This document shows, piece after piece, positions 1-64,000 of a DNA stretch of 64,000 nt; the stretch's first letter is position 1; each line of letters begins with the position of its first letter. The stretch spans positions 124,001 through 188,000 of the forward strand of contig NZ_LGKP01000021.1 in the NCBI RefSeq assembly GCF_001306135.1. The letters run 5' to 3'. This stretch comes from Herpetosiphon geysericola (GTDB lineage: Bacteria; Chloroflexota; Chloroflexia; Chloroflexales; Herpetosiphonaceae). The notes below the pieces were generated by a model, which had not been told where the DNA came from, made no database searches, and worked only from the letters and a program-made list of their open reading frames with translations. The position numbers and the translations under genes are program-made.

Positions 1-1
1 T

Positions 2-331
2 GGCGAGCAACCAGCGCCCAGCGATTTGGCCATCAGCATGAGCCCGCAAATTTTAGAGGCCACCAACGGCGTGCGTGAATATATGTATGCCAATGTCTAC
101 CTGCGTGGCCCTGCCAAAACCGAAGATGGCAAAGTCGATTATGTGATCAACACCCTGTATGAATATTATTGTAAGCATCCAGAATCGCTACCCAGCGATC
201 TGCTGGCAATTGGCCAACAACGCGGCGAGCCAGTCGAACGCGCCGTCATCGATTATATTGCTGGCATGACCGATCGCTATGCCCTGAAAAAATTCAACGA
301 TCTGTTTATTCCAAAAACCTGGGATATGTAG
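2..331 (+). CDS. dGTPase-like HD-domain triphosphohydrolase, C-terminal fragment
   Basis: The reading frame is open from the window edge, so this is the last 109 residues of a longer gene; the ATG and TTG codons near base 26-40 are internal. The visible part has the C-terminal signature of deoxyguanosinetriphosphate triphosphohydrolase-like proteins: REYMYANVY, then YYCKHPESLP, then AVIDYIAGMTDRYAL and a final FIPKTW. Family members hydrolyse dGTP or other dNTPs to the nucleoside and triphosphate in the cytoplasm. The catalytic HD residues lie upstream of the window and cannot be checked. Family assignment is by recalled motif pattern. Confidence 0.8.
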   Translation, partial: GEQPAPSDLAISMSPQILEATNGVREYMYANVYLRGPAKTEDGKVDYVINTLYEYYCKHPESLPSDLLAIGQQRGEPVERAVIDYIAGMTDRYALKKFNDLFIPKTWDM

Positions 332-660
332 AACGAGGGGTCAGGGTTCAGGGGCTAGGGGTCAGAAGTTAGGCTGTTGGCTTTCGGCGATGTGGTAAAA
401 GGTACGATCAACGCAGAGGCGCAGAGAACCAATGCCTATTGGCGATAGAATATGGGCGCGTAGAACATAATCATAAAAATCTGTGGGCATCTGTGGCTAA
501 AAACTTAACCTTCGTGCTCTTCGTGCTCTTCGTGGTTAAACAAAGCAAATATCCATTCTCTGCGTCTCTGCGTTAAAAACTAATGCCCTGCTCTCAATCC
601 CCGCTCACGACCCCATGGCATATGTTCTATGCTGTTTGCTCTATGTTCTATATTCTTGGT
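332..660. repeat. Intergenic mosaic of dispersed short repeat modules
   Basis: This spacer has no credible gene. It is assembled from short modules that recur in other spacers of the window: a 'gaggggtcagggttcagg' type GGTCAGGG run at about 335-370, 'caacgcagaggcgcagag' at about 409-426, 'ctgtgggcatctgtggcta' at about 481-500, the 9-base-period 'ttcgtgctcttcgtggtt' block at about 512-537, 'ctctgcgtctctgcgtta' at about 557-575, and 'atgttctat' runs at about 620-655. Module order and orientation differ from spacer to spacer. The origin is unknown; it resembles degenerate non-autonomous repeat accumulation. Confidence 0.6.
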
Positions 661-661
661 T

Positions 662-667
662 TATAAT
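662..667 (+). promoter_or_regulatory. Probable -10 element for secG
   Basis: Perfect TATAAT followed by AGC, 51 bases before the secG start chosen here. No convincing -35 hexamer at 17 bases. The extended TATAATAG form recurs upstream of other genes in the window. Confidence 0.5.
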
Positions 668-718
668 AGCGATCTATTGATACTTGACTAGACACAGCCA
701 ACTGTGGAGGTTTACCAG

Positions 719-946
719 GTGCAAACGTATTTGTTTTCGGCAGAAGTTGTTTTGGGGATTGCCTTGATTACTTTGGTGCTTTTACAAGCCAAAGGCAATA
801 GCGCCAGTGTGTTGGGTGGCCGCAACACCTCAGCCGCCTATCGTACTCGGCGCGGCGTTGAAAAAACCCTGTTTAGCGTAACGATTGTGATCGCCAGCGT
901 ATTGATTCTCTTGGCGCTGTTGCATCCCTTCTTATTAACAGTCTAA
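719..946 (+). CDS. secG: Preprotein translocase subunit SecG
   Basis: Encodes 75 residues with two hydrophobic segments (about 8-24 and 50-70) separated by a loop containing AKGNSASVLGG, the hallmark of SecG. SecG is the small SecYEG subunit that aids SecA-driven protein export. An upstream in-frame GTG at 704 exists, but it overlaps a strong GGAGG at 706-710 placed 8 bases before GTG 719, so 719 is the likely start. The gene is followed after 4 bases by a secreted substrate-binding protein, possibly on the same transcript. Length is typical for the family. Confidence 0.88.
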   Translation: MQTYLFSAEVVLGIALITLVLLQAKGNSASVLGGRNTSAAYRTRRGVEKTLFSVTIVIASVLILLALLHPFLLTV

Positions 947-950
947 GCGT

Positions 951-2645
951 ATGGTTCGACGTATTCGCTGGCAAATTGGAGCCACCTTGGTTTGTGCTAG
1001 TCTGATTTTGTTGTTGTTGGCGCACTTAGCGCTAGCAACAACAGCAGGCGGCGAGGCAGGCGTTGGCGGGGTCTATCGCGAGGCCTTGGTTGGCGAGGTC
1101 AACGATCTCAACCCCTTGCGCGGTAGCGCTCAAACCCGCGCCGAGGCCGACCTCAGTGGCTTGTTGTTCGAGGGCTTGACCCGGGTTGAGGCCACTGGGG
1201 TGGTTGTGCCTGATCTTGCAGAAAATTGGCAGGTCAGCAGCAACAACTTGGTCTATACCATGACCTTGCGCAATGATGTTCGTTGGCACGATGCCACGCC
1301 TTTCTCGGCCAACGATGTGATCTGGACAATCGACTGGATCAAAAGCCCACAATTCAATGGCGACCCAAGCCTCAAATTGGCCTGGCAAAACATCGCGGTT
1401 ACGGCGCTCAATCCGCAAACTGTGCGCTTTAATTTGCCCGTAGCCTTTGCTCCATTCCTCAATCAACTCACTGTGCCGATGTTGCCGTCGCATCTGTTGC
1501 GCAACGCCACGCCCGAACAATGGCAAGCTTGGAACCAGCAGCCAATTGGCACTGGCAGTTTTCGCTTTGGCCAACGTGATGGCAATTTAATCGAATTGGT
1601 GGCAAATGCCGATTATCGGCCCAATATTCCCAATAGTCGCCCCAATTTGGAGCGGCTAGAGTTTCGGCTGTACCCAACCATGGAAGCTGCCCACGAAGCT
1701 TTGCGCCGCGATACGGTCGATGCCTTTACCTACGATGTGACAGAGCAAGGTGAATTGCCGCTGCCTGTTGGTTATCGGCGGGTTCGCGCACCATTGGCCG
1801 ATTATGTCGTGCTGACAATTAATTTGCGTCGTCCGCCGCTTGATGATTTGCGCGTGCGCCAAGCCATCGACTATGCAGTTGACCCAAATAGCTTGATTGC
1901 CGACGTGCTGCAAAATCGGGCCTTGCCTTTGACCTCGCCAATTTTGCCCTCGTCGTGGGCTGTGGCCGATGAGCTGACTGGCTATATCGACGATCCAGAG
2001 CAAAGTCGCGCCAATGGCTTGCTGGATCAAGCAGGCTGGCAGCGCGATGAGCAAGGCTGGCGCCGCAAAGCAGGCCAATTATTGCGCTTTGAGTTGGTCA
2101 GCGCCAATAGCCCAGAACGCAGCGCCATTGCCGAGCGAATTCAGGCCCAATTGGCGACGGTTGGGGTTTCAACCAGCCTGCAATTGGTGCCAAGCAGCAA
2201 TTTGCAAGATACGCTCAGTCAACATACCTTCGATTTGGCAATTCATGGTTGGTCAAATTTGGGCAGCGATCCCGATGTCTATGAATTATGGCATTCGTCG
2301 CAGGTCAACGCCGCCAACTTTGCTGGGCTTGAAGACCCAGCAATTGACGATTTATTGGTGCGAGCACGCCAAACCACCAACCAAGAGACGCGCCGCGAAT
2401 TGTATGCTGAGTTTCAGGCCAAATGGCTGGCGCTTGCGCCCTCGGTGATGCTCTATCAGCCATTGTTGGAGCAGCAAGTCGCGCCATCAATTGAGGTGCT
2501 AGGGCTTGCGCCAATCAATCAGCAGGCCGAAGTGCTCTATCGCTACAGCGACCGCTTCCGGCGGATCGCCAATTGGTATCAAGTAACCACCCGTCAAGTG
2601 TTGCCCAACTTCCGCAATGAACCACAAAACGAACGCCCACGCTAA
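951..2645 (+). CDS. ABC transporter substrate-binding protein, family 5 (oligopeptide type)
   Basis: A 564-residue protein with an N-terminal signal peptide (hydrophobic stretch about 9-30, ending near ALATTA) and no lipobox cysteine, so soluble secreted or signal-anchored. The mature part follows the SBP_bac_5 pattern: LVGEVNDLNPL near the start, LLFEGLTRVE, DLAENWQVS, then VRWHDATPFSANDVIWT and a late DLAIHGWSNLGSDPD. Family members bind peptides, nickel or other solutes and deliver them to Dpp/Opp permeases. No permease or ATPase gene is adjacent, so the ligand is unknown. It ends inside a terminator hairpin. Confidence 0.85.
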   Translation: MVRRIRWQIGATLVCASLILLLLAHLALATTAGGEAGVGGVYREALVGEVNDLNPLRGSAQTRAEADLSGLLFEGLTRVEATGVVVPDLAENWQVSSNNLVYTMTLRNDVRWHDATPFSANDVIWTIDWIKSPQFNGDPSLKLAWQNIAVTALNPQTVRFNLPVAFAPFLNQLTVPMLPSHLLRNATPEQWQAWNQQPIGTGSFRFGQRDGNLIELVANADYRPNIPNSRPNLERLEFRLYPTMEAAHEALRRDTVDAFTYDVTEQGELPLPVGYRRVRAPLADYVVLTINLRRPPLDDLRVRQAIDYAVDPNSLIADVLQNRALPLTSPILPSSWAVADELTGYIDDPEQSRANGLLDQAGWQRDEQGWRRKAGQLLRFELVSANSPERSAIAERIQAQLATVGVSTSLQLVPSSNLQDTLSQHTFDLAIHGWSNLGSDPDVYELWHSSQVNAANFAGLEDPAIDDLLVRARQTTNQETRRELYAEFQAKWLALAPSVMLYQPLLEQQVAPSIEVLGLAPINQQAEVLYRYSDRFRRIANWYQVTTRQVLPNFRNEPQNERPR

Positions 2646-2670
2646 GCAGCTGGGCGTTGCGGCTTTTTTT
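2632..2670 (+). terminator. Rho-independent terminator
   Basis: AACGCCCA (2632-2639) pairs with TGGGCGTT (2651-2658), followed by GCGG and a T7 run (2664-2670). The stop codon of the binding-protein gene lies in the loop. Confidence 0.8.
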
Positions 2671-2699
2671 AGGGTTGTTGATGAGAAAGGATCTATCAC

Positions 2700-4523
2700 A
2701 TGAGTACCCAAACGTTACCGCATTGGGATCTTTCAGTTGTCTACCCCAGCCTCGAATCACCAGAATTTGCCGAAGGCTTTGAAAAACTCAAGCACCAAGT
2801 CGCTGAGCTCAAAAGCTTGTTTGATCAAGCTGCGATTCAACGTAGTGAAAACCAAGTGCTTGATTCAACAACCATCGCAACCTTTGAAACAGTAACCAAT
2901 GCGCTCAACCAAGCGCATGAGGCGGTAGCAACGACATTTAGCTATATCATGGGCTTTGTCGCCACCGACACCCGCAATACGGTCGCTCAAGCACGGTTCA
3001 GCGAAATGCAGCAATTGGGCATGCAGTTGCAACAATTGGGCATTCGTTGGGTAGCTTGGATTGGGGGCTTGGATGTTGAGCAATTAATCGCCCAATCGCC
3101 GCTAGCTGCCGACCATGCCTATGCCTTGCAAAAAGCCAAGCAAGAAGCAACCCACTTGATGTCGCCAGCAGAAGAAGTTTTGGCCGCAGAACTCAATTTG
3201 AGTGGCGCGAATGCCTGGAGCAAATTGCACACGGTCGTGAGTTCGCAGCTCAATGTGGCAGTCGAACTTGATGGCGAAACCAAGCACATGCCGATGAGCA
3301 TGGTGCGCAACTTGGCGTTTGATCCCAAGCGCGAAGTGCGCAAAAGCGCCTACGAAGCAGAATTGGCTGGCTGGAAGCAGGTCGAAACGCCGCTGGCCGC
3401 CGCAATCAATAGCATCAAAGGCCAAGTCAACACCTTGGCAGGCCATCGTGGTTGGGCCACAGCGTTGGATGAGGCGCTGGCTGATAACAACATTGATCGC
3501 CAAACCCTCGATGCGATGCTAACCGCTGCCCGCGAAACCTTTCCAGATTTTCGGCGCTACTTGCAGGCCAAAGCGCGCTTGCTCGGTAGCGGCGAACGCT
3601 TGCCCTGGTTTGATCTGTTTGCGCCCATTGGCAGCGATGTAAGCACTTGGGAATATGCCGAATCCGAAGCCTTTATTTTGGAGCATTTCGGCAGCTATTC
3701 ACAACGCTTGCGCGATTATGCCGCCCGCGCCTTTGATGAAAACTGGATCGATGCTGAGCCACGGGCTGGCAAACGTGACGGGGCTTTTTGTATGCGCTTG
3801 GTTGGCGATGAATCACGCATCCTGAGCAACTATAAGCCATCGTTCGCAGGAATGCGAACCCTTGCACATGAGTTGGGTCACGGCTATCATAATCTTAACT
3901 TAGCTGAAGCCACGCCATTGCAGCGCCAAATTCCCATGACCTTGGCTGAAACCGCCAGCATTTTTTGCGAAACGATCGTGCGCAACGCAGCCTTGGCCAA
4001 AGCCGACCCAGCCACCCAGTTGGCAATCATCGAATCGTCGCTGCAAAATAGCTGCCAGTTGGTCGTCGATATTAGCAGCCGCTTTATCTTTGAGCAAAGC
4101 CTGTTCGAAGCCCGCCAAGCCCGCGAGCTAAGCGTGCAAGAAATTAACGATCTGATGCTCAAAGCCCAAGCTGAAACCTATGGCGATGGTCTCGACGAAC
4201 AGTACTATCATCAGTATATGTGGGCAGTTAAAGGCCATTACTACAGCGCTGAACGCTCGTTTTACAACTATCCCTATATGTTTGGTTTGTTGTTTGGCTT
4301 AGGCTTGTACGCCCAATATGTGGCAACGCCCGACGAGTTCCGCGCCAAATACGATGATTTATTGGCTGCTTCGGGCAAGGCCGACGCTGCAAGTTTGGCC
4401 GAACGCTTTGGAATTGACATTCGGACACCAGATTTTTGGCGGGCTAGTTTGGCTACGGTCAAGGCCGACATCGACCGCTTCGTTGAGCTAAGCGAGCAAT
4501 TATTGGATGCTCCCGCCAACTAA
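2700..4523 (+). CDS. M3 family oligoendopeptidase (PepF type)
   Basis: A 607-residue zinc metallopeptidase that cleaves short peptides in the cytoplasm. The zinc-binding HELGH motif is at residues 390-394, within TLAHELGHGYH, and a downstream glutamate in PMTLAETASIFCE is placed as the third metal ligand of M3 enzymes. The N-terminal half is the all-helical oligoendopeptidase F-like region. Length fits the family (about 600). The start is ATG 2700 with a purine-rich GAGAAAGGA upstream. It could be functionally linked to the preceding peptide-type binding protein, but a terminator separates them. Confidence 0.9.
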   Translation: MSTQTLPHWDLSVVYPSLESPEFAEGFEKLKHQVAELKSLFDQAAIQRSENQVLDSTTIATFETVTNALNQAHEAVATTFSYIMGFVATDTRNTVAQARFSEMQQLGMQLQQLGIRWVAWIGGLDVEQLIAQSPLAADHAYALQKAKQEATHLMSPAEEVLAAELNLSGANAWSKLHTVVSSQLNVAVELDGETKHMPMSMVRNLAFDPKREVRKSAYEAELAGWKQVETPLAAAINSIKGQVNTLAGHRGWATALDEALADNNIDRQTLDAMLTAARETFPDFRRYLQAKARLLGSGERLPWFDLFAPIGSDVSTWEYAESEAFILEHFGSYSQRLRDYAARAFDENWIDAEPRAGKRDGAFCMRLVGDESRILSNYKPSFAGMRTLAHELGHGYHNLNLAEATPLQRQIPMTLAETASIFCETIVRNAALAKADPATQLAIIESSLQNSCQLVVDISSRFIFEQSLFEARQARELSVQEINDLMLKAQAETYGDGLDEQYYHQYMWAVKGHYYSAERSFYNYPYMFGLLFGLGLYAQYVATPDEFRAKYDDLLAASGKADAASLAERFGIDIRTPDFWRASLATVKADIDRFVELSEQLLDAPAN

Positions 4524-4560
4524 CGAAGCCACGTCCGCCAATGCACAAGGAGTTTTAGCT

Positions 4561-5637
4561 ATGCGACGCAGGTTTGTGCTATTGGTGCTCATGGTTGTAG
4601 TGGTTGGATGTGGTGGGGCGCAAGCACCCAAGGCCAAAATTATTGCGCTGTTGTTGCCGGAGCAAACCACCAAGCGCTACGAAACCGTCGATCGGCCATG
4701 GTTCGAGCGTGAGATGAAATTGCTCTGTGATGATTGTCAGGTGTTGTACTACAACGCCCAAAATGATCCAATGCTGCAACAACAGCAAGCAGAACAGGCA
4801 ATTAAGGCTGGCGCACGGGTTTTGGTGCTCGATCCGGTCGATTCGGTCGATTCACGCACGATTGCCGATCATGCTGCCGATCAATCAATTCCCGTCGTGG
4901 CCTATGATCGGCTAATTTTGAATTCGCCTGGCGTGACGGCCTACATTTCGTTTGATAACCAAAAAATCGGCGAATTGCAGGCCGAAAGCTTGGTTGCTGG
5001 CTTGACCAGCCGTGGCATTACGAATCCCAAAATTCTGCTGCTGCACGGCGCGCTCAACGATAACAACGCCAGCGAATATAAGCTAGGCGCCAAAAAGGTC
5101 TTTGATCCGTTGGTGGCAGCAGGCAAATTGACGATTGTTGGCGAGTTTGATACGCCAGATTGGCAGCCAACCGAAGCGCAGCAATATATCGAACGCATGC
5201 TGGCTGCCGGCGATCAGATTGATGGGATTTATGCTGCCAACGATGGTACTGCTGGCGGCGCTTTAGCCGCTGTGCAAGCTGCCAAACTTGAGCCATTGCC
5301 CTTGATTACTGGCCAAGATGCAGAATTAACCGCCGTGCAACGCATTATCACTGGCGAACAGCATATGACAATTTATAAGGCACTGCGGCCTCAAGCAGAA
5401 ACTGCCGCCAAAATTGCCCATGCTTTGCTCGTTGGCCAGCTGATTCCAACCAACTTGGTCAACAATCGCACAGTCGCCAACGGGATTATCGATGTTCCGG
5501 CAATTTTGCTTAACCCAGTCGTTGTGACCAAAGCGTCAATCAAGGATACGATTATCAACGACAATTTTTGGTCGCCGCAACAACTGTGCCCAGTCAAATT
5601 AGTTCCCGCTTGTGAAGCAGCAGGCATCAAGCCCTAA
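4561..5637 (+). CDS. Sugar ABC transporter substrate-binding lipoprotein, XylF-like
   Basis: A 358-residue lipoprotein: the signal MRRRFVLLVLMVVVVGC ends in a lipobox with the acylated cysteine about residue 17. The mature protein resembles D-xylose-binding XylF: VAYDRLILN, AYISFDNQKIGELQAESL, AANDGTAGGAL, ITGQDAEL and TIYKALRPQAETAAKIA are in the expected order. The frame is open upstream to 4507, overlapping the peptidase gene, but AAGGAG at about 4547-4552 before ATG 4561 and the signal peptide decide the start. No permease or ATPase lies nearby, so it is either an orphan or works with a remote transporter. Sugar specificity is inferred. Confidence 0.82.
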   Translation: MRRRFVLLVLMVVVVGCGGAQAPKAKIIALLLPEQTTKRYETVDRPWFEREMKLLCDDCQVLYYNAQNDPMLQQQQAEQAIKAGARVLVLDPVDSVDSRTIADHAADQSIPVVAYDRLILNSPGVTAYISFDNQKIGELQAESLVAGLTSRGITNPKILLLHGALNDNNASEYKLGAKKVFDPLVAAGKLTIVGEFDTPDWQPTEAQQYIERMLAAGDQIDGIYAANDGTAGGALAAVQAAKLEPLPLITGQDAELTAVQRIITGEQHMTIYKALRPQAETAAKIAHALLVGQLIPTNLVNNRTVANGIIDVPAILLNPVVVTKASIKDTIINDNFWSPQQLCPVKLVPACEAAGIKP

Positions 5638-5660
5638 ACAACAATCAACATCACACCACA

Positions 5661-5693
5661 ACACCCGATCTGCCTGTGCGGTCGGGTGTTTTT
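5661..5693 (+). terminator. Rho-independent terminator
   Basis: ACACCCGA (5661-5668) pairs with TCGGGTGT (5682-5689) and runs into T5. It separates the sugar-binding lipoprotein from the RNase gene. Confidence 0.75.
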
Positions 5694-5707
5694 GCGAGGA
5701 AATAGCT

Positions 5708-6292
5708 ATGTCAACCAAGTTACGGCGAGGTTTGGAGTTTGGTCTTGGCCTGATTATCTTAATTGGGTTGATTTGGTTCAATAATCAGCCCAGTTCAAAT
5801 CAACCAAACACCAGCCCAACCAACGCCCCAACCCTCGAAAGCAGTTCGCGCGGCTTGCCATCGAGCACGCCTCAGCGCCAACAAGCGACCACGCGACCAC
5901 GCCCAACTGCAACAGCCAAACCAACCACACGACCTCGCCAAACTGCTGTGCCCAGCAAACCCACGCCACGGCCAACCGCCCAAGCAACCCGCATACCCGA
6001 GCGCGATTCGGCGGGCTTGCGCTATGTGGCGTTTGGCGATTTGCCAATTCAAGCCCAAGAAACGATTGAATTAATCGAGCAGGATGGGCCGTTTCCCTAT
6101 AGCAAAGATGGCGCGATTTTCAGTAATCGCGAGCAAATTTTGCCTAGCAAGCCGCGTGGCTACTATCGCGAGTACACAGTCGAAACGCCTGGCTCAGCAG
6201 ATCGTGGCGCACGTCGCATTGTGACAGGCGATAATGGCGAGTTGTATTACACCGATGATCATTATGCAAGTTTTCGGAGGGTGCGCCGATGA
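5708..6292 (+). CDS. Secreted or membrane-anchored guanyl-specific ribonuclease, RNase Sa/barnase family
   Basis: A 194-residue protein: hydrophobic segment (about 11-24), a Thr/Pro/Arg-rich linker (about 26-95), then an RNase domain (about 100-190). The domain closely matches my recollection of Streptomyces RNase Sa: DGPFPYSKDGAIFSNRE, GYYREYTV and DDHYASF. Catalytic equivalents are visible: Glu155, Arg166, Arg170 and His185. It has no cysteine, so the disulfide of RNase Sa is absent. The start is ATG 5708 after GAGGAAATAGCT; the frame is open upstream over the previous gene's end. The stop overlaps the barstar ATG (ATGA). Role inferred: extracellular RNA degradation or interbacterial toxin. 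Confidence 0.88.
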   Translation: MSTKLRRGLEFGLGLIILIGLIWFNNQPSSNQPNTSPTNAPTLESSSRGLPSSTPQRQQATTRPRPTATAKPTTRPRQTAVPSKPTPRPTAQATRIPERDSAGLRYVAFGDLPIQAQETIELIEQDGPFPYSKDGAIFSNREQILPSKPRGYYREYTVETPGSADRGARRIVTGDNGELYYTDDHYASFRRVRR

Positions 6293-6753
6293 AACTCCTC
6301 AATTTAGCCCGCGATCCAGCCCAATCTGGCTTGTATCGGGTGCAAGCATCGCACATCGCCCGCTTATTGATGGGCGTGCAACAGCTGAAGCTTCAGCTTA
6401 TCGAGCTTGATGGGCGCGAAATTAGCAGCAAGCCCGATTTGCTGTATGCCTGCGCCCAAGCCTTACAATTTCCGGCCTATGTTGGCCACAATTGGGATGC
6501 GCTCGAAGAAGCGTTAAATGATTTAAGTTGGTTAGATGCGCAGGGCCTGATTATTATTTTTTATGAGGCCGATCAATTGCGCCGTCATGACCATGGCGCA
6601 TGGCAAATTTTCTGCGAGATTGCCCAAAGCTGTGTTGAACAATGGCGCAGCCAAGGTCAGGTCTGGAGCATCTGGTTTAGCGGCTTGGAGTATAGCCAGC
6701 CTGAGCTGATCGACTTGGCTGGGGTTTTGAATGAGCCAAATCTGAGCGAATAA
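6289..6753 (+). CDS. Barstar family ribonuclease inhibitor
   Basis: A 154-residue cytoplasmic protein with the barstar core: IELDGREISSKPDLL, then FPAYVGHNWDALEEALNDL, the helix-strand region that blocks the RNase active site in barstar. It is longer than classic barstar (about 90). The start codon overlaps the stop of the RNase gene (ATGA), implying translational coupling of toxin and inhibitor. It presumably protects the cell from misdirected or neighbouring copies of the RNase. Family identity is confident; the partner is inferred from the overlap. Confidence 0.88.
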   Translation: MKLLNLARDPAQSGLYRVQASHIARLLMGVQQLKLQLIELDGREISSKPDLLYACAQALQFPAYVGHNWDALEEALNDLSWLDAQGLIIIFYEADQLRRHDHGAWQIFCEIAQSCVEQWRSQGQVWSIWFSGLEYSQPELIDLAGVLNEPNLSE

Positions 6754-6758
6754 GCAAC

Positions 6759-6785
6759 GAGCGTTGGGCAAATATCCCAACGCTC
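6759..6785. terminator. Hairpin between convergent genes
   Basis: GAGCGTTGGG (6759-6768) and CCCAACGCTC (6776-6785) form a perfect 10-bp stem with a 7-base loop between the ends of the barstar gene and the minus-strand gene. There is no T run on either side, so termination efficiency is uncertain. Confidence 0.55.
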
Positions 6786-6797
6786 GCAACATTCAGC

Positions 6798-7814
6798 TTA
6801 CTTAATCACAAAGCTGGTCGTCGCAGTTTGGCCGCTGCTGAAGCTGGCGCGCACATTATTGCGCCGCCCACTCGATTGATTGCCAACCTTGAACTGAATC
6901 GTTGCCACGCCCGAGCTATCGGTTAATGCGATCAGCGATTGAGTTCCGCTGGCCAAATCGATTTCGACGGTAGCAGTTGTGCCGCTCTTGGGTTTGCCAG
7001 TGATCGTCAAGCGCACGCAGACCGTTTGGGTTGCGTTGCTCTCAATCTCAGGGTAAACCACCCAAGCCTGCGCACCTTCGGCAACCGTTGGCGCGTTCAT
7101 GGTGCAATTGGCGGTGCTTGGTGGCTGGGTGGTTGGCGGCGCGGTTGGTGGGGCAGTGGCCCGCACTTCTTTGCCCAACAAGCCCAACAACACCTTAAAA
7201 TTATTCGGATTATTGGGATGCCACTCGAAGCGAGCGCGTTCAAACCATTGGGTTTCAACCAAATCGCCGCTACTATTGCGCTCCATTTTTGGCTCGGTCA
7301 GGGGCAAACCAAACAATTGCAACGAACGGGCATAGGCATCAAGGCCATCAATTTTTAAGCCATTGGCTTGCCAATAACTTTTGAAGCCAATCCCATTGCC
7401 TTGATCACAGACATTGTGGCCTGTTTCTTTGAACCACAAACAGCCTGTTTTTGGCCCAGCTTCAGCGGGGTCTGGCTGGCGGCCAAGTTGGCTCAAGCGA
7501 TCTTTGCCCAAGAGGCCAAGCAACACTTCGTAGGGCGTGCCCGTATTTTCTGGATGCAACTCAAAACGATTGCGCTCCATCCATTGAGTACGATAAACCT
7601 TGCCAGTCTCGCGGTTTTGTTCGCGGTTGACCGTGGTGATTGGATAGCCAAAGACCGGCAGGCCACCGTTTGCTTCCCAATAATCGCTAAATGGGTCGCT
7701 CAGACAATAGGGGCTTTGATCTTCGGGAAAACAGACCTCATGGGCCGCTGTGGCTTTGGGCCAAAGGGTTAACCCCAAAAGCAATGATCCAAGCAGCAAC
7801 AGACGCTTTGGCAT
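6798..7814 (-). CDS. Secreted protein with two W/F-rich repeat domains and a C-terminal Ig-like domain
   Basis: A 338-residue exported protein of unknown function. A signal peptide (about 1-24, ending ATAAHE) is followed by two homologous domains that share FSDYWEANGGLPVFGYPIT-like and TQWxERxRFExHPxN ... VLLGLLGK segments (about 30-110 and 125-215). A Pro/Thr linker and a roughly 95-residue Ig/Big-like beta domain close the protein. The frame extends to 7838, but a TATAAT at 7843-7838 and AGGAAGG upstream of ATG 7814 show the latter is the start. The repeat domain is one I associate with Chloroflexota extracellular proteins; no enzymatic motif is visible. Confidence 0.75.
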   Translation of the reverse strand: MPKRLLLLGSLLLGLTLWPKATAAHEVCFPEDQSPYCLSDPFSDYWEANGGLPVFGYPITTVNREQNRETGKVYRTQWMERNRFELHPENTGTPYEVLLGLLGKDRLSQLGRQPDPAEAGPKTGCLWFKETGHNVCDQGNGIGFKSYWQANGLKIDGLDAYARSLQLFGLPLTEPKMERNSSGDLVETQWFERARFEWHPNNPNNFKVLLGLLGKEVRATAPPTAPPTTQPPSTANCTMNAPTVAEGAQAWVVYPEIESNATQTVCVRLTITGKPKSGTTATVEIDLASGTQSLIALTDSSGVATIQFKVGNQSSGRRNNVRASFSSGQTATTSFVIK

Positions 7815-7837
7815 ATCAATCACCTTCCTATCGTACA

Positions 7838-7843
7838 ATTATA
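7838..7843 (-). promoter_or_regulatory. Probable -10 element of the secreted repeat protein gene
   Basis: TATAAT on the minus strand; it lies over the upstream in-frame start candidate and therefore favours ATG 7814. Confidence 0.45.
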
Positions 7844-7976
7844 GGCTTATTACTCGATATGATATAGATTAAGCAGGTTAAGCTGGCCACCGTAACAGCA
7901 GCCAGCCAAACTGGAAACCAAACTCACGGCAGATCAAAAAGCACAGAGCTTGTTGACCACGGGCAACTGTTACAGC

Positions 7977-8696
7977 TTAGAAGACTTGCGTGAATGGAGG
8001 AACTTTGAGTGCCATGTCTTTGCCCAATAAGGCGCGAACTGCATCAGCACCGGGGTAATCGACTGGGCCGATAAAGCCTGTGCCGCCTTGCAAGAATGGC
8101 CCAAGCACCGGAACCGCGTCGGAGACGTTGTAGAAGATTGGGGCGGGCAGGGTGTTTGGATTTGGCAAATAGCCACCGATTTCACGGGTCAAGGCCAAGT
8201 GCTCGGCTTCGGTCGCGGCGTGCTGCGCAGTGGTGGCGGCAATCCGTGGCTCGCCAAGCTCGGCAAAGCGGCGGGTAGCTGCCAAATATGCGCCAGTAAA
8301 GGCGGTTTCTGCTGCCATAAAGGTGTTGGTATTGACCCCAAAATCGCTCAAGAACTTAGCTGGAACATAGAACTTGTCGGTAAGCGCCTTACCACCAAAG
8401 CTTTCTACTACTTCAAGGTGATGCAATTCTGCGCTCAGTGCATACTTCAGATACAACAATTCTTCGTCGGCCAGCCCAAATGGATTGCCCTTGATCGTGT
8501 TGTAATACGAGGTGATTGCCAAGCGCTCGGCGGTAGCAGCCAACGAAACGATTGTGAGTGGGGTATCTTTGGCATCATGGTTTTGAGCGTTGTAATCGGC
8601 TGCTGAAACATCATGCAAACCGAACATCGAGGCAAAACTTGCGACCGCAACTCCACCGCCTACACCTTTTAAGAATCCGCGACGTGAGATACTCAT
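7977..8696 (-). CDS. Tat-exported ferritin-like domain protein
   Basis: A 239-residue protein with a twin-arginine signal (SRRGFLKGVGG, then a hydrophobic segment and cleavage near VSAAD), implying export folded with its cofactor. The mature part is a Ferritin_2-type four-helix bundle: TAERLAITSYYNT, SAELHHLEVVESFGG, MAAETAFTGAYLAATRRF and TEAEHLALTREI supply Glu/His pairs suited to a di-iron site. The function of exported ferritin-like proteins is mostly undefined; oxidative stress protection or oxidase activity are possible. AGGAAGGGCAACCT precedes the ATG. It appears monocistronic. Confidence 0.85.
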   Translation of the reverse strand: MSISRRGFLKGVGGGVAVASFASMFGLHDVSAADYNAQNHDAKDTPLTIVSLAATAERLAITSYYNTIKGNPFGLADEELLYLKYALSAELHHLEVVESFGGKALTDKFYVPAKFLSDFGVNTNTFMAAETAFTGAYLAATRRFAELGEPRIAATTAQHAATEAEHLALTREIGGYLPNPNTLPAPIFYNVSDAVPVLGPFLQGGTGFIGPVDYPGADAVRALLGKDMALKVPPFTQVF

Positions 8697-8887
8697 AGGT
8701 TGCCCTTCCTAACAAAAAATATGCTCAAACACCATTCTGTTGTGTGATGTTCTTGTAGAGATATTCGCCGCTAATCCCATTATGGATGTATTGATTATCT
8801 CACCCTTTGGGGGGATATTTTGATCTATGCTCAAGCCAAGCACCATGCTATACTGACCAATGGATGATGTTGTCACGGAGATGATCC

Positions 8888-10453
8888 ATGGAACAAGAAG
8901 CCAAATACCGCGCAACGCAGCCGATCCGTCCGAAACAACTTGAGGCTGTTAATATTGCGCCTTTTAGCCTCAGCGAGCGGGTTACCGTCGAAATCCGCGA
9001 TAGTATTTTAGATACCGCGAGCCGCCAATTAAACCAGCAACGCTATACCTTACGCATTCGCCGCATCGATCAGCAATTGTGGCTAACCCTCAAATTGCCG
9101 GGCAAAGTTGAGGGCGCAGTTCATCAGCGCCAAGAATTCGAGCACGAAATTACGCCGAATGTGCGTGATCATCCTGAATTGTGGCCAAGCGAGATTCGCG
9201 AACCAGTGCAAGCATTAATTGGCGACGAGCCATTATTGCCAATGCTGACGGTGCGCAATCGGCGGCGGCTCTGGCGAATCGAGCGTGATGGCGAGGAGAT
9301 TGCCGAATTGGCTCTTGATCGCGGCTCGTTAATCAGCGGCGAGCGCTCGTTGCCGTTCCATGAGATCGAAATTGAACTCAAAGGCGTTGGCACTGCTGCC
9401 GATCTGGCGGTGCTGGCCTCGATCTACACCACCGCATTGCCGTTGGAGCCAGAAACCCGCTCCAAGAGCCAGCGCGGCATGTTGTTGCTCAATCATGCCG
9501 AAGATCAAGACCAGCTCAAACAAGCAGTTGAGCGCACGCCTATGGAGGCAGGCAACAACTTGGCCGAAGCAGGTCGCGCAATTTTGGCCAAACATGTGTT
9601 GAAATTGCATAAAGCTTGGCCGATAGCCGTCATTGGCGATGATTCAGAGGGCGTGCATCAGATGCGGGTAGCAACTCGCCGCTTGCGCACAATTTTGGCA
9701 ATTTTGGGCGAAACGCTGTATGAGCCAGAAATTGTGGCCAAATTGCGCCGCGGCCTGCGCCAATGGGCCAGTATGTTGGGTGCTGTGCGCGATGCAGATG
9801 TCTTTTTGGGCAAGCTTGAGGAGCATCGGGCAACGCTCGAAAAAGCAGAACAAGCAGGCTATGAACCGTTGATCGCAGCGATCAGCCAGCAGCGCGATGC
9901 GGCACGAGTTGAATTATTGGGCTTTTTGGAAAGCCGCAAGGCCAGCAAATTTGCCCAGCGTTTGACCGATTTTGTGCTGACCGCGGGCGCTGGCGTGCGC
10001 GAAGCCGAAACTGATGAAGGCCGTGTTGAGCGCAGTTTGGTGCGGCATTGGGTTGGCAGCACAGTTTGGAGCCACTACGAGCGCATTCGAGCCTATGATG
10101 TGATTTTGAACGATGCGCCAGTTGAGAGCTTGCACCGCTTGCGGATTGAAATTAAGCATTTGCGCTATACGCTGGAGTTATTTAGCGCTGCTTTGGCTGA
10201 TGAACACGAATCGCTGCTTGAGCAGTTAGTCACCGCCCAAGATTATTTAGGCGATTTGCAAGATGCTGAGGTGGCGTTGGGCTTGGTTAGCGAAGCCTTG
10301 GCCGAAAATCCCGATAACAGTGCTTTGTTGGCTTACCAAGCAGCCAAGCAGCACGAGCATGATCAGCTTCAGCTGAATGCGCCAAAAGCGCTACGCCCGT
10401 TGTTTGATCTGCCATTCCGCCGCCGCTTAGCCTCGATTCTCTCGAAATTGTAA
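8888..10453 (+). CDS. CYTH and CHAD domain-containing protein (inorganic triphosphatase-like)
   Basis: A 521-residue protein. The N-terminal CYTH domain (about 1-195) begins with the ExExK signature as Glu2, Glu4 and Lys6, followed by YTLRIRR and LTLKLPG. These residues bind triphosphate and metal in CYTH phosphatases. The C-terminal CHAD domain (about 225-515) has the conserved GVHQMRVATRRLRT and LHRLRIEIKHLRYTLELF His/Arg-rich helices that bind polyphosphate. The likely role is tripolyphosphate hydrolysis or polyphosphate-granule association in the cytoplasm. ATG 8888 has CGGAG just upstream. It is a single gene flanked by repeats on its 3' side. Confidence 0.9.
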   Translation: MEQEAKYRATQPIRPKQLEAVNIAPFSLSERVTVEIRDSILDTASRQLNQQRYTLRIRRIDQQLWLTLKLPGKVEGAVHQRQEFEHEITPNVRDHPELWPSEIREPVQALIGDEPLLPMLTVRNRRRLWRIERDGEEIAELALDRGSLISGERSLPFHEIEIELKGVGTAADLAVLASIYTTALPLEPETRSKSQRGMLLLNHAEDQDQLKQAVERTPMEAGNNLAEAGRAILAKHVLKLHKAWPIAVIGDDSEGVHQMRVATRRLRTILAILGETLYEPEIVAKLRRGLRQWASMLGAVRDADVFLGKLEEHRATLEKAEQAGYEPLIAAISQQRDAARVELLGFLESRKASKFAQRLTDFVLTAGAGVREAETDEGRVERSLVRHWVGSTVWSHYERIRAYDVILNDAPVESLHRLRIEIKHLRYTLELFSAALADEHESLLEQLVTAQDYLGDLQDAEVALGLVSEALAENPDNSALLAYQAAKQHEHDQLQLNAPKALRPLFDLPFRRRLASILSKL

Positions 10454-10455
10454 TA

Positions 10456-10591
10456 ACGAGGGATCAGTTGTTGGGGGTCGGGGATCAGCAGAACATAGAA
10501 CATAGAGCATAGAACATAAAAATAGGCTATAGGCTATTAGACGAATGCTTTCGCAACTGTTCCAATAGCCTATAGCCTATAGCCTTCATTC
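10456..10591. repeat. Intergenic repeat cluster with a 16-bp inverted repeat
   Basis: After 'aacgagggatcag' and a run of 'agaacatagaacatag' modules, bases 10523-10538 (TAGGCTATAGGCTATT) are repeated inverted and perfectly at 10564-10579 with a 25-base loop. The arms themselves contain the tandem 'ggctata'. The 'ggctat' module is also seen near 41391 and 62766. It lies between convergent genes and could act as a transcription barrier. Confidence 0.65.
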
Positions 10592-11299
10592 CTACTTCAC
10601 GCCACCAAAGGCGGCAAAACAACTATTTTTGTGCAAAATATCGAGCTTTTGAAAGCCGACGCTGCGCAAAACATCAATTTGCCACAGCAATGGGCGCGGC
10701 GAATCTTCGATCTCAATATAGTTAAAAACCTCATCGCGATAGGCTTCATTGCGAAAATCGCTGAGATATTGGCCATAGCGCTGCCACATTAATTCATGCA
10801 CCGCCTCGCTGGAATGCTCAACCAAATCGAAAATCCACAACGAGCCGCCTGGGCGCAAGGCTGCATAACATTGAGCAAATACCGCCTGCCATTCAGCATC
10901 GTCGCGCAAGTGGTGAAACACGGCTGCGGCCACGATAATATCAACCTGTTCGTTGCCTAATTCAAGCTGGCGCACATCGCCTTGCACAGCAGTAACCAAG
11001 CCAGTCGTCGCAGCGCTGACCCGTTGCTGCGCTCGCTCAAGCATTGGCAAGCTTAAATCGATCAAGGTTACATCGCGATTAGGCAATTCTTGCAGCAAGC
11101 GCAAGCTATAGTTGCCAGCACCGCAGCCAATATCCAAAATATGCTGCGCATTGGGCGTGGTGGCGGCGGCGGCTTGGGCGACAAGGGTCAGGCCTAAGGG
11201 AGCATCGACGGTTGCCGATTGACCGGTTTCCAAATTCGAGAAGCGCTCAACATCAGCATCGAAGCGAGCGCGAATAGCCTCAACTGTTGATTTGGCCAT
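10592..11299 (-). CDS. Class I SAM-dependent methyltransferase
   Basis: A 235-residue Rossmann-fold methyltransferase. The AdoMet-binding motif I is HILDIGCGAGNYSLRL, motif II carries DVTLIDLSLPML, and QGDVRQLEL plus AAAVFHHL follow in the usual spacing. The substrate is unknown. The frame reaches 11332, but GAGG nine bases before ATG 11299 makes MAKSTVEA the likely N-terminus. It stands alone between repeat-rich spacers. Confidence 0.82.
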   Translation of the reverse strand: MAKSTVEAIRARFDADVERFSNLETGQSATVDAPLGLTLVAQAAAATTPNAQHILDIGCGAGNYSLRLLQELPNRDVTLIDLSLPMLERAQQRVSAATTGLVTAVQGDVRQLELGNEQVDIIVAAAVFHHLRDDAEWQAVFAQCYAALRPGGSLWIFDLVEHSSEAVHELMWQRYGQYLSDFRNEAYRDEVFNYIEIEDSPRPLLWQIDVLRSVGFQKLDILHKNSCFAAFGGVK

Positions 11300-11761
11300 G
11301 GGAAACATCCTCAAAACACAAAGAAGCTTCAATTGAGCTATTCTAGCAGGCTTGAGAAATTATGAAGGATGAAGGATGAGGGATGAAGGGGCGAGGGATC
11401 AGGATTCAGGGTTCAGGAGCACACTTCAACGCAGCGGCGCAGAGATATGATGGCTATGGGCTATGGGCTATGGGCTTTCAGAACAACAATCTGAATAATC
11501 TGTGCCAATCTGTGGCTAAAAATAATTATCATTCGTGGAATTCGTGCAATTCGTGGCTAAAAACCTAACCTTCGTGCTCTTTGTGTCCTTCGTGGATCAT
11601 ATGTTTAACGTAGCGGCGCAGAGCATGTATGACTATGGGCTGTAGGTGCTGGGTTAGTAGAAAAACAATCAAACAAATCTGTGCCAATCTGTGGCTAAAA
11701 TACTTTTTCGTGGAATTCGTGGCTAAAAATAGCTCTTCGTGGTTTCGTCGCCCAACCCGAC
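11300..11761. repeat. Large intergenic repeat mosaic
   Basis: A spacer of about 460 bases without a gene. It holds GGATGAAGGATGAGGGATGA runs (about 11362-11395), 'gggatcaggattcagggtt' at about 11393-11412, 'caacgcagcggcgcagag' (about 11427-11444), tandem 'tatgggc' (about 11454-11475), 'ctgtgccaatctgtggcta' twice (about 11498-11517 and 11678-11697), and several 'ttcgtggaattcgtg' or 'ccttcgtgctctttgtg' blocks. A second 'cagcggcgcagag'-like copy is near 11610. The duplicated module order suggests an internal duplication. Confidence 0.6.
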
Positions 11762-12601
11762 TTACTCGATAGTCGTCAATTTGATTGACAATCCTGGGGC
11801 GGGCTTACCACGTAAACGGCGTAAGCCTTCTTTGAGTGCGCCAAGCAGCAAGCGTGGTGGCGACAGCAGATTGATGCTTAGACCATTGCGGCCATCGGTC
11901 GCTTTTGATGCTAACCAAACTGCTTTTTGGGCGGGCACGCTGGGCGGGTTGCCCCACATGCGCAGAATCGTGTTGAGGGCTTTGAGTTTGGCCTCGTAGC
12001 CAGCCATCACCTCGACATTGGTCAGCATATCGGTGGTCATCAAGCCTGGGTTAAAGCCCAAAATTTCGATGCCTTGCTGCTGATGTTCTTTTGCCAAAGC
12101 AAGCGTAAAATTGCGCACCCAGCTTTTGCTCGCACCATAGGCAGTTTGGAAGGGAGCAGGCCCTGTATCGCCACGCCCAAACAAATTGATTAATTTGCCA
12201 TGGCCTTGGCTTTGAAAATGTTTCAAGGCGCTAATTGAGCCATGATAAGTGCCCAGAATGTTGGTATCGATCACCCGCCGATAATCACGCGGGCGAATTG
12301 CCACGGTTGCGCCATAGGGGCCGGAAACTCCAGCATTGTTGACCCAAACATCGAGCTTGCCAAATTGGGCAAGCGCTTGATCGCGCAAGGCTTCGACCGC
12401 TGCCAAATCGCCAACATCGCAACTGAGAGCGAAAACGTTGCTGCCATGGCGTTTGAGTTCGGCAAGGGCTTGCTCAAGGCTAGCCTGATCGCGGCCAGCA
12501 ATCACAACCTTGGCTCCTTGGCGTAGCATTGCCTCGGCCATGGCCAAACCCAGCCCACGGCTGCCACCAGTAATCACAATCACTTTATCGATGAGTTTCA
12601 T
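11762..12601 (-). CDS. Short-chain dehydrogenase/reductase (SDR) family oxidoreductase
   Basis: A 279-residue classical SDR. It has the TGGSRGLGLA dinucleotide motif (TGxxxGxG), VNNAG, and a catalytic pair in YGASK; the usual Ser three strands earlier is not clear (LFGRGDTG region). It reduces or oxidises an unidentified carbonyl or alcohol with NAD(P)H. ATG 12601 is chosen because AGGAG stands six bases before it, whereas a TTG at 12607 would abut that site. The start overlaps the 3' end of the HAD gene by 17 bases, so the two are translationally linked. Confidence 0.84.
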   Translation of the reverse strand: MKLIDKVIVITGGSRGLGLAMAEAMLRQGAKVVIAGRDQASLEQALAELKRHGSNVFALSCDVGDLAAVEALRDQALAQFGKLDVWVNNAGVSGPYGATVAIRPRDYRRVIDTNILGTYHGSISALKHFQSQGHGKLINLFGRGDTGPAPFQTAYGASKSWVRNFTLALAKEHQQQGIEILGFNPGLMTTDMLTNVEVMAGYEAKLKALNTILRMWGNPPSVPAQKAVWLASKATDGRNGLSINLLSPPRLLLGALKEGLRRLRGKPAPGLSIKLTTIE

Positions 12602-13277
12602 CGCCAACTCCTAAAAATGCCTGCAACTGTGCATGTTCATGCAGATCGTTCAGCAGCAAATCGGGCTGGTGCTCGGCAAGTTGCTCAAGGCTAAATTGAC
12701 CGCTGGCCACAGCAACTGAGCGTGCTCCGGCAATTTTGGCGCAGCCAATATCAAACGGCGTATCGCCAATCACCACCACATCGGCGAGCGTGCCTTGCCA
12801 ACCAGCCGCTTGCGCTCGTTGAAAAGCTACGGGTACTAACTCGTTGCGGATGTGATTATCCGAGCCAAACGCGCCCCAATCCCAGCGAAAATAAGTGCAG
12901 AGGCCCACCGCATCAAGCTTAATTCTGGCGGTGCGCAGCATATTGCCTGTGAGCAGCGAGTGAATTGTGTGGGCTTGAAGTTGGCTCAACGCAGCCTTCA
13001 CGCCAGGCAAAATCGTGGTTTCGCGTTGCAGATGCTCAAAGCGAGCGTGTAATTCGCCTTCGTAGACCGCATAAAATTGTTCAAGCCGCTCAAGAATCGC
13101 CGCTTCTTCCCACATATGTAGCAACTCGCGGACGATCAAGCCATCGGTTTTGCCTGCGGTCGAGCCAAGCGGCAAATCCAATTCGTAGACACGCTGAAAC
13201 GCGGCCTTGAAAGCTTCAAGACCGCGTCCATGTCCCCGAATCAGGGTTCCATCAATATCCCAAAGCAAGAGTTTCAT
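12585..13277 (-). CDS. HAD superfamily phosphatase
   Basis: A 230-residue HAD hydrolase of the phosphoglycolate phosphatase/beta-phosphoglucomutase type. Motif I is LLWDIDGTLI with the nucleophile and general-acid aspartates, motif II SLLTGN, and motif IV VVVIGDTPFDIGCA. A helical cap lies between motifs I and II. The substrate is unknown. Its ATG overlaps the TGA of the upstream membrane-protein gene (ATGA) and its own end overlaps the SDR start, so three genes form one tight minus-strand operon. Confidence 0.87.
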   Translation of the reverse strand: MKLLLWDIDGTLIRGHGRGLEAFKAAFQRVYELDLPLGSTAGKTDGLIVRELLHMWEEAAILERLEQFYAVYEGELHARFEHLQRETTILPGVKAALSQLQAHTIHSLLTGNMLRTARIKLDAVGLCTYFRWDWGAFGSDNHIRNELVPVAFQRAQAAGWQGTLADVVVIGDTPFDIGCAKIAGARSVAVASGQFSLEQLAEHQPDLLLNDLHEHAQLQAFLGVGDETHR

Positions 13278-13864
13278 TCTTCGGTTGGTTTCCCATTTAC
13301 AAGGTCGGCCAGCGGCTGCACCAACTCGCCCAAGCTGCGAAATTGTGGCCCTAGCTCAGTTTCGCTCAGCGGAATATTGACTGGCACAGTTAAGCTGACA
13401 GGTACTGACGATTCAAGTGGAATTGTCATGCTCAGATAGACAGGCAATTCCAAGCCTTCGGGCAAGTTCAAGGCCACGCTGGCTTTGAGGTAGCCTACGC
13501 CGGGCAGCGTAATATCAGCGGGCACTGATAAAGGCACTGCTTGGGTCACGCGCACATTGGTATTTTGGCTAACTGGCACTTGCAAGCTAATTGGCAAGCG
13601 CTCATTCAAGGGCACGCTGGCTCTAATCGTGGCATTGTTGAGGCCGTCAATCGTATCGGTCAATTTGGCAATGGTGGGTTTGAGTGGAGCCAAGCCCGTT
13701 TTATAGCCAAACAGCGCGACCGCTAAAATGATCAAGCCAATAATGAGCACAATGTTGAGGATAAAGGAGGTCATGATCATAAACTTGTACGAGCGATCAA
13801 TATCGACTCGTTCGACAACGTTGGTATTGGTCGAATCGGTGGATTTGCGGTTGCGACTGGCCAC
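13274..13864 (-). CDS. Single-pass membrane protein, unknown function
   Basis: A 196-residue protein with one transmembrane helix (about 29-55), a short Ser/Asn-rich cytoplasmic N-terminus and an extracytoplasmic beta-rich tail. The tail repeats Val/Pro/Leu 'slxvPv' patterns (ISLQVPVS, PLSVPADI, VSLTVPVNIPL). The open frame extends to 13936, but AAGGAGG sits before GTG 13864 and the promoter overlaps the longer version, so the shorter form is right. It heads the operon with the HAD phosphatase and SDR. I recognise no family; it may form an envelope structural or signalling component. Confidence 0.7.
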   Translation of the reverse strand: MASRNRKSTDSTNTNVVERVDIDRSYKFMIMTSFILNIVLIIGLIILAVALFGYKTGLAPLKPTIAKLTDTIDGLNNATIRASVPLNERLPISLQVPVSQNTNVRVTQAVPLSVPADITLPGVGYLKASVALNLPEGLELPVYLSMTIPLESSVPVSLTVPVNIPLSETELGPQFRSLGELVQPLADLVNGKPTEE

Positions 13865-13906
13865 GTCAACCTCCTTGCAGTGCCTCGAAGGGGAATATTT
13901 AGCAGC

Positions 13907-13936
13907 AGTATACCACAGCCGATCGTTGCTTGTCAT
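13907..13936 (-). promoter_or_regulatory. Sigma-70-type promoter of the membrane protein/HAD/SDR operon
   Basis: On the minus strand, ATGACA (13936-13931) and TATACT (13912-13907) are separated by 18 bases. The predicted transcript starts near 13900, consistent with translation from GTG 13864. Confidence 0.6.
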
Positions 13937-14119
13937 AGCTATTCTAGGATTAGATGTTGCTCGCCACCGCTATACCTCAGAATGCACAAGCTTTTCAGCT
14001 CTTGCATCCCTTGCTCCCAACACAGCATGTGAGCAGGGGCAGCGTTTTGCTATGAAAAAAAATCGCTGCTCTCGTGGAATTGCCGTGATTACATGCGTTG
14101 AACTGGCAAGCGTGCACGC

Positions 14120-14458
14120 CTAGAATTGCGCTGCTTTGTGTTCATCGTCCGGCGGTGACCATGTGGTGGTGTGCACGAGAAACCTCGTGTCCTTGAGAAG
14201 ATCACCTTGGTCTCCCTCAAGAGTTAATCTTCCCGTCATACCTCGCTCGAGAATAGGCGCGCTCCGATTATACAGTTCAATCGCGATCACCACGAAAGAG
14301 CCATCGTCACCCATGGACGTTTCGTCGGGAAGGCGAATTTCTAGGCGATCCCCAATATAAATATCATTGATTGCTCGTCCAATTACATCCCAATAGTGTA
14401 AAAAATGAGGCTCAACGTCTAAGTCAAAACGGTATAAGTCAAAGGCTAACTCGTTCAT
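14120..14458 (-). CDS. Hypothetical protein
   Basis: A 112-residue acidic protein that I do not recognise. Its start ATG has GGGAG seven bases upstream. The sequence alternates predicted strands and charged turns, for example GDRLEIRLPDE and GSFVVIAIELYNR, without cysteines or a membrane segment. It is isolated between spacers of about 250 and 350 bases. The size, acidity and isolation resemble orphan immunity-type proteins, but this is a guess. Confidence 0.5.
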   Translation of the reverse strand: MNELAFDLYRFDLDVEPHFLHYWDVIGRAINDIYIGDRLEIRLPDETSMGDDGSFVVIAIELYNRSAPILERGMTGRLTLEGDQGDLLKDTRFLVHTTTWSPPDDEHKAAQF

Positions 14459-14695
14459 GGCATCTCCCTAGTCCTTGCTCAACCCATGATCGTAATTGTT
14501 CAAGAGTGAGTTGCAGTCGTCCATTGGTATACAGCAGGGATAGATATTACTATAGCATGCAGTATCCAGCTTGCCTATTGAGCGTTACGAGCCATGCTTG
14601 CTGTTTGGCAGATTGCCCAATCTTGTATACTTTCCACAATAATTTGGCCGTCAGCTTATGGCAATCTGACCATAGTTCATGGTTTTAAACCAGCC
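14459..14695. other. Spacer without a recognisable gene
   Basis: Together with the leader RNA this forms a gap of about 350 bases. The proximal part is AT-rich, holds none of the mosaic repeats and shows no plausible reading frame. The distal 100 bases are annotated separately as a structured leader. Confidence 0.4.
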
Positions 14696-14701
14696 TATAA
14701 T
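14696..14701 (+). promoter_or_regulatory. Probable -10 element ahead of the structured leader
   Basis: Perfect TATAAT; the predicted transcription start (about 14708-14710) coincides with the first base of the first leader hairpin. Confidence 0.5.
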
Positions 14702-14708
14702 CAATGGT

Positions 14709-14810
14709 ATAGACCAGAAGTGGTCTGGTGTGTCCGTGACTGGCGTGCGGCGGTGGGAGTCCCGGCCCTCCGCCCAGCCGAAAGCAGACACCACGAGGTA
14801 GCCAATTCCT
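14709..14810 (+). ncRNA. GC-rich structured 5' leader, riboswitch-like candidate
   Basis: Hairpin 1 is AGACCA (14711-14716)/TGGTCT (14721-14726) with a GAAG tetraloop. A long-range stem GGTGT (14727-14731)/ACACC (14788-14792) encloses CGTGACTGGCG (14735-14745), a stem GGCGG (14749-14753)/CCGCC (14770-14774) and GCCGAAAGC. The 3' arm ends two bases before the GAGGT ribosome-binding site (14795-14799). The leader is much richer in GC than the spacer upstream. CGTGACTGGCG resembles the 5' conserved segment of ZTP (pfl) riboswitches as I recall it, but their second conserved half is not clear. Class is unassigned. Confidence 0.5.
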
Positions 14811-15005
14811 ATGCAACAAGCACCAGAACCCGCAAAGCTCTTCGATTTACCGCCTCATGATGTTGGTTGGGAAGGAATTCTCTTTTTCAGTGCAGGCTAT
14901 ATCTTGGCAGCCTTGGTGCTGTTTATGATTTTGGGGGTTACACTAGCAAGCATTCTGCTGGTTGGCTGCCTGTTGGCGTTCTTGGGGATTAATTTCTGGC
15001 ACTAA
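14811..15005 (+). CDS. Small two-helix membrane protein
   Basis: A 64-residue protein with two predicted transmembrane segments (about 22-41 and 43-61) joined by a very short turn, after a soluble PAKLFDLPPHDVGWEG N-terminus. I recognise no family. It is preceded by a structured leader whose 3' stem arm lies next to its ribosome-binding site, and followed by a strong terminator, so it is a stand-alone transcription unit. The leader suggests its expression responds to a signal. A small transporter subunit or membrane regulator are both possible. Confidence 0.65.
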   Translation: MQQAPEPAKLFDLPPHDVGWEGILFFSAGYILAALVLFMILGVTLASILLVGCLLAFLGINFWH

Positions 15006-15017
15006 GGTTTAACGATT

Positions 15018-15052
15018 AAGCCGCTGGATCGCAAATGATCCAGCGGCTTTTT
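15018..15052 (+). terminator. Rho-independent terminator
   Basis: AAGCCGCTGGATC (15018-15030) and GATCCAGCGGCTT (15037-15049) form a perfect 13-bp stem with a 6-base loop and a T5 tail on the plus strand. It also lies just beyond the stop of the convergent minus-strand gene. Confidence 0.85.
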
Positions 15053-15055
15053 GGC

Positions 15056-17278
15056 TTATTTCGTAACTAATGGCAAATAGACCCGAAAACTTGGGGGAAC
15101 GGCAGTTACCGTGGTAGTTGCGGTAGCAGTGTTGGTTGGGCTAGTGGTGGCGGTGTTGGTTGGGCTGGTCGTGGCGGTATTAGTCGCAGTAATAGTGATG
15201 GTTGGCGTAGGCGTTGCGCACAAGGCTTGGGCACCATCGAGCTGGCCACGAACCTCGCCACCAGGGAAATTTTCAGTGTGGATGTTAATATAGGTTTGAC
15301 CAGCCAAAATATTGGCTTCTTGATTTTCAGCGTAGTTGATTGTGCCAACTTTGCTTGCCCCAAGCGGCAGATTAAACAACACCCCTGCGTTTGCTCCGCG
15401 TGGTGCAAAGCCGTGAATATGGGCCGCAGTTTCAGCGCTGCTCAAATCGTGATAGGTAATATTGTAGCTGAGTGTATTGGCAACGGTATTAATCTCAATC
15501 GTGCCCATCGCCATGCCTTTGCTGCCAGTTGGTGGCACTTCTTGCGAGCCATCGGCAATCACCGACATTGTGATACAACTTGGCGGTGGGGTGATAATTG
15601 GAGTTAAACTTGGCGTTGCAGTCCCAGTTTCGGTGGCGGTTGGCGTGATGCTGGGAGTGGCGGTTTCGGTTGGGGTGGCGGTTGGCGGCGGGCAAAGCGT
15701 AGCGCCATCAAGCTGGCCGCGAATTTCGCCCCCAGGGAAATCGCTAGTATGAATATTGATGTAGGTTTGGCCCGCTAAAATGCCAGCTTCTTGATTTTCG
15801 GCGTAGTTGAGTGTGCCAACTTTGGGCGAGCCAGTCGGCAGCGTGAATAATACGCCTGCATTGCTACCACGTGGCGCAAAGCCGTGAATGTGAGCAGCAG
15901 CTTCGGCGCTGCTTAAACCTTGGTAGCTAATGTTGTAGCGCAGGGTGTTGTTGACGGTATCAACATCAACCGTACCGCTACCAGTGCCCGTACTAGCAAT
16001 TGGCGGCACTTCCTGAGCACCATCAATGCTGACGTTAAAGCGCAAACAGCTTGGAATAGGCGTTGCCGATGGGGTGGCGGTTTCGCTTGGCGTTGTCGTA
16101 TCTGTTGGCGTTTCGCTTGGCGTAGCCGTATCCGTTGGCGTAGCGGTTTCGCTTGGCGTAGCTGTGTTGGTTGGGGTGGCGGTGGCTTGATTCGCCGCCG
16201 GAATGACCACAATGCCCCGCAAGGCAGTATTGGTTGCAGCAGTGACAATTGGTTGCAACGCCGCCGCATTAATTGGCTGATTGTAAGCAGCAGTATCGGT
16301 TAATTTGCTGATTGTGTTGCCACTACGGGTCAGATATAAATCAACGCCATTTGCGCCATTATCTTGGGCCGTAACATGAAATGCAGTGCTGGGAGTAGCC
16401 CAAACGCCTTGTAACACCCAGCTTGTGCCATTAAATGAAAATTTGCGCAGATTAGTCATATCGTCGGCCACATATAGCGTGTCAACGCCAGCCACACTTG
16501 GTTCGCGATCCAAAAAGACGAAGCCATAGGCCGAGGTTGAGCTGACAATTTGAGTAATGCTTTGACCGCTAGTGGTTGGCAAGCCTGTGCCAATTTGATA
16601 AACGCCTCGCGATGTTGCTGCCGATGATGAAAAATAGAGATTACCACCAAAGGTATGGACAACCCGGGTGTTGGTTGGAGTAATTAACGTCGTGGTCGTG
16701 CCAAGACCATTAAGGTAGCGCACGCCAGCAGTGCTACCAGTTCCGCTTGACCAAACGTTGCTCCCAGTGCCAGTCGCCCCGCGAATATTATTGCCACTGT
16801 AGGCATCATTTACAGTATTCGATAGGTCAAGAATGCCGCCTAAAGTAACCCGGCCCACCACTCGATTGACGGTTGCACTGGTGGTAGCAGCAACGCTGGC
16901 CGTGCCTGCATCGGCATCATAGCCCGCCAAAAGTAATGATTGACCATCGCCAGCAAGGCTGAGCGAGCCTTCCGAAGTTGCCGTACCAGCCATTGTAAGC
17001 CGCCGAGTATTGCCATTCAGGCTGCTTGGCAAGCCAATTGATTGAACCAACAAGCCGCTCGGTGTATATTCATCGAGAAAAACCGCTGCCGCAGCACTTG
17101 AAAGCGTGCTCGCCCCCGCGCCTACGCGCACGACGACGATATTGCCTGGAGTAAAGCCGCCACCGCCTTGAGTAGTACGTGGCGCAGCTTGGGCTAAATT
17201 CAGGCCAACAACCAAGCTAAACAGCGCAAGCAAGGTTATCAACGAGAACCTACGAGGTGTCCGAACATGATTCAGCAC
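15056..17278 (-). CDS. Large secreted protein with two CHRD domains
   Basis: A 740-residue exported protein. A signal peptide ends near AQAAPRTTQ, then a Gly/Ser/Thr-rich beta-propeller-like region (about 35-370), a TATPT/SETATP low-complexity linker, and two CHRD domains (about 420-530 and 575-690). Each CHRD domain contains AAHIHGFAPRG and FPGGEIRGQL-type motifs. More Thr-rich linker and the terminal SFRVYLPLVTK follow. CHRD domains occur in chordin and in bacterial surface proteins; their ligand is unknown. The start is GTG 17278 with AGGAGG seven bases upstream. It likely sits on the cell surface or in the sheath. Confidence 0.8.
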   Translation of the reverse strand: MLNHVRTPRRFSLITLLALFSLVVGLNLAQAAPRTTQGGGGFTPGNIVVVRVGAGASTLSSAAAAVFLDEYTPSGLLVQSIGLPSSLNGNTRRLTMAGTATSEGSLSLAGDGQSLLLAGYDADAGTASVAATTSATVNRVVGRVTLGGILDLSNTVNDAYSGNNIRGATGTGSNVWSSGTGSTAGVRYLNGLGTTTTLITPTNTRVVHTFGGNLYFSSSAATSRGVYQIGTGLPTTSGQSITQIVSSTSAYGFVFLDREPSVAGVDTLYVADDMTNLRKFSFNGTSWVLQGVWATPSTAFHVTAQDNGANGVDLYLTRSGNTISKLTDTAAYNQPINAAALQPIVTAATNTALRGIVVIPAANQATATPTNTATPSETATPTDTATPSETPTDTTTPSETATPSATPIPSCLRFNVSIDGAQEVPPIASTGTGSGTVDVDTVNNTLRYNISYQGLSSAEAAAHIHGFAPRGSNAGVLFTLPTGSPKVGTLNYAENQEAGILAGQTYINIHTSDFPGGEIRGQLDGATLCPPPTATPTETATPSITPTATETGTATPSLTPIITPPPSCITMSVIADGSQEVPPTGSKGMAMGTIEINTVANTLSYNITYHDLSSAETAAHIHGFAPRGANAGVLFNLPLGASKVGTINYAENQEANILAGQTYINIHTENFPGGEVRGQLDGAQALCATPTPTITITATNTATTSPTNTATTSPTNTATATTTVTAVPPSFRVYLPLVTK

Positions 17279-17424
17279 ACTGAACCTCCTTAATCAAAGG
17301 AAACTTCCCATCATTCAGCACTGTGACAACCATTGACACAGCGTTGAGTGATTCTTAAGCTGTATGATATGAGCATGTTATGAAGATGCAATAGCCAACG
17401 TTGTGTGAATATGAGGACTAATCA

Positions 17425-18102
17425 ATGTCATTAACGATTCCTGCTTTGTGGCAACCAGTGCTTGCCGAGGAAACAACCAAGCCCTATTGGAGCCAGCTTG
17501 AAGCATTTGTTGCTGCCGAACGCGCTGAACATCAGGTTTTTCCACCAGAAGATCAGGTGTTTTCGGCCTTGGAATTAACCTCGCCTGAACAAACCAAGGT
17601 TTTGTTATTGGGCCAAGATCCCTATCATGGCCCCGGCCAAGCCCATGGCCTCTGTTTCTCAGTGCTGCCTGGCATCAAAGCACCGCCATCGCTCAAAAAT
17701 ATGTTCAAAGAACTCAAAACCGATGTGGGTTGTGTGGTGCCGAATAACGGCTATTTGCTGCCCTGGGCCAAACAAGGCATGTTGATGATTAACGCCGTAA
17801 TGACGGTTCGCGCGCACACCGCCAACTCGCATAAAAATCGGGGCTGGGAGAAATTTACCGATGCAGTGATTCGCCAAGTTAATGCCAAAACCGAGCATGT
17901 GGTGTTTGTGTTGTGGGGAGCCTATGCCCAAAAGAAGGCCAGCTTAATCGATAGCAATCGGCATACGATCATTCAATCGGCGCATCCTTCGCCGCTCTCC
18001 GCTGATAATGGCTTCTTTGGCAGTCGCCCATTCTCAACCATTAATGCAGCACTTGAAGCCCATGGCCAAAGCCCAATCGATTGGCAAATTCCAAATTTAT
18101 AG
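17425..18102 (+). CDS. ung: Uracil-DNA glycosylase
   Basis: A 225-residue family 1 UDG that removes uracil from DNA and starts base-excision repair. The catalytic water-activating motif LLGQDPYHG places Asp65 and His68, and the DNA-intercalation motif HPSPLS is near residue 187. NAVMTVRAHTANSHKNRGWEKFTD matches the conserved central region. Length equals the bacterial norm (about 225). ATG 17425 follows GAGGA. It is transcribed divergently from the CHRD protein. Confidence 0.96.
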   Translation: MSLTIPALWQPVLAEETTKPYWSQLEAFVAAERAEHQVFPPEDQVFSALELTSPEQTKVLLLGQDPYHGPGQAHGLCFSVLPGIKAPPSLKNMFKELKTDVGCVVPNNGYLLPWAKQGMLMINAVMTVRAHTANSHKNRGWEKFTDAVIRQVNAKTEHVVFVLWGAYAQKKASLIDSNRHTIIQSAHPSPLSADNGFFGSRPFSTINAALEAHGQSPIDWQIPNL

Positions 18103-18117
18103 CCTAAAACGCAGCAA

Positions 18118-18146
18118 GGGCTGATCGGCAATAATCCGATCAGCCC
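18118..18146. terminator. Hairpin between convergent genes
   Basis: GGGCTGATCGG (18118-18128) and CCGATCAGCCC (18136-18146) make a perfect 11-bp stem with a 7-base loop between the ends of ung and the minus-strand small membrane protein gene. There is no strong T tail. Confidence 0.6.
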
Positions 18147-18166
18147 TACTGAGCAATGGGTTTGGG

Positions 18167-18373
18167 CTAACGATTCATGCGGTTGTGTAAAAAGAGCAAA
18201 ATAATCATAAACAACATCAACCCAGTTAAGCCAGCAAACATGGGAAACGCCAGCGCAAAATTGCCACTATATAAACCGTTGAGCGCTACAGCAAAGAAAA
18301 TGACCATCACAACGCCAGTGATATACATAAAGCGCCGTGGCCATGGTGATGGTTTTGGAGAACGCCGAGACAT
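18167..18373 (-). CDS. Small two-helix membrane protein
   Basis: A 68-residue protein with a basic N-terminus (SRRSPKPSPWPRR) and two hydrophobic helices (about 15-34 and 41-62). AAAGGGGC precedes the ATG. I recognise no family. It lies 36 bases downstream of the hybrid histidine kinase on the same strand, so the two are probably cotranscribed and it might be an accessory of that sensor, though this is inferred from position only. Confidence 0.6.
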   Translation of the reverse strand: MSRRSPKPSPWPRRFMYITGVVMVIFFAVALNGLYSGNFALAFPMFAGLTGLMLFMIILLFLHNRMNR

Positions 18374-18409
18374 ACTTTGCCCCTTTCAAAAGTTGCCAAC
18401 GCGGCATGG

Positions 18410-21295
18410 CTAGAGCCGTAGTGCCGCGAGCTTATCGCGGATCTCCTCAATCATAAATGGTTTTGCCAGAAATTGGGTTGTACCAGTAGTCCCAAATTGT
18501 TGGCTCACATGGTGCTCATTATAGCCGCTCATAATCACCACTCGCACTTCAGGCTGAATTTGCTTGAGCACGGCGAGGGTGCTTTGGCCATCAAGGTCGG
18601 GCATGGTCAGGTCGAGAAACACGCCAGCAATATGTTGATAATGCTCACGGAACAAGCTAATGCCCCGATTGCCACCTTCTGCAAGCAAGGTTTCGTAGCC
18701 CAAGCGCCGTAAAATGCGATCAATCACCATGCGCACATCTGGCTCATCGTCGATGACCAGAATTTTGCCTGGGGCTGAAACTGCCAGATTTGGCGCTTGG
18801 GGAATACCTTCGGTTTGCACATTTGCTGGCATAATTGGCAAATACATGCCGATCGTCGTGCCCTGTTGTGGCCGACTTTTGACCGCAATGCTGCCACGAT
18901 GGCCACGCACAACACCCAGCGTAACCGCCAAGCCAAGCCCGCGCCCAGTAAACTTGGTGGTAAAAAACGGGTCAAACATACGCGAGATCGTTGCGTGATC
19001 CATGCCCAAGCCATGATCGCTAATTTCAATCACGATATAGTTGGCGGGCACAAAGCTTCCGGTCGTGTAGGTATGGCCTTCGGGCGCGCCTTGCAGCTCG
19101 CGCACGCTGGTTGTAACCCGAATTGGGCCGCTGCTCGATGCTTCAAGGGCGTTAATTAACACATTGCTGATTGCTTGGCGCAAGTGTTGTTGATCGCCCT
19201 CAATTGCTGGAATATCGGGCGCTAGCTCGCTTTGAATTTGGCGTTGCTGGCTCAAGGCCGAGGGCAAGAGCCGAATTGAGGTTTGCACTACTTCGTTGAT
19301 CAACAAACTACGCCGCACATCAAGGTTTTGGCCAGTATAGGCGACCATCTGCTTGGTAATTTGGGCTGCGCGTTTGGCTGATAGCTCAATTTCGCTCAGT
19401 AATTGGCGCACATTAGCTTGCTCGGGCAATTCGAGCAAAGCCAAATGGGTATTGCCAAGAATCGACATAAACACATTGTTGAAGTCATGGGCAATGCCAC
19501 CTGCAAACACGCCCAAGCTCTCGATTTTTTGAGTTTCTGAGAAGTGCTGTTCAATTTCCAAGCGTTTTTGTTCTGCCTGCTTGCGCTCGCTAATATCGCG
19601 AATAATGACTTGGACTGAATTACGATGATCGAACACCATGGCCGAGGTTGAGCATTCGCCATAAATCAGCGTGCCATCGCGGCGCAAAAAGATCGTTTCA
19701 ATAAAATTGGTGGGTACGCTGCTGGCATGGCGAATCAGCACATTAAAATCAGCAAGATCGTGGGGGCGCAAGCCCTGTTGCACCGATTGGCCTAATAATT
19801 CGCTGCTGGTGGTTTGAGTCAGGGCCAAACCAGCCTGATTGGCATAGACGATCCGATCATCCTGCACCACAAAGAGCGGCAAGGGCAACATCTCGACAAT
19901 ATGCCGATATTCTTCCGAAATATCGATCAGCGTGCCGACCATGCGCAAGGGCTGACCACTGGCATCGCGCAGCACATGGCCACGGTCGCGCACAAAACGA
20001 TATTGCTGATTGTGATCGCGGAAACGATATTCTGCAGAAAAAATATCGCTACTGCCAGCAAAAAGATTGGCAGTCCGTTGCATAAACAACTCACGATCGT
20101 CTGGGTGAATATGCTCGTCCCACCACGTTGGGCTGCTGGCCACCTCGGCGCTGGTATAGCCAAACACCGTGGTAAAACTCCGATTCACCAGCGTGGTCTG
20201 CTGAATCATATCCCAATCGTAGATGCCGCCGTTGAGCACAGTTTGCGCCAACTCAAAGCGCTCGTTGAGCGAACGCAACTGCTGTTCGACCCGCCGACGT
20301 TCGGCCAATTCGGTTTGGGCTGCGGTGTTGAGCATATGCTTCTCCAGTGCAAGCGAGGCAAAGCGGGCAAATTGTTGCACCATTTCAAGCATGGTAATGC
20401 TAATCTGAATTTGGCTAGGATCGTAGATAATCACCAATGCGCCAGCGACGGTTTGTTCGCGTAATAATGGTAAGACCAACAAGCCATTACCAAAACCGGC
20501 TTGTGGATCGAAAAGGCGCTCTGGCCAAGCAGCATAATCATCGATAATTAATGGCTGGCCAGTTAAGCCAACAGTGCCAACTGCCCCTTGGCCCAATTCG
20601 ATTCGTGGAATCACATCTATGCCACCGCGCCCAACCACCGATTGCATGGCTTGGCCATCGTCGCTACGAATATAGAGCACGCCATATTCGCTGCCAACCA
20701 AATCGCTAGCCTTCCAAACAATAATTTCGAGCAAATCGTTGAGCGCAACTTGTTCGATCAGGGCTAAGGTAACATCGTGGAGCGAGCCAAGGTAGGCATT
20801 TTGGCGTTGCATTTGGCGAATCGTTTGCTTGTGGGCGGTTACATCGTGAATTAAACAACACAACACAGGCTGCTGTTGATAGTCGAAGGCAGTGATATAA
20901 ACTTCCACATCGCAGACCATTCCTGAGCGTAAGCGATGGCGAAAATCGTAGCGATTGCTGCCGCCAAGCTCTGCATTGCGAATTGCCGAGCGTTGTTCTT
21001 GGACAGGCTGGGCATTTAAATCGCTCAGCCTAAACGTGCAAAACTCCGCTTGACTATAGCCATAAAAACGGCAAGCGGCTGGATTGGCAGCTAAAATCTG
21101 CCATGTATGCGGCTCGATAATTAACTCGATGACTGGAGTTTGATTAAAAAACTCCAGTTTGCGCGTTTCGCTGGCAAGCAAGGCTTGTTGGGCGCTCGCA
21201 AGCTCAGCTTCTAAACGGGCGATAGTTTGGCTCATGTGGGTGAGCGTTGGCTGCTCGATGGCTGGTTGCCGGGACGTATTACTAAAACTATTCAT
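18410..21295 (-). CDS. Hybrid sensor histidine kinase with PAS, GAF and C-terminal receiver domains
   Basis: A 961-residue cytoplasmic sensor: PAS (about 45-165), GAF (about 190-340), PAS/PAC (about 365-480), PAS (about 490-595), HisKA with the phospho-acceptor in FAGGIAHDFNN, HATPase (QAISNVLINALEAS and EISDHGLGMD boxes), then a receiver domain (about 845-961). The receiver has VIDDEPD and a phospho-acceptor Asp in FLDLTMPDLDG. No transmembrane helix is visible, so the signal is probably cytosolic. The frame reaches upstream to 21349, but a TATAAT at 21338-21333 covers the intermediate ATG at 21334, so ATG 21295 is chosen. No separate response regulator is adjacent. Confidence 0.88.
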   Translation of the reverse strand: MNSFSNTSRQPAIEQPTLTHMSQTIARLEAELASAQQALLASETRKLEFFNQTPVIELIIEPHTWQILAANPAACRFYGYSQAEFCTFRLSDLNAQPVQEQRSAIRNAELGGSNRYDFRHRLRSGMVCDVEVYITAFDYQQQPVLCCLIHDVTAHKQTIRQMQRQNAYLGSLHDVTLALIEQVALNDLLEIIVWKASDLVGSEYGVLYIRSDDGQAMQSVVGRGGIDVIPRIELGQGAVGTVGLTGQPLIIDDYAAWPERLFDPQAGFGNGLLVLPLLREQTVAGALVIIYDPSQIQISITMLEMVQQFARFASLALEKHMLNTAAQTELAERRRVEQQLRSLNERFELAQTVLNGGIYDWDMIQQTTLVNRSFTTVFGYTSAEVASSPTWWDEHIHPDDRELFMQRTANLFAGSSDIFSAEYRFRDHNQQYRFVRDRGHVLRDASGQPLRMVGTLIDISEEYRHIVEMLPLPLFVVQDDRIVYANQAGLALTQTTSSELLGQSVQQGLRPHDLADFNVLIRHASSVPTNFIETIFLRRDGTLIYGECSTSAMVFDHRNSVQVIIRDISERKQAEQKRLEIEQHFSETQKIESLGVFAGGIAHDFNNVFMSILGNTHLALLELPEQANVRQLLSEIELSAKRAAQITKQMVAYTGQNLDVRRSLLINEVVQTSIRLLPSALSQQRQIQSELAPDIPAIEGDQQHLRQAISNVLINALEASSSGPIRVTTSVRELQGAPEGHTYTTGSFVPANYIVIEISDHGLGMDHATISRMFDPFFTTKFTGRGLGLAVTLGVVRGHRGSIAVKSRPQQGTTIGMYLPIMPANVQTEGIPQAPNLAVSAPGKILVIDDEPDVRMVIDRILRRLGYETLLAEGGNRGISLFREHYQHIAGVFLDLTMPDLDGQSTLAVLKQIQPEVRVVIMSGYNEHHVSQQFGTTGTTQFLAKPFMIEEIRDKLAALRL

Positions 21296-21332
21296 AAACT
21301 CGGCCAGTGTGGAAAAAAGCCATAATAGGTTC

Positions 21333-21338
21333 ATTATA
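21333..21338 (-). promoter_or_regulatory. Probable -10 element of the hybrid histidine kinase gene
   Basis: TATAAT on the minus strand, fused to the ATG at 21334; it decides against that ATG as translation start. It is divergent from the dprA -10 some 70 bases away. Confidence 0.5.
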
Positions 21339-21406
21339 CCGTGAAGCAAGTTGCTTTTGAAAGTGCCCGCAATTCCTATTTGCTTTTGCTACCAATCGGA
21401 CTGATG

Positions 21407-21412
21407 TATAAT
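21407..21412 (+). promoter_or_regulatory. Probable -10 element for dprA
   Basis: TATAAT 31 bases before the dprA ATG, with TTGCTA (21386-21391) at a short 15-base spacing as a possible -35. Confidence 0.5.
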
Positions 21413-21442
21413 TAAAGCGTTACACATGCGTGGGAGTTTGCA

Positions 21443-22552
21443 ATGGATGAACGTCATGCCTACATTGCCTTTAATCTCACTCCTGGTATAGGACCACAAC
21501 GGCTTCAAGCGCTGATCAAGCACTGTGGCTCGGCTGCTGCAGCGTGGTCGGCCAGCCTCGACGATTGGCGGGCAGCAGGCTTGGATCGGCGCACAATCCA
21601 AGCGTTGCAGCATGCACAGCAGCATCTAGACCTTGAGGCCGAGCTTCGTACCATCGCCGAGCAAGGCATCACGGTCGTGATGCAGAACGATCCTGAATTT
21701 CCCACAATGTTGCAAACGATCGATCCGGTGCCACCATTGCTGTATATGCGTGGCTCGTTGATTGAAACTGATCGCTGGGCGGTGGCAATTGTTGGCACCC
21801 GCAACCCCACCCCCTATGGGCGTGAGGTCACCTATAAGTTTGCTGGCGAGTTAGCTCGCGCAGGTCTAACGGTGGTTTCAGGCTTGGCCCTCGGCATTGA
21901 TGCCATGGCACATCGGACAGCCTTGGAGAATAATGGGCGAACGTTGGCAGTGCTTGGCAGCGGCTTGCAACAGATTTACCCAGCCCAACATCGCCAATTG
22001 GCCAACGATGTCAGCCAACAGGGAGCCTTGCTTTCGGAATATGCGCCCACGACTGAGCCGCTGAGTGGCAACTTTCCGGCGCGCAATCGCTTAATTAGCG
22101 GGCTAAGCTTGGCAACGATTGTGGTCGAGGCTGGCGAACGCAGCGGCGCATTAATTACTGCGCGGTTTGCGCTCGACCAAGGCCGTGATGTGTTTGCGGT
22201 GCCTGGCTCGATTTTGAGCCATAGTAGCGATGGCCCGAATCAATTAATTGTCGATGGCGCAACACCCTTGCGCAGCATCAACCAAGTGCTTGAGCAACTC
22301 AATCTGCATCAAGCCCAAGCCCAACAAACGGTCAGCAGCATTGTGCCAGAAACACCAGCCGAGGCCTTGCTCTTGCCCTATTTGAGTGGTCAGCCAACCC
22401 ACATCGACGATTTAGGGCGGGCCTGTGGTTTGGCCGCCCATGATCTTTCGGCGACCTTGGGCCTGATGGAACTCAAAGGTATGGTGCGCCATGTTGGTGG
22501 GATGCACTATGTGCTGGCGCGGGAAAAGCCCGCATCCTATGATCTTTCTTAA
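21443..22552 (+). CDS. dprA: DNA-processing protein DprA
   Basis: A 369-residue DprA/Smf protein that binds incoming single-stranded DNA and loads RecA during natural transformation. The Rossmann-like core has VAIVGTRNPTPYG, GLTVVSGLALGIDAMAH, GSGLQQIYP, FPARNRLISGLS and VEAGERSGALIT in canonical order. An N-terminal helix-hairpin-helix-like region (ITLTPGIGPQ-type) and a C-terminal winged-helix segment (about 300-365) complete the usual three-part architecture. GGGAG precedes ATG 21443. It is followed within 20 bases by a Fur-family gene on the same strand. Confidence 0.95.
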   Translation: MDERHAYIAFNLTPGIGPQRLQALIKHCGSAAAAWSASLDDWRAAGLDRRTIQALQHAQQHLDLEAELRTIAEQGITVVMQNDPEFPTMLQTIDPVPPLLYMRGSLIETDRWAVAIVGTRNPTPYGREVTYKFAGELARAGLTVVSGLALGIDAMAHRTALENNGRTLAVLGSGLQQIYPAQHRQLANDVSQQGALLSEYAPTTEPLSGNFPARNRLISGLSLATIVVEAGERSGALITARFALDQGRDVFAVPGSILSHSSDGPNQLIVDGATPLRSINQVLEQLNLHQAQAQQTVSSIVPETPAEALLLPYLSGQPTHIDDLGRACGLAAHDLSATLGLMELKGMVRHVGGMHYVLAREKPASYDLS

Positions 22553-22572
22553 CCTAGCAAGGAATTTAATCT

Positions 22573-23016
22573 ATGGCTTGGGAACATGATGTATTACGCT
22601 CGCTGAATGAGCAAGGCTGCCGTATGACTGGCCCACGGCGTTTGATTGTGCGCACGATTGCCAGTCGGCGCGAGCCGTTTACTGCTGAGCAGTTGGTGGC
22701 CGAGTTGCCCGATGTTGGGCGGGCCACGATTTATCGCACTTTGGATATGTTGGCGGCCAGCCATTGGTTGGCGCGAATTCACCACGACGAGGGCGACCAC
22801 GCCTACTTGCCAGCCCATCCACATCAACACCAATTGGTCTGTACTCGCTGTGGCACGGCGGTTGCCTTCAACACCTGCGACCTTGATGGTATTTTGAGCC
22901 AACTTGGTAAATCGACAGGCTTTGTAATTCACGGCCATGCGCTTGAAGCATTTGGCTTGTGTGGCCAGTGTCAACATAATCGCCCAGAACTGCGCCTAAC
23001 GCCACGTTTGGGCTAG
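22573..23016 (+). CDS. Fur family transcriptional regulator
   Basis: A 147-residue metalloregulator. The N-terminal winged helix (about 1-80) contains PRRLIVRTI, FTAEQLVAEL and GRATIYRTLDML. The C-terminal dimerisation domain has a metal-rich HPHQHQLVCTRCG segment and a second FGLCGQCQ; two CxxC pairs form the structural zinc site. It may be Fur, Zur or PerR; which metal it senses cannot be told from the sequence. It lies between dprA and an AI-2E family gene with short spacers, so the three may be one operon. Confidence 0.88.
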   Translation: MAWEHDVLRSLNEQGCRMTGPRRLIVRTIASRREPFTAEQLVAELPDVGRATIYRTLDMLAASHWLARIHHDEGDHAYLPAHPHQHQLVCTRCGTAVAFNTCDLDGILSQLGKSTGFVIHGHALEAFGLCGQCQHNRPELRLTPRLG

Positions 23017-23046
23017 CTTCTCGGAGCGCTGGAAGGGTAGCGGCTT

Positions 23047-24192
23047 ATGCCCAAAGAACTAACAGTGCGCGTCAGCGCCCGCACCGTAGGCTGGACATTG
23101 CTGATTTTTTCAGGGGTCTGGATCACGATTCTGCTGAATCATGTGTTGGTGCTGTTTTTCGTAGCAATCTTGCTCGCGGTGGCAATTTCTGGCGTCGTGC
23201 AACGCTTTGAACAATTGCGAATTGCGCGCCCAATCACGATTTTGGTAATTTACACGATCATTATTGCGATGTTTGTGAGCTTGGGCTTTGTGCTGGTACC
23301 GATGGTCAATCAACAGGTGCGGATTCTGGCCCAACAATTCCCCGATTTGGTGCGCCAACCAACTCAACAAGCAAGCGCATGGATTGCCCAGCAGTTTCCG
23401 ACCTTGCGCGAAAGCTTGCCAACTGGTGATTTGGCAGGCCAAGCTGCCCATTATGCTGGCACGATGGTTGGCGGGTTTAGTGGTGCTGCATTAACCTTTG
23501 GCCGCACCTTGATGGGCGTGATCATCAATTTTATTGTGGTGTTGGTGTTGGCGTTTTTCTTGGTTAGCCGCGCCAATGTTGCCAGCAATTTCATCAAATT
23601 AATGATTCCTAATCGCTTTCAAGCACGTTTGATTAATGTTACGAATGTGATTGGCCGCCGCTTAGGGCGCTGGGTTTGGGCTCAACTGACGGTCGCAACC
23701 TTCTATGCCGTTTGTTTTGGCATGGGCTTGTGGATGTTGGGCGTGCCGTATCCGGTCGCGCTGGGCGTTATCGGCGGTTTGCTAGAGCTGATTCCCTATG
23801 TGGGCGGCTTTGTAGCAACTCTAATCACAATGCTCGTCGCCTTTACGGTGCAGCCAATTCTGGCGGTTTGGGTGTTGGTGCTGCACCTGATTGTTGGCAA
23901 TGTCGAAGTTCATATCATTGCGCCAAAGGTGATGGGTCGGGCGGTCGAAACCCATCCGGTCGTGACGATTTTGGCCTTGTTTAGTGGCATCGAGTTGCTT
24001 GGGATCATCGGCGGCGTGATTGCGATTCCGTTGGCGGTGGTTGGTCAAGCCTTAGTCGAAGAATTTTGGATCAAGCGGATTCGCGAAGCTAATACGGTTG
24101 AAACCCCGCTGCCCGTGCAATCTGCCCCAGCCATCATCCGGCGTAGCCAGTTGCGTCGCCGCCCACATTTACGCAAGCGCCAAGGAGTCTAA
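23047..24192 (+). CDS. AI-2E family transporter (PerM/TqsA type)
   Basis: A 381-residue polytopic membrane protein. It has two N-terminal helices (about 14-65), a long extracytoplasmic-facing amphipathic segment, then clusters of helices from about 140 to 350. The family motifs are IGGLLELIPYVGGFVATL, VEVHIIAPKVMGRAVETHPVVTIL and GIIGGVIAIPLAV. Members export signalling molecules or act as Na+/H+ antiporters; substrate is not predictable. The C-terminus is basic (RRSQLRRRPHLRKR). Confidence 0.9.
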   Translation: MPKELTVRVSARTVGWTLLIFSGVWITILLNHVLVLFFVAILLAVAISGVVQRFEQLRIARPITILVIYTIIIAMFVSLGFVLVPMVNQQVRILAQQFPDLVRQPTQQASAWIAQQFPTLRESLPTGDLAGQAAHYAGTMVGGFSGAALTFGRTLMGVIINFIVVLVLAFFLVSRANVASNFIKLMIPNRFQARLINVTNVIGRRLGRWVWAQLTVATFYAVCFGMGLWMLGVPYPVALGVIGGLLELIPYVGGFVATLITMLVAFTVQPILAVWVLVLHLIVGNVEVHIIAPKVMGRAVETHPVVTILALFSGIELLGIIGGVIAIPLAVVGQALVEEFWIKRIREANTVETPLPVQSAPAIIRRSQLRRRPHLRKRQGV

Positions 24193-24320
24193 GCATCGAC
24201 TTTTGGCCAAATCGCTACATAGCTATTGATCAAGGGAACAATTTAAGCATTCGTGGCGTTGATGCTATAGAAATGTCGCGACAAGCCAACATTTAACCCA
24301 TTTCGAGAAAGGGAATTGCT

Positions 24321-25436
24321 ATGTTAGCTCAAATTCGTTCACGCAAACGGTTATTGGCGATTGGTGCTGCGGTTTTGGTTGTCTTTTTCATCGTTACGCA
24401 AGTGTTTAATGGTTCGAGTAATGCTGGGCAAAAATTACAGACTGTTTCGAATGCGTTAGAACCATCTAATCGCGAGGCTATGCCCGAATCGTCGACTGAC
24501 TTATATCGTCAAGATTCTGCTAATTCAGAGATGTTGTTGTCGCAATCGCCTGAAAGCACTGGTTCGACGGCACTTGGCGGGGCTGCTGCACCAACTGATA
24601 GCGAAGGCAAAACCCAGCAACCACAACAGCCGAATGCTGCACCTAGCCAAGCCACCGAGCGCTTGGTGATTAAAAACGCTAATGTTGAAGCGCTGATCGA
24701 CTACAAGCAAATGCGCTTAGCCAGCACCCAAATTGAAAATATGGTGCTGCGTTTGGGTGGCTTTATCGTTTCGACTGATGATGCGAGCAGCAATGACGAA
24801 GCCCAAGCCTATATCTCGCTGGCCTTTCGAGTGCCCGCCGATCAATTTGAAAAAGCCTTGAATGCCTTTGAAGAAAATAAGCTCGAAGTTGTGCGGCGCG
24901 AAGTGTCGGGCCAAGATGTTACCGAAGAATTTGTTGATAATCAGTCGCGCTTAGCCAATTTGGAAGCAACCGCCGCGCGAATTCGCGAATTGTTGGCCAA
25001 AGCTGAAACTATCGCCGATACGATTACAATCAATGAAACTTTAGCTCAATACGAAAGCCAAATTGAAGTTATCAAGGGCCGCCAGAAATTTTTGAGCGAT
25101 AGCGCTTCGATGAGCTTGGTTACTTTGATGATTCGGCCAAAAGCCACCGAATATAACATTTTTACCACGCTTGATATTGGCCAAAATGTGCGCAACGCGC
25201 TTGCCCGTGCCGAAAAACCAGCCTGGACTCCGCTTGCTGCTGCGAGTGGCGCTTGGGACGATGTTTTGGCAATTGGCAAAGATTTGGCCGAGACCTTGGT
25301 TGTTTGGGCCGTCTGGCTGCCAATTTGGTTGCCATTACTGTTGGTTGCTTGGTTTGGCTGGCGCAAATGGCGCAAATATAGCCAAAGCCAAAATACTCCA
25401 ATCAATAGCCCAAATCCGACCGTCAACCAACCCTAA
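24321..25436 (+). CDS. DUF4349 domain-containing membrane protein
   Basis: A 371-residue protein with an N-terminal membrane anchor (about 12-31, no lipobox), a Ser/Gln-rich linker, and a DUF4349 domain (about 115-275). Signature segments are LVIKNANVEALI, GGFIVSTDDAS, ISLAFRVPADQFEKAL, EVSGQDVTEEFVDNQSR and RLANLEAT, with a coiled coil in the second half. A C-terminal transmembrane helix (about 325-350) ends in a basic tail. The function of DUF4349 is unknown. AAAGGG precedes ATG 24321. Confidence 0.85.
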   Translation: MLAQIRSRKRLLAIGAAVLVVFFIVTQVFNGSSNAGQKLQTVSNALEPSNREAMPESSTDLYRQDSANSEMLLSQSPESTGSTALGGAAAPTDSEGKTQQPQQPNAAPSQATERLVIKNANVEALIDYKQMRLASTQIENMVLRLGGFIVSTDDASSNDEAQAYISLAFRVPADQFEKALNAFEENKLEVVRREVSGQDVTEEFVDNQSRLANLEATAARIRELLAKAETIADTITINETLAQYESQIEVIKGRQKFLSDSASMSLVTLMIRPKATEYNIFTTLDIGQNVRNALARAEKPAWTPLAAASGAWDDVLAIGKDLAETLVVWAVWLPIWLPLLLVAWFGWRKWRKYSQSQNTPINSPNPTVNQP

Positions 25437-25466
25437 ATTGTGGTACCATTTTGGCAACGCCATCGC

Positions 25467-25496
25467 AGGGCTAAGAGCTAGTGCTCTTGGCCCTTT
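25467..25496 (+). terminator. Probable terminator
   Basis: AGGGCTAAGAGC (25467-25478) pairs with GCTCTTGGCCCT (25483-25494), with one mismatch and a TAGT loop, running into TTTGTG. It lies between the DUF4349 and PHP genes. Confidence 0.6.
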
Positions 25497-25512
25497 GTGT
25501 TGGGAGGGTTAA

Positions 25513-26352
25513 ATGTTGCTCGATTTGCATTGTCATACCATTGCTACACCCCATCATTCACATTGGACACCAAACGGATTAATCGCGGCGGCCCAAGCTG
25601 CTGGAATTGGCGTGATTGGCATTGCCGACCACAATACGACCAGCCAAGTAGCTGCCTTTGCTGCGGCGGCGCAGGCTGCTGGCCTGCATTTCATCGGCGG
25701 TGTTGAATTCGATAGCGCTTTCAATGACAAGCTCTGGCATACTTTGGTCTATGGCGCAAACCCCAACGATGCTGGAATTTTGGGCTTGTGCGAGGCGGTT
25801 GTAAGCCGCAATCATGCAGATGCCCAACGCTTGCTGGAGCAAACCCACGCTGCTGGCCACGAGCTGCCAAGCCTTGGCCAAATTGCCGTCGATCGCCCGG
25901 CCAATTTGGCCGATGTGGCCCATGCCTTGGTGCGTGATGGAATCTGGCCCGGCCAAACTGGTGTTGATCCCGAATCGGCGGGCATGGCCTATTTGTTGAC
26001 CAACCAGCCTGAAGCCTACAATCCGTTGAGTGTGGCCGAGATTGTGCAGGTAGCGCACGCTGCTGGTGGGGTGGCAATGTTGGCCCATCCTGGGCGCGAA
26101 AAAAGCGTCTACGCCATCCCAGCCACTGCCGAAGATTTGGCGGCGCTGGCGGCGGTTGGGCTTGATGGCATTGAGGTCTATTATCCAATGCATAGCCCTG
26201 AGCAAGTGGCCTTTTTTGAGCAGCAAGCGGCCTTGCATAGCTTTTTGATCAGCGCTGGTGGCGATTCGCATGGCCCGCGCGATCCGTTCAGCCCTCAGCC
26301 AGCCGAGCGTTGCAGCGCGTTGTTGGCCCGCTTCGGGATTGATGTCCGATGA
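25513..26352 (+). CDS. PHP domain phosphoesterase
   Basis: A 279-residue metal-dependent phosphoesterase. Metal-binding motifs typical of the PHP fold are visible: DLHCHT at residues 4-9, GIADHNT (about 35-41), a Glu in FIGGVEF, MLAHPGR and GGDSHGP near the C-terminus. Close relatives include the 3',5'-nucleoside bisphosphate phosphatase / RNase AM type. TTGGGAGGG precedes ATG 25513. Its TGA overlaps the ATG of the next gene, so the two are translationally coupled and may act in one pathway. Confidence 0.87.
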   Translation: MLLDLHCHTIATPHHSHWTPNGLIAAAQAAGIGVIGIADHNTTSQVAAFAAAAQAAGLHFIGGVEFDSAFNDKLWHTLVYGANPNDAGILGLCEAVVSRNHADAQRLLEQTHAAGHELPSLGQIAVDRPANLADVAHALVRDGIWPGQTGVDPESAGMAYLLTNQPEAYNPLSVAEIVQVAHAAGGVAMLAHPGREKSVYAIPATAEDLAALAAVGLDGIEVYYPMHSPEQVAFFEQQAALHSFLISAGGDSHGPRDPFSPQPAERCSALLARFGIDVR

Positions 26353-27248
26353 GCGTAATTGTCTGTTTTATTGATGGTGTTGGCTTGTTGCCAGCCCCAG
26401 CGCCACCTTGGACAACTGCCCATTTGCCAACCCTCAGCAGGTTGCTTGGCGCTGTGCCACACAGCAATTTGCTGATCGATCAGCCAAGGCTCTATTTTCG
26501 GGCGATTGATGCGACGTTGGGCGTTGAAGGCTTGCCGCAAAGTGGCACCGGCCACACCAGTTTATGGACGGGCGTAAACGCTTCAGCCTTATTGGGTAGG
26601 CATTATCCGGCCTATCCTGCACCATCGCAGCGCCCGATGATTGCTGAACAAAGCCTATTTGCCAAAGTGCAACAGCTTGGCCGCACCAGCCTGATTGCCA
26701 CCGTGCATCGCGATAACTATTGGGAGCTCGTAGCCAAGCGCGAGCAACGGGCAACCGCCGCCGCCTTTGCTGCCCAAGTTGTCGATTTGGCGCTGCCTGC
26801 TACGCCAGAGTGGCGCAACGGCCAAGCAGTAACGTGGGATATAACTGGCGCTTATTTGCAACAATGGGGTGCGTTGGCTGGCTTGCCCACAATTACGGCC
26901 CACGAAGCGGGCTTGCGGCTTGGCAGAGCGCTACGTTTGGCCGATTTTGTGCATTACGAATGCTATTTGCCCGATTTCGTCGGCCATCGGCGAATTGCTG
27001 AAACACCAGAACGCACATTGGAACTAATCGATCACATGCTTGGCTCGTTGCTCAGCCAAATGCAAACCAACGATAGCTTGATTGTGGTCAGTGATCATGG
27101 CAACTTAGAGATGATCGAACACACCAGCCATAGCCGCAACCCTGTGCCATTGTTAGTGGTTGGTGCGAACGCTCAACGCGCCGCCAAAGTCGCCGATATT
27201 AGCCAGATCACGCCCTTGATTCTCGACCTGCTGAGCATTGAGAGATAG
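26349..27248 (+). CDS. Alkaline phosphatase superfamily metalloenzyme (phosphoglycerate mutase/phosphopentomutase-like)
   Basis: A 299-residue protein with the metalloenzyme fold. FIDGVG near the N-terminus gives a metal-binding aspartate, LPQSGTGHTSLWTG carries the probable Thr nucleophile, and VVSDHGNLEMIEHTSHSRNPVPL provides the second metal site in the way 2,3-bisphosphoglycerate-independent phosphoglycerate mutases do. It is far shorter than those enzymes (about 510) because the phosphotransferase insert domain is absent. A phosphatase or mutase of unknown substrate is likely. It is coupled to the PHP gene by ATGA overlap. Confidence 0.78.
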   Translation: MSVIVCFIDGVGLLPAPAPPWTTAHLPTLSRLLGAVPHSNLLIDQPRLYFRAIDATLGVEGLPQSGTGHTSLWTGVNASALLGRHYPAYPAPSQRPMIAEQSLFAKVQQLGRTSLIATVHRDNYWELVAKREQRATAAAFAAQVVDLALPATPEWRNGQAVTWDITGAYLQQWGALAGLPTITAHEAGLRLGRALRLADFVHYECYLPDFVGHRRIAETPERTLELIDHMLGSLLSQMQTNDSLIVVSDHGNLEMIEHTSHSRNPVPLLVVGANAQRAAKVADISQITPLILDLLSIER

Positions 27249-27251
27249 CGC

Positions 27252-27257
27252 TATAAT
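27252..27257 (+). promoter_or_regulatory. Probable -10 element
   Basis: TATAATAGG, 48 bases before the start of the DUF1349 gene. Confidence 0.45.
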
Positions 27258-27304
27258 AGGCCAACATGCTCAGATCGTGCTTAGTTTTCGAAGGAGCAAA
27301 CGCG

Positions 27305-27853
27305 ATGCAATGGTTAAACGAACCCCAACAATGGTCATCAAACGATAACGTGCTGACCATAACCCCTGAAACCAAAAGCGATTTTTGGCGCACCACCCAC
27401 TATGGGTTTATTTATGATTCTGGCCATTTTTACTATCAAGTTGCCGAAAATAATTTTAGTTGTAGCGTGCGAGTGCGTGCCAACTACCAAAACCAGTATG
27501 ATCAAGCTGGCTTGATGGTGCGGCTTGATGAATATAATTGGCTCAAATGTGGCATCGAATATGTCGATGGCGTGTATCATGTGAGCGCTGTTCTGACCCT
27601 AGAACACTCAGATTGGTCGGTGGTGAAATTGGCTGAAGCGCCAGAAGAACTATGGCTGACGGTCACGCGCAACGGCGACACGCTGCAAGTGCTGTATGCC
27701 ACCGAGGCAGCAGCTACGCCAACCATGGTGCGCTTGGGCTATTTTCCGCCCGCCTTGCCTGTGCAAGTTGGCCTCATGGCTGCTGCGCCAATTCAAACTG
27801 GCTTTAGCGCCGAATTCCGCGATTTCCAGCTCGAAGCCTTGCCCCAAGAGTAG
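27305..27853 (+). CDS. DUF1349 domain protein (concanavalin-like fold)
   Basis: A 182-residue cytoplasmic protein of the DUF1349 / 'regulation of enolase protein 1' family: LTITPETKSDFWRTTHYGF, DQAGLMVRLDEYNWLKCGIEY and SDWSVVKL are the conserved stretches of its jelly-roll fold. Biochemical function is poorly defined; a sugar-binding role is plausible. The frame begins at 27266, but GAAGGAG at 27289-27295 points to ATG 27305. Confidence 0.82.
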   Translation: MQWLNEPQQWSSNDNVLTITPETKSDFWRTTHYGFIYDSGHFYYQVAENNFSCSVRVRANYQNQYDQAGLMVRLDEYNWLKCGIEYVDGVYHVSAVLTLEHSDWSVVKLAEAPEELWLTVTRNGDTLQVLYATEAAATPTMVRLGYFPPALPVQVGLMAAAPIQTGFSAEFRDFQLEALPQE

Positions 27854-27907
27854 CATGTTTGTGTCAGTATGGTATAGTTGGGCCGAATATCGACCAACAG
27901 GAAGCCT

Positions 27908-28702
27908 ATGCTGAACCAAGCTCTCGCTCAATTAACGCCACCATTGAAATGGGCCGGCGGCAAGCGCTGGCTCATTCCACGCTTAATCGATTATTGGCAA
28001 GCGTATCACGATCGGCCCTTGGTGGAGCCATTTGTTGGTGGTTTGGCTGTTGCTTTAGGCTTGCAACCGCAACATGCACTTTTGAATGATATTAATCAGC
28101 ATGTGATTAATTTTTATCATTGGTTGCAGCAAGGTTTGTTGATTGATTTTGAATTGCGCAATGATCAAGCGCTGTATTATCAATATCGTGATCAATTCAA
28201 TCACTTAATTCGAGCTGGCGAAACCCAAACCGCCCAGGCCGCTGGTTTATTTTATTATCTCAATCGAACTGGCTATAACGGGTTATGTCGTTTTAATCAG
28301 CGTGGTATGTTTAATGTGCCATTTGGGCGCTACAAACGCATTGGCTATTGCTACGATTTTGGCCATTATCGCGAAGTATTAAGCCAATGGCATTTTCAGC
28401 AAGGCCATTTTGCAGCGATTCAGCTGCCAGCAAATGCCTTTATTTATGCAGACCCACCCTATGATGTGCCGTTTCGCGCTTATAGTTCACAGGGCTTTAG
28501 TTGGTCAGAGCAAGTGCAACTGGCAGAGTGGTTGGCGGCGCATCGCGGGCCAGTCGTTGCATCGAATCAAGCAACTGAACGCATTTTGGATCTCTATCGG
28601 CAACTTGGGTTTCAGATTGAAATTTTGTCAGCGCCTCGCCGCATCGCCTGCAATGGCGACCGGCAGCCAGCCCTCGAAATGTTGGCCTTCAAAGGAGCTT
28701 AA
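27908..28702 (+). CDS. D12 class N6-adenine DNA methyltransferase (Dam-like)
   Basis: A 264-residue Dam/DpnM-type enzyme that transfers a methyl group from AdoMet to adenine in DNA. The AdoMet-binding motif is LKWAGGKRWL (about 15-24), a second segment is VEPFVGGLAVAL, and the catalytic motif is YADPPYD (DPPY). NRTGYNGLCRFNQRGMFNVPFG is the conserved central region. Relatives usually recognise GATC, which is inferred only. ATG 27908 has AGGAAG upstream; the frame is open from 27878. No restriction endonuclease is adjacent. The next gene starts two bases after its stop. Confidence 0.9.
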   Translation: MLNQALAQLTPPLKWAGGKRWLIPRLIDYWQAYHDRPLVEPFVGGLAVALGLQPQHALLNDINQHVINFYHWLQQGLLIDFELRNDQALYYQYRDQFNHLIRAGETQTAQAAGLFYYLNRTGYNGLCRFNQRGMFNVPFGRYKRIGYCYDFGHYREVLSQWHFQQGHFAAIQLPANAFIYADPPYDVPFRAYSSQGFSWSEQVQLAEWLAAHRGPVVASNQATERILDLYRQLGFQIEILSAPRRIACNGDRQPALEMLAFKGA

Positions 28703-28704
28703 TC

Positions 28705-29172
28705 ATGGCGATTGTGCTTAAGCCGCCAAGTGCCTTGCCCACCAGCAAAACCTTGCCCACAATTTTCTTGGCTGGCTCGATCGAGATGGGCAGCGCGATT
28801 GATTGGCAAGCTGAAATCGCACAAGAATTGGCTGCTGATGATGTATTGTTGCTCAATCCGCGCCGCGATGCCTGGGATAGCTCGTGGGCGCAAACGATCG
28901 ATAATCCACTGTTTCGCGGCCAAGTTGAATGGGAGCTAGATGGCTTGGCATTGGCCGATTTGATCATCATCTACTTTGCGCCGCAAACTCAATCGCCAAT
29001 TAGCTTGCTCGAATTGGGCTTATTTGCTGGCAGTGGCAAGCTGTTGGTTTGTTGCCCAGCAGGCTTTTGGCGCAAAGGCAATGTTGATATTGTCTGTGCT
29101 CGCTACCAGATTCCCCAAGTTGCCAGCCTTGAAGCGCTGATTGCGGCCTGCAAACGTTTAGCCAAAGATTAG
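28705..29172 (+). CDS. Nucleoside 2-deoxyribosyltransferase-like protein
   Basis: A 155-residue protein with the pattern of the Nuc_deoxyri_tr family: TIFLAGSIEMG at the N-terminus, LLNPRRDAWDSSW, QVEWELDGLALADLIIIYF, SPISLLELGLF and CPAGFWRKGNVDIVC. Family members cleave or exchange the N-glycosidic bond of deoxynucleosides. The catalytic Glu is probably in LLELGL. The start is two bases after the methylase stop, with AAAGGAG in the methylase coding end, so translation is coupled. A role in nucleotide salvage or DNA modification is inferred from context. Confidence 0.75.
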   Translation: MAIVLKPPSALPTSKTLPTIFLAGSIEMGSAIDWQAEIAQELAADDVLLLNPRRDAWDSSWAQTIDNPLFRGQVEWELDGLALADLIIIYFAPQTQSPISLLELGLFAGSGKLLVCCPAGFWRKGNVDIVCARYQIPQVASLEALIAACKRLAKD

Positions 29173-29504
29173 CGCAACGGAACCACGAAGAACGCGAAGA
29201 TCGCGAAGGCTGAGCAACCCTCCAATCGATAGGTTCATCAAGCAACGGCTGCTTACCAGCAATTGTCCTTGAGGGGGTGCAGGGGGATGAAAACACCCTG
29301 CGTTTCCTGCCTTGAGGCGGGACGGAAGGGTGGTGATCGACGCTCTATGCCAATAATAAAAGATTTCGTTGCAAAACTCGTTCAGAATGAACTAAAAACT
29401 TTCATGATTCATCAGAAATAGACTTTTCGTTAATCGAAGAAGTTGCATAAAATCAGCCTAAATACCCCTCGCTCAATTGGCTAGGATCATGTTAAAATAG
29501 AGCT
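29173..29504. repeat. Intergenic repeat region
   Basis: A gap of about 330 bases without a gene. It begins with a three-unit 9-base-period block, CCACGAAGAACGCGAAGATC (about 29182-29208), followed by unique sequence, a copy of the two-hairpin element at 29273-29339, and an AT-rich stretch that presumably carries the promoter of the next gene (TAAAAT at 29493-29498). Confidence 0.6.
29273..29339 (+). repeat. Two-hairpin dispersed repeat, copy A
   Basis: Begins GGGGGTGCAGGGGGATGAAA. Hairpin 1 is CAGGG.../CCCTG; hairpin 2 is CCTGCC TTGA GGCGGG with one G-T wobble; ends GGACGGAAGGGTGGTGAT. Homologous to copies at 43497-43550 (minus), 47346-47412 and 52690-52754. Confidence 0.75.
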
Positions 29505-32500
29505 ATGAGTATATCGTCTGCCTCAACGCCAATCGGCGACGTCTTGCAGCAAATTGCCCAACGTTTCGCCCAAAGCAGCCGCTCGCCCTTGTTGCGCAGC
29601 GGTGAATTAGCCTTGCCCGATGCCAGCACCCAGCCGTTGCCCTTAGCTCCTGAATTGGCGGTGGCATGGCGAGCTTTGTTGGGCGAGACTGGCTGGCCGT
29701 GGCAAGCAGAGGCGTTGGCAACTGTGCGGCGTGGTTTGGGCTTGGCCTTGGTTGCACCTGCGCCACTTGGCCCAGCCTGTTTGTTGCTCTTGGCCGCCGA
29801 GCATATTAGCGCCAATCAAGGCAGTTTGTTGTTACTCGCACCTGATGCAGCCAGCTTGCACGATTTGGCGCAAACTGCCAATAATATCGATGCTCTGCTG
29901 GGCGGCGGTTTTCCGCACCTTGTGGTTGAGCAAACCACCCGCCCACCGCATAGCCCGCCGCGGCTGATTTTAACCACGCCCACAACCTTGCATCAACGCA
30001 TGTTGCGCACCCATCATCGCGGTTGGTCGAATATGTGGCCGCAGTTGAGTGGCATTGTCCTGCCAGCCTTTGATCAAGCCAATAGCACCAGCTTCGGCCA
30101 TTGCCGTTGGTTGTTGCGGCGGGTCGAACGCTTGCGCCCGCGTGCCCGACCATTGACGCTCTACGCTAGCTTAGCGCCAGTCGCCGAAATTGATGAATTA
30201 TTGGCGCGGGTGTTTGATCATCTGCCGCCGCTGGTCTATGCCAATACTGCCCGCATTCCCTTGACGTGGGCATTGTGGAATGGTGGCGCGCAGCCAGTTG
30301 ATGCAGCGCTGAAATTGGCCCTCGCCTTGCGCCAAGCAGGCTTAAGTGTTCAGCTTGATGCACCCGATAACCTAGAACGGGCAATTTTGGCCCAACGCGG
30401 CGCAGCCCAAGGATTAAGTATTGTGCCACGCGCGGCAGCTCCATCCCATGTGTTGGTGATGTTGGGTGGCGTGAATGCAACCAGCCTGCCAAGTTTATTG
30501 GCGAGCGGCCATCGGGCAGTGGTGTTGGTCACCGATCAGTCGATTGCGGCCCAAACGGCATTGGCCCAACCTGCCTTGCTCACGCCCAATTTGCCGCCAG
30601 CCTTGCCAGTTGCTACCCAAAATAACTATATTAGCAGCGGCCATTTGCGCTGTGCCGCCGAAGAGCGACCGCTCCAGCAGAGCGAAATTAGCGCATGGGA
30701 AGTGAGCGATTTAGTCGAGCGCCTGACCCAGCGCAACCAATTGGCGCAACTGCCCGATAGCCCAACCTGGCAACCAGTCGCCAATTTGCAGCAGCGCAGC
30801 GATATTTACGCAACGCTGCATCCAACCACGATTAGCGATGTGCCAGTCCAGATCGTCGATCACGAAGGCACATTTTTGGCCGAACTCGATTCGGTGACGG
30901 TTGAGCGACGTTTGTTTAGCGGCGCGAGCGTGCTCGGCGGGCGGGTGGTTGGCTGGAACGATGATGGGTCGTTAAGCATACGCTTGCAGGATGCAGCCCC
31001 AACCTTGGCCGAGCATCGCTGTAGCGTCTCGGTGCGCGAGCATTTTGGCCAACGCCCGTTGGATGGCGCACGCGCCGAGATCGAACTAACGATTGGCCGC
31101 GTCGTAGTAACTGAGGAAATTGTGGCACGGCGCAGCCTTGCAGATGATGGCAGTCTGCGGCGCGTACCGTTCGAGCCACCGATTCAATTGCAGTGGAATG
31201 CTCCGGCTTTGTGGCTTGGCGCTCCAGAAGCAGGGGCTGGCTTGGGCGAAATTCTGCTTGGCGTCCTGCCATTGTTGCTGCGTTGCCAACCAGATGCCAT
31301 GGTCGCTTGCCTGAGCGACCAACAGCTATATTTGGTCGAAGCGCAGCCTGGCGGACGCGGCATTGTCGAGCAGTTGTATAGCCAATTTGAGGCCTGGCTG
31401 CATTTGGCTGGCTTGGCGGCGCGAACCATGAGCAACGACCCAATCTATGCCAGTTATGCGCAGGCCGAGTTACGTTGGCTCGAAAAGATTTTGGTGCCGC
31501 TGGCAGCGCCGTTGCGGGCTGATATGCCACCAGAACCAGCCCAAATTGCGCCGCCACGCGTCGAACGTGCCAGCCGCCAATCGATGGTGATTAGCACGAA
31601 CGAGTTGAATGCCCGCCGCCGTGGACGTGGCAATGTTTTTGCCTTGCCCCGTTCGTTGCCCAAACAGGGCGAGGCGGTCAAACGCCCAACGACTCCTTTG
31701 CCGAACCAACCAGCCTTGCCAGCCCAGCCGATGCGCTTGGCGGCTCAGCAACCGCCAGCAAGCAAACCAATTACCAACCAACGCCCAGCAGTGCGCAACG
31801 AAGCGCCGCCAGCACCGCCAGCGCCCGAAAAGGCCAAGCCAAATGTGACCCGTCCGCCGCGCCGCAAGGCCAGCGTTGGGCGTAATGAAGCGCAGCGTTC
31901 GACCCAGCCGTTGGTGCAGCCCAAAGCTGTTGCGCCAAGCAATCAGTTGCCACCAGAACGTGGTTCGGTGGTTGTGCCAGCGCCCAACCAGCCACCAGCT
32001 TACGAGCGGCCACCGTTTCAGCAACGCAACGCGCAGGAAAAACCTGCGGCCCAACGCCCAATCTCGCGCCCAGTTCAACGTGAGCAACAGCCGAATCAAC
32101 GGCCTGCTCCACGCGAAACCCAGCCCAATCAACGGCCAGCCCAGCGTGAGCAACAGCCAGCCCGACCGTATCAGCGCAATGATCAGCCGACCAAGCCGAT
32201 GCCACGCGAAACGCAGCCTAACCAGCGGCCAGTCCAGCGTGAGCAACAGCCAGCCCGGCCATATCAGCGCAATGAGCAGCCAACCAAGCCCATGCCGCGT
32301 GAAGCGCAGCCCAATCAGCGGCCAAATCAGCGTGAGCAACAACCCAATCAGCGCAATGAGCAACCAGCCAAGCCCGTGGAAGCCAACGCCGATCCACAGG
32401 CCATGCTCGAAAAAGCCCGCCGTTTGCGCGAACAGCGCGAAGCTGAGGCGCGGGTTGCCCAACTAATTACGCGGCCAAATCCTGCCAATCACAACGCTGA

Positions 32501-32702
32501 GCCAAGCGAATCACGCTTTAAACAAGGCGATCGGGTGCATTGCGTGCCCTATGGCGAGGGCGTGGTGCAAAAAACGCGCATTCGCGATGGCCGCGAACTA
32601 TTGCTGGTACAATTTCCAGAGCTTGGTGATCTCCGCGTTGATCCAGCGGTCAATGCTGTGCGCATTGTGCGCCCTGAGATTCAAGCCGAAGACGACGAAT
32701 AA
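29505..32702 (+). CDS. Catalytically degenerate MrfA/YprA-type helicase scaffold protein with Gln/Pro/Asn repeats
   Basis: A 1065-residue protein whose N-terminal 650 residues follow the MrfA/YprA DEAD-like helicase order. The P-loop position reads VAPAPLGPA (about 83-91) instead of GSGKT, the DEAH position reads IVLPAFD (about 184-190), and the SAT position reads YASLA. Non-catalytic landmarks survive: TTPTTLHQRML, FGHCRWLLRRVERL, NNYISSGHLRCAAEERPL and a DUF1998-like QPGGRGIVEQLYSQFE. Residues about 690-985 are low-complexity with 31-residue tandem repeats; the end (about 1003-1056) is a PcrA/UvrD-like tudor domain, KQGDRVHCVPYGEGVV. ATP hydrolysis is unlikely; a DNA- or protein-binding scaffold is inferred. 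Confidence 0.72.
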   Translation: MSISSASTPIGDVLQQIAQRFAQSSRSPLLRSGELALPDASTQPLPLAPELAVAWRALLGETGWPWQAEALATVRRGLGLALVAPAPLGPACLLLLAAEHISANQGSLLLLAPDAASLHDLAQTANNIDALLGGGFPHLVVEQTTRPPHSPPRLILTTPTTLHQRMLRTHHRGWSNMWPQLSGIVLPAFDQANSTSFGHCRWLLRRVERLRPRARPLTLYASLAPVAEIDELLARVFDHLPPLVYANTARIPLTWALWNGGAQPVDAALKLALALRQAGLSVQLDAPDNLERAILAQRGAAQGLSIVPRAAAPSHVLVMLGGVNATSLPSLLASGHRAVVLVTDQSIAAQTALAQPALLTPNLPPALPVATQNNYISSGHLRCAAEERPLQQSEISAWEVSDLVERLTQRNQLAQLPDSPTWQPVANLQQRSDIYATLHPTTISDVPVQIVDHEGTFLAELDSVTVERRLFSGASVLGGRVVGWNDDGSLSIRLQDAAPTLAEHRCSVSVREHFGQRPLDGARAEIELTIGRVVVTEEIVARRSLADDGSLRRVPFEPPIQLQWNAPALWLGAPEAGAGLGEILLGVLPLLLRCQPDAMVACLSDQQLYLVEAQPGGRGIVEQLYSQFEAWLHLAGLAARTMSNDPIYASYAQAELRWLEKILVPLAAPLRADMPPEPAQIAPPRVERASRQSMVISTNELNARRRGRGNVFALPRSLPKQGEAVKRPTTPLPNQPALPAQPMRLAAQQPPASKPITNQRPAVRNEAPPAPPAPEKAKPNVTRPPRRKASVGRNEAQRSTQPLVQPKAVAPSNQLPPERGSVVVPAPNQPPAYERPPFQQRNAQEKPAAQRPISRPVQREQQPNQRPAPRETQPNQRPAQREQQPARPYQRNDQPTKPMPRETQPNQRPVQREQQPARPYQRNEQPTKPMPREAQPNQRPNQREQQPNQRNEQPAKPVEANADPQAMLEKARRLREQREAEARVAQLITRPNPANHNAEPSESRFKQGDRVHCVPYGEGVVQKTRIRDGRELLLVQFPELGDLRVDPAVNAVRIVRPEIQAEDDE
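32070..32380 (+). repeat. In-gene tandem repeat (about 93-base unit)
   Basis: Within the degenerate helicase gene, the unit encoding REQQPARPYQRNxQPTKPMP plus RExQPNQRPxQ recurs two and a half times with few changes, giving a 31-residue period. Shorter QPNQRP units flank it. The reading frame is kept. Confidence 0.75.
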
Positions 32703-32789
32703 TTCAATCCGTGACGACGAAGCCACTCACCGTGACCAGCATTGTGCTGATCGCGGTAGCTTTGTTGGTCGCGAATAAAGGATACAACA

Positions 32790-33581
32790 ATGCAATCACC
32801 CAACGAAGCTCAACTAATGGAAACTTGGGCACGCCAGGCTGGAGCCTATGCCCTCGATATTTTTCAGGATTACAATGCAGCCGCGCCCCGCCGCAAAGCT
32901 GATAACTCGTGGGTAACCGAAGTTGATGAAACAATTGAACAGATGCTGCGCGAACAGATTGCCCAAGCCTTTCCCGATGATCTGATTATGGGCGAAGAGG
33001 GCGGCGGCCAAGCCAGCAACAGCGGGCGGATTTGGGTGCTTGATCCAATTGATGGCACTGGTTCGTTTGTTAAGCGCTTGCCAGTGTGGTGCGTTTCGAT
33101 TGGCTTGTTGGTCGATGGCTATCCAGCTGCTGGCTGCGTGTATTTGCCAGTGCTCGACGAATGTTATTTGGCGGGCTTAACTGGGCCAGCAAGCTTAAAC
33201 GGCCAAGTAATTCAGGCTGAAAATCCCGATTTTCTCGATAGCCAGTCGTGGATGGCAGTGCCATCGAATGCTCATTGGCGCTATAACATTAGCTATCCAG
33301 GCAAAACTCGCTCGTTGGGCAGCACCGCCGCTAATGTCTGCTATGTGGCGAGCAGTCGCGCGTGCGCCGCAATTTTAGGCAACGCCAGTTTATGGGATAT
33401 TGCTGGCGCATGGCCAATTCTGGAGCGGGCTGGCGGCAAATTATCGACCTTTTCTGGCGGGCCGTTCGATTGGCAGCGCTTCTACGAAGGCTCATCGGCC
33501 AACGAGCCATTATTTGCCGCCAGCAACGATAATTATGCAACAATGCGCGGCATGATCGACCTTGCCAAGGGCGCAATTTAA
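32790..33581 (+). CDS. Inositol monophosphatase family protein
   Basis: A 263-residue lithium-sensitive-type phosphatase of the IMPase/FBPase/CysQ family. The metal-binding motifs are MGEEGGG (Glu), WVLDPIDGTGSFVKRLP (DPxDGT) and WDIAGAWPILERAGG near the C-terminus. It dephosphorylates inositol phosphate, PAP or histidinol phosphate. Because hisC follows 65 bases downstream, a histidinol-phosphatase role (HisN type) is attractive but unproven. AAAGGA precedes ATG 32790. Confidence 0.88.
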   Translation: MQSPNEAQLMETWARQAGAYALDIFQDYNAAAPRRKADNSWVTEVDETIEQMLREQIAQAFPDDLIMGEEGGGQASNSGRIWVLDPIDGTGSFVKRLPVWCVSIGLLVDGYPAAGCVYLPVLDECYLAGLTGPASLNGQVIQAENPDFLDSQSWMAVPSNAHWRYNISYPGKTRSLGSTAANVCYVASSRACAAILGNASLWDIAGAWPILERAGGKLSTFSGGPFDWQRFYEGSSANEPLFAASNDNYATMRGMIDLAKGAI

Positions 33582-33645
33582 GCAGCGTTGATCGGGGCAT
33601 GGTATCATAGGCCAGATTAAGCCACCTCAGCGAAGGAACCAACTG

Positions 33646-34740
33646 ATGGCTGATGTAACCAAGTTTGTGCGGCCTGATATTGCGGCGCTGGAAGCCTACA
33701 CGCCGATTCAACCATTCGATGTGCTCAGCGAACAATTGGGCATTCCGATTGAGCAGATTATTAAACTTGATGCCAATGAAAATCCCTATGGGCCAGCGCC
33801 CAGCGTTGCCGAAGCGTTGCGCGATTTCCCGTTTTATGCAATTTATCCCGACCCAGATCAGACCCGTTTGCGGCGGGCAATTAGCCCATTTATTGGCCAG
33901 CCGCTTGAACGGATTTTGTGTGGCAATGGCTCGGATGAAATTATCGATTTATTGATGCGAGTGCTGGTGCAGCCCAACGATGTGGTGATTGCCTGCCCGC
34001 CGACCTTCGGCATGTATAGCTTCAACACTGGCGTTGTTGGCGGGCGTTTTGTGGCCGTGCCACGCGATGCCAACTTCGATGTTGATATTGAAGCAGTTGC
34101 CGACGCAGTGTATGAGCATCAAGCCAAAATGGTCTTTTTGCCCTCGCCCAACAACCCGACGGGCAACCTTTTGGCGCGGGAGCACGTCCTACGCCTATTG
34201 GAATTACCAACAATGCTCGTGTTGGACGAAGCCTACGCCGAGTTTAGTTCGGGGAGTGTTGCCGATTTAGTCGGTCATTATCCCAATCTGGTAGTTTTAC
34301 GCACCTTTTCCAAATGGGCTGGTTTAGCTGGTTTGCGCTTGGGCTATGGCCTGATTCCAGAGTGGTTGATTACTCACTTGTGGAAAATCAAGCAACCCTA
34401 CAATACCAATGTGGCAGCAGAAGTGGCGGTTTTACAATCGTTGGCTGAAACCGAGGCGCTGAATGCCCGCGCCAAGGTAATGGTGGCTGAACGCGAGCGT
34501 TTATTCGCTGCGCTGCAAGCAATCGACGGCCTCACGCCGTTTCCATCGCAGGCAAATTTTATCTTGTGCAGGGTTGAGCGTGGCGATGCTGCCCAACTCA
34601 AAGCCGACCTTGCCAAGCGGGGAATTTTGCTACGCTACTATCGCAACCCAGAGCTAGCCAATTGTATTCGCGTGAGTATTGGCCTGCCAGAACATCATGA
34701 TGCCTTGCTTGCAGCGTTAGCCGACTTGGGTTATCGCTAA
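33646..34740 (+). CDS. hisC: Histidinol-phosphate aminotransferase
   Basis: A 364-residue fold-type I PLP aminotransferase that converts imidazole-acetol phosphate to histidinol phosphate in histidine synthesis. Visible motifs are [40 protein letters not shown], and the PLP-lysine Lys223 in [18 protein letters not shown]. Length fits HisC (about 350-370). GAAGGAACC precedes ATG 33646. The upstream phosphatase-family gene may supply the next pathway step. Confidence 0.9.
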
Positions 34741-34812
34741 ATTGCATTGACATCAAGGAACGCGGCGTGCTATCGTTGCCACAGAGTTTCATGATTGTGG
34801 AGTGATCGTTGT

Positions 34813-35697
34813 ATGATTGCTTGTCCTGTCTGTAATGCGACCAACCAAACAGGGGCCTTATTTTGCGAAATGTGTGGGCATCGTTTGCCAACTGTGGCGG
34901 CGGCTGTCACCCCACCCAAAGCCGTTGCTGGCGGCATTCAATGCCCAACCTGTAAACATATTGCGACTGCTGGCGAGGCGTTTTGTGATGAATGTGGTAC
35001 GCCGCTGAATGTTGGAGTGGCTGCTGCACCCGCTGCCGCGCCAGTTGCGCCAAGCGTGCAGCCAGCGCCCCAGCCAACCTATCCAGCACCGCAGCCAATT
35101 GCCAACGCCGCCAGCCCAACCTGTCCAAGCTGTCGGGCAGCGGTTATTCCTGGCGAGGCATTTTGCGATAATTGTGGAGCTTCGTTGTTGGCTGGCGCTG
35201 TTGCTGCTCCCGCCGCTCGACCAGTTGCGCCCGCGCCGCAGCCAAGCTATACGCCGCCAGTCCAGGCTGCGCCAGTTGTGCCAGCAGCGCCAGTCTATAC
35301 GCCGCCACCAGCGCCAGTTACGCCCAAGCCGCCAGTTGCTGCCCCAATTGCTGCCGCGCCAGTTGGCATTCAATCGTTGGCAGGGTTTGTGCTCGTGACA
35401 GCGGCTGGCACGCGGATTCATCTTCCAGCCAAAGCTGAGATTGTGGTTGGCCGCGAAGATGCAGTTTCGAATAACTATCCAGATGTTGATTTGAACCCAC
35501 ATAATGGCTTGGCTGATGGTGTTGGCCGTCGCCATGCGCGAATTTTCGTTCGGGCAGGCGTGGTGCAACTTGAAGATTTGGATAGCACCAACGGAACAAC
35601 CGTCAATAAACAACGCTTACAAGCTCGCCAAATTGTTAACCTCAATGTTGGCGATGAAATTCGTTTTGGCCGATGTGTGTTGCAATGGCAACGCTAG
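34813..35697 (+). CDS. Triple zinc-ribbon and FHA domain protein
   Basis: A 294-residue protein. Three CxxC...CxxC ribbons lie at about 4-25 (CPVCNATNQ, FCEMCG), 45-65 (CPTC, FCDECG) and 103-122 (CPSC, FCDNCG). They are separated by Pro/Ala/Gln-rich linkers, and a C-terminal FHA domain occupies about 200-294. The FHA domain keeps IVVGRED, GRRHARI and LDSTNGTTVN, the phosphothreonine-binding residues. The frame starts at 34795, but GGAG before ATG 34813 sets the start. The next gene, a pseudokinase, begins 15 bases after the stop, so both likely act in one phospho-dependent assembly. Confidence 0.85.
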   Translation: MIACPVCNATNQTGALFCEMCGHRLPTVAAAVTPPKAVAGGIQCPTCKHIATAGEAFCDECGTPLNVGVAAAPAAAPVAPSVQPAPQPTYPAPQPIANAASPTCPSCRAAVIPGEAFCDNCGASLLAGAVAAPAARPVAPAPQPSYTPPVQAAPVVPAAPVYTPPPAPVTPKPPVAAPIAAAPVGIQSLAGFVLVTAAGTRIHLPAKAEIVVGREDAVSNNYPDVDLNPHNGLADGVGRRHARIFVRAGVVQLEDLDSTNGTTVNKQRLQARQIVNLNVGDEIRFGRCVLQWQR

Positions 35698-35712
35698 CGT
35701 GATGTAGCAGCT

Positions 35713-37845
35713 ATGAGTGGACAGGCCATGTTTCAACAAGGACGCTACCAAGTACGCAACGAGCTGTTTCGCGATGAATGCGGCGTGATGTACTTGGCGG
35801 TCGATGGCAAGATGGCAGGGCGCGAAGTTGCCTTACGCCAACTCAATGATGGTGTTTTAGATCCAGCTTCGTTGCAGCGTTTAGCCCAGTTAAACCAAGC
35901 TGCCCTGCCTTCGGTCTATGATCTGTTTGAGGAGCATGGCCAGCGCTATTTGGTGCTTGAGTATCCACGGGGCCAAACTTTGGCCGATGTGGCGCTCGGG
36001 CCGCGTTTGCGCGAAGGCGTGGTGCTGGCTTGGGCCAAGCAAATTGCCGAAGGCTTGCGCTATTTGCATAGCCAAGGCTTTGTCCATGGCGATATTCAGC
36101 CGCAAAATATTGTGCTGCAAGATGGCCGCCGCATCAAATTGCTTGGCGGTTTTCCAGCAGGCTGCCCTAAAAATGCAGGCTCGCGCTATTCAGCCCCCGA
36201 AATTTGGAGCGGCGCAGCTGCCACCCCAGCCTCGGATATTTATGCCTTGGGCGCGACGCTGCACCATTTGCTGACCGGAACCGACCCCAACACCCAACCA
36301 TTGATGGCCTTTGCCCCGCCTGATGTGCGGCGGCCTGATCTTTCGCCAGCGGTTTCGAGCGCGATAGTCAAAGCGCTCAGCCAACAGCCACAACAACGCT
36401 TTGCTACTATTGAGCAATTTGTGGTTGCCTTGAGCCAAACGAGCAGCACCCATGAATCAGCTGGCGATTTGCCAGTGATTGGCTTTACGCCCTCGATGTT
36501 GCCCAGCACACCTGCCGATGGCCCAACCCAACGCTACGTGCCCTCGGAAAGCTCGCCGATTCCGGTGCCGCCAGGTCGGGGCAATACTGCTCAATACGAT
36601 CAGGCGATGCTTGAGCAATTGCTCTTGCCCGACCGCGATCTTGGGCCAGCGCCCTCGGCCTTGCCGCAACGCCCAGCCGAAAACAACAACCGCACAGGCT
36701 TGATTGTGCTCGGGGTGTTTATTGGCTTAGCCTTATTGGCTGGGGCATGGTTTATTTTCAAGCCCAAGAGCAATGCGTTTGTGAATGCAACCGAAATTGC
36801 CAACAATGGTTTGCCAACCGTTACCCGTGATGAAGGGATTTTGCTGAGCGATAGTGCCAAAACTGCTACTGCGTTGGCGGCAATTCCGCCTGCAACCCAA
36901 ATTCCGACGCTTGATGTGCCGCGAGCTACCGCCGATGCAATTCAGACCTTTACTGCTGCAACCGAAGCTGCCTTTAACGTCGATTTAGAAGCACGCTATC
37001 TGCGGGGTACGGCCTACGAAGAAACCGGCCAATATGGCTTGGCCTTGAGCGAATACGACGAAATTTTGCGCCAAGACCCATTTTATAAAGATACCCAATC
37101 ACGGCGCGACCGAATTAAGATTTTTCTTGATGCAACCGTTACTGCAGATGTGCAACAAACCACGGTTGCGGTGGCAACGGCAACTGCGGTTGCCCAACCA
37201 ACTGCAACCGCCTTGCCACCAACGCCAACCGCCACGCCAGTTGGCCAGATTGTTGGCGATACCTTCAATGGCAGCACGCTTGACCCACGCTTGTGGGCTG
37301 GCGAAAGCCGCGATGGCAGCATTCAGCTGAATAACGGTGAATTGCAACTGGCTGCGACCAATGCTAATTGTTATCCAGTCGTGCGCACGATTACCGATAC
37401 GCTCTTTCCTGCCAACAACTTTACGCTCAACATTACCTTTCGCTATTCCGATGTGACGGCCTTAGGCACTGGCTTTATGCTGGCCGATGCGATGGCTACG
37501 CCGTGTGGCGAAACTGATCGGGCTGGCACAAGTTGGAGCGGCGTTTGGCAGGATGAAAATCAAGGCCTGATTGTCGAATTCCATCGTGACCAAACAGCAG
37601 ATACTGAGCTGAAAGATATTCGTTTGCCCTATACCAACGGCCAAATTGATACAACCGAACACAACTTGACGATTCAACAGCGTAATGGCGAGCAAACCTT
37701 CATTCTCGATGGCAATACGCTATTTACCGAAAAGATTGGAGCGCAGCCGAAAGTGTTGTGGTTTGGCAATCCGAGTCGCACAGCAATCGGCGCACCGTGG
37801 ACAGTCCTGAATATTCTGAGCGTTGATTTGCGCGAAGAACCATAA
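35713..37845 (+). CDS. Membrane-anchored Ser/Thr pseudokinase with extracytoplasmic domain
   Basis: A 710-residue protein. Residues 11-250 follow the Hanks kinase fold (YLVLEYPRG, AEGLRYLHSQ, YSAPEIWSG, SDIYALGATLHHLLTG), but key residues are missing: the VAIK lysine is Arg42, HRDxKxxN reads H125-G-D-I-Q-P-Q-N132, and the DFG site reads Gly145-Gly-Phe. The glycine loop is also degenerate. A transmembrane helix lies at about 333-353. The outer part has a short TPR-like segment, a Thr/Pro linker and a concanavalin/LamG-like domain (about 515-710). Kinase activity is improbable; a sensor or scaffold partner of the FHA protein is inferred. Confidence 0.8.
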   Translation: MSGQAMFQQGRYQVRNELFRDECGVMYLAVDGKMAGREVALRQLNDGVLDPASLQRLAQLNQAALPSVYDLFEEHGQRYLVLEYPRGQTLADVALGPRLREGVVLAWAKQIAEGLRYLHSQGFVHGDIQPQNIVLQDGRRIKLLGGFPAGCPKNAGSRYSAPEIWSGAAATPASDIYALGATLHHLLTGTDPNTQPLMAFAPPDVRRPDLSPAVSSAIVKALSQQPQQRFATIEQFVVALSQTSSTHESAGDLPVIGFTPSMLPSTPADGPTQRYVPSESSPIPVPPGRGNTAQYDQAMLEQLLLPDRDLGPAPSALPQRPAENNNRTGLIVLGVFIGLALLAGAWFIFKPKSNAFVNATEIANNGLPTVTRDEGILLSDSAKTATALAAIPPATQIPTLDVPRATADAIQTFTAATEAAFNVDLEARYLRGTAYEETGQYGLALSEYDEILRQDPFYKDTQSRRDRIKIFLDATVTADVQQTTVAVATATAVAQPTATALPPTPTATPVGQIVGDTFNGSTLDPRLWAGESRDGSIQLNNGELQLAATNANCYPVVRTITDTLFPANNFTLNITFRYSDVTALGTGFMLADAMATPCGETDRAGTSWSGVWQDENQGLIVEFHRDQTADTELKDIRLPYTNGQIDTTEHNLTIQQRNGEQTFILDGNTLFTEKIGAQPKVLWFGNPSRTAIGAPWTVLNILSVDLREEP

Positions 37846-37862
37846 GCAATCACGCTTGATTG

Positions 37863-37893
37863 GCCTCTCGTTGGATAGCGAGAGGCTTTTTTT
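37863..37893 (+). terminator. Rho-independent terminator
   Basis: GCCTCTCG (37863-37870) pairs with CGAGAGGC (37879-37886), followed by T7. It closes the zinc-ribbon/FHA-pseudokinase transcription unit. Confidence 0.88.
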
Positions 37894-37953
37894 GTTTAAG
37901 CAGTTGCGTGGTACACTCTCTCGCAGTTTGCTTTAATTGCTAGGGAGATTCTG

Positions 37954-39276
37954 ATGGTGCACGGCGTGCGGACAAATTGGCGGCGTTGGTTGGCTCGACC
38001 GTATGGAATGTATGCAATGCTGGGATTATTGGGTTTGGCCTTGGCAGTAGTTGGCTTTGTGCGGGTGGTGCCAAGTTTAATCCGCGTGCCTGATCATTAT
38101 GATTTTGCGGCCTATTATGTGGCGGCTCGGGCCTTGAATCAGCACGAAACGCTCTACGATGGCGCGGCAATGCAACGGGCAGCGACAATTGATGGCCAGC
38201 ATATGGCCCATCCGTTGTATATTTACCCGCCATTTTTTGCGGCAGTATTGCGGCCATTAGCCAGCTTACCTTTCGCCCAAGCCAAAACGCTCTGGTTTGT
38301 GGCCAATATTGGCTTGTTTGTTGCAATGTGGTGGCTGCTTGGCCGTTTGGCGCAGCTTTCGTGGCAACAGCGCTTGCTTGGTTTAGGGCTGTTGATTTTA
38401 GCCCCGCCGTTTTACGATACGCTCCTGTTGGGCCAAGTCAATATACTGCTGTTGGCGCTATTAACCTGTGCTTTAGCTCTGTTGTTACGCGCCAAACCAA
38501 GCACTAGCAGCGATCTTTTGGCAGGCGCGTTGATTGGCGTTGCAGCGGTGATCAAAGTCTATCCCTTGGCCTTTGGGCTGATTTTCTTGTTGCATCGGCG
38601 CTATGTTGCCAGCCTTGGGGTGCTGCTTGGCGTGGCGGGTGCAATGCTCGTCGGTATTTTTGCAGGTGGCGGTTGGGCTACGACGCTGCATTTCTTTACT
38701 GATGTGTTGCCAAGTTTACGCGGCCCTGCTAATGCTGCCGACCAATCGATTTGGCCAGTTTTCGAGCGTCTATTTACCGAGCACCAGTATCGCTATGCCT
38801 ATTTGAGCGCCAATAATTTAGTTGAACTCACGCTTAAACCAGTGATCGAAGCACCATTATTGGGCAAACTTTTGGCTTCTGGCGTGGCGGCAGCAATTGC
38901 GCTATTCTCAGGAATTAGTATTTTGCAGCGTTGGCGTAGCGCTTCAACACCAGCCAGTTTGTGGTTTGATTATGGCTTGATCATCATCCTGACCCTCTTG
39001 CTATTGCCAGTGGTGCATAGCCATTATTTGGTATTGCTGCTGATTCCAGTGGCATGGCTGCTCCAGCGCTATCAACAACTTACACCAAAGCAAAAACCCT
39101 CTGTGATTATTGGTTTGTTGGCGAGCTATGGCTTGATTGTGCTAGAGCGCTATTGGCGCTTTTTGCTCAACCTCGCTGCCACGCCGCTCTTTTTGGGCTT
39201 TGGCCTGTGTGGCGCGTTGATTGTGTGGTGGTTGCTGATGCGCTATCAACCAGCCAAGGCTTCAATTCAGGAATAA
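37954..39276 (+). CDS. GT87/DUF2029 family polytopic membrane protein
   Basis: A 440-residue protein with about ten transmembrane helices and the features of DUF2029 (glycosyltransferase family 87): a first-loop DFAAYYVAARAL with its Asp and Tyr, LYIYPPFFAAVLRP, LLGQVNILLLALL and AAVIKVYPLAFGL. Known members are polyprenol-dependent mannosyltransferases acting on the outer membrane leaflet. The acceptor here is unknown. GGGAGATT precedes ATG 37954. It sits between kinase-related genes but has its own upstream terminator. Confidence 0.84.
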   Translation: MVHGVRTNWRRWLARPYGMYAMLGLLGLALAVVGFVRVVPSLIRVPDHYDFAAYYVAARALNQHETLYDGAAMQRAATIDGQHMAHPLYIYPPFFAAVLRPLASLPFAQAKTLWFVANIGLFVAMWWLLGRLAQLSWQQRLLGLGLLILAPPFYDTLLLGQVNILLLALLTCALALLLRAKPSTSSDLLAGALIGVAAVIKVYPLAFGLIFLLHRRYVASLGVLLGVAGAMLVGIFAGGGWATTLHFFTDVLPSLRGPANAADQSIWPVFERLFTEHQYRYAYLSANNLVELTLKPVIEAPLLGKLLASGVAAAIALFSGISILQRWRSASTPASLWFDYGLIIILTLLLLPVVHSHYLVLLLIPVAWLLQRYQQLTPKQKPSVIIGLLASYGLIVLERYWRFLLNLAATPLFLGFGLCGALIVWWLLMRYQPAKASIQE

Positions 39277-39347
39277 GTTTTCTCACCCGCCCGCCGAATT
39301 TGGGCTGTGCCTCAGCACATAAGCTATATTTTGCCCAGTGAATCGAC

Positions 39348-39353
39348 TATAAT
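39348..39353 (+). promoter_or_regulatory. Probable -10 element of the first kinase gene
   Basis: TATAATAGC, 42 bases before ATG 39395. Confidence 0.5.
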
Positions 39354-39394
39354 AGCAATGTTATGGTTAAGTGCAATGTGGTGAGGCAATTGGC

Positions 39395-41320
39395 ATGTTG
39401 AAAAGTGGCACAATTATTCAAGAGCGCTATACGATTGTGCGGCCCTTGGGCAGTGGTGGCTTTGGGGCGGTCTTTTTGGCCACCGATGGTCGCTTGGGGC
39501 AGCGCAATGTGGCGATCAAATATTTTGCTACTGCTCATATGCGCCCAGAAGAACGTGATTCGCTGGCTCATTTGTTTCAACAAGAAGCCCATACCTTGGC
39601 CAGTTTGAGCCACCCCAATCTCGCGCCAGTGCTCGATTATTTTGCTGTCGACGATGGTTGGATGTTGGTGATGGGCTATGTGCCAGGCGAATCGTTGGCG
39701 GCCTTGCAAAAACGGCTCAATGGCCCGTTCGGCGAGCAACAAGTGGTCGATTGGGCGATTGAATTATGTAATGTGCTGGAATATCTGCACAACCAACGTC
39801 CGCCGCTGATTTTTCGCGATCTTAAGCCCGCCAACATTATGCGCACGCCAGAAGGCAAAGTTATTTTGATTGATTTTGGGATTGTGCGGCGTTTCAAAGA
39901 GGGCCAACATCAAGATACGATTCAAATTGGCACGCCTGGCTATGCTCCGCCTGAGCAATATGGCGGCCAAACCGAGCCACGCTCCGATTTATATAGCCTT
40001 GGCTCAACGATGTATGTGCTCTTAACCAACGAACGCGTGACCAGTGGCTTGCGTTTGCCGCCAGTTAGCCAAAGCGTCGATTGGGTTTCGCCTGCGCTCG
40101 ATGGCTTGATTACCCAATTAACCGCGTTGCACATTGATGAACGGCCTGCTTCGGCGGCGGTTGTGCGCGCCGAACTAGAGCGCATTCGCGATTTGCCAAT
40201 GGTGCCAATCGCTGATCCATTTGCGATTTTGCCCCAAGCTGCGCCCTATCGCGGCGCTGAAGCACCAACGCAGGTCAATCCACAAGTTCAACAGCAACAA
40301 AGTTATGGCCATACCAACGTAACGCCACGGCCAATTCAAGCAACGCCAATTCCAACGCTGCCTGCTGCTCGCAAAGCGCTAGTTTGGCCATGGGTGCTGC
40401 TGCTGTTGTTGGTGGTTGGCGGCGGCGCAGGCTGGTGGTATCTGAATCGCTCGAATCAACTGCAAACGCCGCTGGTGCCAACTCAACTCAGTGCCTTGCC
40501 CGATAGCGCCGCTGGCGATTTGATAATTTCCTCGCGCGTAGGCAACAGTGGCGCATACAATTTGCTCAGTTTGGATATTCCATCGGGTAATGTAAGCGAA
40601 GTTGTACCGCATCACGATGATAATGCGATTGCCTCGCGGCGCCGCAGCGATGGCCGAGTGGCCTATTCGCATGGCGTTGATGGGCTTGAACAGATTTTTA
40701 CAATTAATGCCAATGGCAGTGATGAGCAACAATTGACCGCTGCTCCAGGCGAAAGTCGTGCTCCTCGTTGGTCGCCTGATGGCAGCAAAATCGCCTTTGA
40801 GAGTGACCGCGATCGCAGCAATAACAACAGCTTCGATATTTATATTATGGATGCAGATGGCTCGAATGTGCAGCGCGTGACCGCTGAGGGTGGCTGGCAA
40901 GGCGGCCCTGCTTGGTCGCCTGATGGCAGTAAGCTCGCTTTTCATAGCCAAACCAGCGATTTATATGAAATTGTGGTGCTTGATTTGGCCAGCAACAAGC
41001 AATATTTGTTGGCGAGCGTCGATGATAGCGCCTTTTGGGCCGATTGGGCGCCCGATGGCCAAACGATTGCCTTTATGACTGGCGATAATGATAGCCGCAC
41101 CAAAATTTATACTGTGCCAACCAGCGGTGGCGAGCCACGCGAATTGACCACGCTTGGCAATGGCAAAAACCGCTGGCCGCGCTGGTCGCCTGATGGCCGC
41201 TATTTGGCTTTTGAGAGCTTTCGCAACGAGCATTGGGGCATCTATCTGCAAAATCTGGCGACTGGCAAGGTCGAAGCGCTCTCCGATGGCACGCGCCACG
41301 ATCGCTGGCCTTCGTGGTAA
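39395..41320 (+). CDS. Ser/Thr protein kinase with extracytoplasmic TolB/PD40 propeller
   Basis: A 641-residue receptor kinase. The N-terminal kinase domain (about 8-270) has a complete active site: GSGGFG loop, Lys42 in VAIKYF, Glu64, FRDLKPAN with Asp142, Lys144 and Asn147, Asp160-Phe-Gly, and GTPGYAPPEQ. HRD reads FRD. A transmembrane helix lies at about 331-351. The outer part (about 380-641) is built of WSPDGSKIAFESD-type PD40 repeats that form a TolB-like propeller. The start is ATG 39395 after GAGG; the frame opens at 39371. It probably senses an envelope signal and phosphorylates cytoplasmic targets such as the FHA partner. Confidence 0.9.
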   Translation: MLKSGTIIQERYTIVRPLGSGGFGAVFLATDGRLGQRNVAIKYFATAHMRPEERDSLAHLFQQEAHTLASLSHPNLAPVLDYFAVDDGWMLVMGYVPGESLAALQKRLNGPFGEQQVVDWAIELCNVLEYLHNQRPPLIFRDLKPANIMRTPEGKVILIDFGIVRRFKEGQHQDTIQIGTPGYAPPEQYGGQTEPRSDLYSLGSTMYVLLTNERVTSGLRLPPVSQSVDWVSPALDGLITQLTALHIDERPASAAVVRAELERIRDLPMVPIADPFAILPQAAPYRGAEAPTQVNPQVQQQQSYGHTNVTPRPIQATPIPTLPAARKALVWPWVLLLLLVVGGGAGWWYLNRSNQLQTPLVPTQLSALPDSAAGDLIISSRVGNSGAYNLLSLDIPSGNVSEVVPHHDDNAIASRRRSDGRVAYSHGVDGLEQIFTINANGSDEQQLTAAPGESRAPRWSPDGSKIAFESDRDRSNNNSFDIYIMDADGSNVQRVTAEGGWQGGPAWSPDGSKLAFHSQTSDLYEIVVLDLASNKQYLLASVDDSAFWADWAPDGQTIAFMTGDNDSRTKIYTVPTSGGEPRELTTLGNGKNRWPRWSPDGRYLAFESFRNEHWGIYLQNLATGKVEALSDGTRHDRWPSW

Positions 41321-41340
41321 TACGAGTATAATAGCTTTCA

Positions 41341-41520
41341 GGGGCAAGGGAAACGAAACCACGAAGAGCACGAAGAGCGCGAAGACAAGGCTATGGATTA
41401 TTGGCTATTAGAAATTGGTCAATGGGAATTGGGTGGGTGGCTTGTGGCTATTACAGGGCTTGAATCATAACTTGTATGTTCTATGTTCTTTCCTGACCCC
41501 CAGCCCCCAAAAACCGACCC
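41341..41520. repeat. Intergenic repeat mosaic abutting the second kinase gene
   Basis: Contains the three-unit CCACGAAGAGCACGAAGAG block (about 41360-41385), 'ggctat...ggctat' modules (about 41391-41410), 'gtatgttctatgttc' and a C-rich 'gacccccagcccccaa' run ending about 12 bases before the kinase ATG. A TATAATAG lies at 41327-41334. Confidence 0.6.
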
Positions 41521-41532
41521 CCAACTAAAAAT

Positions 41533-43473
41533 ATGCGTGAACGCTATCGCTTTGTAGAACAACTTGGTAAAGGTGGTTTTGCCACTGTCTGGCTCGCCTA
41601 CGATAAACAAATCGGTGGGCTATGTGCGGTTAAACAAAGTATTGCCGCTGAAGCAGAAGTTACTGAGATGTTGGAAGCAGAGGCCGCGATTTTGGCTGGG
41701 CTGGCCCATCCATCGTTGCCACGCATTCGCGATCACTTTGTGCACGAAGGCCATGCCTGTGTCGTGATGGATTATATTGAAGGCGTTGATCTCAATGTTT
41801 TGTTGGCAACCGAGCACGATGGCATCGCCCCCAAGCGGGTTGTCGAATGGGCGCAACAACTGTGTACCGCCGTCCAATATATTCACACCCTGCCGCAACC
41901 AGTGCTTCACCGCGATATTAAGCCCTCGAACGTTAAGCTCACGCCTGATGGTCGTTTAGTGCTCATTGATTTTGGGATTGCCCGTGATCTCAAGGTTTCG
42001 AGCTTGGGCTTGCGGCGCGCGGTAACTGCTGGCTATTCGCCGCCAGAGCAATATCGCGGCCAAACTGATGCGCGCTCGGATATTTATGCGCTAGCGGCAA
42101 CAATTTATGCCTTGTTGACTGGTCGCGCTCCCTTGGCAGCCCCAGCCCGCTTAATTGGCGAGGCCTTGCCAGCGCCTTCGGCCCTGCGGCCCAGTTTGCC
42201 AAGCGTTTTAGATCAGCCGTTATTGCGCGGTTTGGCCTTGGAGCCAGCGGATCGTCAGCAATCTGCTGGCCAATTGGCCTTAGAATTGATGACTGCTTGG
42301 CGTTCGATTCAGCCAGCAAGCCCCAAATTGCCGATCATTCGCACCAAGCCCTTGATTCAGCCGCGCACTTGGCGACATTGGCTTGGGCTTGGCTTAGTTG
42401 GTAGCCTAAGTTTGGGTGGGTTCAGCGCCACAATTTGGAGCCTCGTGCGGCAGCAAAATGCTGCTGAAGCTTCGCCCAATGCGCAAATCTATTTTCCTGC
42501 GTTGTTGCATAATAGTGCCACGTCGGCCCCGTTGCTCACGCCAACGCCAGCCCCAACCAGCACACCTGCCCCAACTAGCACACCTGCCCCAACCTCGACG
42601 GTTCAGCCCTTGGTTGCTGGCCTAACTGGCTATTTCTTTGTTGGCATGCGGGCCAAAGATGGCGAATATCAAATCTATCGAATTCCGGCCATGGGTGGCG
42701 AGCCGCAGCAATTGACCACGCTTGGCGCAAATTATGGCGGGGTGGTTTCGCCTGATGGCCAACAAATCGCCTTTACCTCCGAGCGCGATGGCCGCGAGCA
42801 AGTGTATGTGATGAATGTTGATGGCAGCAATCAACGGCGCATTACCAATGATGTTGGGCGTTGCGAATACCCTAGCTGGTCGCCAGATGGCCAAAGTGTG
42901 GTCTATGCCCACCGCCGCTTGGACGATTTGAAGGAAAATAGCTCAACCATCTACATCCAACGGCTTGACCAAGCTGAAGGCCAGCAGGTGAGCAAAATGT
43001 GGGGCACAATGCCAACTTGGGGCGAGCAAGGCATCGTATTTACCAGCCGCGATATTGTCGAGAATATCGAACAATTGGGCTTGGCGATTATTCAGCCCGA
43101 CGGCAGCCAGCTAAAAATTATCAACCCAACCCGCGATCGCGATGAACATTATGCTGAATGGTCGCCTGATGGCAAACAAATCGCCTATGTTGCTGGCGAT
43201 AGTCAGCGCACAATTACCCGCCAAATTTGGGTGATGAACGCCGATGGCTCAAACCCGCACCCGCTGACCAAGAGCATTGGTGGCGTAACTCAGCCGCGTT
43301 GGTCTCCCGATGGCAAATGGATTGTCTTTTTGGCCAAATGGGGCATGCCCGACGATCTACAAAATAATCGCCCACGTTTCAATTTGTGGGTTGTTTCGAC
43401 AGAGGGCGGGCCTGCTCAGCCGTTTACCATTTCTGATGCGAATAAATTTGGGCTTGGTTGGGGGCCACGCTAA
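41533..43473 (+). CDS. Ser/Thr protein kinase with extracytoplasmic TolB/PD40 propeller
   Basis: A 646-residue receptor kinase similar in plan to the preceding one. The active site is complete: GKGGFATV loop, Lys34 in AVK, Glu48 or 50, HRDIKPSN with Asp128, Lys130 and Asn133, Asp146-Phe-Gly and AGYSPPEQY. A transmembrane helix lies at about 280-305, followed by IYFPALLHN, a TPAPTS tandem linker (about 337-355), and PD40 repeats (WSPDGQSVVY, WSPDGKQIAY, WSPDGKWIVF). No ribosome-binding site is evident before ATG 41533, where a C-rich repeat mosaic reaches almost to the start. Confidence 0.89.
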   Translation: MRERYRFVEQLGKGGFATVWLAYDKQIGGLCAVKQSIAAEAEVTEMLEAEAAILAGLAHPSLPRIRDHFVHEGHACVVMDYIEGVDLNVLLATEHDGIAPKRVVEWAQQLCTAVQYIHTLPQPVLHRDIKPSNVKLTPDGRLVLIDFGIARDLKVSSLGLRRAVTAGYSPPEQYRGQTDARSDIYALAATIYALLTGRAPLAAPARLIGEALPAPSALRPSLPSVLDQPLLRGLALEPADRQQSAGQLALELMTAWRSIQPASPKLPIIRTKPLIQPRTWRHWLGLGLVGSLSLGGFSATIWSLVRQQNAAEASPNAQIYFPALLHNSATSAPLLTPTPAPTSTPAPTSTPAPTSTVQPLVAGLTGYFFVGMRAKDGEYQIYRIPAMGGEPQQLTTLGANYGGVVSPDGQQIAFTSERDGREQVYVMNVDGSNQRRITNDVGRCEYPSWSPDGQSVVYAHRRLDDLKENSSTIYIQRLDQAEGQQVSKMWGTMPTWGEQGIVFTSRDIVENIEQLGLAIIQPDGSQLKIINPTRDRDEHYAEWSPDGKQIAYVAGDSQRTITRQIWVMNADGSNPHPLTKSIGGVTQPRWSPDGKWIVFLAKWGMPDDLQNNRPRFNLWVVSTEGGPAQPFTISDANKFGLGWGPR

Positions 43474-43496
43474 ATCCTAAGTCTTGGCAGCTTGTT

Positions 43497-43550
43497 TCAC
43501 CAGCCTTCCGTCCCGACGCAGTGGGTTTTCATCCCCCTGCACCCCCTAAA
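43497..43550 (-). repeat. Two-hairpin dispersed repeat, copy B (shortened)
   Basis: Reverse-oriented relative to the other three copies. It keeps GGGGGTGCAGGGGGATGAAA and hairpin 1 (3' arm CCCACTGCG) and the GGGACGGAAGG end, but lacks about 15 bases that hold the 5' arm and loop of hairpin 2. Confidence 0.7.
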
Positions 43551-43625
43551 TGACATTGAGTAGAATCTAACCATTGAATGATGAACTTGGCATTCCTCAG
43601 TTCATAGCGAAGAAATAATCCTACA

Positions 43626-45098
43626 CTATCCGTTCGTCAAGCTGCTGGCGGGATTCTGGGGCAAGGGTTCGCAGACCAAGGCCAGCGGAAAGGCCACATA
43701 AAAGGTTGTGCCTGCGTCCTCAATGCTCTCGAAATAAATTGAGCCATGGTTCATTTCGACCAAGGCTTTAGCGATTGATAAGCCTAAGCCTGTGCCGCCT
43801 GCTGCCCGCGATAATGGGTTGTCGTTGCGAAAGAAGCGCCCGAAAATTCGCGGTTGCTCACGCAGCGAAATGCCAATTCCTGTATCGCGCACCAACACCA
43901 GCACATCATCGATTCGCTGTTGAACTTCGATTTGAATCTGGCCATGCTCAGGGGTGTATTTGATCGCATTGCTAATCAGGTGGTGGCTAATTTGACGCAA
44001 ATGCAGCGGATCAAGGCTCAATAACGGTAATTGGTTGGGCAATACACACTCTAATTGCAATTTTTTGCGCTCAGCTCGTGGCCGAAATTCATTAAGTACT
44101 GCACTCAATACAGTGCGTAGATCAACTGGTTGCGGGGTATGTTCGTTGCGTTGAATTTCCAGCCGCGCCAAATCAACAACTTCGTTCATAAGTTCGGTCA
44201 GGCGTTGAATGTTGCGGCCAATGCCCTCGATATAGCTGATTTCTTCGGGGCTAAAATGCTCAGGGTTGCTCCACAACAGCATATCGGCAAAACCGCGAAT
44301 GCTGGTCAACGGCGAACGCAATTCATGGGCCGCCAAGGCCATAAAATCGCTACGCAGCCGTTCGCTCTCAACCCGCGCACTCATATCTTGCAAAATTGCC
44401 ACCGCGCCCATGCGCTGATCGTCGACCCAAATCGGGTTGGCGCTCAAGCGATAGGTGCGCCCAGCAAAACAGACCCGTTCGGCGGGCTTGATGTGTGGCC
44501 GCCCCAAAGCTTGATCCAAGGCTGGTTGCACGGCCTCGAGTGCTGCATAAAAGCGCACGCTCAAATTCGGCTGTTCGTGGTTGGTTTGCAAGCGCTCTGC
44601 TTCGGCCATGGCAATAATGTTGTAGGCGGCAGTGTTGAGCAATACAATCTGACCAAGCTGATCACAGACAATCACACCATCGTCGATTGCGGCCAAAATT
44701 GCCCGTTCGCGCTGGGTTTCACGCCGTTGGTTGCTGAGCAAAGTGGTGAAGTGCTCAGCCGCCAGATTGATCGATTGAGCCAATTCGCCCAGCTCGTCAG
44801 TGCCCAAATTGGGCGCGCGCACGCTCAAATCGGCAGTTGCCAAGACCTCAACCACGGCAGTTAATTGCTCAATTGCCCGCCGTTTGCGTTGCAATATGAC
44901 AATCAGGCCAATTTGCAGCAGCAGCCACAAACCACCAAGGCCGATTAACAGCCAATGCCACCAATCGAAGTTTGCCAGCCAAAACCCATAGCCAATCAGG
45001 CCAAGCCCGAAGCTGCCAACGACAATCGCCATCAGATACGCCAAGCGAATCAGCTGATTAAGCGCCAAACTACTGTGTGCCTGCAACTGCATAGCCAT
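43626..45098 (-). CDS. Membrane sensor histidine kinase with HAMP and PAS domains
   Basis: A 490-residue kinase. Two transmembrane helices (about 15-37 and 43-66) with almost no extracytoplasmic loop suggest membrane or cytoplasmic sensing. A HAMP domain (about 68-120, DELGELAQSINLAAEHF), a PAS domain (about 125-235), HisKA with the phospho-acceptor in ALAAHELRSPLTSI, and HATPase with HLISNAIKYTPEHG, VRDTGIGIS and GGTGLGLSIAKAL follow. No response regulator is adjacent. It resembles WalK/ResE-type kinases in plan. The minus-strand ATG is at 45098; a second in-frame ATG at 45092 is equally possible. Confidence 0.9.
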   Translation of the reverse strand: MAMQLQAHSSLALNQLIRLAYLMAIVVGSFGLGLIGYGFWLANFDWWHWLLIGLGGLWLLLQIGLIVILQRKRRAIEQLTAVVEVLATADLSVRAPNLGTDELGELAQSINLAAEHFTTLLSNQRRETQRERAILAAIDDGVIVCDQLGQIVLLNTAAYNIIAMAEAERLQTNHEQPNLSVRFYAALEAVQPALDQALGRPHIKPAERVCFAGRTYRLSANPIWVDDQRMGAVAILQDMSARVESERLRSDFMALAAHELRSPLTSIRGFADMLLWSNPEHFSPEEISYIEGIGRNIQRLTELMNEVVDLARLEIQRNEHTPQPVDLRTVLSAVLNEFRPRAERKKLQLECVLPNQLPLLSLDPLHLRQISHHLISNAIKYTPEHGQIQIEVQQRIDDVLVLVRDTGIGISLREQPRIFGRFFRNDNPLSRAAGGTGLGLSIAKALVEMNHGSIYFESIEDAGTTFYVAFPLALVCEPLPQNPASSLTNG

Positions 45099-45262
45099 TC
45101 TCGTTACTCAAATTGGCCTATGCTAGCAGCCCAAAGTTAAGCCTTGATTATGGTCATGTTTAAGCTATATTTTACATTTCTGAGCATATTGAGTATTGGC
45201 TAGATTCGAGTATTATTAAGCCAAATGCGACCATCTGCGGATGGTATGGAGAGCCACATCAA

Positions 45263-45835
45263 ATGAGCGAACAAACCGATGCCCCGAAACCAATTGTGAT
45301 TAAACAAAAACGTGGATGTTTGGCCACCCTTGTTGGCTCTGCCTTGACGATTATTGTCAGTGCTGGCTTGGGGGCGGCGTTGGCGCTCTTAGTGATGTGG
45401 TATGGGCCACGCAATGTTGGGGTGAGCTTTCCCGATAGCACTGGGCGCATTGGCGCGCTGGAGCAAGCCCAACAAACCGCAATCATCGTCCAGACCGATC
45501 AGGCTGCGACCTTACGGGGCTTGACCGATCTGCGTGGCTCGGTCGATGGCTTGCGCGAACGAGTGCAAACGCTTGAGAGCAGCCTCAATACCCGTGAAAC
45601 CAACCTCGATAGCCTCCAAAAACAAATCGATTCGAATCTCAATTCGTTGTTGAGCATTCAATCGCGGCTTAATGAGCTTGAATCGATTCCCGCCAATGCG
45701 GCCTTGACCAACCGCCTTGATAGCGTCGAACAAGATTTAGTCAGCATTGGCAGTACCTTGGAGCGTCTCCGGATCGCTTTAGGGGCAGCTGCACCAACCG
45801 CTAGCCCACAACCAACCGCCACGCCCACTCGTTAG
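45263..45835 (+). CDS. Single-pass coiled-coil membrane protein, unknown function
   Basis: A 190-residue protein with a short basic cytoplasmic N-terminus, one transmembrane helix (about 25-47) and a long coiled coil (about 65-168) rich in Leu/Ser/Asp heptads, for example LRERVQTLESSLNTRE. The tail is a short ASPQPTATPTR extension. No enzymatic motif is present. Its stop lies 14 bases before an Asp23-like gene with AAGGAG between them, so the two are cotranscribed and perhaps act at the envelope together. Confidence 0.7.
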   Translation: MSEQTDAPKPIVIKQKRGCLATLVGSALTIIVSAGLGAALALLVMWYGPRNVGVSFPDSTGRIGALEQAQQTAIIVQTDQAATLRGLTDLRGSVDGLRERVQTLESSLNTRETNLDSLQKQIDSNLNSLLSIQSRLNELESIPANAALTNRLDSVEQDLVSIGSTLERLRIALGAAAPTASPQPTATPTR

Positions 45836-45849
45836 CCAAGGAGCGAATT

Positions 45850-46227
45850 ATGCCCCAACAACAATCAATTGTGCGTTCAGTTCGCAGTAATCGCCATACC
45901 ACCACCATCGATATTGGGGTGATTGGCCAAATCGTGCAGTCGGTTAGCGGCACGATTGAAGGCATTTATGAAACCCAACTCGAAAGCGCTGAATTGCTCG
46001 CCGAGGGCCGCGCCGAAAACGATCAAAAAAATGATCAAGAGCCGCAAACCCGCTTTGATGAGCGCGCCAGCGTTGTGCTGCACCTCAAATTAATTCCGTT
46101 TATCCACGAGCAATTGCCACCAATCGTCAATGCACTGCGCAAACGGGTGATCGAAAGCATTCAACAATATACTGAATTGAATGTTCACGCCGTGCATATT
46201 CATATCGCTGGTTTATGGTATCGCTAG
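45850..46227 (+). CDS. Asp23/Gls24-like envelope stress protein
   Basis: A 125-residue protein with the general pattern of the Asp23 family: an early VIGQIVQSVSGTIEGIYE segment, a basic/acidic variable middle, then ASVVLHLKLIPFIHEQLPPIVNALRKRVIESIQQYT and a final VHAVHIHIAGL strand. Asp23 proteins of Firmicutes are membrane-associated and linked to cell-envelope homeostasis. A partner membrane anchor could be the upstream coiled-coil protein. The match is moderate because the central region is atypical. Confidence 0.65.
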   Translation: MPQQQSIVRSVRSNRHTTTIDIGVIGQIVQSVSGTIEGIYETQLESAELLAEGRAENDQKNDQEPQTRFDERASVVLHLKLIPFIHEQLPPIVNALRKRVIESIQQYTELNVHAVHIHIAGLWYR

Positions 46228-46400
46228 CCAGCAACTACTAGAAACCGAGGGGTTAGAATGCCGCGCTGTTTAAGCTGATCGCTGCCCCCCTCCATACGCT
46301 GTAGATACCTGGTATCCCTCATACTGCATCCTTCAACCTATGCCTACCCCTCAGATGCAATGATTATGGTAGGATGAACGCTCTTGTGTGAGGAATTAGT

Positions 46401-47219
46401 ATGCACTTTTTATTCAGATTGAGCCTCATTATGCTCCTTGCTTGGGGTTTAATCAGTTGTTCGCGATCGGATATGCAAGAGGTGCTCAAACCAAGTGGCA
46501 CCAGCACCCCGATTATTGCGCCCAATAGCGCCGAACCAACCACGGTCGATAATCAATGGCAACGCTTAGAACCAGGCCTTGAGTTTCGCGAAATTGGCTA
46601 CGATGTGACCAATGTTCAAGTCTTGCGCATCGATCCTGCCTATTTTCGCTTGCGAATTGGCTACGATGTGGCAAGTCCTGGTCGCGTGAGCGAATGGGCT
46701 GCGGCGCTCAAGCCAGTTGCGGTTATCAACGGCGGCTATTTCGACCCCCAAGGACGAGCTACGGCGCTGACGATTTTCGATGGCGTGGTTAATGGCACAT
46801 CCTACGATGGCTTTGGCGGCATGCTGGCAGTTGATAGTGCTGATGCATGGTCGTTACGTTCGTTGCGCGAACAACCCTACGATAGCAGCGAATTGCTGAA
46901 TCAAGCGCTACAATCTGCACCGATGCTCGTTGTTCATGGCGCAGCAATCGAGCAGCCTAACGACGATGGCGACAAAGCTCGGCGCAGCGTGATTGCGCTC
47001 GATCAGGCTGGGCGTTTGTTGATTATTGTCTGTAGCTGGCCAAGCTTTACCCTGACCGAGCTAAGCCAGTGGTTAGTGCAGCAAAATCTTGCAATCGACG
47101 CGGCCTTGAATCTTGATGGTGGCTCGTCAACAGGCTTGGTGGTCAGCAGCGAAAGCCGCTCGTTTAAGCTCGATTCGCTGGTGCGCGTGCCCCAAGTGCT
47201 CTTGATTGAGCGCAAGTAA
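46401..47219 (+). CDS. Phosphodiester glycosidase (NAGPA) family lipoprotein
   Basis: A 272-residue lipoprotein: the signal peptide ends LISC with the lipobox cysteine about residue 20. The catalytic-type domain (about 80-270) has VAVINGGYFDPQGRATALTI and ALNLDGGSSTGLVV, the two best-conserved blocks of the NAGPA (N-acetylglucosamine-1-phosphodiester alpha-N-acetylglucosaminidase) family. It probably cleaves phosphodiester-linked sugars at the cell surface. GAGGAAT precedes ATG 46401. The gene appears monocistronic. Confidence 0.85.
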   Translation: MHFLFRLSLIMLLAWGLISCSRSDMQEVLKPSGTSTPIIAPNSAEPTTVDNQWQRLEPGLEFREIGYDVTNVQVLRIDPAYFRLRIGYDVASPGRVSEWAAALKPVAVINGGYFDPQGRATALTIFDGVVNGTSYDGFGGMLAVDSADAWSLRSLREQPYDSSELLNQALQSAPMLVVHGAAIEQPNDDGDKARRSVIALDQAGRLLIIVCSWPSFTLTELSQWLVQQNLAIDAALNLDGGSSTGLVVSSESRSFKLDSLVRVPQVLLIERK

Positions 47220-47277
47220 GCAGTTCTCGCACTCCAAGCGCTGGCTCGCGTTCAATAGGTCTTAAGGGTAGGGTTTT

Positions 47278-47320
47278 GTTTCACTGATAAACCATGAAAT
47301 TCATGGTTTATCAGTGAAAC
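47278..47320. repeat. Perfect 21-bp inverted repeat with a one-base centre
   Basis: Bases 47278-47298 (GTTTCACTGATAAACCATGA plus A) are exactly complementary to 47300-47320 around a single A at 47299. The arms are AT-rich and have no T tail. It lies 60 bases after the NAGPA-like gene and 25 bases before copy C of the two-hairpin repeat. Confidence 0.85.
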
Positions 47321-47345
47321 GCCGACTGGTACACAATCCATTTTA

Positions 47346-47412
47346 GGGGGTGCAGGGGGATTAAAGCCCTCTGCATTTCCCGCCTTGAGGCGGGACGGAA
47401 GGGTGGTGATCA
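47346..47412 (+). repeat. Two-hairpin dispersed repeat, copy C
   Basis: Hairpin 1 TGCAGGGGG.../CCCTCTGCA and a perfect hairpin 2 CCCGCC TTGA GGCGGG, ending GGACGGAAGGGTGGTGAT. Confidence 0.8.
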
Positions 47413-47471
47413 GCAATCATGGCAACCAACCGACCCTTGCAACGAGTGGGCTTGGGGTAAAAGAATTGAAT

Positions 47472-48425
47472 CTAGCTCAATTCCAAAACCGTTTCAATCG
47501 CCTGCTTGGCAGCAGCATAGGGGTCAAGCTGGCGCTCGGCCATGTGATTGAGTAATTGTTCATACTGCTGTGGCTCAAGCCGTTGCAATAATTGGCGCAA
47601 GAGGCTTTCGCGCATAATCATTTTCCACTCGCGCTCAATCCGTTCGCGTTCGCGCAATTCAAGCAAATTATTGTTTTTCAGATGCTCAAAATGGCGTTCA
47701 ACCGCCGCCGCTGCTTCGGCGATATTCTTGCCAGTATTAGAAACGGTCTGCACAATCGGCGGCTCCCAGCCATCGCGATGCTCGCCGCTGCCAAGATGCA
47801 GCATCATCTGCAATTGGCGCACGGTGCGCTCAACGCCCTCGCGATCAGCTTTATTAACCACAAACACATCGGCAATTTCCAAGATGCCTGCTTTGATTGC
47901 TTGAATATCATCGCCCATGCCTGGCACTTCGACGACCACTACGCTATGCGCTTCGCGGGCAATCTCGACCTCTGCTTGCCCAGCGCCAACCGTTTCGACA
48001 ATTACAATATCAAAGCCCGCCGCATCGAGCACTTTCACCGCATCGCCAGTGGCCCGCGACAAACCGCCAAGGCTGCCACGACTAGCCATCGAACGAATAT
48101 AACAGCCGCTATCGCCGCCCAAGGATTGCATGCGAATTCGGTCGCCGAGGATTGCGCCACCACTAAATGGCGAGGTTGGGTCGACCGCCAGCACAGCGAC
48201 CGTGCGCCCAAGACTGCGCCAATGCAAGGCCAACTGCGTCACTAAGGTCGATTTGCCAGTGCCTGGCGCGCCAGTTACCCCAACGATATGAGCATGGCCA
48301 GTGTAAGGATACAGCGCAGCCAAGGCGGTTTGGGCTTGGGCATCGCCAGCTTCAACCAGGGTTATCAAGCGGGCCAGTGCCCGACGATTGCCAGCACGAG
48401 CCTTTGCAACAAGTTCCACGCCCAA
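47472..48425 (-). CDS. meaB: Methylmalonyl-CoA mutase-associated GTPase MeaB
   Basis: A 317-residue G3E-family GTPase (ArgK/MeaB) that gates cofactor loading and protects methylmalonyl-CoA mutase. The P-loop is GVTGAPGTGKSTLVTQ, the switch segments include AVDPTSPFSGGAILGDRIRM and ETVGAGQAEVEIA, and VVNKADREGV gives the guanine-specificity NKxD. The C-terminal dimerisation helix carries the basic EWKMIMRESLL. The start is TTG 48425 or GTG 48419 (MeaB-like VELVAKARAG either way). It begins one base after the stop of the B12-binding subunit gene, so both are one operon. Confidence 0.93.
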   Translation of the reverse strand: MGVELVAKARAGNRRALARLITLVEAGDAQAQTALAALYPYTGHAHIVGVTGAPGTGKSTLVTQLALHWRSLGRTVAVLAVDPTSPFSGGAILGDRIRMQSLGGDSGCYIRSMASRGSLGGLSRATGDAVKVLDAAGFDIVIVETVGAGQAEVEIAREAHSVVVVEVPGMGDDIQAIKAGILEIADVFVVNKADREGVERTVRQLQMMLHLGSGEHRDGWEPPIVQTVSNTGKNIAEAAAAVERHFEHLKNNNLLELRERERIEREWKMIMRESLLRQLLQRLEPQQYEQLLNHMAERQLDPYAAAKQAIETVLELS

Positions 48426-48426
48426 C

Positions 48427-48840
48427 CTACCCTTCTACCGAGCTACGCTGAACATGCTCACGAATAAAATCAATAATTGCATGGGTCGATGAGCCAGGCC
48501 CGAAGATCCCAGCAATGCCATGCTCGTTGCGCAAAATCGCTGCATCCTCATCGGAGATAATGCCACCAGCAACCACCAAAATATCCGCGCCATCGTTTTC
48601 GCGCAACATCGTGGTTATTTTGGGCAGCAAGGTCATGTGCGCCCCAGAGAGAATCGACAAGCCGATGCAATCAACGTCTTCTTGCAACGCGGCTTCGACA
48701 ATCATTTGCGGGGTTTGTTGCAACCCAGTGTAAATAACTTCCATGCCTGCATCACGCAAGGCCCGCGCGATTACTTTTGCGCCACGGTCGTGGCCATCAA
48801 GCCCAGGCTTGGCCACCAACACCCGAATTGGTCGTTCCAT
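48427..48840 (-). CDS. Cobalamin-binding subunit of methylmalonyl-CoA mutase
   Basis: A 137-residue stand-alone B12-binding domain. It has [20 protein letters not shown] with the lower-axial His in DGHDRG, then [10 protein letters not shown] and [12 protein letters not shown] and IFGPGSS, all typical of the mutase C-terminal domain. The catalytic TIM-barrel subunit is encoded separately at 53541-55106. The frame reaches 48882, but TGGAGGAAAG upstream of ATG 48840 sets the start. It precedes meaB. Confidence 0.92.
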
Positions 48841-48932
48841 GAGGGTCTTTCCTCCACATTGAGAAATGACGATATACCCCATTGTAGCGCAGTTTAGCGC
48901 TACTGCGGATCGTCAGCTCAGCTTATCGCAAT

Positions 48933-50252
48933 TTAGATTAACGCTGCAACTTCTTTCAGCCGCACCCGCTTGACCCATTGGTAGCCACGTTTGCCTTGCA
49001 AACATTGCTGGCGCGTGGTGGCGATATTGCCCAAGCCCCAGCGCTGGCCATTGGCAAGGTCAAAATTCATGCTGGCCTCAATCACATCAAAATTGGCACT
49101 CAAAGCATAATTGGTTCCAGAGCGATCGGTGCCTTGAAACGGGCCAACATATAAGCTAACATGGCCTGCTTGGGCCGCACCATTGTTCCCAAACACCAAA
49201 ACATCGCCTGGTTGCCAATCGTTAGCATCGCTGATTTCTTGCAACGTAGCTGGGCCTGGCGCATAATATTGGGCCATATGTGGGTTGGCATTGCTTTGCC
49301 ACTTAATATTAAAGCCTGCTGCTGCAAAACAAATGCTTACCAAATCGGCGCAAACAATATCTTTGTAATATTGATGATTGGGATTGCTGGCGAATTGCGC
49401 TCCGTAGCACATTTGCTGCAAATTAGTGGGCAAGGCATCGTAGACGGTTTTTTCATCGCCAAGCATCAACAATGCTTGATCAATAATTGCCCGCACTTTG
49501 GGGTGTAAAGCATTATAACTAGGGTGCGCTGAACGCACGCCGCTGCCACCACCCCGCACATTAATTGGCTGATTGATAGTATTATTGACAATCACTGGCA
49601 CACGCACTGGTGTATAGCCAGCTACATTAACTTCGAGCAAGCCAACCGCCCCAGCGCCAATCTTGTCGAAACGATAATTGCCTTGGGCATCGGTTTTGAC
49701 TTCGCAGGCAGCACGAGCAACTGGCGAAACTTCGGGAATCAGATAGGTTTTGCTGGTTTGAAACAATCGACTATCAGCAACCAATTGCGGATTATGAATT
49801 AATGCATTATCGCGAAACGATTCCCAACTAATTGGCACGCGCTTATCGATATATTGCACCCAGCAATCCCAGCGCGTGCCAGCAAAGCCGCTGATTTTGC
49901 GCGTCCAACTGACCTCTTGGGCAGGCGAAACTTCGGGCATCAAATAGGTTTTTTCGCGCTGAAACACCCGCCCATCATCGTTCAAATGCGGGTTGTAGAT
50001 CAACGCGCCATCGCGAAAATCGCCCCATGCAATCGGCACTTTGCCGTTGATCTGCTGTTCCCAGCATTCCCAGCGCGTGCCACTAAACCCAGTCAACGAG
50101 CGCGTCCAATCGACTTGGCCAGCAGGCAAGAGGCTACGATTGGCAATATTGCTCAAATAGCCCGCCTGCGAGATAAAGCGCACGCTCACATTGGCCAGCG
50201 GCGCAAGATCAATTGCCCGAATCACCCGCCCAGTGATGCTATAACTGGTCAT
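48933..50252 (-). CDS. NlpC/P60-like putative cysteine hydrolase with two inserted 64-residue repeats
   Basis: A 439-residue protein without a recognisable signal peptide. Residues 1-35 start a carboxypeptidase-regulatory-like beta domain (SITGRVIRAIDLAPLANVSV) that is interrupted by two tandem repeats (47-110 and 114-177, each WTRxxxGFxGTRWxCW ... SPxFRDxALIxNP ... TYLxPEVSP) and resumes at about 181-232. The C-terminal half resembles NlpC/P60 or CHAP hydrolases: Cys301 in VCADLVSICFAAAGF and His364 in GDVLVFGN ... AGHVSLYVG. It might cleave peptidoglycan or amide bonds; the export route is unclear. Confidence 0.68.
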   Translation of the reverse strand: MTSYSITGRVIRAIDLAPLANVSVRFISQAGYLSNIANRSLLPAGQVDWTRSLTGFSGTRWECWEQQINGKVPIAWGDFRDGALIYNPHLNDDGRVFQREKTYLMPEVSPAQEVSWTRKISGFAGTRWDCWVQYIDKRVPISWESFRDNALIHNPQLVADSRLFQTSKTYLIPEVSPVARAACEVKTDAQGNYRFDKIGAGAVGLLEVNVAGYTPVRVPVIVNNTINQPINVRGGGSGVRSAHPSYNALHPKVRAIIDQALLMLGDEKTVYDALPTNLQQMCYGAQFASNPNHQYYKDIVCADLVSICFAAAGFNIKWQSNANPHMAQYYAPGPATLQEISDANDWQPGDVLVFGNNGAAQAGHVSLYVGPFQGTDRSGTNYALSANFDVIEASMNFDLANGQRWGLGNIATTRQQCLQGKRGYQWVKRVRLKEVAALI

Positions 50253-50324
50253 GGCTTTGGCTCCCTCCTAGATGCTTTCGTAGCTCAATGGTAGCGGCGG
50301 CAATGCTAGATTGCAATAGTTGAA

Positions 50325-50440
50325 GTTGGGGATCGGGGATCAGTTGTTGGGGATTGAGCTTTTTAACCACGAAGGACACGAAGAGCACGAAGGTTCATTA
50401 CTTAGTGGTCTTCGCGCTCTTCGTGGTTACGAAACGCTTG
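50325..50440. repeat. Intergenic repeat mosaic with inverted 'cacgaagag' blocks
   Basis: After 'ggggatcggggatcagttgttgg', a forward block AACCACGAAGGACACGAAGA (50365-50392) faces an inverted block CTTCGCGCTCTTCGTGGTT (about 50410-50428), making a potential imperfect hairpin just beyond the end of gatA. Confidence 0.6.
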
Positions 50441-50441
50441 G

Positions 50442-51893
50442 TTACAAACTTGGGTGTTGTTTGTACCAGCTGTTATTTTGCTCGTAGGCATGGCCGACGC
50501 GCAGCAAAGTTGCTTCATCAAACGGCTTGCCAATTAATTGAAGGCCAGTTGGCAAATTGTCGCTAAAGCCACAGGGCACGACCAAGCCGGGCACGCCTGC
50601 CAAGTTAATTGGCAAAGTACAGACATCTGAGAGGTACATTGCTACTGGATCATCGGTTTTTTCGCCAATTTTAAAGGCGACTGTGGGCGAGGTTGGCGCT
50701 GCCAGCAGATCGACCTTGCTCCAAACTTCTTGGAAGTCGCGACGAATCAGGGTACGCACTTGTTGGGCGCGGCGATAGTAGGCATCGTAATAGCCCGATG
50801 AAAGCGCATAGGTGCCAAGCATAATCCGGCGGCGCACTTCAGCGCCAAATAATTGGCCCCGCGTTGATTCAATTTCATCAAACAGGCCTTTGCCTTCCAA
50901 ACGCACGCCGTAGCGCACGCCATCGAAGCGGGCCAAGTTGGTGCTACATTCTGCTGGTGCGATAATGTAGTACACGGGCAAGGCATATTTGGTGTGGGGC
51001 AATGAAACTTCTACAATCTCAGCGCCCAAATCCTTAATCTGCTCAATCGCCGTGCGTACCGCCTTCTCGACTCCAGGCTCCATCCCTTCGACGAAATATT
51101 CGCTGGGCACGCCAACTTTGAGGCCGCGAATATCGCCGGTCAGACTAGCGCGATAATCGGGCACTGGCAAGTTAGCGCTGGTCGAATCTTTGGGATCATG
51201 GCCAGCGATCGTTTCGAGCAGCAGCGCCACATCTTCAACCGTGCGTGCAAATGGCCCACATTGATCGAGCGATGAGGCAAACGCCACCAAGCCATAGCGC
51301 GAAACCCGCCCGTAGGTCGGCTTCAAGCCAACGATGCCACACAACGCAGCAGGCTGACGAATCGAGCCACCAGTATCGGTGCCGAGCGTGCCGAAGGCTT
51401 GGCCAGCAGCAACCGCCGCCGCCGAACCGCCCGACGAGCCACCAGGCACCCGTTCGGTATCCCATGGGTTGCGCGTGCCACCAAAGGCACTATTTTCGTT
51501 CGACGAACCCATTGCAAACTCATCCATGTTGAGCTTGCCGAGGGTTACCGTGCCAGCCTCGTTGAGCTTGCTGACAACCGTGGCATCGTAGGGCGGAACC
51601 CAGTTTTCCAGCACTTTCGAGCCACAGGTGGTGCGCACATCTTTGGTGACAATCACATCTTTGATGCCTAACGGAATGCCAGTTAGGCTGCTTGCATTGC
51701 CAGCTTTGATTCGCTCATCGGCGGCTTGGGCTTGTTGCAACGCAAGTTCGGGCGTTTGCGTTAAATAGGAATGCAGGGTTGGCTCTACCGCGCTGATGCG
51801 TTCCAACAGAGCCTCGGTCAGTTGCACCGAGGTAATCTCGCCGCGATCTAATTGAGCGCGGGCCTCGGCAATCGTCAATTCATGGAGGGCCAT
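50442..51893 (-). CDS. gatA: Aspartyl/glutamyl-tRNA amidotransferase subunit A
   Basis: A 483-residue amidase-signature enzyme that generates ammonia from glutamine to convert Glu-tRNA(Gln) to Gln-tRNA(Gln). The Ser-cisSer-Lys triad is recognisable: Lys in [10 protein letters not shown], and serines in [16 protein letters not shown] and [33 protein letters not shown] and the [18 protein letters not shown] segment are typical of GatA. The start is ATG 51893 ([12 protein letters not shown]) after GAGG; the frame extends further upstream. gatB and gatC are not in the window. Confidence 0.94.
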
Positions 51894-52059
51894 AATCACA
51901 TCCTCACGCATGGGCTTGTTTAGTTTACCAACGCGCATTGTAGCATAGCGCATCGCTTCACGATCAAAAGCGTTGCTTTAACCTGCCATAGCGTTTAATT
52001 CGACTTGGTTCTTAGCTAACCGGAGCAGCAATCAAGCGTTGATCGAATAGCTGAATTAA

Positions 52060-52590
52060 TTACCAGACCTCGCCCTCACGCCATTCGACGGAGATTGGTG
52101 CAGCCAAATCGAGCGGGCCAGTTTTGGGCAGGCGCAAAATCATCACTTCTTCTTCTGGCGTTGGCGCCAAGCCTTGCTCAGTGCGCATCGCCAACGGGCC
52201 ACGCCACAGTTCCCAGCCAAGCCGCTGATAAAAAGCTGCATCTGAAGGGCTAAGCGCTGCTAGCTCAAAATCATCAATTGCTGTGGCCAAATGGCGCAAC
52301 ACATGGCTGGCATAGCCGCGTTTTTGATAATCGGGATGGGTTGCTACAGCTTCGATATAGGCCGTGCGGCGCGGTGCTTCGTCGCCAATTTGCAACCAGC
52401 GCTCCACCCACATCGCATGGCTCACCAATTCTGCATCAAGCCAAGCCAACACATGCACCGGATTGGCATACTTGAGATAGGGCGCAAAATCTTCGTCATA
52501 GGCCAAGCTACACATTGCTAAAATGGCTTGGCCAACATCAGGCGTAAGATCGGCACTTTTACAAATTTGCAAGCTCAATTCAGCAGCCAT
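52060..52590 (-). CDS. GNAT family N-acetyltransferase
   Basis: A 176-residue GNAT protein. The acetyl-CoA-binding region is YIEAVATHPDYQKRGYASHVLRHL (V/I-x-x-x-x-R-G-x-A type loop), followed by ELAALSPSDAAFYQRLGWELW, a typical GNAT C-terminal strand-helix. The relationship is to aminoglycoside 2'-N-acetyltransferase-like members, but the substrate is unknown. It is monocistronic between gatA and the unknown gene at 52940. Confidence 0.84.
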   Translation of the reverse strand: MAAELSLQICKSADLTPDVGQAILAMCSLAYDEDFAPYLKYANPVHVLAWLDAELVSHAMWVERWLQIGDEAPRRTAYIEAVATHPDYQKRGYASHVLRHLATAIDDFELAALSPSDAAFYQRLGWELWRGPLAMRTEQGLAPTPEEEVMILRLPKTGPLDLAAPISVEWREGEVW

Positions 52591-52689
52591 AGCCTAATTC
52601 CTTTCAAAACACATGCAACTTAACCTTTAAATGCGTTATCAGCCCAACGATTATTATAGCTGTTTATGCAGTCCACAAAGCTTATTTTA

Positions 52690-52754
52690 GGCGGTGCAGG
52701 GGGATGAAAACCCCTTGCGTTTCCCTCCGGCGGAGGGACGGAAGGGTGGCGAAA
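52690..52754 (+). repeat. Two-hairpin dispersed repeat, copy D
   Basis: Hairpin 1 GCAGGGG.../CCCCTTGC with one wobble and a perfect hairpin 2 CCCTCC GGC GGAGGG, ending GGACGGAAGGGTGGCGAA. The hairpin 2 stem differs from copy C by a compensated base pair. Confidence 0.8.
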
Positions 52755-52939
52755 CCCAAGAACCCACCATTAAACCAAAGAATCCATCCAACTGTGCGAA
52801 GTCTAGCATAGGCTGGATGGAGATTCTTGCATCGCAAGCCCGAATTCTGCTGGCGGGCAAGCAGCACCGCCTAAAGCTGAGTTTGTGTAGTATACTAGGC
52901 CACAACGCTATTCTATTCTTCTCTAGCTGGTGTGCTGCT

Positions 52940-53497
52940 ATGACCAATGCTGCGTACACACGCCTAAAGCCGCAGATCATCACCGGTCGCCGGATTCTGC
53001 TGACGGCTTTTGTCACCCCGAATGATGATTATTTCGAGCCGCCCGATGGCTGGATCGATCCGATCGAAGTTGCGCTTTATGGCAATAGTTTTGGCTGCAA
53101 TTTGGCAACGCCCAATGGCAACAAACGCTATATCGATTCATACAACCGCGATGAGGTATTGTGGACGACCAATAGCTTAATGCAAAATTGCCAACTGCGG
53201 CCAGATTGGGGCTACTCGAATAACTCAACCCTTGATCTGAATCGGCTTTCGCGTTTTGTTAGCCGCTTTACCAAGGCGTGCGTTGCGATTTATCGCCATA
53301 ACCACCCGCCAGTCACGGTTGGGATGGCAATTATTCCTGCTCAAGGCTTGCAATTGCTCGACCCCCAGACCAATTCGCCATTTGGGCCGTTGGTTACCCA
53401 AGCGCGGGTCGTGGCCCAAACAGCGCTTGAGGCAGGAGCCGACGAACGTTTACTGCAAACGATTCGCGATGGTTTATTATCTCTTGCAGGCAGCTAA
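52940..53497 (+). CDS. Conserved-looking hypothetical protein
   Basis: A 185-residue cytoplasmic protein that I do not recognise. It has short conserved-looking stretches such as GRRILLTAFVTP, DGWIDPIEVALYG and RDEVLWTTNSLMQ, with mixed alpha/beta composition and three cysteines. The frame opens at 52694, but bases 52690-52754 are a dispersed repeat, so ATG 52940 is preferred. It ends 43 bases before the mutase large subunit and could be cotranscribed with it. Confidence 0.55.
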   Translation: MTNAAYTRLKPQIITGRRILLTAFVTPNDDYFEPPDGWIDPIEVALYGNSFGCNLATPNGNKRYIDSYNRDEVLWTTNSLMQNCQLRPDWGYSNNSTLDLNRLSRFVSRFTKACVAIYRHNHPPVTVGMAIIPAQGLQLLDPQTNSPFGPLVTQARVVAQTALEAGADERLLQTIRDGLLSLAGS

Positions 53498-53540
53498 AAT
53501 GGTAGCTCAGTTAGCGCTCGCAGACACAATGAGGTGATTG

Positions 53541-55106
53541 ATGGGCAATCAAATTACAACTGATGCTGGCATTCCGGTTGAGCCAATTTACCGTGATACC
53601 GACCGCCAGCCGGAGCCTGACGCTGGCCAGTTTCCCTACACCCGAGGCATTTATCCCACCATGTATCGTGGCCGCTTGTGGACGATGCGCCAATATGCTG
53701 GCTTTGCTTCGGCCCACGAAACCAACGAACGCTTTCGCTATTTGCTTGGCCAAGGCCAAATGGGGCTTTCGGTCGCTTTTGATCTGCCAACCCAGCTTGG
53801 CCTTGATTCCGACGATCCACGAGCTGAGGGCGAGGTTGGCAAGGTCGGCGTAGCCATCGATTCAATCGACGATATGGCAACCTTGTTCGCTGGCATTCCG
53901 CTGGATAAGGTCAGCACCTCAATGACGATTAACGCTCCTGCCAGCGTGCTCTTGCTGTTGTATGAGTTGGTTGGGGCGCAACAGGGCGCAGCATCCAAAA
54001 CGCTCACTGGCACGATTCAAAACGATATTCTCAAGGAATATGCCGCCCGTGGGACTTATATCTTTCCGCCACGGCCTTCGATGCGATTGATTACCGATAC
54101 CTTTGCCTATTGCGCCGAACGGATTCCGCGCTGGAATACGATTAGCATTAGCGGCTATCATATTCGCGAGGCTGGGGCAACTGCGGTGCAAGAATTGGCC
54201 TTTACCTTGGCCAATGGCATTGCCTACGTGCAAGCGGCAATTGATGCAGGCTTGCATGTCGATGAATTTGGCCCACGTCTATCGTTCTTCTTCAATGCCC
54301 ACAACAATTTCTTTGAAGAGATTGCCAAATTCCGAGCTGCTCGCCGCATGTGGGCCACGATTATGCGCGATCGTTTTGGGGCAAGCGATGAACGCGCCTT
54401 GACCTTGCGCTTCCACACCCAAACTGGCGGCTCGACCTTGACCTCACAACAGCCGCTCAATAACGTGGTGCGGGTAACCTTGCAAGCCTTGGCGGCAGTG
54501 ATGGGCGGTACCCAATCGCTACACACCAATGGCTTTGATGAGGCGCTTTCGTTGCCCACCACCGAAGCAGCAACCCTTGCTTTGCGCACCCAACAAGTCA
54601 TCGCCTATGAAAGCGGCGTAACCGCCAGCGCCGATCCGTTGGGTGGCTCGTATTTGGTCGAAAGCATGACCGACGAGATTGAGCAACGCGCCTTGGCCTT
54701 AATTCGCCATATTGACGATCTGGGCGGTGCAGTGCGTGCTGTCGAGGATGGGTTTATCCAAGCCCAAATTATGGATACTGCCTACGAATATCAAAATCGG
54801 GTCGAAAGTGGCGAGCAATTGGTCATCGGGGTCAATAAATTTGTTACCGATGATGCGCCCGTGCCAATCTTCAAGCCCAACGAAGCAGTAGCCGCCGAAC
54901 AATGCGCCAAATTGGCCAAACTGCGTGCCGAGCGCGATCAAGCGGCGGTTGATGCAGCCTTGGCCGATTTGCAACGCGCCGCCGAAGGCACAGCCAACGT
55001 GCTCGAACCAATGCGCGAAGCGCTCAGTCATCGGGCAACCGTTGGCGAAGTATGTGGAGTTTTACGCAAGATTTGGGGAGAATATCGGCCTGATGTCGCG
55101 ATCTAA
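53541..55106 (+). CDS. Methylmalonyl-CoA mutase, large (TIM-barrel) subunit
   Basis: A 521-residue catalytic subunit that with the separate B12 domain interconverts methylmalonyl-CoA and succinyl-CoA. Conserved segments are [66 protein letters not shown], and [18 protein letters not shown] plus [15 protein letters not shown] for substrate binding. No B12-binding motif (DxHxxG) is present, as expected for the split form. GAGGTGATTG precedes ATG 53541 (a TTG lies just upstream). Isobutyryl- or ethylmalonyl-CoA mutases are related; methylmalonyl is favoured because meaB and the small subunit are nearby. Confidence 0.9.
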
Positions 55107-55266
55107 GGGTCTTGTTTTAGCTAGCGTCGTGGTGATCGTTCTGATCATCACAGCGCTAGCACCCAATCTATTTGAGCAAATCGATGGCCGCATTGGCAGC
55201 TATATTATGGTTGGGGTGGCACTGGCTGCGGTTGCTGCTTGGTGGTGGCGACGCAAACAAGCTTAG
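55093..55266 (+). CDS. Small membrane protein overlapping the mutase and recQ ends
   Basis: A 57-residue protein with two hydrophobic helices (about 5-21 and 33-50) and a basic tail (WWWRRKQA). It starts 14 bases before the mutase stop in another frame, with GGGAG about 13 bases upstream, and its stop overlaps the convergent recQ stop by four bases. No family is recognised. Whether it is translated is uncertain, but the composition is that of a membrane protein. Confidence 0.5.
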
Positions 55267-57857
55267 TTGTCAGCTTTGCCAGTGGTAATCAAACTCAGCA
55301 AATCTGCGCCCCATTGAGCTAATTTTTGGCTGCCAATGCCTTTGATTGTGCTTAATTCGTGGCTGCTGGTTGGCTGATAGGCTGCCAAATCAAACAACAC
55401 ACTATCGGGAATAATCATATAGTGCGGCAGATTGAGCTTGCGGGCTTGCTCGGAGCGCCAGCTTTTGAGCGCCAGCAACAATTCGCCATCGGCCTGCAAT
55501 TGTTCGGTTTGCGCCGAATCGCGCTTGCCCTGAATATTCAAGGCTGGCAAGCTTTGCGGGTTGTTCAAGGCCTCGCGGCCAGCACTATTCAATGCCAACA
55601 ACGGATACAAGCCTTGCTGCTGGCGATCCAGCAAATGGGCTTCGACCAAAGCCTCAATCACCGTTTCAATTTGCTCCATCGTTACGTGCGCCAACACCCC
55701 ATGGTCGGGCGAGCGTTTGGCATCGCTCGCACCTTTGAGCAAACGCGCCAAGCCAGTACGCCCCAAAGGATATGGCAAACGAGTCAGGGTTGCTAGCACT
55801 TGCAAGGCAATATCACGCTGTTGATTGCCAGTGCGTTTGGGAGCCGCCGTCACGACCACCAAAGTTGCGCCTTGATAGGCCAAACTGCCTGCATCGACCA
55901 ATACATCAATTTCAGCCCGAATTGAATCGAATGAGCGCTCGGAAAGTGCGCCAAACAACGGATGCGAACCATAGCCCCGTGAGCCAGCCAAAATATGAGC
56001 CAAATCGCGGCTGCTGAGTTGTTGGGGATGTTCGCGCACCGCCTCGACGATAATTCGTTGATGGTCGCTGATTGCGCCGCCATTGCCCCAATTGGCGCTA
56101 ACCAAGGGCATGGTTTGCGGCTGCAAGCTGCTTGGTGGGCGGCTAATACTGATGCGACCCGATTGGCAAATATCGCAGGCATTGCCACAAGCAGGCAAGC
56201 GTTGGCCAAACTGGGCCGCCAAAATTCGATGCCGACAATGGCTTGCTTCAACATATTGGGTCAACGAATCGAGTTGGCGCTCTTGAGTACTGCGCCATTG
56301 CTTCAACACCTGATACATCCGTTCGCGGGTATCTTTGGGCGATGGCAGCACTTCGAGCAACACCTCGCGGGCCACACCTTCGTAGCCAAGCAAGCCTTGT
56401 TCTTGCCATTCGAGCAGTTTTGGCTCAAGTTCACTAGGGGCGATGCGCAGAGCGGCGGCCAAATCGTGGCTATCAACATCTTGCCACCAGCGGCCTAAGC
56501 TAAACCACTCGCAAAGTTGGTTGATTTCGGGCGTTGCAGGTGCTTCGCCACGGCGCAATTTACAAACCCGTGGCAAATCGAAATGGCGGCGCAATAGCCC
56601 AACATGCTCCAAAATGCCGAGGCCAACCCGCAAACGGGTTTCATCGAAGCCAGAAAGCTCCATCAAATGGGCCTGATTGATGGTGCCTTGGCCTTTGCCA
56701 ATTTGGCCCAAAACCGCTTTATAGAGTTCGCGTAATTCTTCAACTCCAAAATGGCTACTTTCGAGCCATTCTTTGAGCTGGCGTTTATCGAAAAAGTTGT
56801 AGAGCATAATGCAACGCGAAATTTGGCCATCGCGGCCAGCCCGCCCCGCCTCTTGGGCATAATCTTCGAGCGATTTGGGCAAATTGGCGTGAATCACCGC
56901 CCGCACATCGCGCTTATCCACACCCATGCCAAAAGCAATTGTCGCCACAATCACCCGAGTTTCGCCGCGCATAAAGCGATCTTGGATGGCATCGCGGTCG
57001 GGGCAGCCAGCATGATAGGCTTCGGCCACAACCCCAGCTTGGCGCAAGCGATCGGCTATTTCTTCGCAGCTATTGCGCGAGCGCGAATAAACGATAATTG
57101 CGCCATTAATTTGATGGCATAAGGTCAGGATGGCCGCTTGTTTTTTCTCTTTGTTGGAGGCTTTGAGCAACTCGAAGTGCAAGTTGGGCCGAAACACATT
57201 GGTGCGCACCGTTTCTAAATCGCCAAGTTGCTCGCAGATGGCTTTTTCGGTGGCTGGACTGGCGGTTGCCGTCAAACCCAAAACCAGCGGGTTGCCAAGC
57301 ACCCGCAGCGCTTCGCGAATAAATAAATAATCGGGGCGAAACGAAAAGCCCCACAACGACACACAATGCGCTTCATCGACCACAAATAGCGAGATGCCAA
57401 CTTGCTGCAAAGCATAGAGAAATTGACGTTGGCGCAAACGCTCGGGCGCAACATAAACCAATTTATAACGCCCTTCGCTCAAACCACGCAAACGGCTGCG
57501 CACCTCATCAAACGGAATTGCGCTGTTGATAAAAGTCGCTTGTTCGCGCACCGCCTCGGGCAAGCCATCAAGCTGATCTTTCATCAAGGCAATCAAGGGC
57601 GAGATGACGATCGTGGCGTGAGGCAACAACAACGCTGGTAATTGATAGCAGAGCGATTTGCCTGCGCCAGTTGGCATCAAGGCAAGGGTTGATCGGCCTG
57701 CCATCACCCGTTCGATGACTTGTTGCTGACCGCTGCGAAAGCCAGGCAAGCCAAAATGCTCGCGGAGGGATTCGGTCAACTCATTGGCTAAGGCCGTAGG
57801 CTGGGCTTCAGCTTCATCGAAGGTAAAAAGCGGGGTTTCAGGATCAACCAACGTCAT
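55263..57857 (-). CDS. recQ: ATP-dependent DNA helicase RecQ
   Basis: An 864-residue RecQ. The helicase core has FRSGQQQVIERVMAG, LMPTGAGKSLCYQLPAL (Walker A), FVVDEAHCVSLWGFSFRPDY (DEAH plus aromatic loop), SATASP-type VLGLTATAS, IVATIAFGMGVDKRDVR and YAQEAGRAGRDGQ. A zinc-binding segment with CRHRIL ... CGNACDIC follows, then two winged-helix-like regions and an HRDC-like C-terminus (KSWRSEQARKLNLPHYMI). It is about 250 residues longer than E. coli RecQ. GAGG precedes ATG 57857 (MTLVDPET); an ATG at 57893 is less likely. Confidence 0.92.
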   Translation of the reverse strand: MTLVDPETPLFTFDEAEAQPTALANELTESLREHFGLPGFRSGQQQVIERVMAGRSTLALMPTGAGKSLCYQLPALLLPHATIVISPLIALMKDQLDGLPEAVREQATFINSAIPFDEVRSRLRGLSEGRYKLVYVAPERLRQRQFLYALQQVGISLFVVDEAHCVSLWGFSFRPDYLFIREALRVLGNPLVLGLTATASPATEKAICEQLGDLETVRTNVFRPNLHFELLKASNKEKKQAAILTLCHQINGAIIVYSRSRNSCEEIADRLRQAGVVAEAYHAGCPDRDAIQDRFMRGETRVIVATIAFGMGVDKRDVRAVIHANLPKSLEDYAQEAGRAGRDGQISRCIMLYNFFDKRQLKEWLESSHFGVEELRELYKAVLGQIGKGQGTINQAHLMELSGFDETRLRVGLGILEHVGLLRRHFDLPRVCKLRRGEAPATPEINQLCEWFSLGRWWQDVDSHDLAAALRIAPSELEPKLLEWQEQGLLGYEGVAREVLLEVLPSPKDTRERMYQVLKQWRSTQERQLDSLTQYVEASHCRHRILAAQFGQRLPACGNACDICQSGRISISRPPSSLQPQTMPLVSANWGNGGAISDHQRIIVEAVREHPQQLSSRDLAHILAGSRGYGSHPLFGALSERSFDSIRAEIDVLVDAGSLAYQGATLVVVTAAPKRTGNQQRDIALQVLATLTRLPYPLGRTGLARLLKGASDAKRSPDHGVLAHVTMEQIETVIEALVEAHLLDRQQQGLYPLLALNSAGREALNNPQSLPALNIQGKRDSAQTEQLQADGELLLALKSWRSEQARKLNLPHYMIIPDSVLFDLAAYQPTSSHELSTIKGIGSQKLAQWGADLLSLITTGKADN

Positions 57858-57923
57858 AAGAGCCTCAAAAGTAGCAAATCTGTTTGTAAGCATATCACAT
57901 GATTGAATCGTGGATGGCAGATA

Positions 57924-58000
57924 ATAACGAGGGATCAGGGATCAGTTTTCAGGGATTAGGGTTGATGAAACCGCGAAGTGCGCAAAGATCGCGAAGCAGA
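57924..58000. repeat. Intergenic repeat mosaic
   Basis: 'aacgagggatcagggatcag' and 'cagggattaggg' runs followed by an 'aaccgcgaagtgcgcaaaga' 9-base-period block (about 57969-57995). Confidence 0.55.
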
Positions 58001-58044
58001 TTCAAACATTGATTCCCAAATACCAAAGCAATGCCAACTTTTGC

Positions 58045-58551
58045 TTAGATATTGAACACTTGCAGATAAATCGTCAGCAGCTGATCGCTCGGCTGTAGTT
58101 GCACAACTAAAATTTGATAGCTTTTGCCATTGATAAATTGATAGCCATAGCGATATTGTTCAGGTTGCAGATTTAAGCTATCAAGCTGCCACCATGGCTT
58201 TGCCTCTGGATATGGAGCTGGCAAACTAGCAAAAAGATCAGGCGTATGTTGCAGCGCCTCGGTAATCGGCACAGTTGTCAGCCATGCATCCAAGGCCGAA
58301 GCGGGCAAATCGAAGCGCGCAATCACCATTGTATCTAAGGCTACTTCGCCTTGGGTGTGGACATTCGTTGCCTCAGCAGGAATCGCAAAGCCCATAAATT
58401 GCTCAATCTCCGCGCGACTTAACGGGCTACTGAGATCACGCAAGGCTGCTTCAACCGTGGCATCGTGCGCTGGTTGCGAACGGGCCTGGCAGCCAAGCAA
58501 GGCCAAGCTAAGCAGTAAAAGTATAATTAATCGATAGCTTATTGGGAACAT
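58045..58551 (-). CDS. Hypothetical lipoprotein
   Basis: A 168-residue protein whose signal peptide (MFPISYRLIILLLLSLALLG) is followed by a lipobox cysteine at residue 21. The mature part is mixed alpha/beta with no motif I recognise; LDAWLTTVPITEALQ and PWWQLDSLNLQPEQYRY are notable stretches. The frame extends to 58596, but GAGAGATTTCT before ATG 58551 and the signal peptide set the start. It is presumably anchored on the outer face of the membrane. Confidence 0.6.
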   Translation of the reverse strand: MFPISYRLIILLLLSLALLGCQARSQPAHDATVEAALRDLSSPLSRAEIEQFMGFAIPAEATNVHTQGEVALDTMVIARFDLPASALDAWLTTVPITEALQHTPDLFASLPAPYPEAKPWWQLDSLNLQPEQYRYGYQFINGKSYQILVVQLQPSDQLLTIYLQVFNI

Positions 58552-58672
58552 AGAAATCTCTCTACTGTCGAAGATTAAAGCATGCGAATATCTCAAGAGC
58601 TACTATAGCAAGCGCGCACAAACAATGTCAAGGGTAATTTAATGCTAGGTTAATCTAGTACTTTTATCAATA

Positions 58673-58704
58673 GAAAAGCCTGCTCCAAAGCTTTAGAGCA
58701 GGCT
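58673..58704 (-). terminator. Rho-independent terminator (minus strand)
   Basis: AGCCTGCTC (58677-58685) and GAGCAGGCT (58696-58704) form a 9-bp stem; on the minus strand it runs into TTTT. It terminates the MBL-fold hydrolase gene. Confidence 0.75.
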
Positions 58705-58729
58705 ACGATATATATCAAATTCAACGAAA

Positions 58730-59410
58730 TTAGACGGCAACACCAGTTGGGTTGAGAATCACAACTTTGGTTTCTTCGTCTTCGCGGGGCAGGGTTGATG
58801 GCGTGAAGGTGACTTTATCAAGGGTTTCGTATTCCTTCAACCCCATCTGATGCACAAACACGCTCAATGGCTCCAAATCGAGCGCTTCGAGGCGTTGTTG
58901 TTGGTTGTCGTTGTACAACGGCACAACCACTTTGGGGGCAATTTCGCCAATAATCTCGACCATGCCATCGGGCTTGATCACGTGGTTGCCGTTGCCAACT
59001 GGCACGAACAACACATCAACAGCGCCAATTTCATCGAGCTGGCTGGCGGTCAGGCCATGGCCCAAATCGCCCAAATGGCAAAATGCAACATCATCAATAT
59101 ACATCACAAAAATGGTGTTATGGCCATGCTTTTTGCCCTCGCTATCGGTATGCGCCGTGCGAACGCCACGAATCAAAATATCGCTCACTTCGTATTCGCC
59201 AGGCCCATCGGCCACAAACAGCGTATCGCGCAAGGGCTTAACGGCCTCGACATTATTGTGATCAGCTTTGTGATGGCTGATCGTCACAATTTGTGCAGTT
59301 GGCTTACCAATATCAAAGCCAACCGATTGATCGCAGGGATCAAGCACCACAATGCCTTCACGACCGCGAATCCGCACGCTGGCATGCCCTAAATACAGTA
59401 TTTCTGCCAT
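58730..59410 (-). CDS. Metallo-beta-lactamase fold hydrolase (UlaG-like)
   Basis: A 226-residue MBL-fold protein related to UlaG and UPF0173. LGHASVRIRG at the N-terminus, a SHHKADHNN metal-binding segment (HxHxDH-like, here with Lys-Ala), HLGDLGHGLT and VVVPLYNDN are the recognisable blocks. It probably hydrolyses a lactone, ester or phosphodiester; substrate unknown. The first histidine of the canonical HxHxDH is displaced, so metal binding should be checked. The start is ATG 59410 after AGGAAGGAAATC; the frame continues to 59479. Confidence 0.82.
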   Translation of the reverse strand: MAEILYLGHASVRIRGREGIVVLDPCDQSVGFDIGKPTAQIVTISHHKADHNNVEAVKPLRDTLFVADGPGEYEVSDILIRGVRTAHTDSEGKKHGHNTIFVMYIDDVAFCHLGDLGHGLTASQLDEIGAVDVLFVPVGNGNHVIKPDGMVEIIGEIAPKVVVPLYNDNQQQRLEALDLEPLSVFVHQMGLKEYETLDKVTFTPSTLPREDEETKVVILNPTGVAV

Positions 59411-59522
59411 GATTTCCTTCCTAGATAGCCCGTTCGTTACTGACGCTTCACAAGTGCCAATTGCGCTGAGCGCTAGCACATATTTTCGTTAATAATTATA
59501 CCACGCTGCTTGGCGCAGAGCA

Positions 59523-59561
59523 CAAAAATGCGTTGCTAGCGCCTAAAACGCTAACAACGCA
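59523..59561 (-). terminator. Rho-independent terminator (minus strand)
   Basis: TGCGTTGCTAGCG (59529-59541) pairs with CGCTAACAACGCA (59549-59561) with one mismatch; on the minus strand the stem is followed by T5. It ends the phosphorylase operon. Confidence 0.75.
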
Positions 59562-59580
59562 GAATCGGCCTACCTTCGAT

Positions 59581-60885
59581 TTAGGCAACGCTTTCAAATA
59601 CCAACGGCAGGGCTTCTACCGCGGCTGGGCTAATGCTAATCGCCGATTTGAGCGCCGCCAACGCAATTTCAGCGCGCTCATTGTTGGCGGCATGCACCGT
59701 CAACAGGGCTTCGCCTGCTTGAACTGGCTCGCCAACTTTGCGCTTCAGCACCAAGCCCACCGCTGGATCGATTGCATCTTCTTTGCGAGCGCGGCCAGCG
59801 CCAAGCTCGGTTGCCACAATTCCACAGGTTTCTGCATCGATGCGTTGGACAAAGCCACTGCTCTCGGCCAGCAAATCGATTTGAATTGGGGCAATTGGCA
59901 AGCTCTCAGGTTGGTCAACCGCCGCCAGATCGCCGCCTTGCTGGGCCACAAACTCGCGGAATTTAGCCCACGCTTGGCCATTATCGAGGGTTGCTTGCAA
60001 CTGTTGGCGGGCTGCGTCAAGATTTTGGGCCTTGCCAGCCAAAACCAACAAATGCGAGCCAAGAGTCAAACAAACTTCAATCAAATCGCTTGGGCCGTGG
60101 CCTTGCAAGGTTTCGATCGCTTCGCGCACTTCCAGCGCATTGCCAATCGTCAAGCCCAATGGTTGCTCCATCGACGACAGAATCGCAGCGACATTGCGTC
60201 CGGACAATTGGCCGATCCGCACCATCGTTTGCGCCAAATCGCGGGCTTGATCGAGGGTTTTCATAAACGCCCCGGCCCCAACCTTCACATCAAGCACGAT
60301 ACTTTTGGCTCCAGCAGCCAATTTTTTGCTCATAATGCTAGCGGCGATCAACGGAATACATTCAACCGTACCCGTTACATCGCGCAAGGCATAAAGCTTT
60401 TTATCGGCAGGCGCAAGGTCGGCAGTTTGGCCCATAATCACCATGCCAATGTCACGCATCGCATGGCGAAACTCTGCTTCGCTTAGGTCGATGCGCATGT
60501 TGGGAATAGCCTCAAGTTTATCGAGCGTACCGCCCGAAAAGCCCAAGCCACGCCCCGACATTTTGGCAACCTGCAAGCCTACTGCTGCCAACATCGGCCC
60601 CAAAACAAGGCTAGTTTTATCGCCAACCCCGCCAGTCGAGTGCTTATCGACCGCAGCGGGCGCAAAATCACTCAAATCAAGCTGATCGCCAGAAGCAGCC
60701 ATGGCAAGGGTCAAATCGGTGGTTTCGCGATCGTCCATGCCTTTGAGCACAACCGCCATGGCCCAAGCAGCCATCTGATAATCAGGCACGCTGCCATCAG
60801 TATAGCCCTTGATCAGCCATTGAATTTCTTCGGTTGAGAGCTGTGCTCCATTGCGTTTTTTAATAATCAGATCAACCGCACGCAT
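59581..60885 (-). CDS. Pyrimidine-nucleoside phosphorylase
   Basis: A 434-residue enzyme that phosphorolyses thymidine, uridine or deoxyuridine in salvage. The family signature is present: KHSTGGVGDKTSLVLGPMLA for phosphate binding, SGRGLGFSGGTLDKLEAI, and MSKKLAAGAKSIVLDVKVGAGAFMK. Length matches Bacillus-type Pdp and DeoA. The ATG at 60885 shares its A with the TAA stop of the upstream NAD(P)HX repair gene (TAATG), implying coupled translation. Whether it prefers uridine and thymidine (Pdp) or thymidine only (DeoA) cannot be read off. Confidence 0.93.
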   Translation of the reverse strand: MRAVDLIIKKRNGAQLSTEEIQWLIKGYTDGSVPDYQMAAWAMAVVLKGMDDRETTDLTLAMAASGDQLDLSDFAPAAVDKHSTGGVGDKTSLVLGPMLAAVGLQVAKMSGRGLGFSGGTLDKLEAIPNMRIDLSEAEFRHAMRDIGMVIMGQTADLAPADKKLYALRDVTGTVECIPLIAASIMSKKLAAGAKSIVLDVKVGAGAFMKTLDQARDLAQTMVRIGQLSGRNVAAILSSMEQPLGLTIGNALEVREAIETLQGHGPSDLIEVCLTLGSHLLVLAGKAQNLDAARQQLQATLDNGQAWAKFREFVAQQGGDLAAVDQPESLPIAPIQIDLLAESSGFVQRIDAETCGIVATELGAGRARKEDAIDPAVGLVLKRKVGEPVQAGEALLTVHAANNERAEIALAALKSAISISPAAVEALPLVFESVA

Positions 60886-62588
60886 TATTGTTTTCCGCCT
60901 TCTGTAAGTTTGCGCCATGCCAAGGGCAGGCGATTAAGAATATCGCTTGCAATAGTACCGCGTTCGCCTAATTCTTCGCGAACTAATGCGCCAGCAACGC
61001 CATGCACCCCAACTGCAAGTTGCGCGGCTTCAAATGGCGCTAAGCCTTGAGCCAACAACCCTGCGGTGAGTCCTGCAAGAATATCACCAGATCCGGCGGT
61101 TGCCAACGCGGGGTTGGCCAAGCCATGCAAGGCTAAGCTGCCATTGGGGCTAGCAATAATCGTGTGTGCCGATTTGAGCACTACGGTCACGCCCCAGCGA
61201 GCTGCTGCTTCAAGCGCAATTTGTGGATGATCTTCGCCAAGTTTTTCTTCGCCAAGCAAGCGTGCCATCTCGCCAATATGCGGCGTGAGCACAACCGGCT
61301 GATCGCGCAATTTTTCTTGCCAGTTTTCAATCGTGGCCAAAATATTCAAGCCATCTGCATCGATCACCAGTGGCGGCAATAAGACTGGACCTTCCTCTTC
61401 GACTTTAGCTTCTTCTTTAGGCCGTGCAGCCAAGCCAAAGCCAACTCCGCCTTTACGTTTGGCCGGAATTTCAAGCTCGCTCGAGCCAAGAAAGCCTACG
61501 CCCAAGCGGCGCTTACTTGAAGCCAAGCCAATCAAGGCGCGGAGAAAATCGCCTGTGCCTGTTTCAGTGCCAAGGCCGGGGCCAACCAACAAGGCTTTAT
61601 ATTTGGCTAATTTTTCGTGCACCAGTTTGGCGGCGGCTTCGGTCAATTCGCCTGGCTCAACTTCGGGCAAGGGCAAATAGGTTACTTCGTGCAAATGGGC
61701 GGCGGTGCTGCCATAAATTGAGCGTGGGCAGGCCAACGTTACAACGCCAGCGCCCGAGCGCGCAGCGGCAGTTGCCGAAAGCCAGGCTGCGCCAGGATAA
61801 AGATACGAGCCAGCCACAACCATCACGCGCCCGAAAGTATCTTTATGGCCATCAACCGGACGGGCCGGCACCAGCGAACGGATTGTCGCAAGATTCAGTT
61901 CAGTTGTAGTCATCGGCTCCTCCATAGAATCTGGTAGGGTAAATGCGGCGATTGCGAGCTTGCCAACCTTGGCCGCGCCTGGGTAGAGATGATGGCCGCG
62001 TTTGGTCAGGCCCGCCGCCACGGTGTAGGTTGCGTTAATCATTGTGCCCCAGATTTTGCCATTATCAGCATCAAGGCCCGAAGGCAGATCGACCGCCAAA
62101 ATAGGTAGTTTGCTGGCATTCGCCAAGCGAATAATCTGGGCTACATCAGCAGCCAACGGTCGGCTTAGGCCAATCCCAAACAGGCCATCAATGACAAATG
62201 TGCTCGTTTGAAGCAGCTGCTGAAGCTGTTGGTTTTCGGGGTCGTCAGCAGCGAAAAACAGCGGCATTGCTTCGGCTTGGGCGGCGGCGTACGGCCAATC
62301 ATCGGCTTGCGGTTTGCGCTTGTACAGGTAGCAGCGAACTGGATAACCAGCTTCTTTGATATGCCGCGCAATCACCAAGGCATCGCCGCCATTGTTGCCA
62401 GCCCCAACCAGTACCAAAATTGCTGGTTTAGGCTGCTTGGCGATGATTCCTAAGGCCACATCGGCTATGCCACGTGAAGCCTCGGCCATTAAGCCAGCCC
62501 ACGTCGCACCTTCATCGACCGCACGCTGTTCGATTGCCCGCATTTGGGCAGCGGTTGTAATGTGATACCCAGGCAAAATTTTTGGCAT
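60885..62588 (-). CDS. Bifunctional NAD(P)HX epimerase/dehydratase
   Basis: A 567-residue fusion that repairs hydrated NAD(P)H. The N-terminal NnrE epimerase (about 1-220) has ILVLVGAGNNGGDALVIARHL-type VGAGNNGGD and VIDGLFGIGLSRP. The C-terminal NnrD dehydratase (about 235-560) has GHKDTFGRVMVVAGS, VVLTPHIGEMARLL and TAGSGDILAGLTAGLLAQG. Residues about 358-404 are an extra charged insertion (KEEAKVEEEG) before VIDADGLN. GAGG precedes ATG 62588. It is coupled to the phosphorylase gene downstream. Confidence 0.92.
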   Translation of the reverse strand: MPKILPGYHITTAAQMRAIEQRAVDEGATWAGLMAEASRGIADVALGIIAKQPKPAILVLVGAGNNGGDALVIARHIKEAGYPVRCYLYKRKPQADDWPYAAAQAEAMPLFFAADDPENQQLQQLLQTSTFVIDGLFGIGLSRPLAADVAQIIRLANASKLPILAVDLPSGLDADNGKIWGTMINATYTVAAGLTKRGHHLYPGAAKVGKLAIAAFTLPDSMEEPMTTTELNLATIRSLVPARPVDGHKDTFGRVMVVAGSYLYPGAAWLSATAAARSGAGVVTLACPRSIYGSTAAHLHEVTYLPLPEVEPGELTEAAAKLVHEKLAKYKALLVGPGLGTETGTGDFLRALIGLASSKRRLGVGFLGSSELEIPAKRKGGVGFGLAARPKEEAKVEEEGPVLLPPLVIDADGLNILATIENWQEKLRDQPVVLTPHIGEMARLLGEEKLGEDHPQIALEAAARWGVTVVLKSAHTIIASPNGSLALHGLANPALATAGSGDILAGLTAGLLAQGLAPFEAAQLAVGVHGVAGALVREELGERGTIASDILNRLPLAWRKLTEGGKQ

Positions 62589-62978
62589 CGTTGCCTCACC
62601 ACACCTACTTAATGCTATCGAAAATTATACACCACAGCTTTAGCCAATCCATGGGCGATTTTGCAAGGATTAACGAAACACTAGCATAACGAGCGAGTGA
62701 TCAGTTGTCAGGGGTTAGGGATCAGTTGGAGGCAACCGCGAAGATCGCGAAGAGCACGAAGATAAGGCTATTGGCTATTGCAATCCCACACCATGTTCCG
62801 ATAGACCAGAGCCTTCAGCCTAGAGCCATTAATTCTCTGCGCCGCTGCGTTAAATCTGCCTCTAGGCTCTCTGTTCTTTTGCCTTCTGACTTTTGACTTT
62901 TGATTTCTGCCTAAACGACTGCCTGTGCTATCATAGACAATGGACAAAACGTCTACCATACGGAGGATTGATATTTCA
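62589..62978. repeat. Intergenic region with promoter elements and repeat mosaic
   Basis: About 390 bases without a gene. A minus-strand TATAAT (62629-62624) lies ahead of the NAD(P)HX repair gene. From about 62690 to 62900 the spacer carries 'gatcagttgtcaggggtta', a three-unit 'aaccgcgaagatcgcgaaga' block (about 62736-62762), 'ggctattggctat' (62766-62778), an inverted 'ctctgcgccgctgcgttaa' (about 62834-62853) and 'cttctgacttttgactttt' runs. The last 60 bases should hold the promoter of the lpd-like gene. Confidence 0.6.
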
Positions 62979-64000
62979 ATGGCTCAATATGATGTTGTGA
63001 TTATTGGTTCAGGGCCAGGCGGCGAAGTTGCTGCCTTGCGTGCTGTCCAATTGGGCTTAAAAGTCGCTGTCGTCGAAAAAGAACAAGTCGGCGGTGTCTG
63101 TTTAAATATTGGCTGTATTCCCACCAAATCGCTGTTGCACTGCGCCGACGTGCTGGAAGAAACCAAAGAAGGCAAGAAGTTTGGCGTCATCACTGGCGAA
63201 GTTTCGTTCGATCTCAAGGGTGCGATGGGCCACAAAGAAAAAGTGGTCAAAACGATGCGCACTGGCCTCGAAGGCTTGTTCAAAAAGAAGAAAATCGATC
63301 TCTTTCGCGGTTTTGGCCGCTTAGCTGGCACCAACAAAGTCGCAGTTAAGGGCGATGACGGCAATGAAACGGTCATCGAAACCAAGAATGTGATTTTGGC
63401 GGTTGGCTCAACTCCACGTGCCTTGCCATTTGCCCCATTCGATGAGCAACGGATCGTTTCGAGCACTGGCGCCTTGAGCTTGCCCGAAGTGCCAAAACAT
63501 TTGGTCGTTATCGGCGGCGGGATCATCGGCTGCGAATTTGCCTCGATGTATCGTACCTTTGGCGCACAAGTTAGCATTATCGAAATGTTGCCCCGGATTG
63601 TTGCCACCGAAGATGAAGAAATTTCGGCAGAATTGGCCAAAGCCTTCACCAAACGCGGCATTAAGCTCTACATTGGCTCAAAGACCAAGGCTGTCAATAA
63701 GCGCGCCGATGGCGCAAGCGTGGTATTTGAAGGCCCAGACGGCAAAGAACAAACCTTGGAAGCAGATTATGTGCTGATTGGTACTGGTCGCGCTCCTTTG
63801 ACCAAAAATATTGGCCTCGAAGAAGTCGGCGTAACCACCGACGAACGCGGCTATATTCCGGTCAACGCCACCATGCAAACCAACATTGCCAATATTTATG
63901 CAATTGGCGATGTTGTACCAACGCCATGGCTAGCTCACGTTGCCTCAGCAGAAGGCGTGATTGCGGTTGAACATATCGCAGGCCATCATACCAACCCAAT
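62979..64000 (+). CDS. Dihydrolipoyl dehydrogenase, N-terminal part
   Basis: The gene runs off the window after 340 codons. It is a flavoprotein disulfide reductase: FAD-binding VVIIGSGPGGEVAAL, the redox-active disulfide in GGVCLNIGCIPTKSLL (Cys-x4-Cys), the NAD-binding VVIGGGIIGCEFAS, and the second FAD motif NIYAIGDVV. The lysine-rich GLEGLFKKKK segment is typical of E3. It reoxidises dihydrolipoamide in 2-oxo acid dehydrogenase or glycine-cleavage complexes. Start: ATG 62979, with GGAGG at 62962-62966. The dimerisation domain with the catalytic His-Glu lies beyond the window. Confidence 0.93.
   Translation, partial: MAQYDVVIIGSGPGGEVAALRAVQLGLKVAVVEKEQVGGVCLNIGCIPTKSLLHCADVLEETKEGKKFGVITGEVSFDLKGAMGHKEKVVKTMRTGLEGLFKKKKIDLFRGFGRLAGTNKVAVKGDDGNETVIETKNVILAVGSTPRALPFAPFDEQRIVSSTGALSLPEVPKHLVVIGGGIIGCEFASMYRTFGAQVSIIEMLPRIVATEDEEISAELAKAFTKRGIKLYIGSKTKAVNKRADGASVVFEGPDGKEQTLEADYVLIGTGRAPLTKNIGLEEVGVTTDERGYIPVNATMQTNIANIYAIGDVVPTPWLAHVASAEGVIAVEHIAGHHTNP

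Follow-up and report, generated by a model that had tools for sequence, protein, structure and literature searches.

An invariant, predicted structured leader RNA precedes the gene for a 64-aa membrane protein in the genus Herpetosiphon

In the window analysed in the current work (the whole 64,000-nucleotide stretch of Herpetosiphon geysericola DNA, to which all coordinates refer), a single-gene unit is predicted on the plus strand. It comprises a TATAAT -10 element (14696-14701), a leader (14709-14810), a gene (14811-15005, stop codon counted) specifying a small membrane protein of 64 aa, and an intrinsic terminator-like site (15018-15049) predicted to consist of a 14-bp stem and a T-run. The TATAAT sequence is invariant in all six species compared and lacks a recognisable -35; it was not reported by a consensus promoter scan, which demands a -35. 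Based on the spacing from TATAAT, transcription is estimated to start at approximately 14708-14709, so that of the original prediction, which had placed the start at the first base of a hairpin commencing at 14711, the TATAAT stands while the start is moved about two bases upstream. A Shine-Dalgarno sequence, GAGGT (14795-14799), is located near the 3' end of the leader, the end of GAGG being 12 nt from the ATG. The sharp increase in G+C content described for this region was also observed, with a value of 0.63 for 14700-14799 versus 0.41 and 0.47 for the flanking 100-base windows; it is not restricted to this segment, as had been stated, a value of 0.60 being found at 15150-15249.

The unit was compared among six Herpetosiphon genomes, i.e. 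the genome to which the window belongs (G000) and five others (G001 to G005), the set including contigs of Herpetosiphon giganteus, Herpetosiphon llansteffanensis and Herpetosiphon aurantiacus. One copy of the unit is present in each of the six genomes, and the start of the first terminator arm (GCCGCTGG), being the part of the terminator that this comparison covered, is alignable in all of them. The sequence upstream of 14596 cannot be aligned between two groups of species, yet the unit is retained. In all six species the -10 element, the leader, the gene and the first part of the terminator stem remain together. Adjoining the unit, a 112-aa ORF on the minus strand (14120-14458) gave no match in Pfam or NCBIfam, nor a tblastn match at 1e-8 in the 16-kb stretches of the five relatives.

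Immediately upstream of the -10 element, a conserved block (14596-14695, plus strand) contains two invariant runs (14618-14639 and 14653-14677). Across 14596-14702, 88 of 107 positions are invariant in the six species, versus 4 of 86 at 14510-14595. Inspection by eye revealed two inverted repeats in this block, TATGG-N7-CCATA and TGGTTTTAAACCA, the second of which is disrupted in G001, G002 and G004. A perfect 9-nt inverted repeat (CAGATTGCC at 14609-14617 and GGCAATCTG at 14660-14668) is also found within the block, and is imperfect in G001, G002, G004 and G005. When TTATGGCAATCTGACCATA was searched as a possible operator with up to three mismatches in its own genome, three sites were retrieved, being the sequence itself and two sites with three mismatches, and no regulon was deduced from them. 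A conserved block positioned 5' of a -10 element that has no -35 suggests the involvement of an activator, and the block may contain activator or operator sites.

The leader is located upstream of the orthologous small gene in all six genomes, once in each, an arrangement whose absence had been put forward as grounds for abandoning the prediction. It contains an invariant core (14709-14775, plus strand) of 67 consecutive columns that are identical in the six species, representing the longest invariant run in the 7.3 kb common to all six, of which a share of 0.68 is invariant and in which the two species groups are approximately 80% identical to each other. Following 2000 permutations of the variable sites, the longest invariant run in these 7.3 kb did not exceed 41 nt. 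Just 5' of the core, two of the seven positions of 14703-14709 are invariant, 14709 itself being one of the two, and the adjacent gene varies among the six species at 33 of its 64 third codon positions. The same 7.3 kb contain further invariant runs of 63 nt, inside a coding region, and of 60 nt, at the start of another gene, and invariance alone is therefore no proof of an RNA element: such runs are rare without being unique, and the distinctive feature of the present one is that it is noncoding and begins at the predicted transcription start. For the genus's true ZTP aptamer, taken as a benchmark, 82 of 86 columns are invariant, and for the RNase P region 380 of 497, a count that takes in unaligned ends. 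The constraint on the leader core is comparable to that on a real riboswitch of the same genus, and the leader is constrained at the nucleotide level from the predicted transcription start onward. As regards the RNase P RNA, the Herpetosiphon sequence (L054:1501-1603) and its five counterparts scored 51-54 bits with RF00010, under the gathering score of 100.

The 63-nt run corresponds to 20330-20392, lies within a 979-aa ORF (18410-21349) which by eye is histidine-kinase-like, and leaves 21 of 21 codons unchanged in the six species. At 21365-21498, the region 5' of the gene at 21443 and the first codons of this gene are nearly invariant in the six species, making it another candidate for a constrained leader. 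This second instance of a nearly invariant gene start would fit an explanation by which the sequence at 14709-14810 is an ordinary, unregulated 5' UTR, composed of a conserved promoter followed by generic stabilising hairpins. A generic stabiliser should, however, tolerate compensatory changes in its stems, and none is present in 67 nt at a between-group identity of about 80%, for which reason we regard this explanation as unlikely.

A different cause of the invariance would be an overlapping small reading frame, with the leader encoding part of a protein or a leader peptide. In G000, 14594-14860 forms an open frame in which a base change at 14776 (CCA/CCT) is synonymous, but in G001, G002 and G004 this frame is interrupted 5' of the core by a TGA (CCGTCA of G000 being replaced by CCATGA), the 5-nt length difference that sets G000 and G003 apart shifts the frame, and none of the third positions in 14709-14775 is variable as compared to 33 of 64 in the real gene. 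The stop codon in three species, the frame shift and the invariant third positions together make a coding cause highly improbable.

Folding of 14701-14815 (115 nt) yielded a free energy of -46.8 kcal/mol (z -2.53), which was equalled by 4 of 200 shuffled sequences, while the opposite strand of the same segment produced a z of -0.82, equalled by 44 of 200. Among the leaders folded, representing five of the six, z ranged from -2.51 to -3.00. The central observation of the original prediction, namely a structured leader directly 5' of the gene for a tiny membrane protein, is upheld. At the 5' end, the perfect 6-bp hairpin with a GAAG loop that had been described (AGACCA-GAAG-TGGTCT, 14711-14726, plus strand) is present and is predicted to form when the transcript starts at 14709, the probability of its second pair (G-C) being 0.96-1.0 in the six species. 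In the minimum free energy structure of 14701-14815 in G000, which carries eight extra 5' bases, this hairpin is open and its bases are paired with the start of the gene. An inner hairpin (14741-14780, plus strand) appears in the predicted folds as GGCGG.GGG paired with CCC.CCGCC and extended by UGGC/GCCG, its eight core pairs having probabilities of 0.95-0.99 in the six species; base 14776, which is a T in G001, G002 and G004 and an A in the others, is paired in either case, with a shifted register.

The inner hairpin is enclosed by an outer stem, the 5' arm of which (GGTGTGTCC, 14727-14735, plus strand) pairs with a 3' arm (14782-14794, plus strand) that varies with the species, being 5 nt longer in G001, G002, G004 and G005 than in G000 and G003. 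The partner of GGTGTGTC within this stem is GACAC in G000 and G003, and GAC.CACC in the four others, and in the predicted folds of the six species all of these differing 3' arms are able to pair with the unchanged 5' arm. When the 3' arms of five leaders were compared with 2000 shuffles each, 209, 183, 272, 362 and 220 shuffles were found to fold equally well, the corresponding numbers in a test of the bare duplex being 598, 23, 187, 166 and 121; the 3' arm of G005, if reversed, folds equal to the real arm. The outer stem is thus moderately better than shuffled sequences, at a level that is not decisive. The fact that its 5' arm never changes suggests that this strand may do more than pair. 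RNAalifold detected two-sided changes in none of 30 pairs, 24 of which are unchanged in all six species. A lack of covariation had been named as a result that would count against the prediction, and literally it is what was obtained, because the sequence hardly varies; the structure is therefore a predicted and not a proven one. We consider the leader likely to adopt the modelled structure.

Through its 3' arm, the outer stem adjoins the ribosome-binding site as originally described, with a gap that is not two bases throughout but ranges from zero to three, depending on the species and on alternative pairing. The Shine-Dalgarno sequence itself is predicted to be mostly paired to the early coding sequence in four of the six species and partly so in G001 and G004; as this pairing is uneven and its partners differ, little weight is given to it.

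The leader had originally been considered as either a variant ZTP element or a new class, the former on account of a segment, GTGACTGGCG (14736-14745, plus strand), resembling the 5' block of the ZTP consensus. The segment is an exact match to a block of the true ZTP aptamer of the genus, and it occurred in none of 5000 shuffles of the leader. Within a longer comparison, TCCGTGACTGGCG of the leader has its match in TCGGTGACTGGCG of this aptamer, and a second segment, ACCACGAGGTAGCCAATT, which is found in G000 and G005 and is collinear with the first, matches ACCACGGGGGAGCCGATT of this aptamer at 15 of 18 positions. The summed score of the two segments, evaluated against 400 shuffles for four of the six leaders, was reached by none for G000 and G005 and by 3 for G001, where the second segment is weaker, but by 21 for G004, from which it is missing. 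Two other parts of the aptamer are not recovered: for the 3' P3 element CGCCTGGGC the best site in the leader has three mismatches and 0.93 of shuffles are as good or better, while for GGGGGAGCCGA, comprising the GGGGAGC junction and the 3' arm of P1, the best site likewise has three mismatches and is matched by 0.31 of shuffles. Inspection moreover placed the CCGCC part inside the outer stem and revealed no P1 partner for the 3' block, and the ZTP class was picked post hoc among many riboswitch classes. A second copy of GTGACTGGCG is located in the window at 53307-53316 on the minus strand, 0.10 copies being expected by chance.

In searches with covariance models, the leader was absent from the matches of RF01750 (gathering cut-off 39 bits) at E<=10, both for 14640-14860 (221 nt) and genome-wide, where 150 of some 340-440 first-look candidates were scored per genome. 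The same model, with which a positive control was run as well, retrieved genuine ZTP elements elsewhere in all six genomes at 55.5-56 bits. A ZTP model built from the genus, run with filters off, returned 38 matches down to 5.6 bits with none of the six leaders among them, and assigned 128.2 bits to two true ZTP loci. Having been missed by the ZTP models, the leader is therefore not filed as ZTP; membership of this family was rejected on the combined basis of Rfam, the genus covariance model and the motif tests. A variant or degenerate ZTP (pfl) riboswitch is accordingly given very little credence, and a remote origin from a broken ZTP element is unlikely. This case cautions that sharing 10 nt exactly with a block of a riboswitch can be misleading. 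The genuine ZTP element of G000 (contig C39, 184044-184129) is followed by an ORF of 492 codons or more which runs off the fetched stretch and which we take to be purH-like. Compared with the ZMP-ZTP riboswitch (RF01750), the leader is alike in possessing GTGACTGGCG, in being situated soon after a TATAAT and in its comparable conservation in the genus; it is unlike it in lacking the CGCCTGGGC element, in preceding a gene that is neither a purine nor a folate gene, and in that a true ZTP element sits elsewhere in the same genome.

A search of Rfam had been suggested as a check, and it placed the leader in no family: the whole window gave no gathering-score match for it, and at E<=10 the leaders of G000 (14640-14860) and G004 produced solely weak matches far below gathering. 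The top chance match, the dauA motif (RF04311; 15.3 bits, E 4.8), has a nested stem of similar size but lies far under its gathering score of 45 and was not listed for the G004 leader. When 158 genomes of the class were searched by blastn, with at most five candidates scored per genome, 119 had a match at E<=1, E-values below 1e-30 being confined to the six Herpetosiphon genomes; the next best among the matches listed had E-values of 0.001 and 0.002 over 28-35 nt. With a covariance model of the leader (R1), 301 genomes of the phylum were searched at E<=0.1 under strict filters and with 13 candidates scored per genome, settings at which weak relatives could be missed. Ten genomes responded, namely the six Herpetosiphon genomes (99-123 bits) and four others (23-30 bits), the latter matches having E-values of 0.004-0.1 per genome and being taken as chance because 301 genomes were searched. 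In 12 genomes of the family and order, searched with looser filters and 150 scored candidates per genome, a single match with an E-value of 0.63 was obtained, and in the genomes of three other genera of the family (G006, G007 and G008, two of which are ~75% complete) no leader was found at E<=1. Plasmids and phages yielded no match to the leader, and a 22-nt pattern searched in viral contigs had no exact counterpart there. In one literature collection, the titles and opening lines of abstracts concerning Herpetosiphon riboswitches and noncoding RNAs do not treat the leader. In these searches the leader was found solely in Herpetosiphon, with no credible relative outside the genus.

The 64-aa protein is 84-98% identical in the five other species and is matched by no family of Pfam or NCBIfam at E<=1; its best match among PDB sequences had an E-value of 0.84, and structure prediction returned one long helix spanning residues 19-63 (pLDDT 81.5, pTM 0.46). 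It follows the distribution of the leader in a profile search, which identified it in 6 of 158 class genomes, and a scan of contigs with the protein retrieved three Herpetosiphon records. A single-sequence search identified 7 of 60 relatives, the seventh being G039; this match (E 5.7e-4, 33% identical) spans a stop codon and is not listed by the profile at E<=0.01 among the 158 class genomes, and was dismissed. Side matches of the profile in three genomes of the genus (E 0.005-0.006) fall inside a multi-span protein of 368 aa and appear to be due to chance.

A small hydrophobic helix, a Shine-Dalgarno sequence predicted to be mostly paired in four species (partly in G001 and G004) and a conserved upstream block are features that could also be expected of a type I toxin-antitoxin-like locus, in which a structured leader inhibits translation of a hydrophobic small protein and an antisense RNA is produced. 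Such a locus is very unlikely here, since each genome has a single match and the protein is strongly conserved. In three species, the -10 of a promoter-like site on the minus strand (14664-14636) no longer contains its A, as judged by a scan that promoters of another type would escape. Between the upstream block and the leader no complementarity of at least 8 nt was listed, the sole complementarity listed connecting 14595-14603 with the gene start over 9 nt (89%).

A leader that remains almost unchanged in six species probably controls the message of the small gene. We therefore favour, with a probability of roughly 0.6, the interpretation that it is a genus-specific, cis-acting 5' leader of a single-gene mRNA which controls translation or stability of the message for the 64-aa membrane protein; a functional leader RNA at this position, as originally predicted, is supported by its nearly invariant presence in six of six genomes. 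According to this model the 5'-terminal hairpin would protect the RNA end, and the inner hairpin together with the outer stem would provide a platform, the base of which abuts the Shine-Dalgarno sequence. Opening and closing of this platform would set ribosome initiation on the small gene, or else the lifetime of the message; alternatively, this could be done by a protein or ligand binding to the 5' strand, which is invariant. The inner hairpin is not followed by a U-run, an absence that favours control at the level of translation or stability over attenuation of transcription. With protein-binding leaders and translational riboswitches in general, the leader shares a 5' hairpin and a closing stem that adjoins the Shine-Dalgarno sequence, but it differs in that the latter is outside the conserved stem.

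A special case of such a cis-acting leader would be a new ligand-sensing riboswitch class confined to Herpetosiphon. A degree of invariance near that seen in a true riboswitch, folding z of -2.51 to -3.00, a stem base adjoining the Shine-Dalgarno sequence and the lack of an Rfam match would all accord with it, but the leader occurs as a single copy in a single gene context, with no second context hinting at a ligand, and none of its 30 pairs covaries. Known riboswitch classes are, moreover, usually more widespread than one genus, and we judge this special case to be quite improbable. The leader is a candidate for a new regulatory RNA; a tentative and rather doubtful reading is that of a regulatory RNA class new to science, confined to Herpetosiphon, whose 67-nt core would sense a ligand or a protein and switch translation of the small protein. 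If the cis-acting leader works as proposed, Herpetosiphon would possess an orphan regulatory leader outside Rfam with a conservation near that of a riboswitch, paired with a tiny membrane protein outside Pfam and NCBIfam, and thereby a compact and testable system.

Follow-up and report, generated by a model that had tools for sequence, protein, structure and literature searches.

The locus considered here raises the question of why a long gene of the MrfA/YprA helicase family should be kept open when the motifs of its ATPase motor appear to be gone. The gene lies in a 64,000-nucleotide stretch of the Herpetosiphon geysericola genome, analysed as a whole and called the window below, where it occupies positions 29505–32702 of the forward strand. 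Its reading frame starts with ATG and runs uninterrupted for 1065 codons, and the 1065-aa product is described here as an MrfA-type pseudohelicase with a linker and a Tudor tail. A first-pass annotation had already called the frame intact and had quoted short peptides for its conserved blocks and replaced motifs (VAPAPLGPA, IVLPAFD, YASLA, TTPTTLHQRML, FGHCRWLLRRVERL, NNYISSGHLRCAAEERPL, and QPGGRGIVEQ), all of which are present in the translation and the frame is indeed open throughout; the linker and Tudor domain (residues 664–1065) were absent from that account. An Rfam search of the window matched no RNA element, and no repeats were found in the gap upstream of the gene.

By sequence, MrfA/YprA is the only PDB family found for the pseudohelicase. 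A phmmer search of the PDB gave YprA/MrfA (6znp) as the sole match with an E-value of 2.8e-8, while a profile of 27 orthologues reached YprA/MrfA at 6.4e-48 in two stretches corresponding to both helicase halves. The AlphaFold2 model of residues 1–685, computed from the 27-row alignment, has a pLDDT of 88 and a pTM of 0.88, and its best four Foldseek matches are MrfA crystal chains (6znp/6znq/6zns, E 3e-33 to 1e-23, with 3.3e-33 for 6znp). In VIA-align, MrfA scores Z 26.6 across model residues 5–663, followed by Lhr (Z 21.0) and, behind it, relatives of Hel308/Brr2. The same residues follow the RecA1-RecA2-WH-OB-MZB order of the MrfA fold. Since the VIA-align match covers residues 5–663, the whole MrfA body is present, well beyond the conserved words noticed at first, and the MrfA-like fold can be delimited as residues 1–663 (29505–31493, forward strand). 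Family models respond more faintly: in Pfam, WHD_HRQ1 (E 1.7e-5) falls just under the cut-off and MZB (E 0.0015) under it, and the best NCBIfam match, TIGR03817 (E 1.1e-11), is far below the cut-off of that model. The profile, Foldseek, and VIA-align matches to MrfA rule out an unrelated fold, so that the original family assignment stands.

When the protein is aligned together with intact homologues, the eroded stretches fall exactly on motifs I, II, and III, where the P-loop, DEAH box, and SAT motif had been read as replaced. At the motif I (Walker A) site, residues 82–92 around VAPAPLGPACL (29748–29780), GKT is missing and TATASGKT has become APAPLGPA; in motif Ia, FPTKALA has become LAPDAASL. 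At the motif II site, residues 183–199 (GIVLPAFDQANSTSFGH, 30051–30101), DEAH has given way to PAFD with the trailing GH retained, and at the motif III site, residues 219–229 (LYASLAPVAEI, 30159–30191), SAT has given way to SLA. The following RecA2-like region (residues 251–365, 30255–30599) is reduced, the segment of motif IVa being deleted, motif IV also gone, and motifs V (TNALELGVDIG) and VI (QQAGRAGR) erased. The first-pass annotation had also named the DUF1998 zinc cluster of the family; this part does not hold, as the MZB-like region (residues 581–663, 31245–31493) retains PGGxG and lacks the four cysteines, CPC...CPxC being missing in the window protein and CxC...CxxC in all 27 aligned orthologues. 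The losses thus extend beyond those first noticed to Ia, IV, IVa, V, VI, and the zinc cysteines. Motor loss is common to 27/27 aligned orthologues, with replacements that are lineage-specific. Pattern scans of 40 distinct orthologue ORFs found neither a P-loop (GK[ST]) nor GRxGR, and a DExH box stands at the motif II site in none of the 40, the word DEPH occurring off-site in two copies. At the level of sequence, the loss of the motor motifs is shown to be complete.

The rest of the body has fared differently. Of 180 columns whose identity in intact relatives reaches 85%, those kept at 90% or more in the orthologues number 0/54 at motor sites versus 27/126 elsewhere (Fisher p 5e-5), and orthologue entropy is 2.17 bits in motor-site columns versus 1.78 bits in the remainder; erosion is aimed at the motor. 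Retained features include H199, R206, R209, several tryptophans, PGGxG, and the winged-helix pattern NxYxxxxxLxCAAxExPL, whose signature NNYISSGHLRCAAEERPL at residues 373–390 (30621–30674) is seen in the sub-threshold Pfam match and contains residues invariant in orthologues (N373, C383, A384, A385, E387, and P389). The motif Ib region (residues 152–166, PRLILTTPTTLHQRM, 29958–30002) is likewise kept: P159 is invariant, T158, L162, and H163 are conserved in at least 90% of orthologues, and the same P, L, and H occur in intact relatives. Motif Ib commonly contacts DNA in SF2 helicases, and DNA binding is plausible because this region is retained. The DNA-binding or scaffold role first suggested from the letters may well apply to this protein.

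Downstream of the body, residues 664–1003 (31494–32513) form a linker whose composition, dN/dS, and low pLDDT at its start (residues 667–685 of the AlphaFold2 model) mark it as disordered. It is rich in Pro, Arg, Gln, and Ala, with a pI of 11.6 in Herpetosiphon, and ranges from acidic to basic in other families. Tandem Repeats Finder detects in it an in-frame 93-bp tandem repeat (31 aa, 2.5 copies; window 32109–32341), and protein length is 1063–1078 aa among Herpetosiphon species. Some orthologues of family f2, namely L021 (G018) and L023 (G015), have long linkers that are acidic, not basic; in L021 a stop precedes any Tudor domain, and L023 is masked there.

The C-terminal residues 1004–1059 (32514–32681) are modelled as a five-stranded barrel with a pLDDT of 90–97. 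The eight top-ranked Foldseek chains belong to CdnL or are Tudor domains of PcrA/UvrD; Mfd and CarD follow closely, and the best match is 5dma (E 6.5e-4). VIA-align puts 5dma (Z 8.7), 7egs, 9dqs, and 7egt on top; of these, 7egs shows the Tudor domain bound to the RNA polymerase (RNAP) lobe and 7egt shows it bound to UvrB. Searching the organism's own genome with the Tudor profile gave one other match, the C-terminus of PcrA (E 9.6e-6). The sequence signal is fainter, with Pfam PcrA_UvrD_tudor at 0.0075 in two members and a PDB profile search with the tail at E 0.2. The domain is found in 36 of 40 distinct orthologues; of the four without it, three are masked there or stop at the end of a locus or contig. 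The tail is thus confidently predicted to adopt a PcrA/UvrD-type Tudor fold, which gives the best hint of what the protein does.

Like the tails of PcrA/UvrD (5dma, 7egs, 7egt, 6yi2, 9dqs), it is a five-stranded barrel that follows a long disordered linker, and the F/YxxGDxV...GxGxV pattern is found in the window protein too; unlike in PcrA/UvrD, however, the body is an SF2 pseudohelicase rather than an SF1 helicase, and the His and Lys used for RNAP binding are replaced. In PcrA, a helicase body is followed by a disordered linker and a Tudor domain that binds RNAP β and UvrB (PMC8318588; PMC5397179), H681, W684, K712, and L714 being required for RNAP binding (PMC5397179). Aligned to H681 and W684 are an invariant Cys and a Tyr (Tyr/Phe/Trp/His across orthologues), and aligned to K712 and L714 are a non-Lys residue (Leu in the window copy) and Val or Ile, with an invariant Cys-x-Pro-(Tyr/Trp/His/Phe)-Gly replacing the PcrA contact pattern. 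Because the RNAP-contact residues are only partly kept, the Tudor partner may differ from that of PcrA. The organism's own UvrB (L174, G000:C12:228585-230537) carries the exact PcrA docking loop VDPLTGEIL, although its own PcrA already accounts for this motif; a search of its RpoB for the strict helicase interaction motif gave no strict copy. A Tudor-like C-terminal end also occurs in an intact-motor MrfA helicase from another Chloroflexota family (L106, G373:C93:17681-20455, 926 aa), whose tail matches the Tudor profile weakly (15.8 bits). An intact motor combined with such an end suggests, rather than proves, that the tail preceded motor loss, and the architecture of L106 is possibly ancestor-like for the pseudohelicase.

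The reading we favour, to which a probability of roughly 55% is given, is that of an ancient MrfA/YprA-type pseudohelicase kept as a binding protein, a Tudor-tethered, non-motor clamp or adaptor. In the ancestor of the order, an MrfA/YprA-type SF2 helicase would have ceased to bind and hydrolyse nucleotide and would have shed its zinc cluster, and the protein would afterwards have been kept for binding. Its body, comprising the winged-helix and OB/MZB-like modules and the motif Ib region, probably grips nucleic acid or nucleoprotein without translocating, and the long flexible Arg-rich linker would carry the PcrA/UvrD-type Tudor docking domain. The latter may dock on a partner, most likely RNAP or the excision-repair protein UvrB, so that, where transcription has stalled or DNA is damaged, the protein would serve as a clamp, an adaptor, or a competitor without motor activity; we infer nucleic-acid binding, the partner, and the pathway alike. 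The more specific idea of a non-motor DNA clamp docked on RNAP or UvrB, possibly one that couples transcription to repair as a third factor alongside Mfd and PcrA, is offered tentatively and with more doubt than belief. Mfd was matched in 31/31 genomes searched, and the organism itself has both Mfd and PcrA. As Mfd is present throughout the order, the pseudohelicase does not replace it, and the notion of a substitute for absent Mfd was rejected.

Among the alternatives, the one that survives best, although it is unlikely, is a transcription factor resembling CarD/CdnL, in which the Tudor domain would bind RNAP β and the body would contact DNA of the promoter or upstream of it, repair playing no part. 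Such a factor would agree with the CdnL, CarD, and Mfd RID domains among the Foldseek matches and with a weak Pfam match of CarD_TRCF_RID in 5/31 members; however, the PcrA/UvrD Tudor scores better by both sequence and structure, and the body belongs to a family of repair helicases.

Somewhat less likely still is a role within a hetero-oligomeric helicase as its regulatory or inactive subunit, whose dead body would pair with an active helicase and read DNA structure, as AddB of AddAB does (PMC4824097); PcrA and Mfd are available in the genome. The nearest active paralogue is an intact MrfA/TIGR03817 helicase. The order's own TIGR03817 DEAH-box helicases (L031–L040) belong to the same family as the pseudohelicase, but their motor and CPC...CPxC cluster are intact, they form a separate clade of patchy distribution, and a Tudor tail was not found in them. 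When intact MrfA was sought with the order's active MrfA, it was found in only 16/60 relatives and in none of Herpetosiphon or family f4, and hence an intact paralogue is not an obligate partner; obligate partnership was rejected, the paralogue being missing in most genomes. Nor does any motor gene stand beside the pseudohelicase in the 20 loci examined. Clustering of the neighbours in these loci, about 8 kb either side, revealed no recurrent partner gene and no conserved neighbourhood that would point to a pathway. MrfB was found neither among the adjoining window ORFs nor as a recurrent neighbour over the 20 loci, and PF13482 domains of the YprB type are encoded on other contigs of this genome. 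As judged by the same clustering, no recurring partners of the kind known from the defence neighbourhoods of YprA systems (DISARM, Druantia, ARMADA) were seen in the 20 loci, which gave no operon or defence-island clue. In the window itself, the gene at 27878–28702 (+), two genes upstream, contains PPLKWAGGKRWLIP and ADPPYD and resembles adenine DNA methyltransferases of the Dam type. Downstream, at 34795–37845 (+), a zinc-ribbon/FHA-like protein precedes a Ser/Thr-kinase-like one, and the two may form a phosphosignalling pair.

A degenerate yet working ATPase with an unusual nucleotide site is very improbable. Copies from family f4 do keep relics near motif I (for example, VRKTL in L010) and have AHRY where motif II would be, but no orthologue pairs a Walker A Lys with a Walker B Asp-Glu or with arginine fingers, and in every aligned orthologue IVa is deleted and nothing is left of motifs V and VI.

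The distribution and evolution of the gene accord with the selection, not decay, proposed by the first-pass annotation. An orthologue is present in 59 of 60 relatives, the lone exception being a genome that is 76% complete. In a survey of 400 genomes of the phylum, all genomes of the order score at least 350 bits among the matches listed, while the best score outside the order is 145 bits and the homologues examined there have intact motors. The loci of H. giganteus DSM 589, H. llansteffanensis, and H. aurantiacus DSM 785 are 94–98% identical over the first 685 residues; the contig scan, which matched only Herpetosiphon, reaches close relatives only. In the tree, the 27 pseudohelicase copies form a single clade supported at 100/100, with a stem length of 1.66 changes per column, that is nested among the intact Chloroflexota homologues L093 and L106; the branch uniting the three has a support of 96/99, and that putting L093 nearer to the pseudohelicase clade only 83/55. 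Within the genus, dN/dS is 0.056 for the whole gene; by part, it is 0.041 in residues 1–663, 0.050 at the sites once occupied by ATP motifs, 0.080 in the linker, which evolves fastest, and 0.021 in the Tudor domain. Values for fourteen genes nearby lie between 0.020 and 0.132, and the figure of about 0.04 equals or undercuts most of these intact neighbours. The pseudohelicase is thus shown to be retained across the order under purifying selection. A decaying pseudogene or a sequencing artefact in this genome alone, which motif loss by itself might suggest at first sight, is ruled out for practical purposes by the dN/dS values, the 59/60 retention, and the intact frames of 40 distinct orthologues, none of which has intact GKT/DEAH motifs beside which this copy would look decayed.

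With MrfA/YprA of Bacillus subtilis (6znp/6znq/6zns), the window protein shares the fold of residues 5–663, the NxYxxxxxLxCAAxExPL pattern, the motif Ib region, and PGGxG; it differs in lacking the ATPase motifs and the four zinc cysteines, in its shortened RecA2, in the extra linker and Tudor tail, and in having no adjoining MrfB. To our knowledge, bacterial pseudohelicases are few (Deinococcus radiodurans PriA, AddB). D. radiodurans PriA is similar in being a bacterial DNA-repair helicase that has lost its motor across a lineage, but it belongs to another helicase family and keeps a PriA-like role in replisome reloading, and we know of no Tudor domain in it. Its DNA binding has been retained, as established by experiment (PMC4504706). 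AddB likewise illustrates how a helicase-like fold can be reused for recognition instead of motion (PMC4824097), but it needs its active partner AddA, whereas no dedicated partner is seen here. The literature search found no report of a pseudohelicase in the MrfA/YprA family; a 2025 survey of YprA helicases describes loss of the zinc cluster in Dpd, and searching it by term turned up no motor-dead member or Tudor fusion (PMC12458937).

Almost all sampled genomes of the order carry the gene, and most are without an intact MrfA of the kind searched for. Because it is near-universal where intact MrfA is mostly absent, these bacteria offer a way to study the work of an MrfA scaffold deprived of its motor, and the Tudor tail would offer a direct handle on the partner, be it RNA polymerase, UvrB, or another protein.
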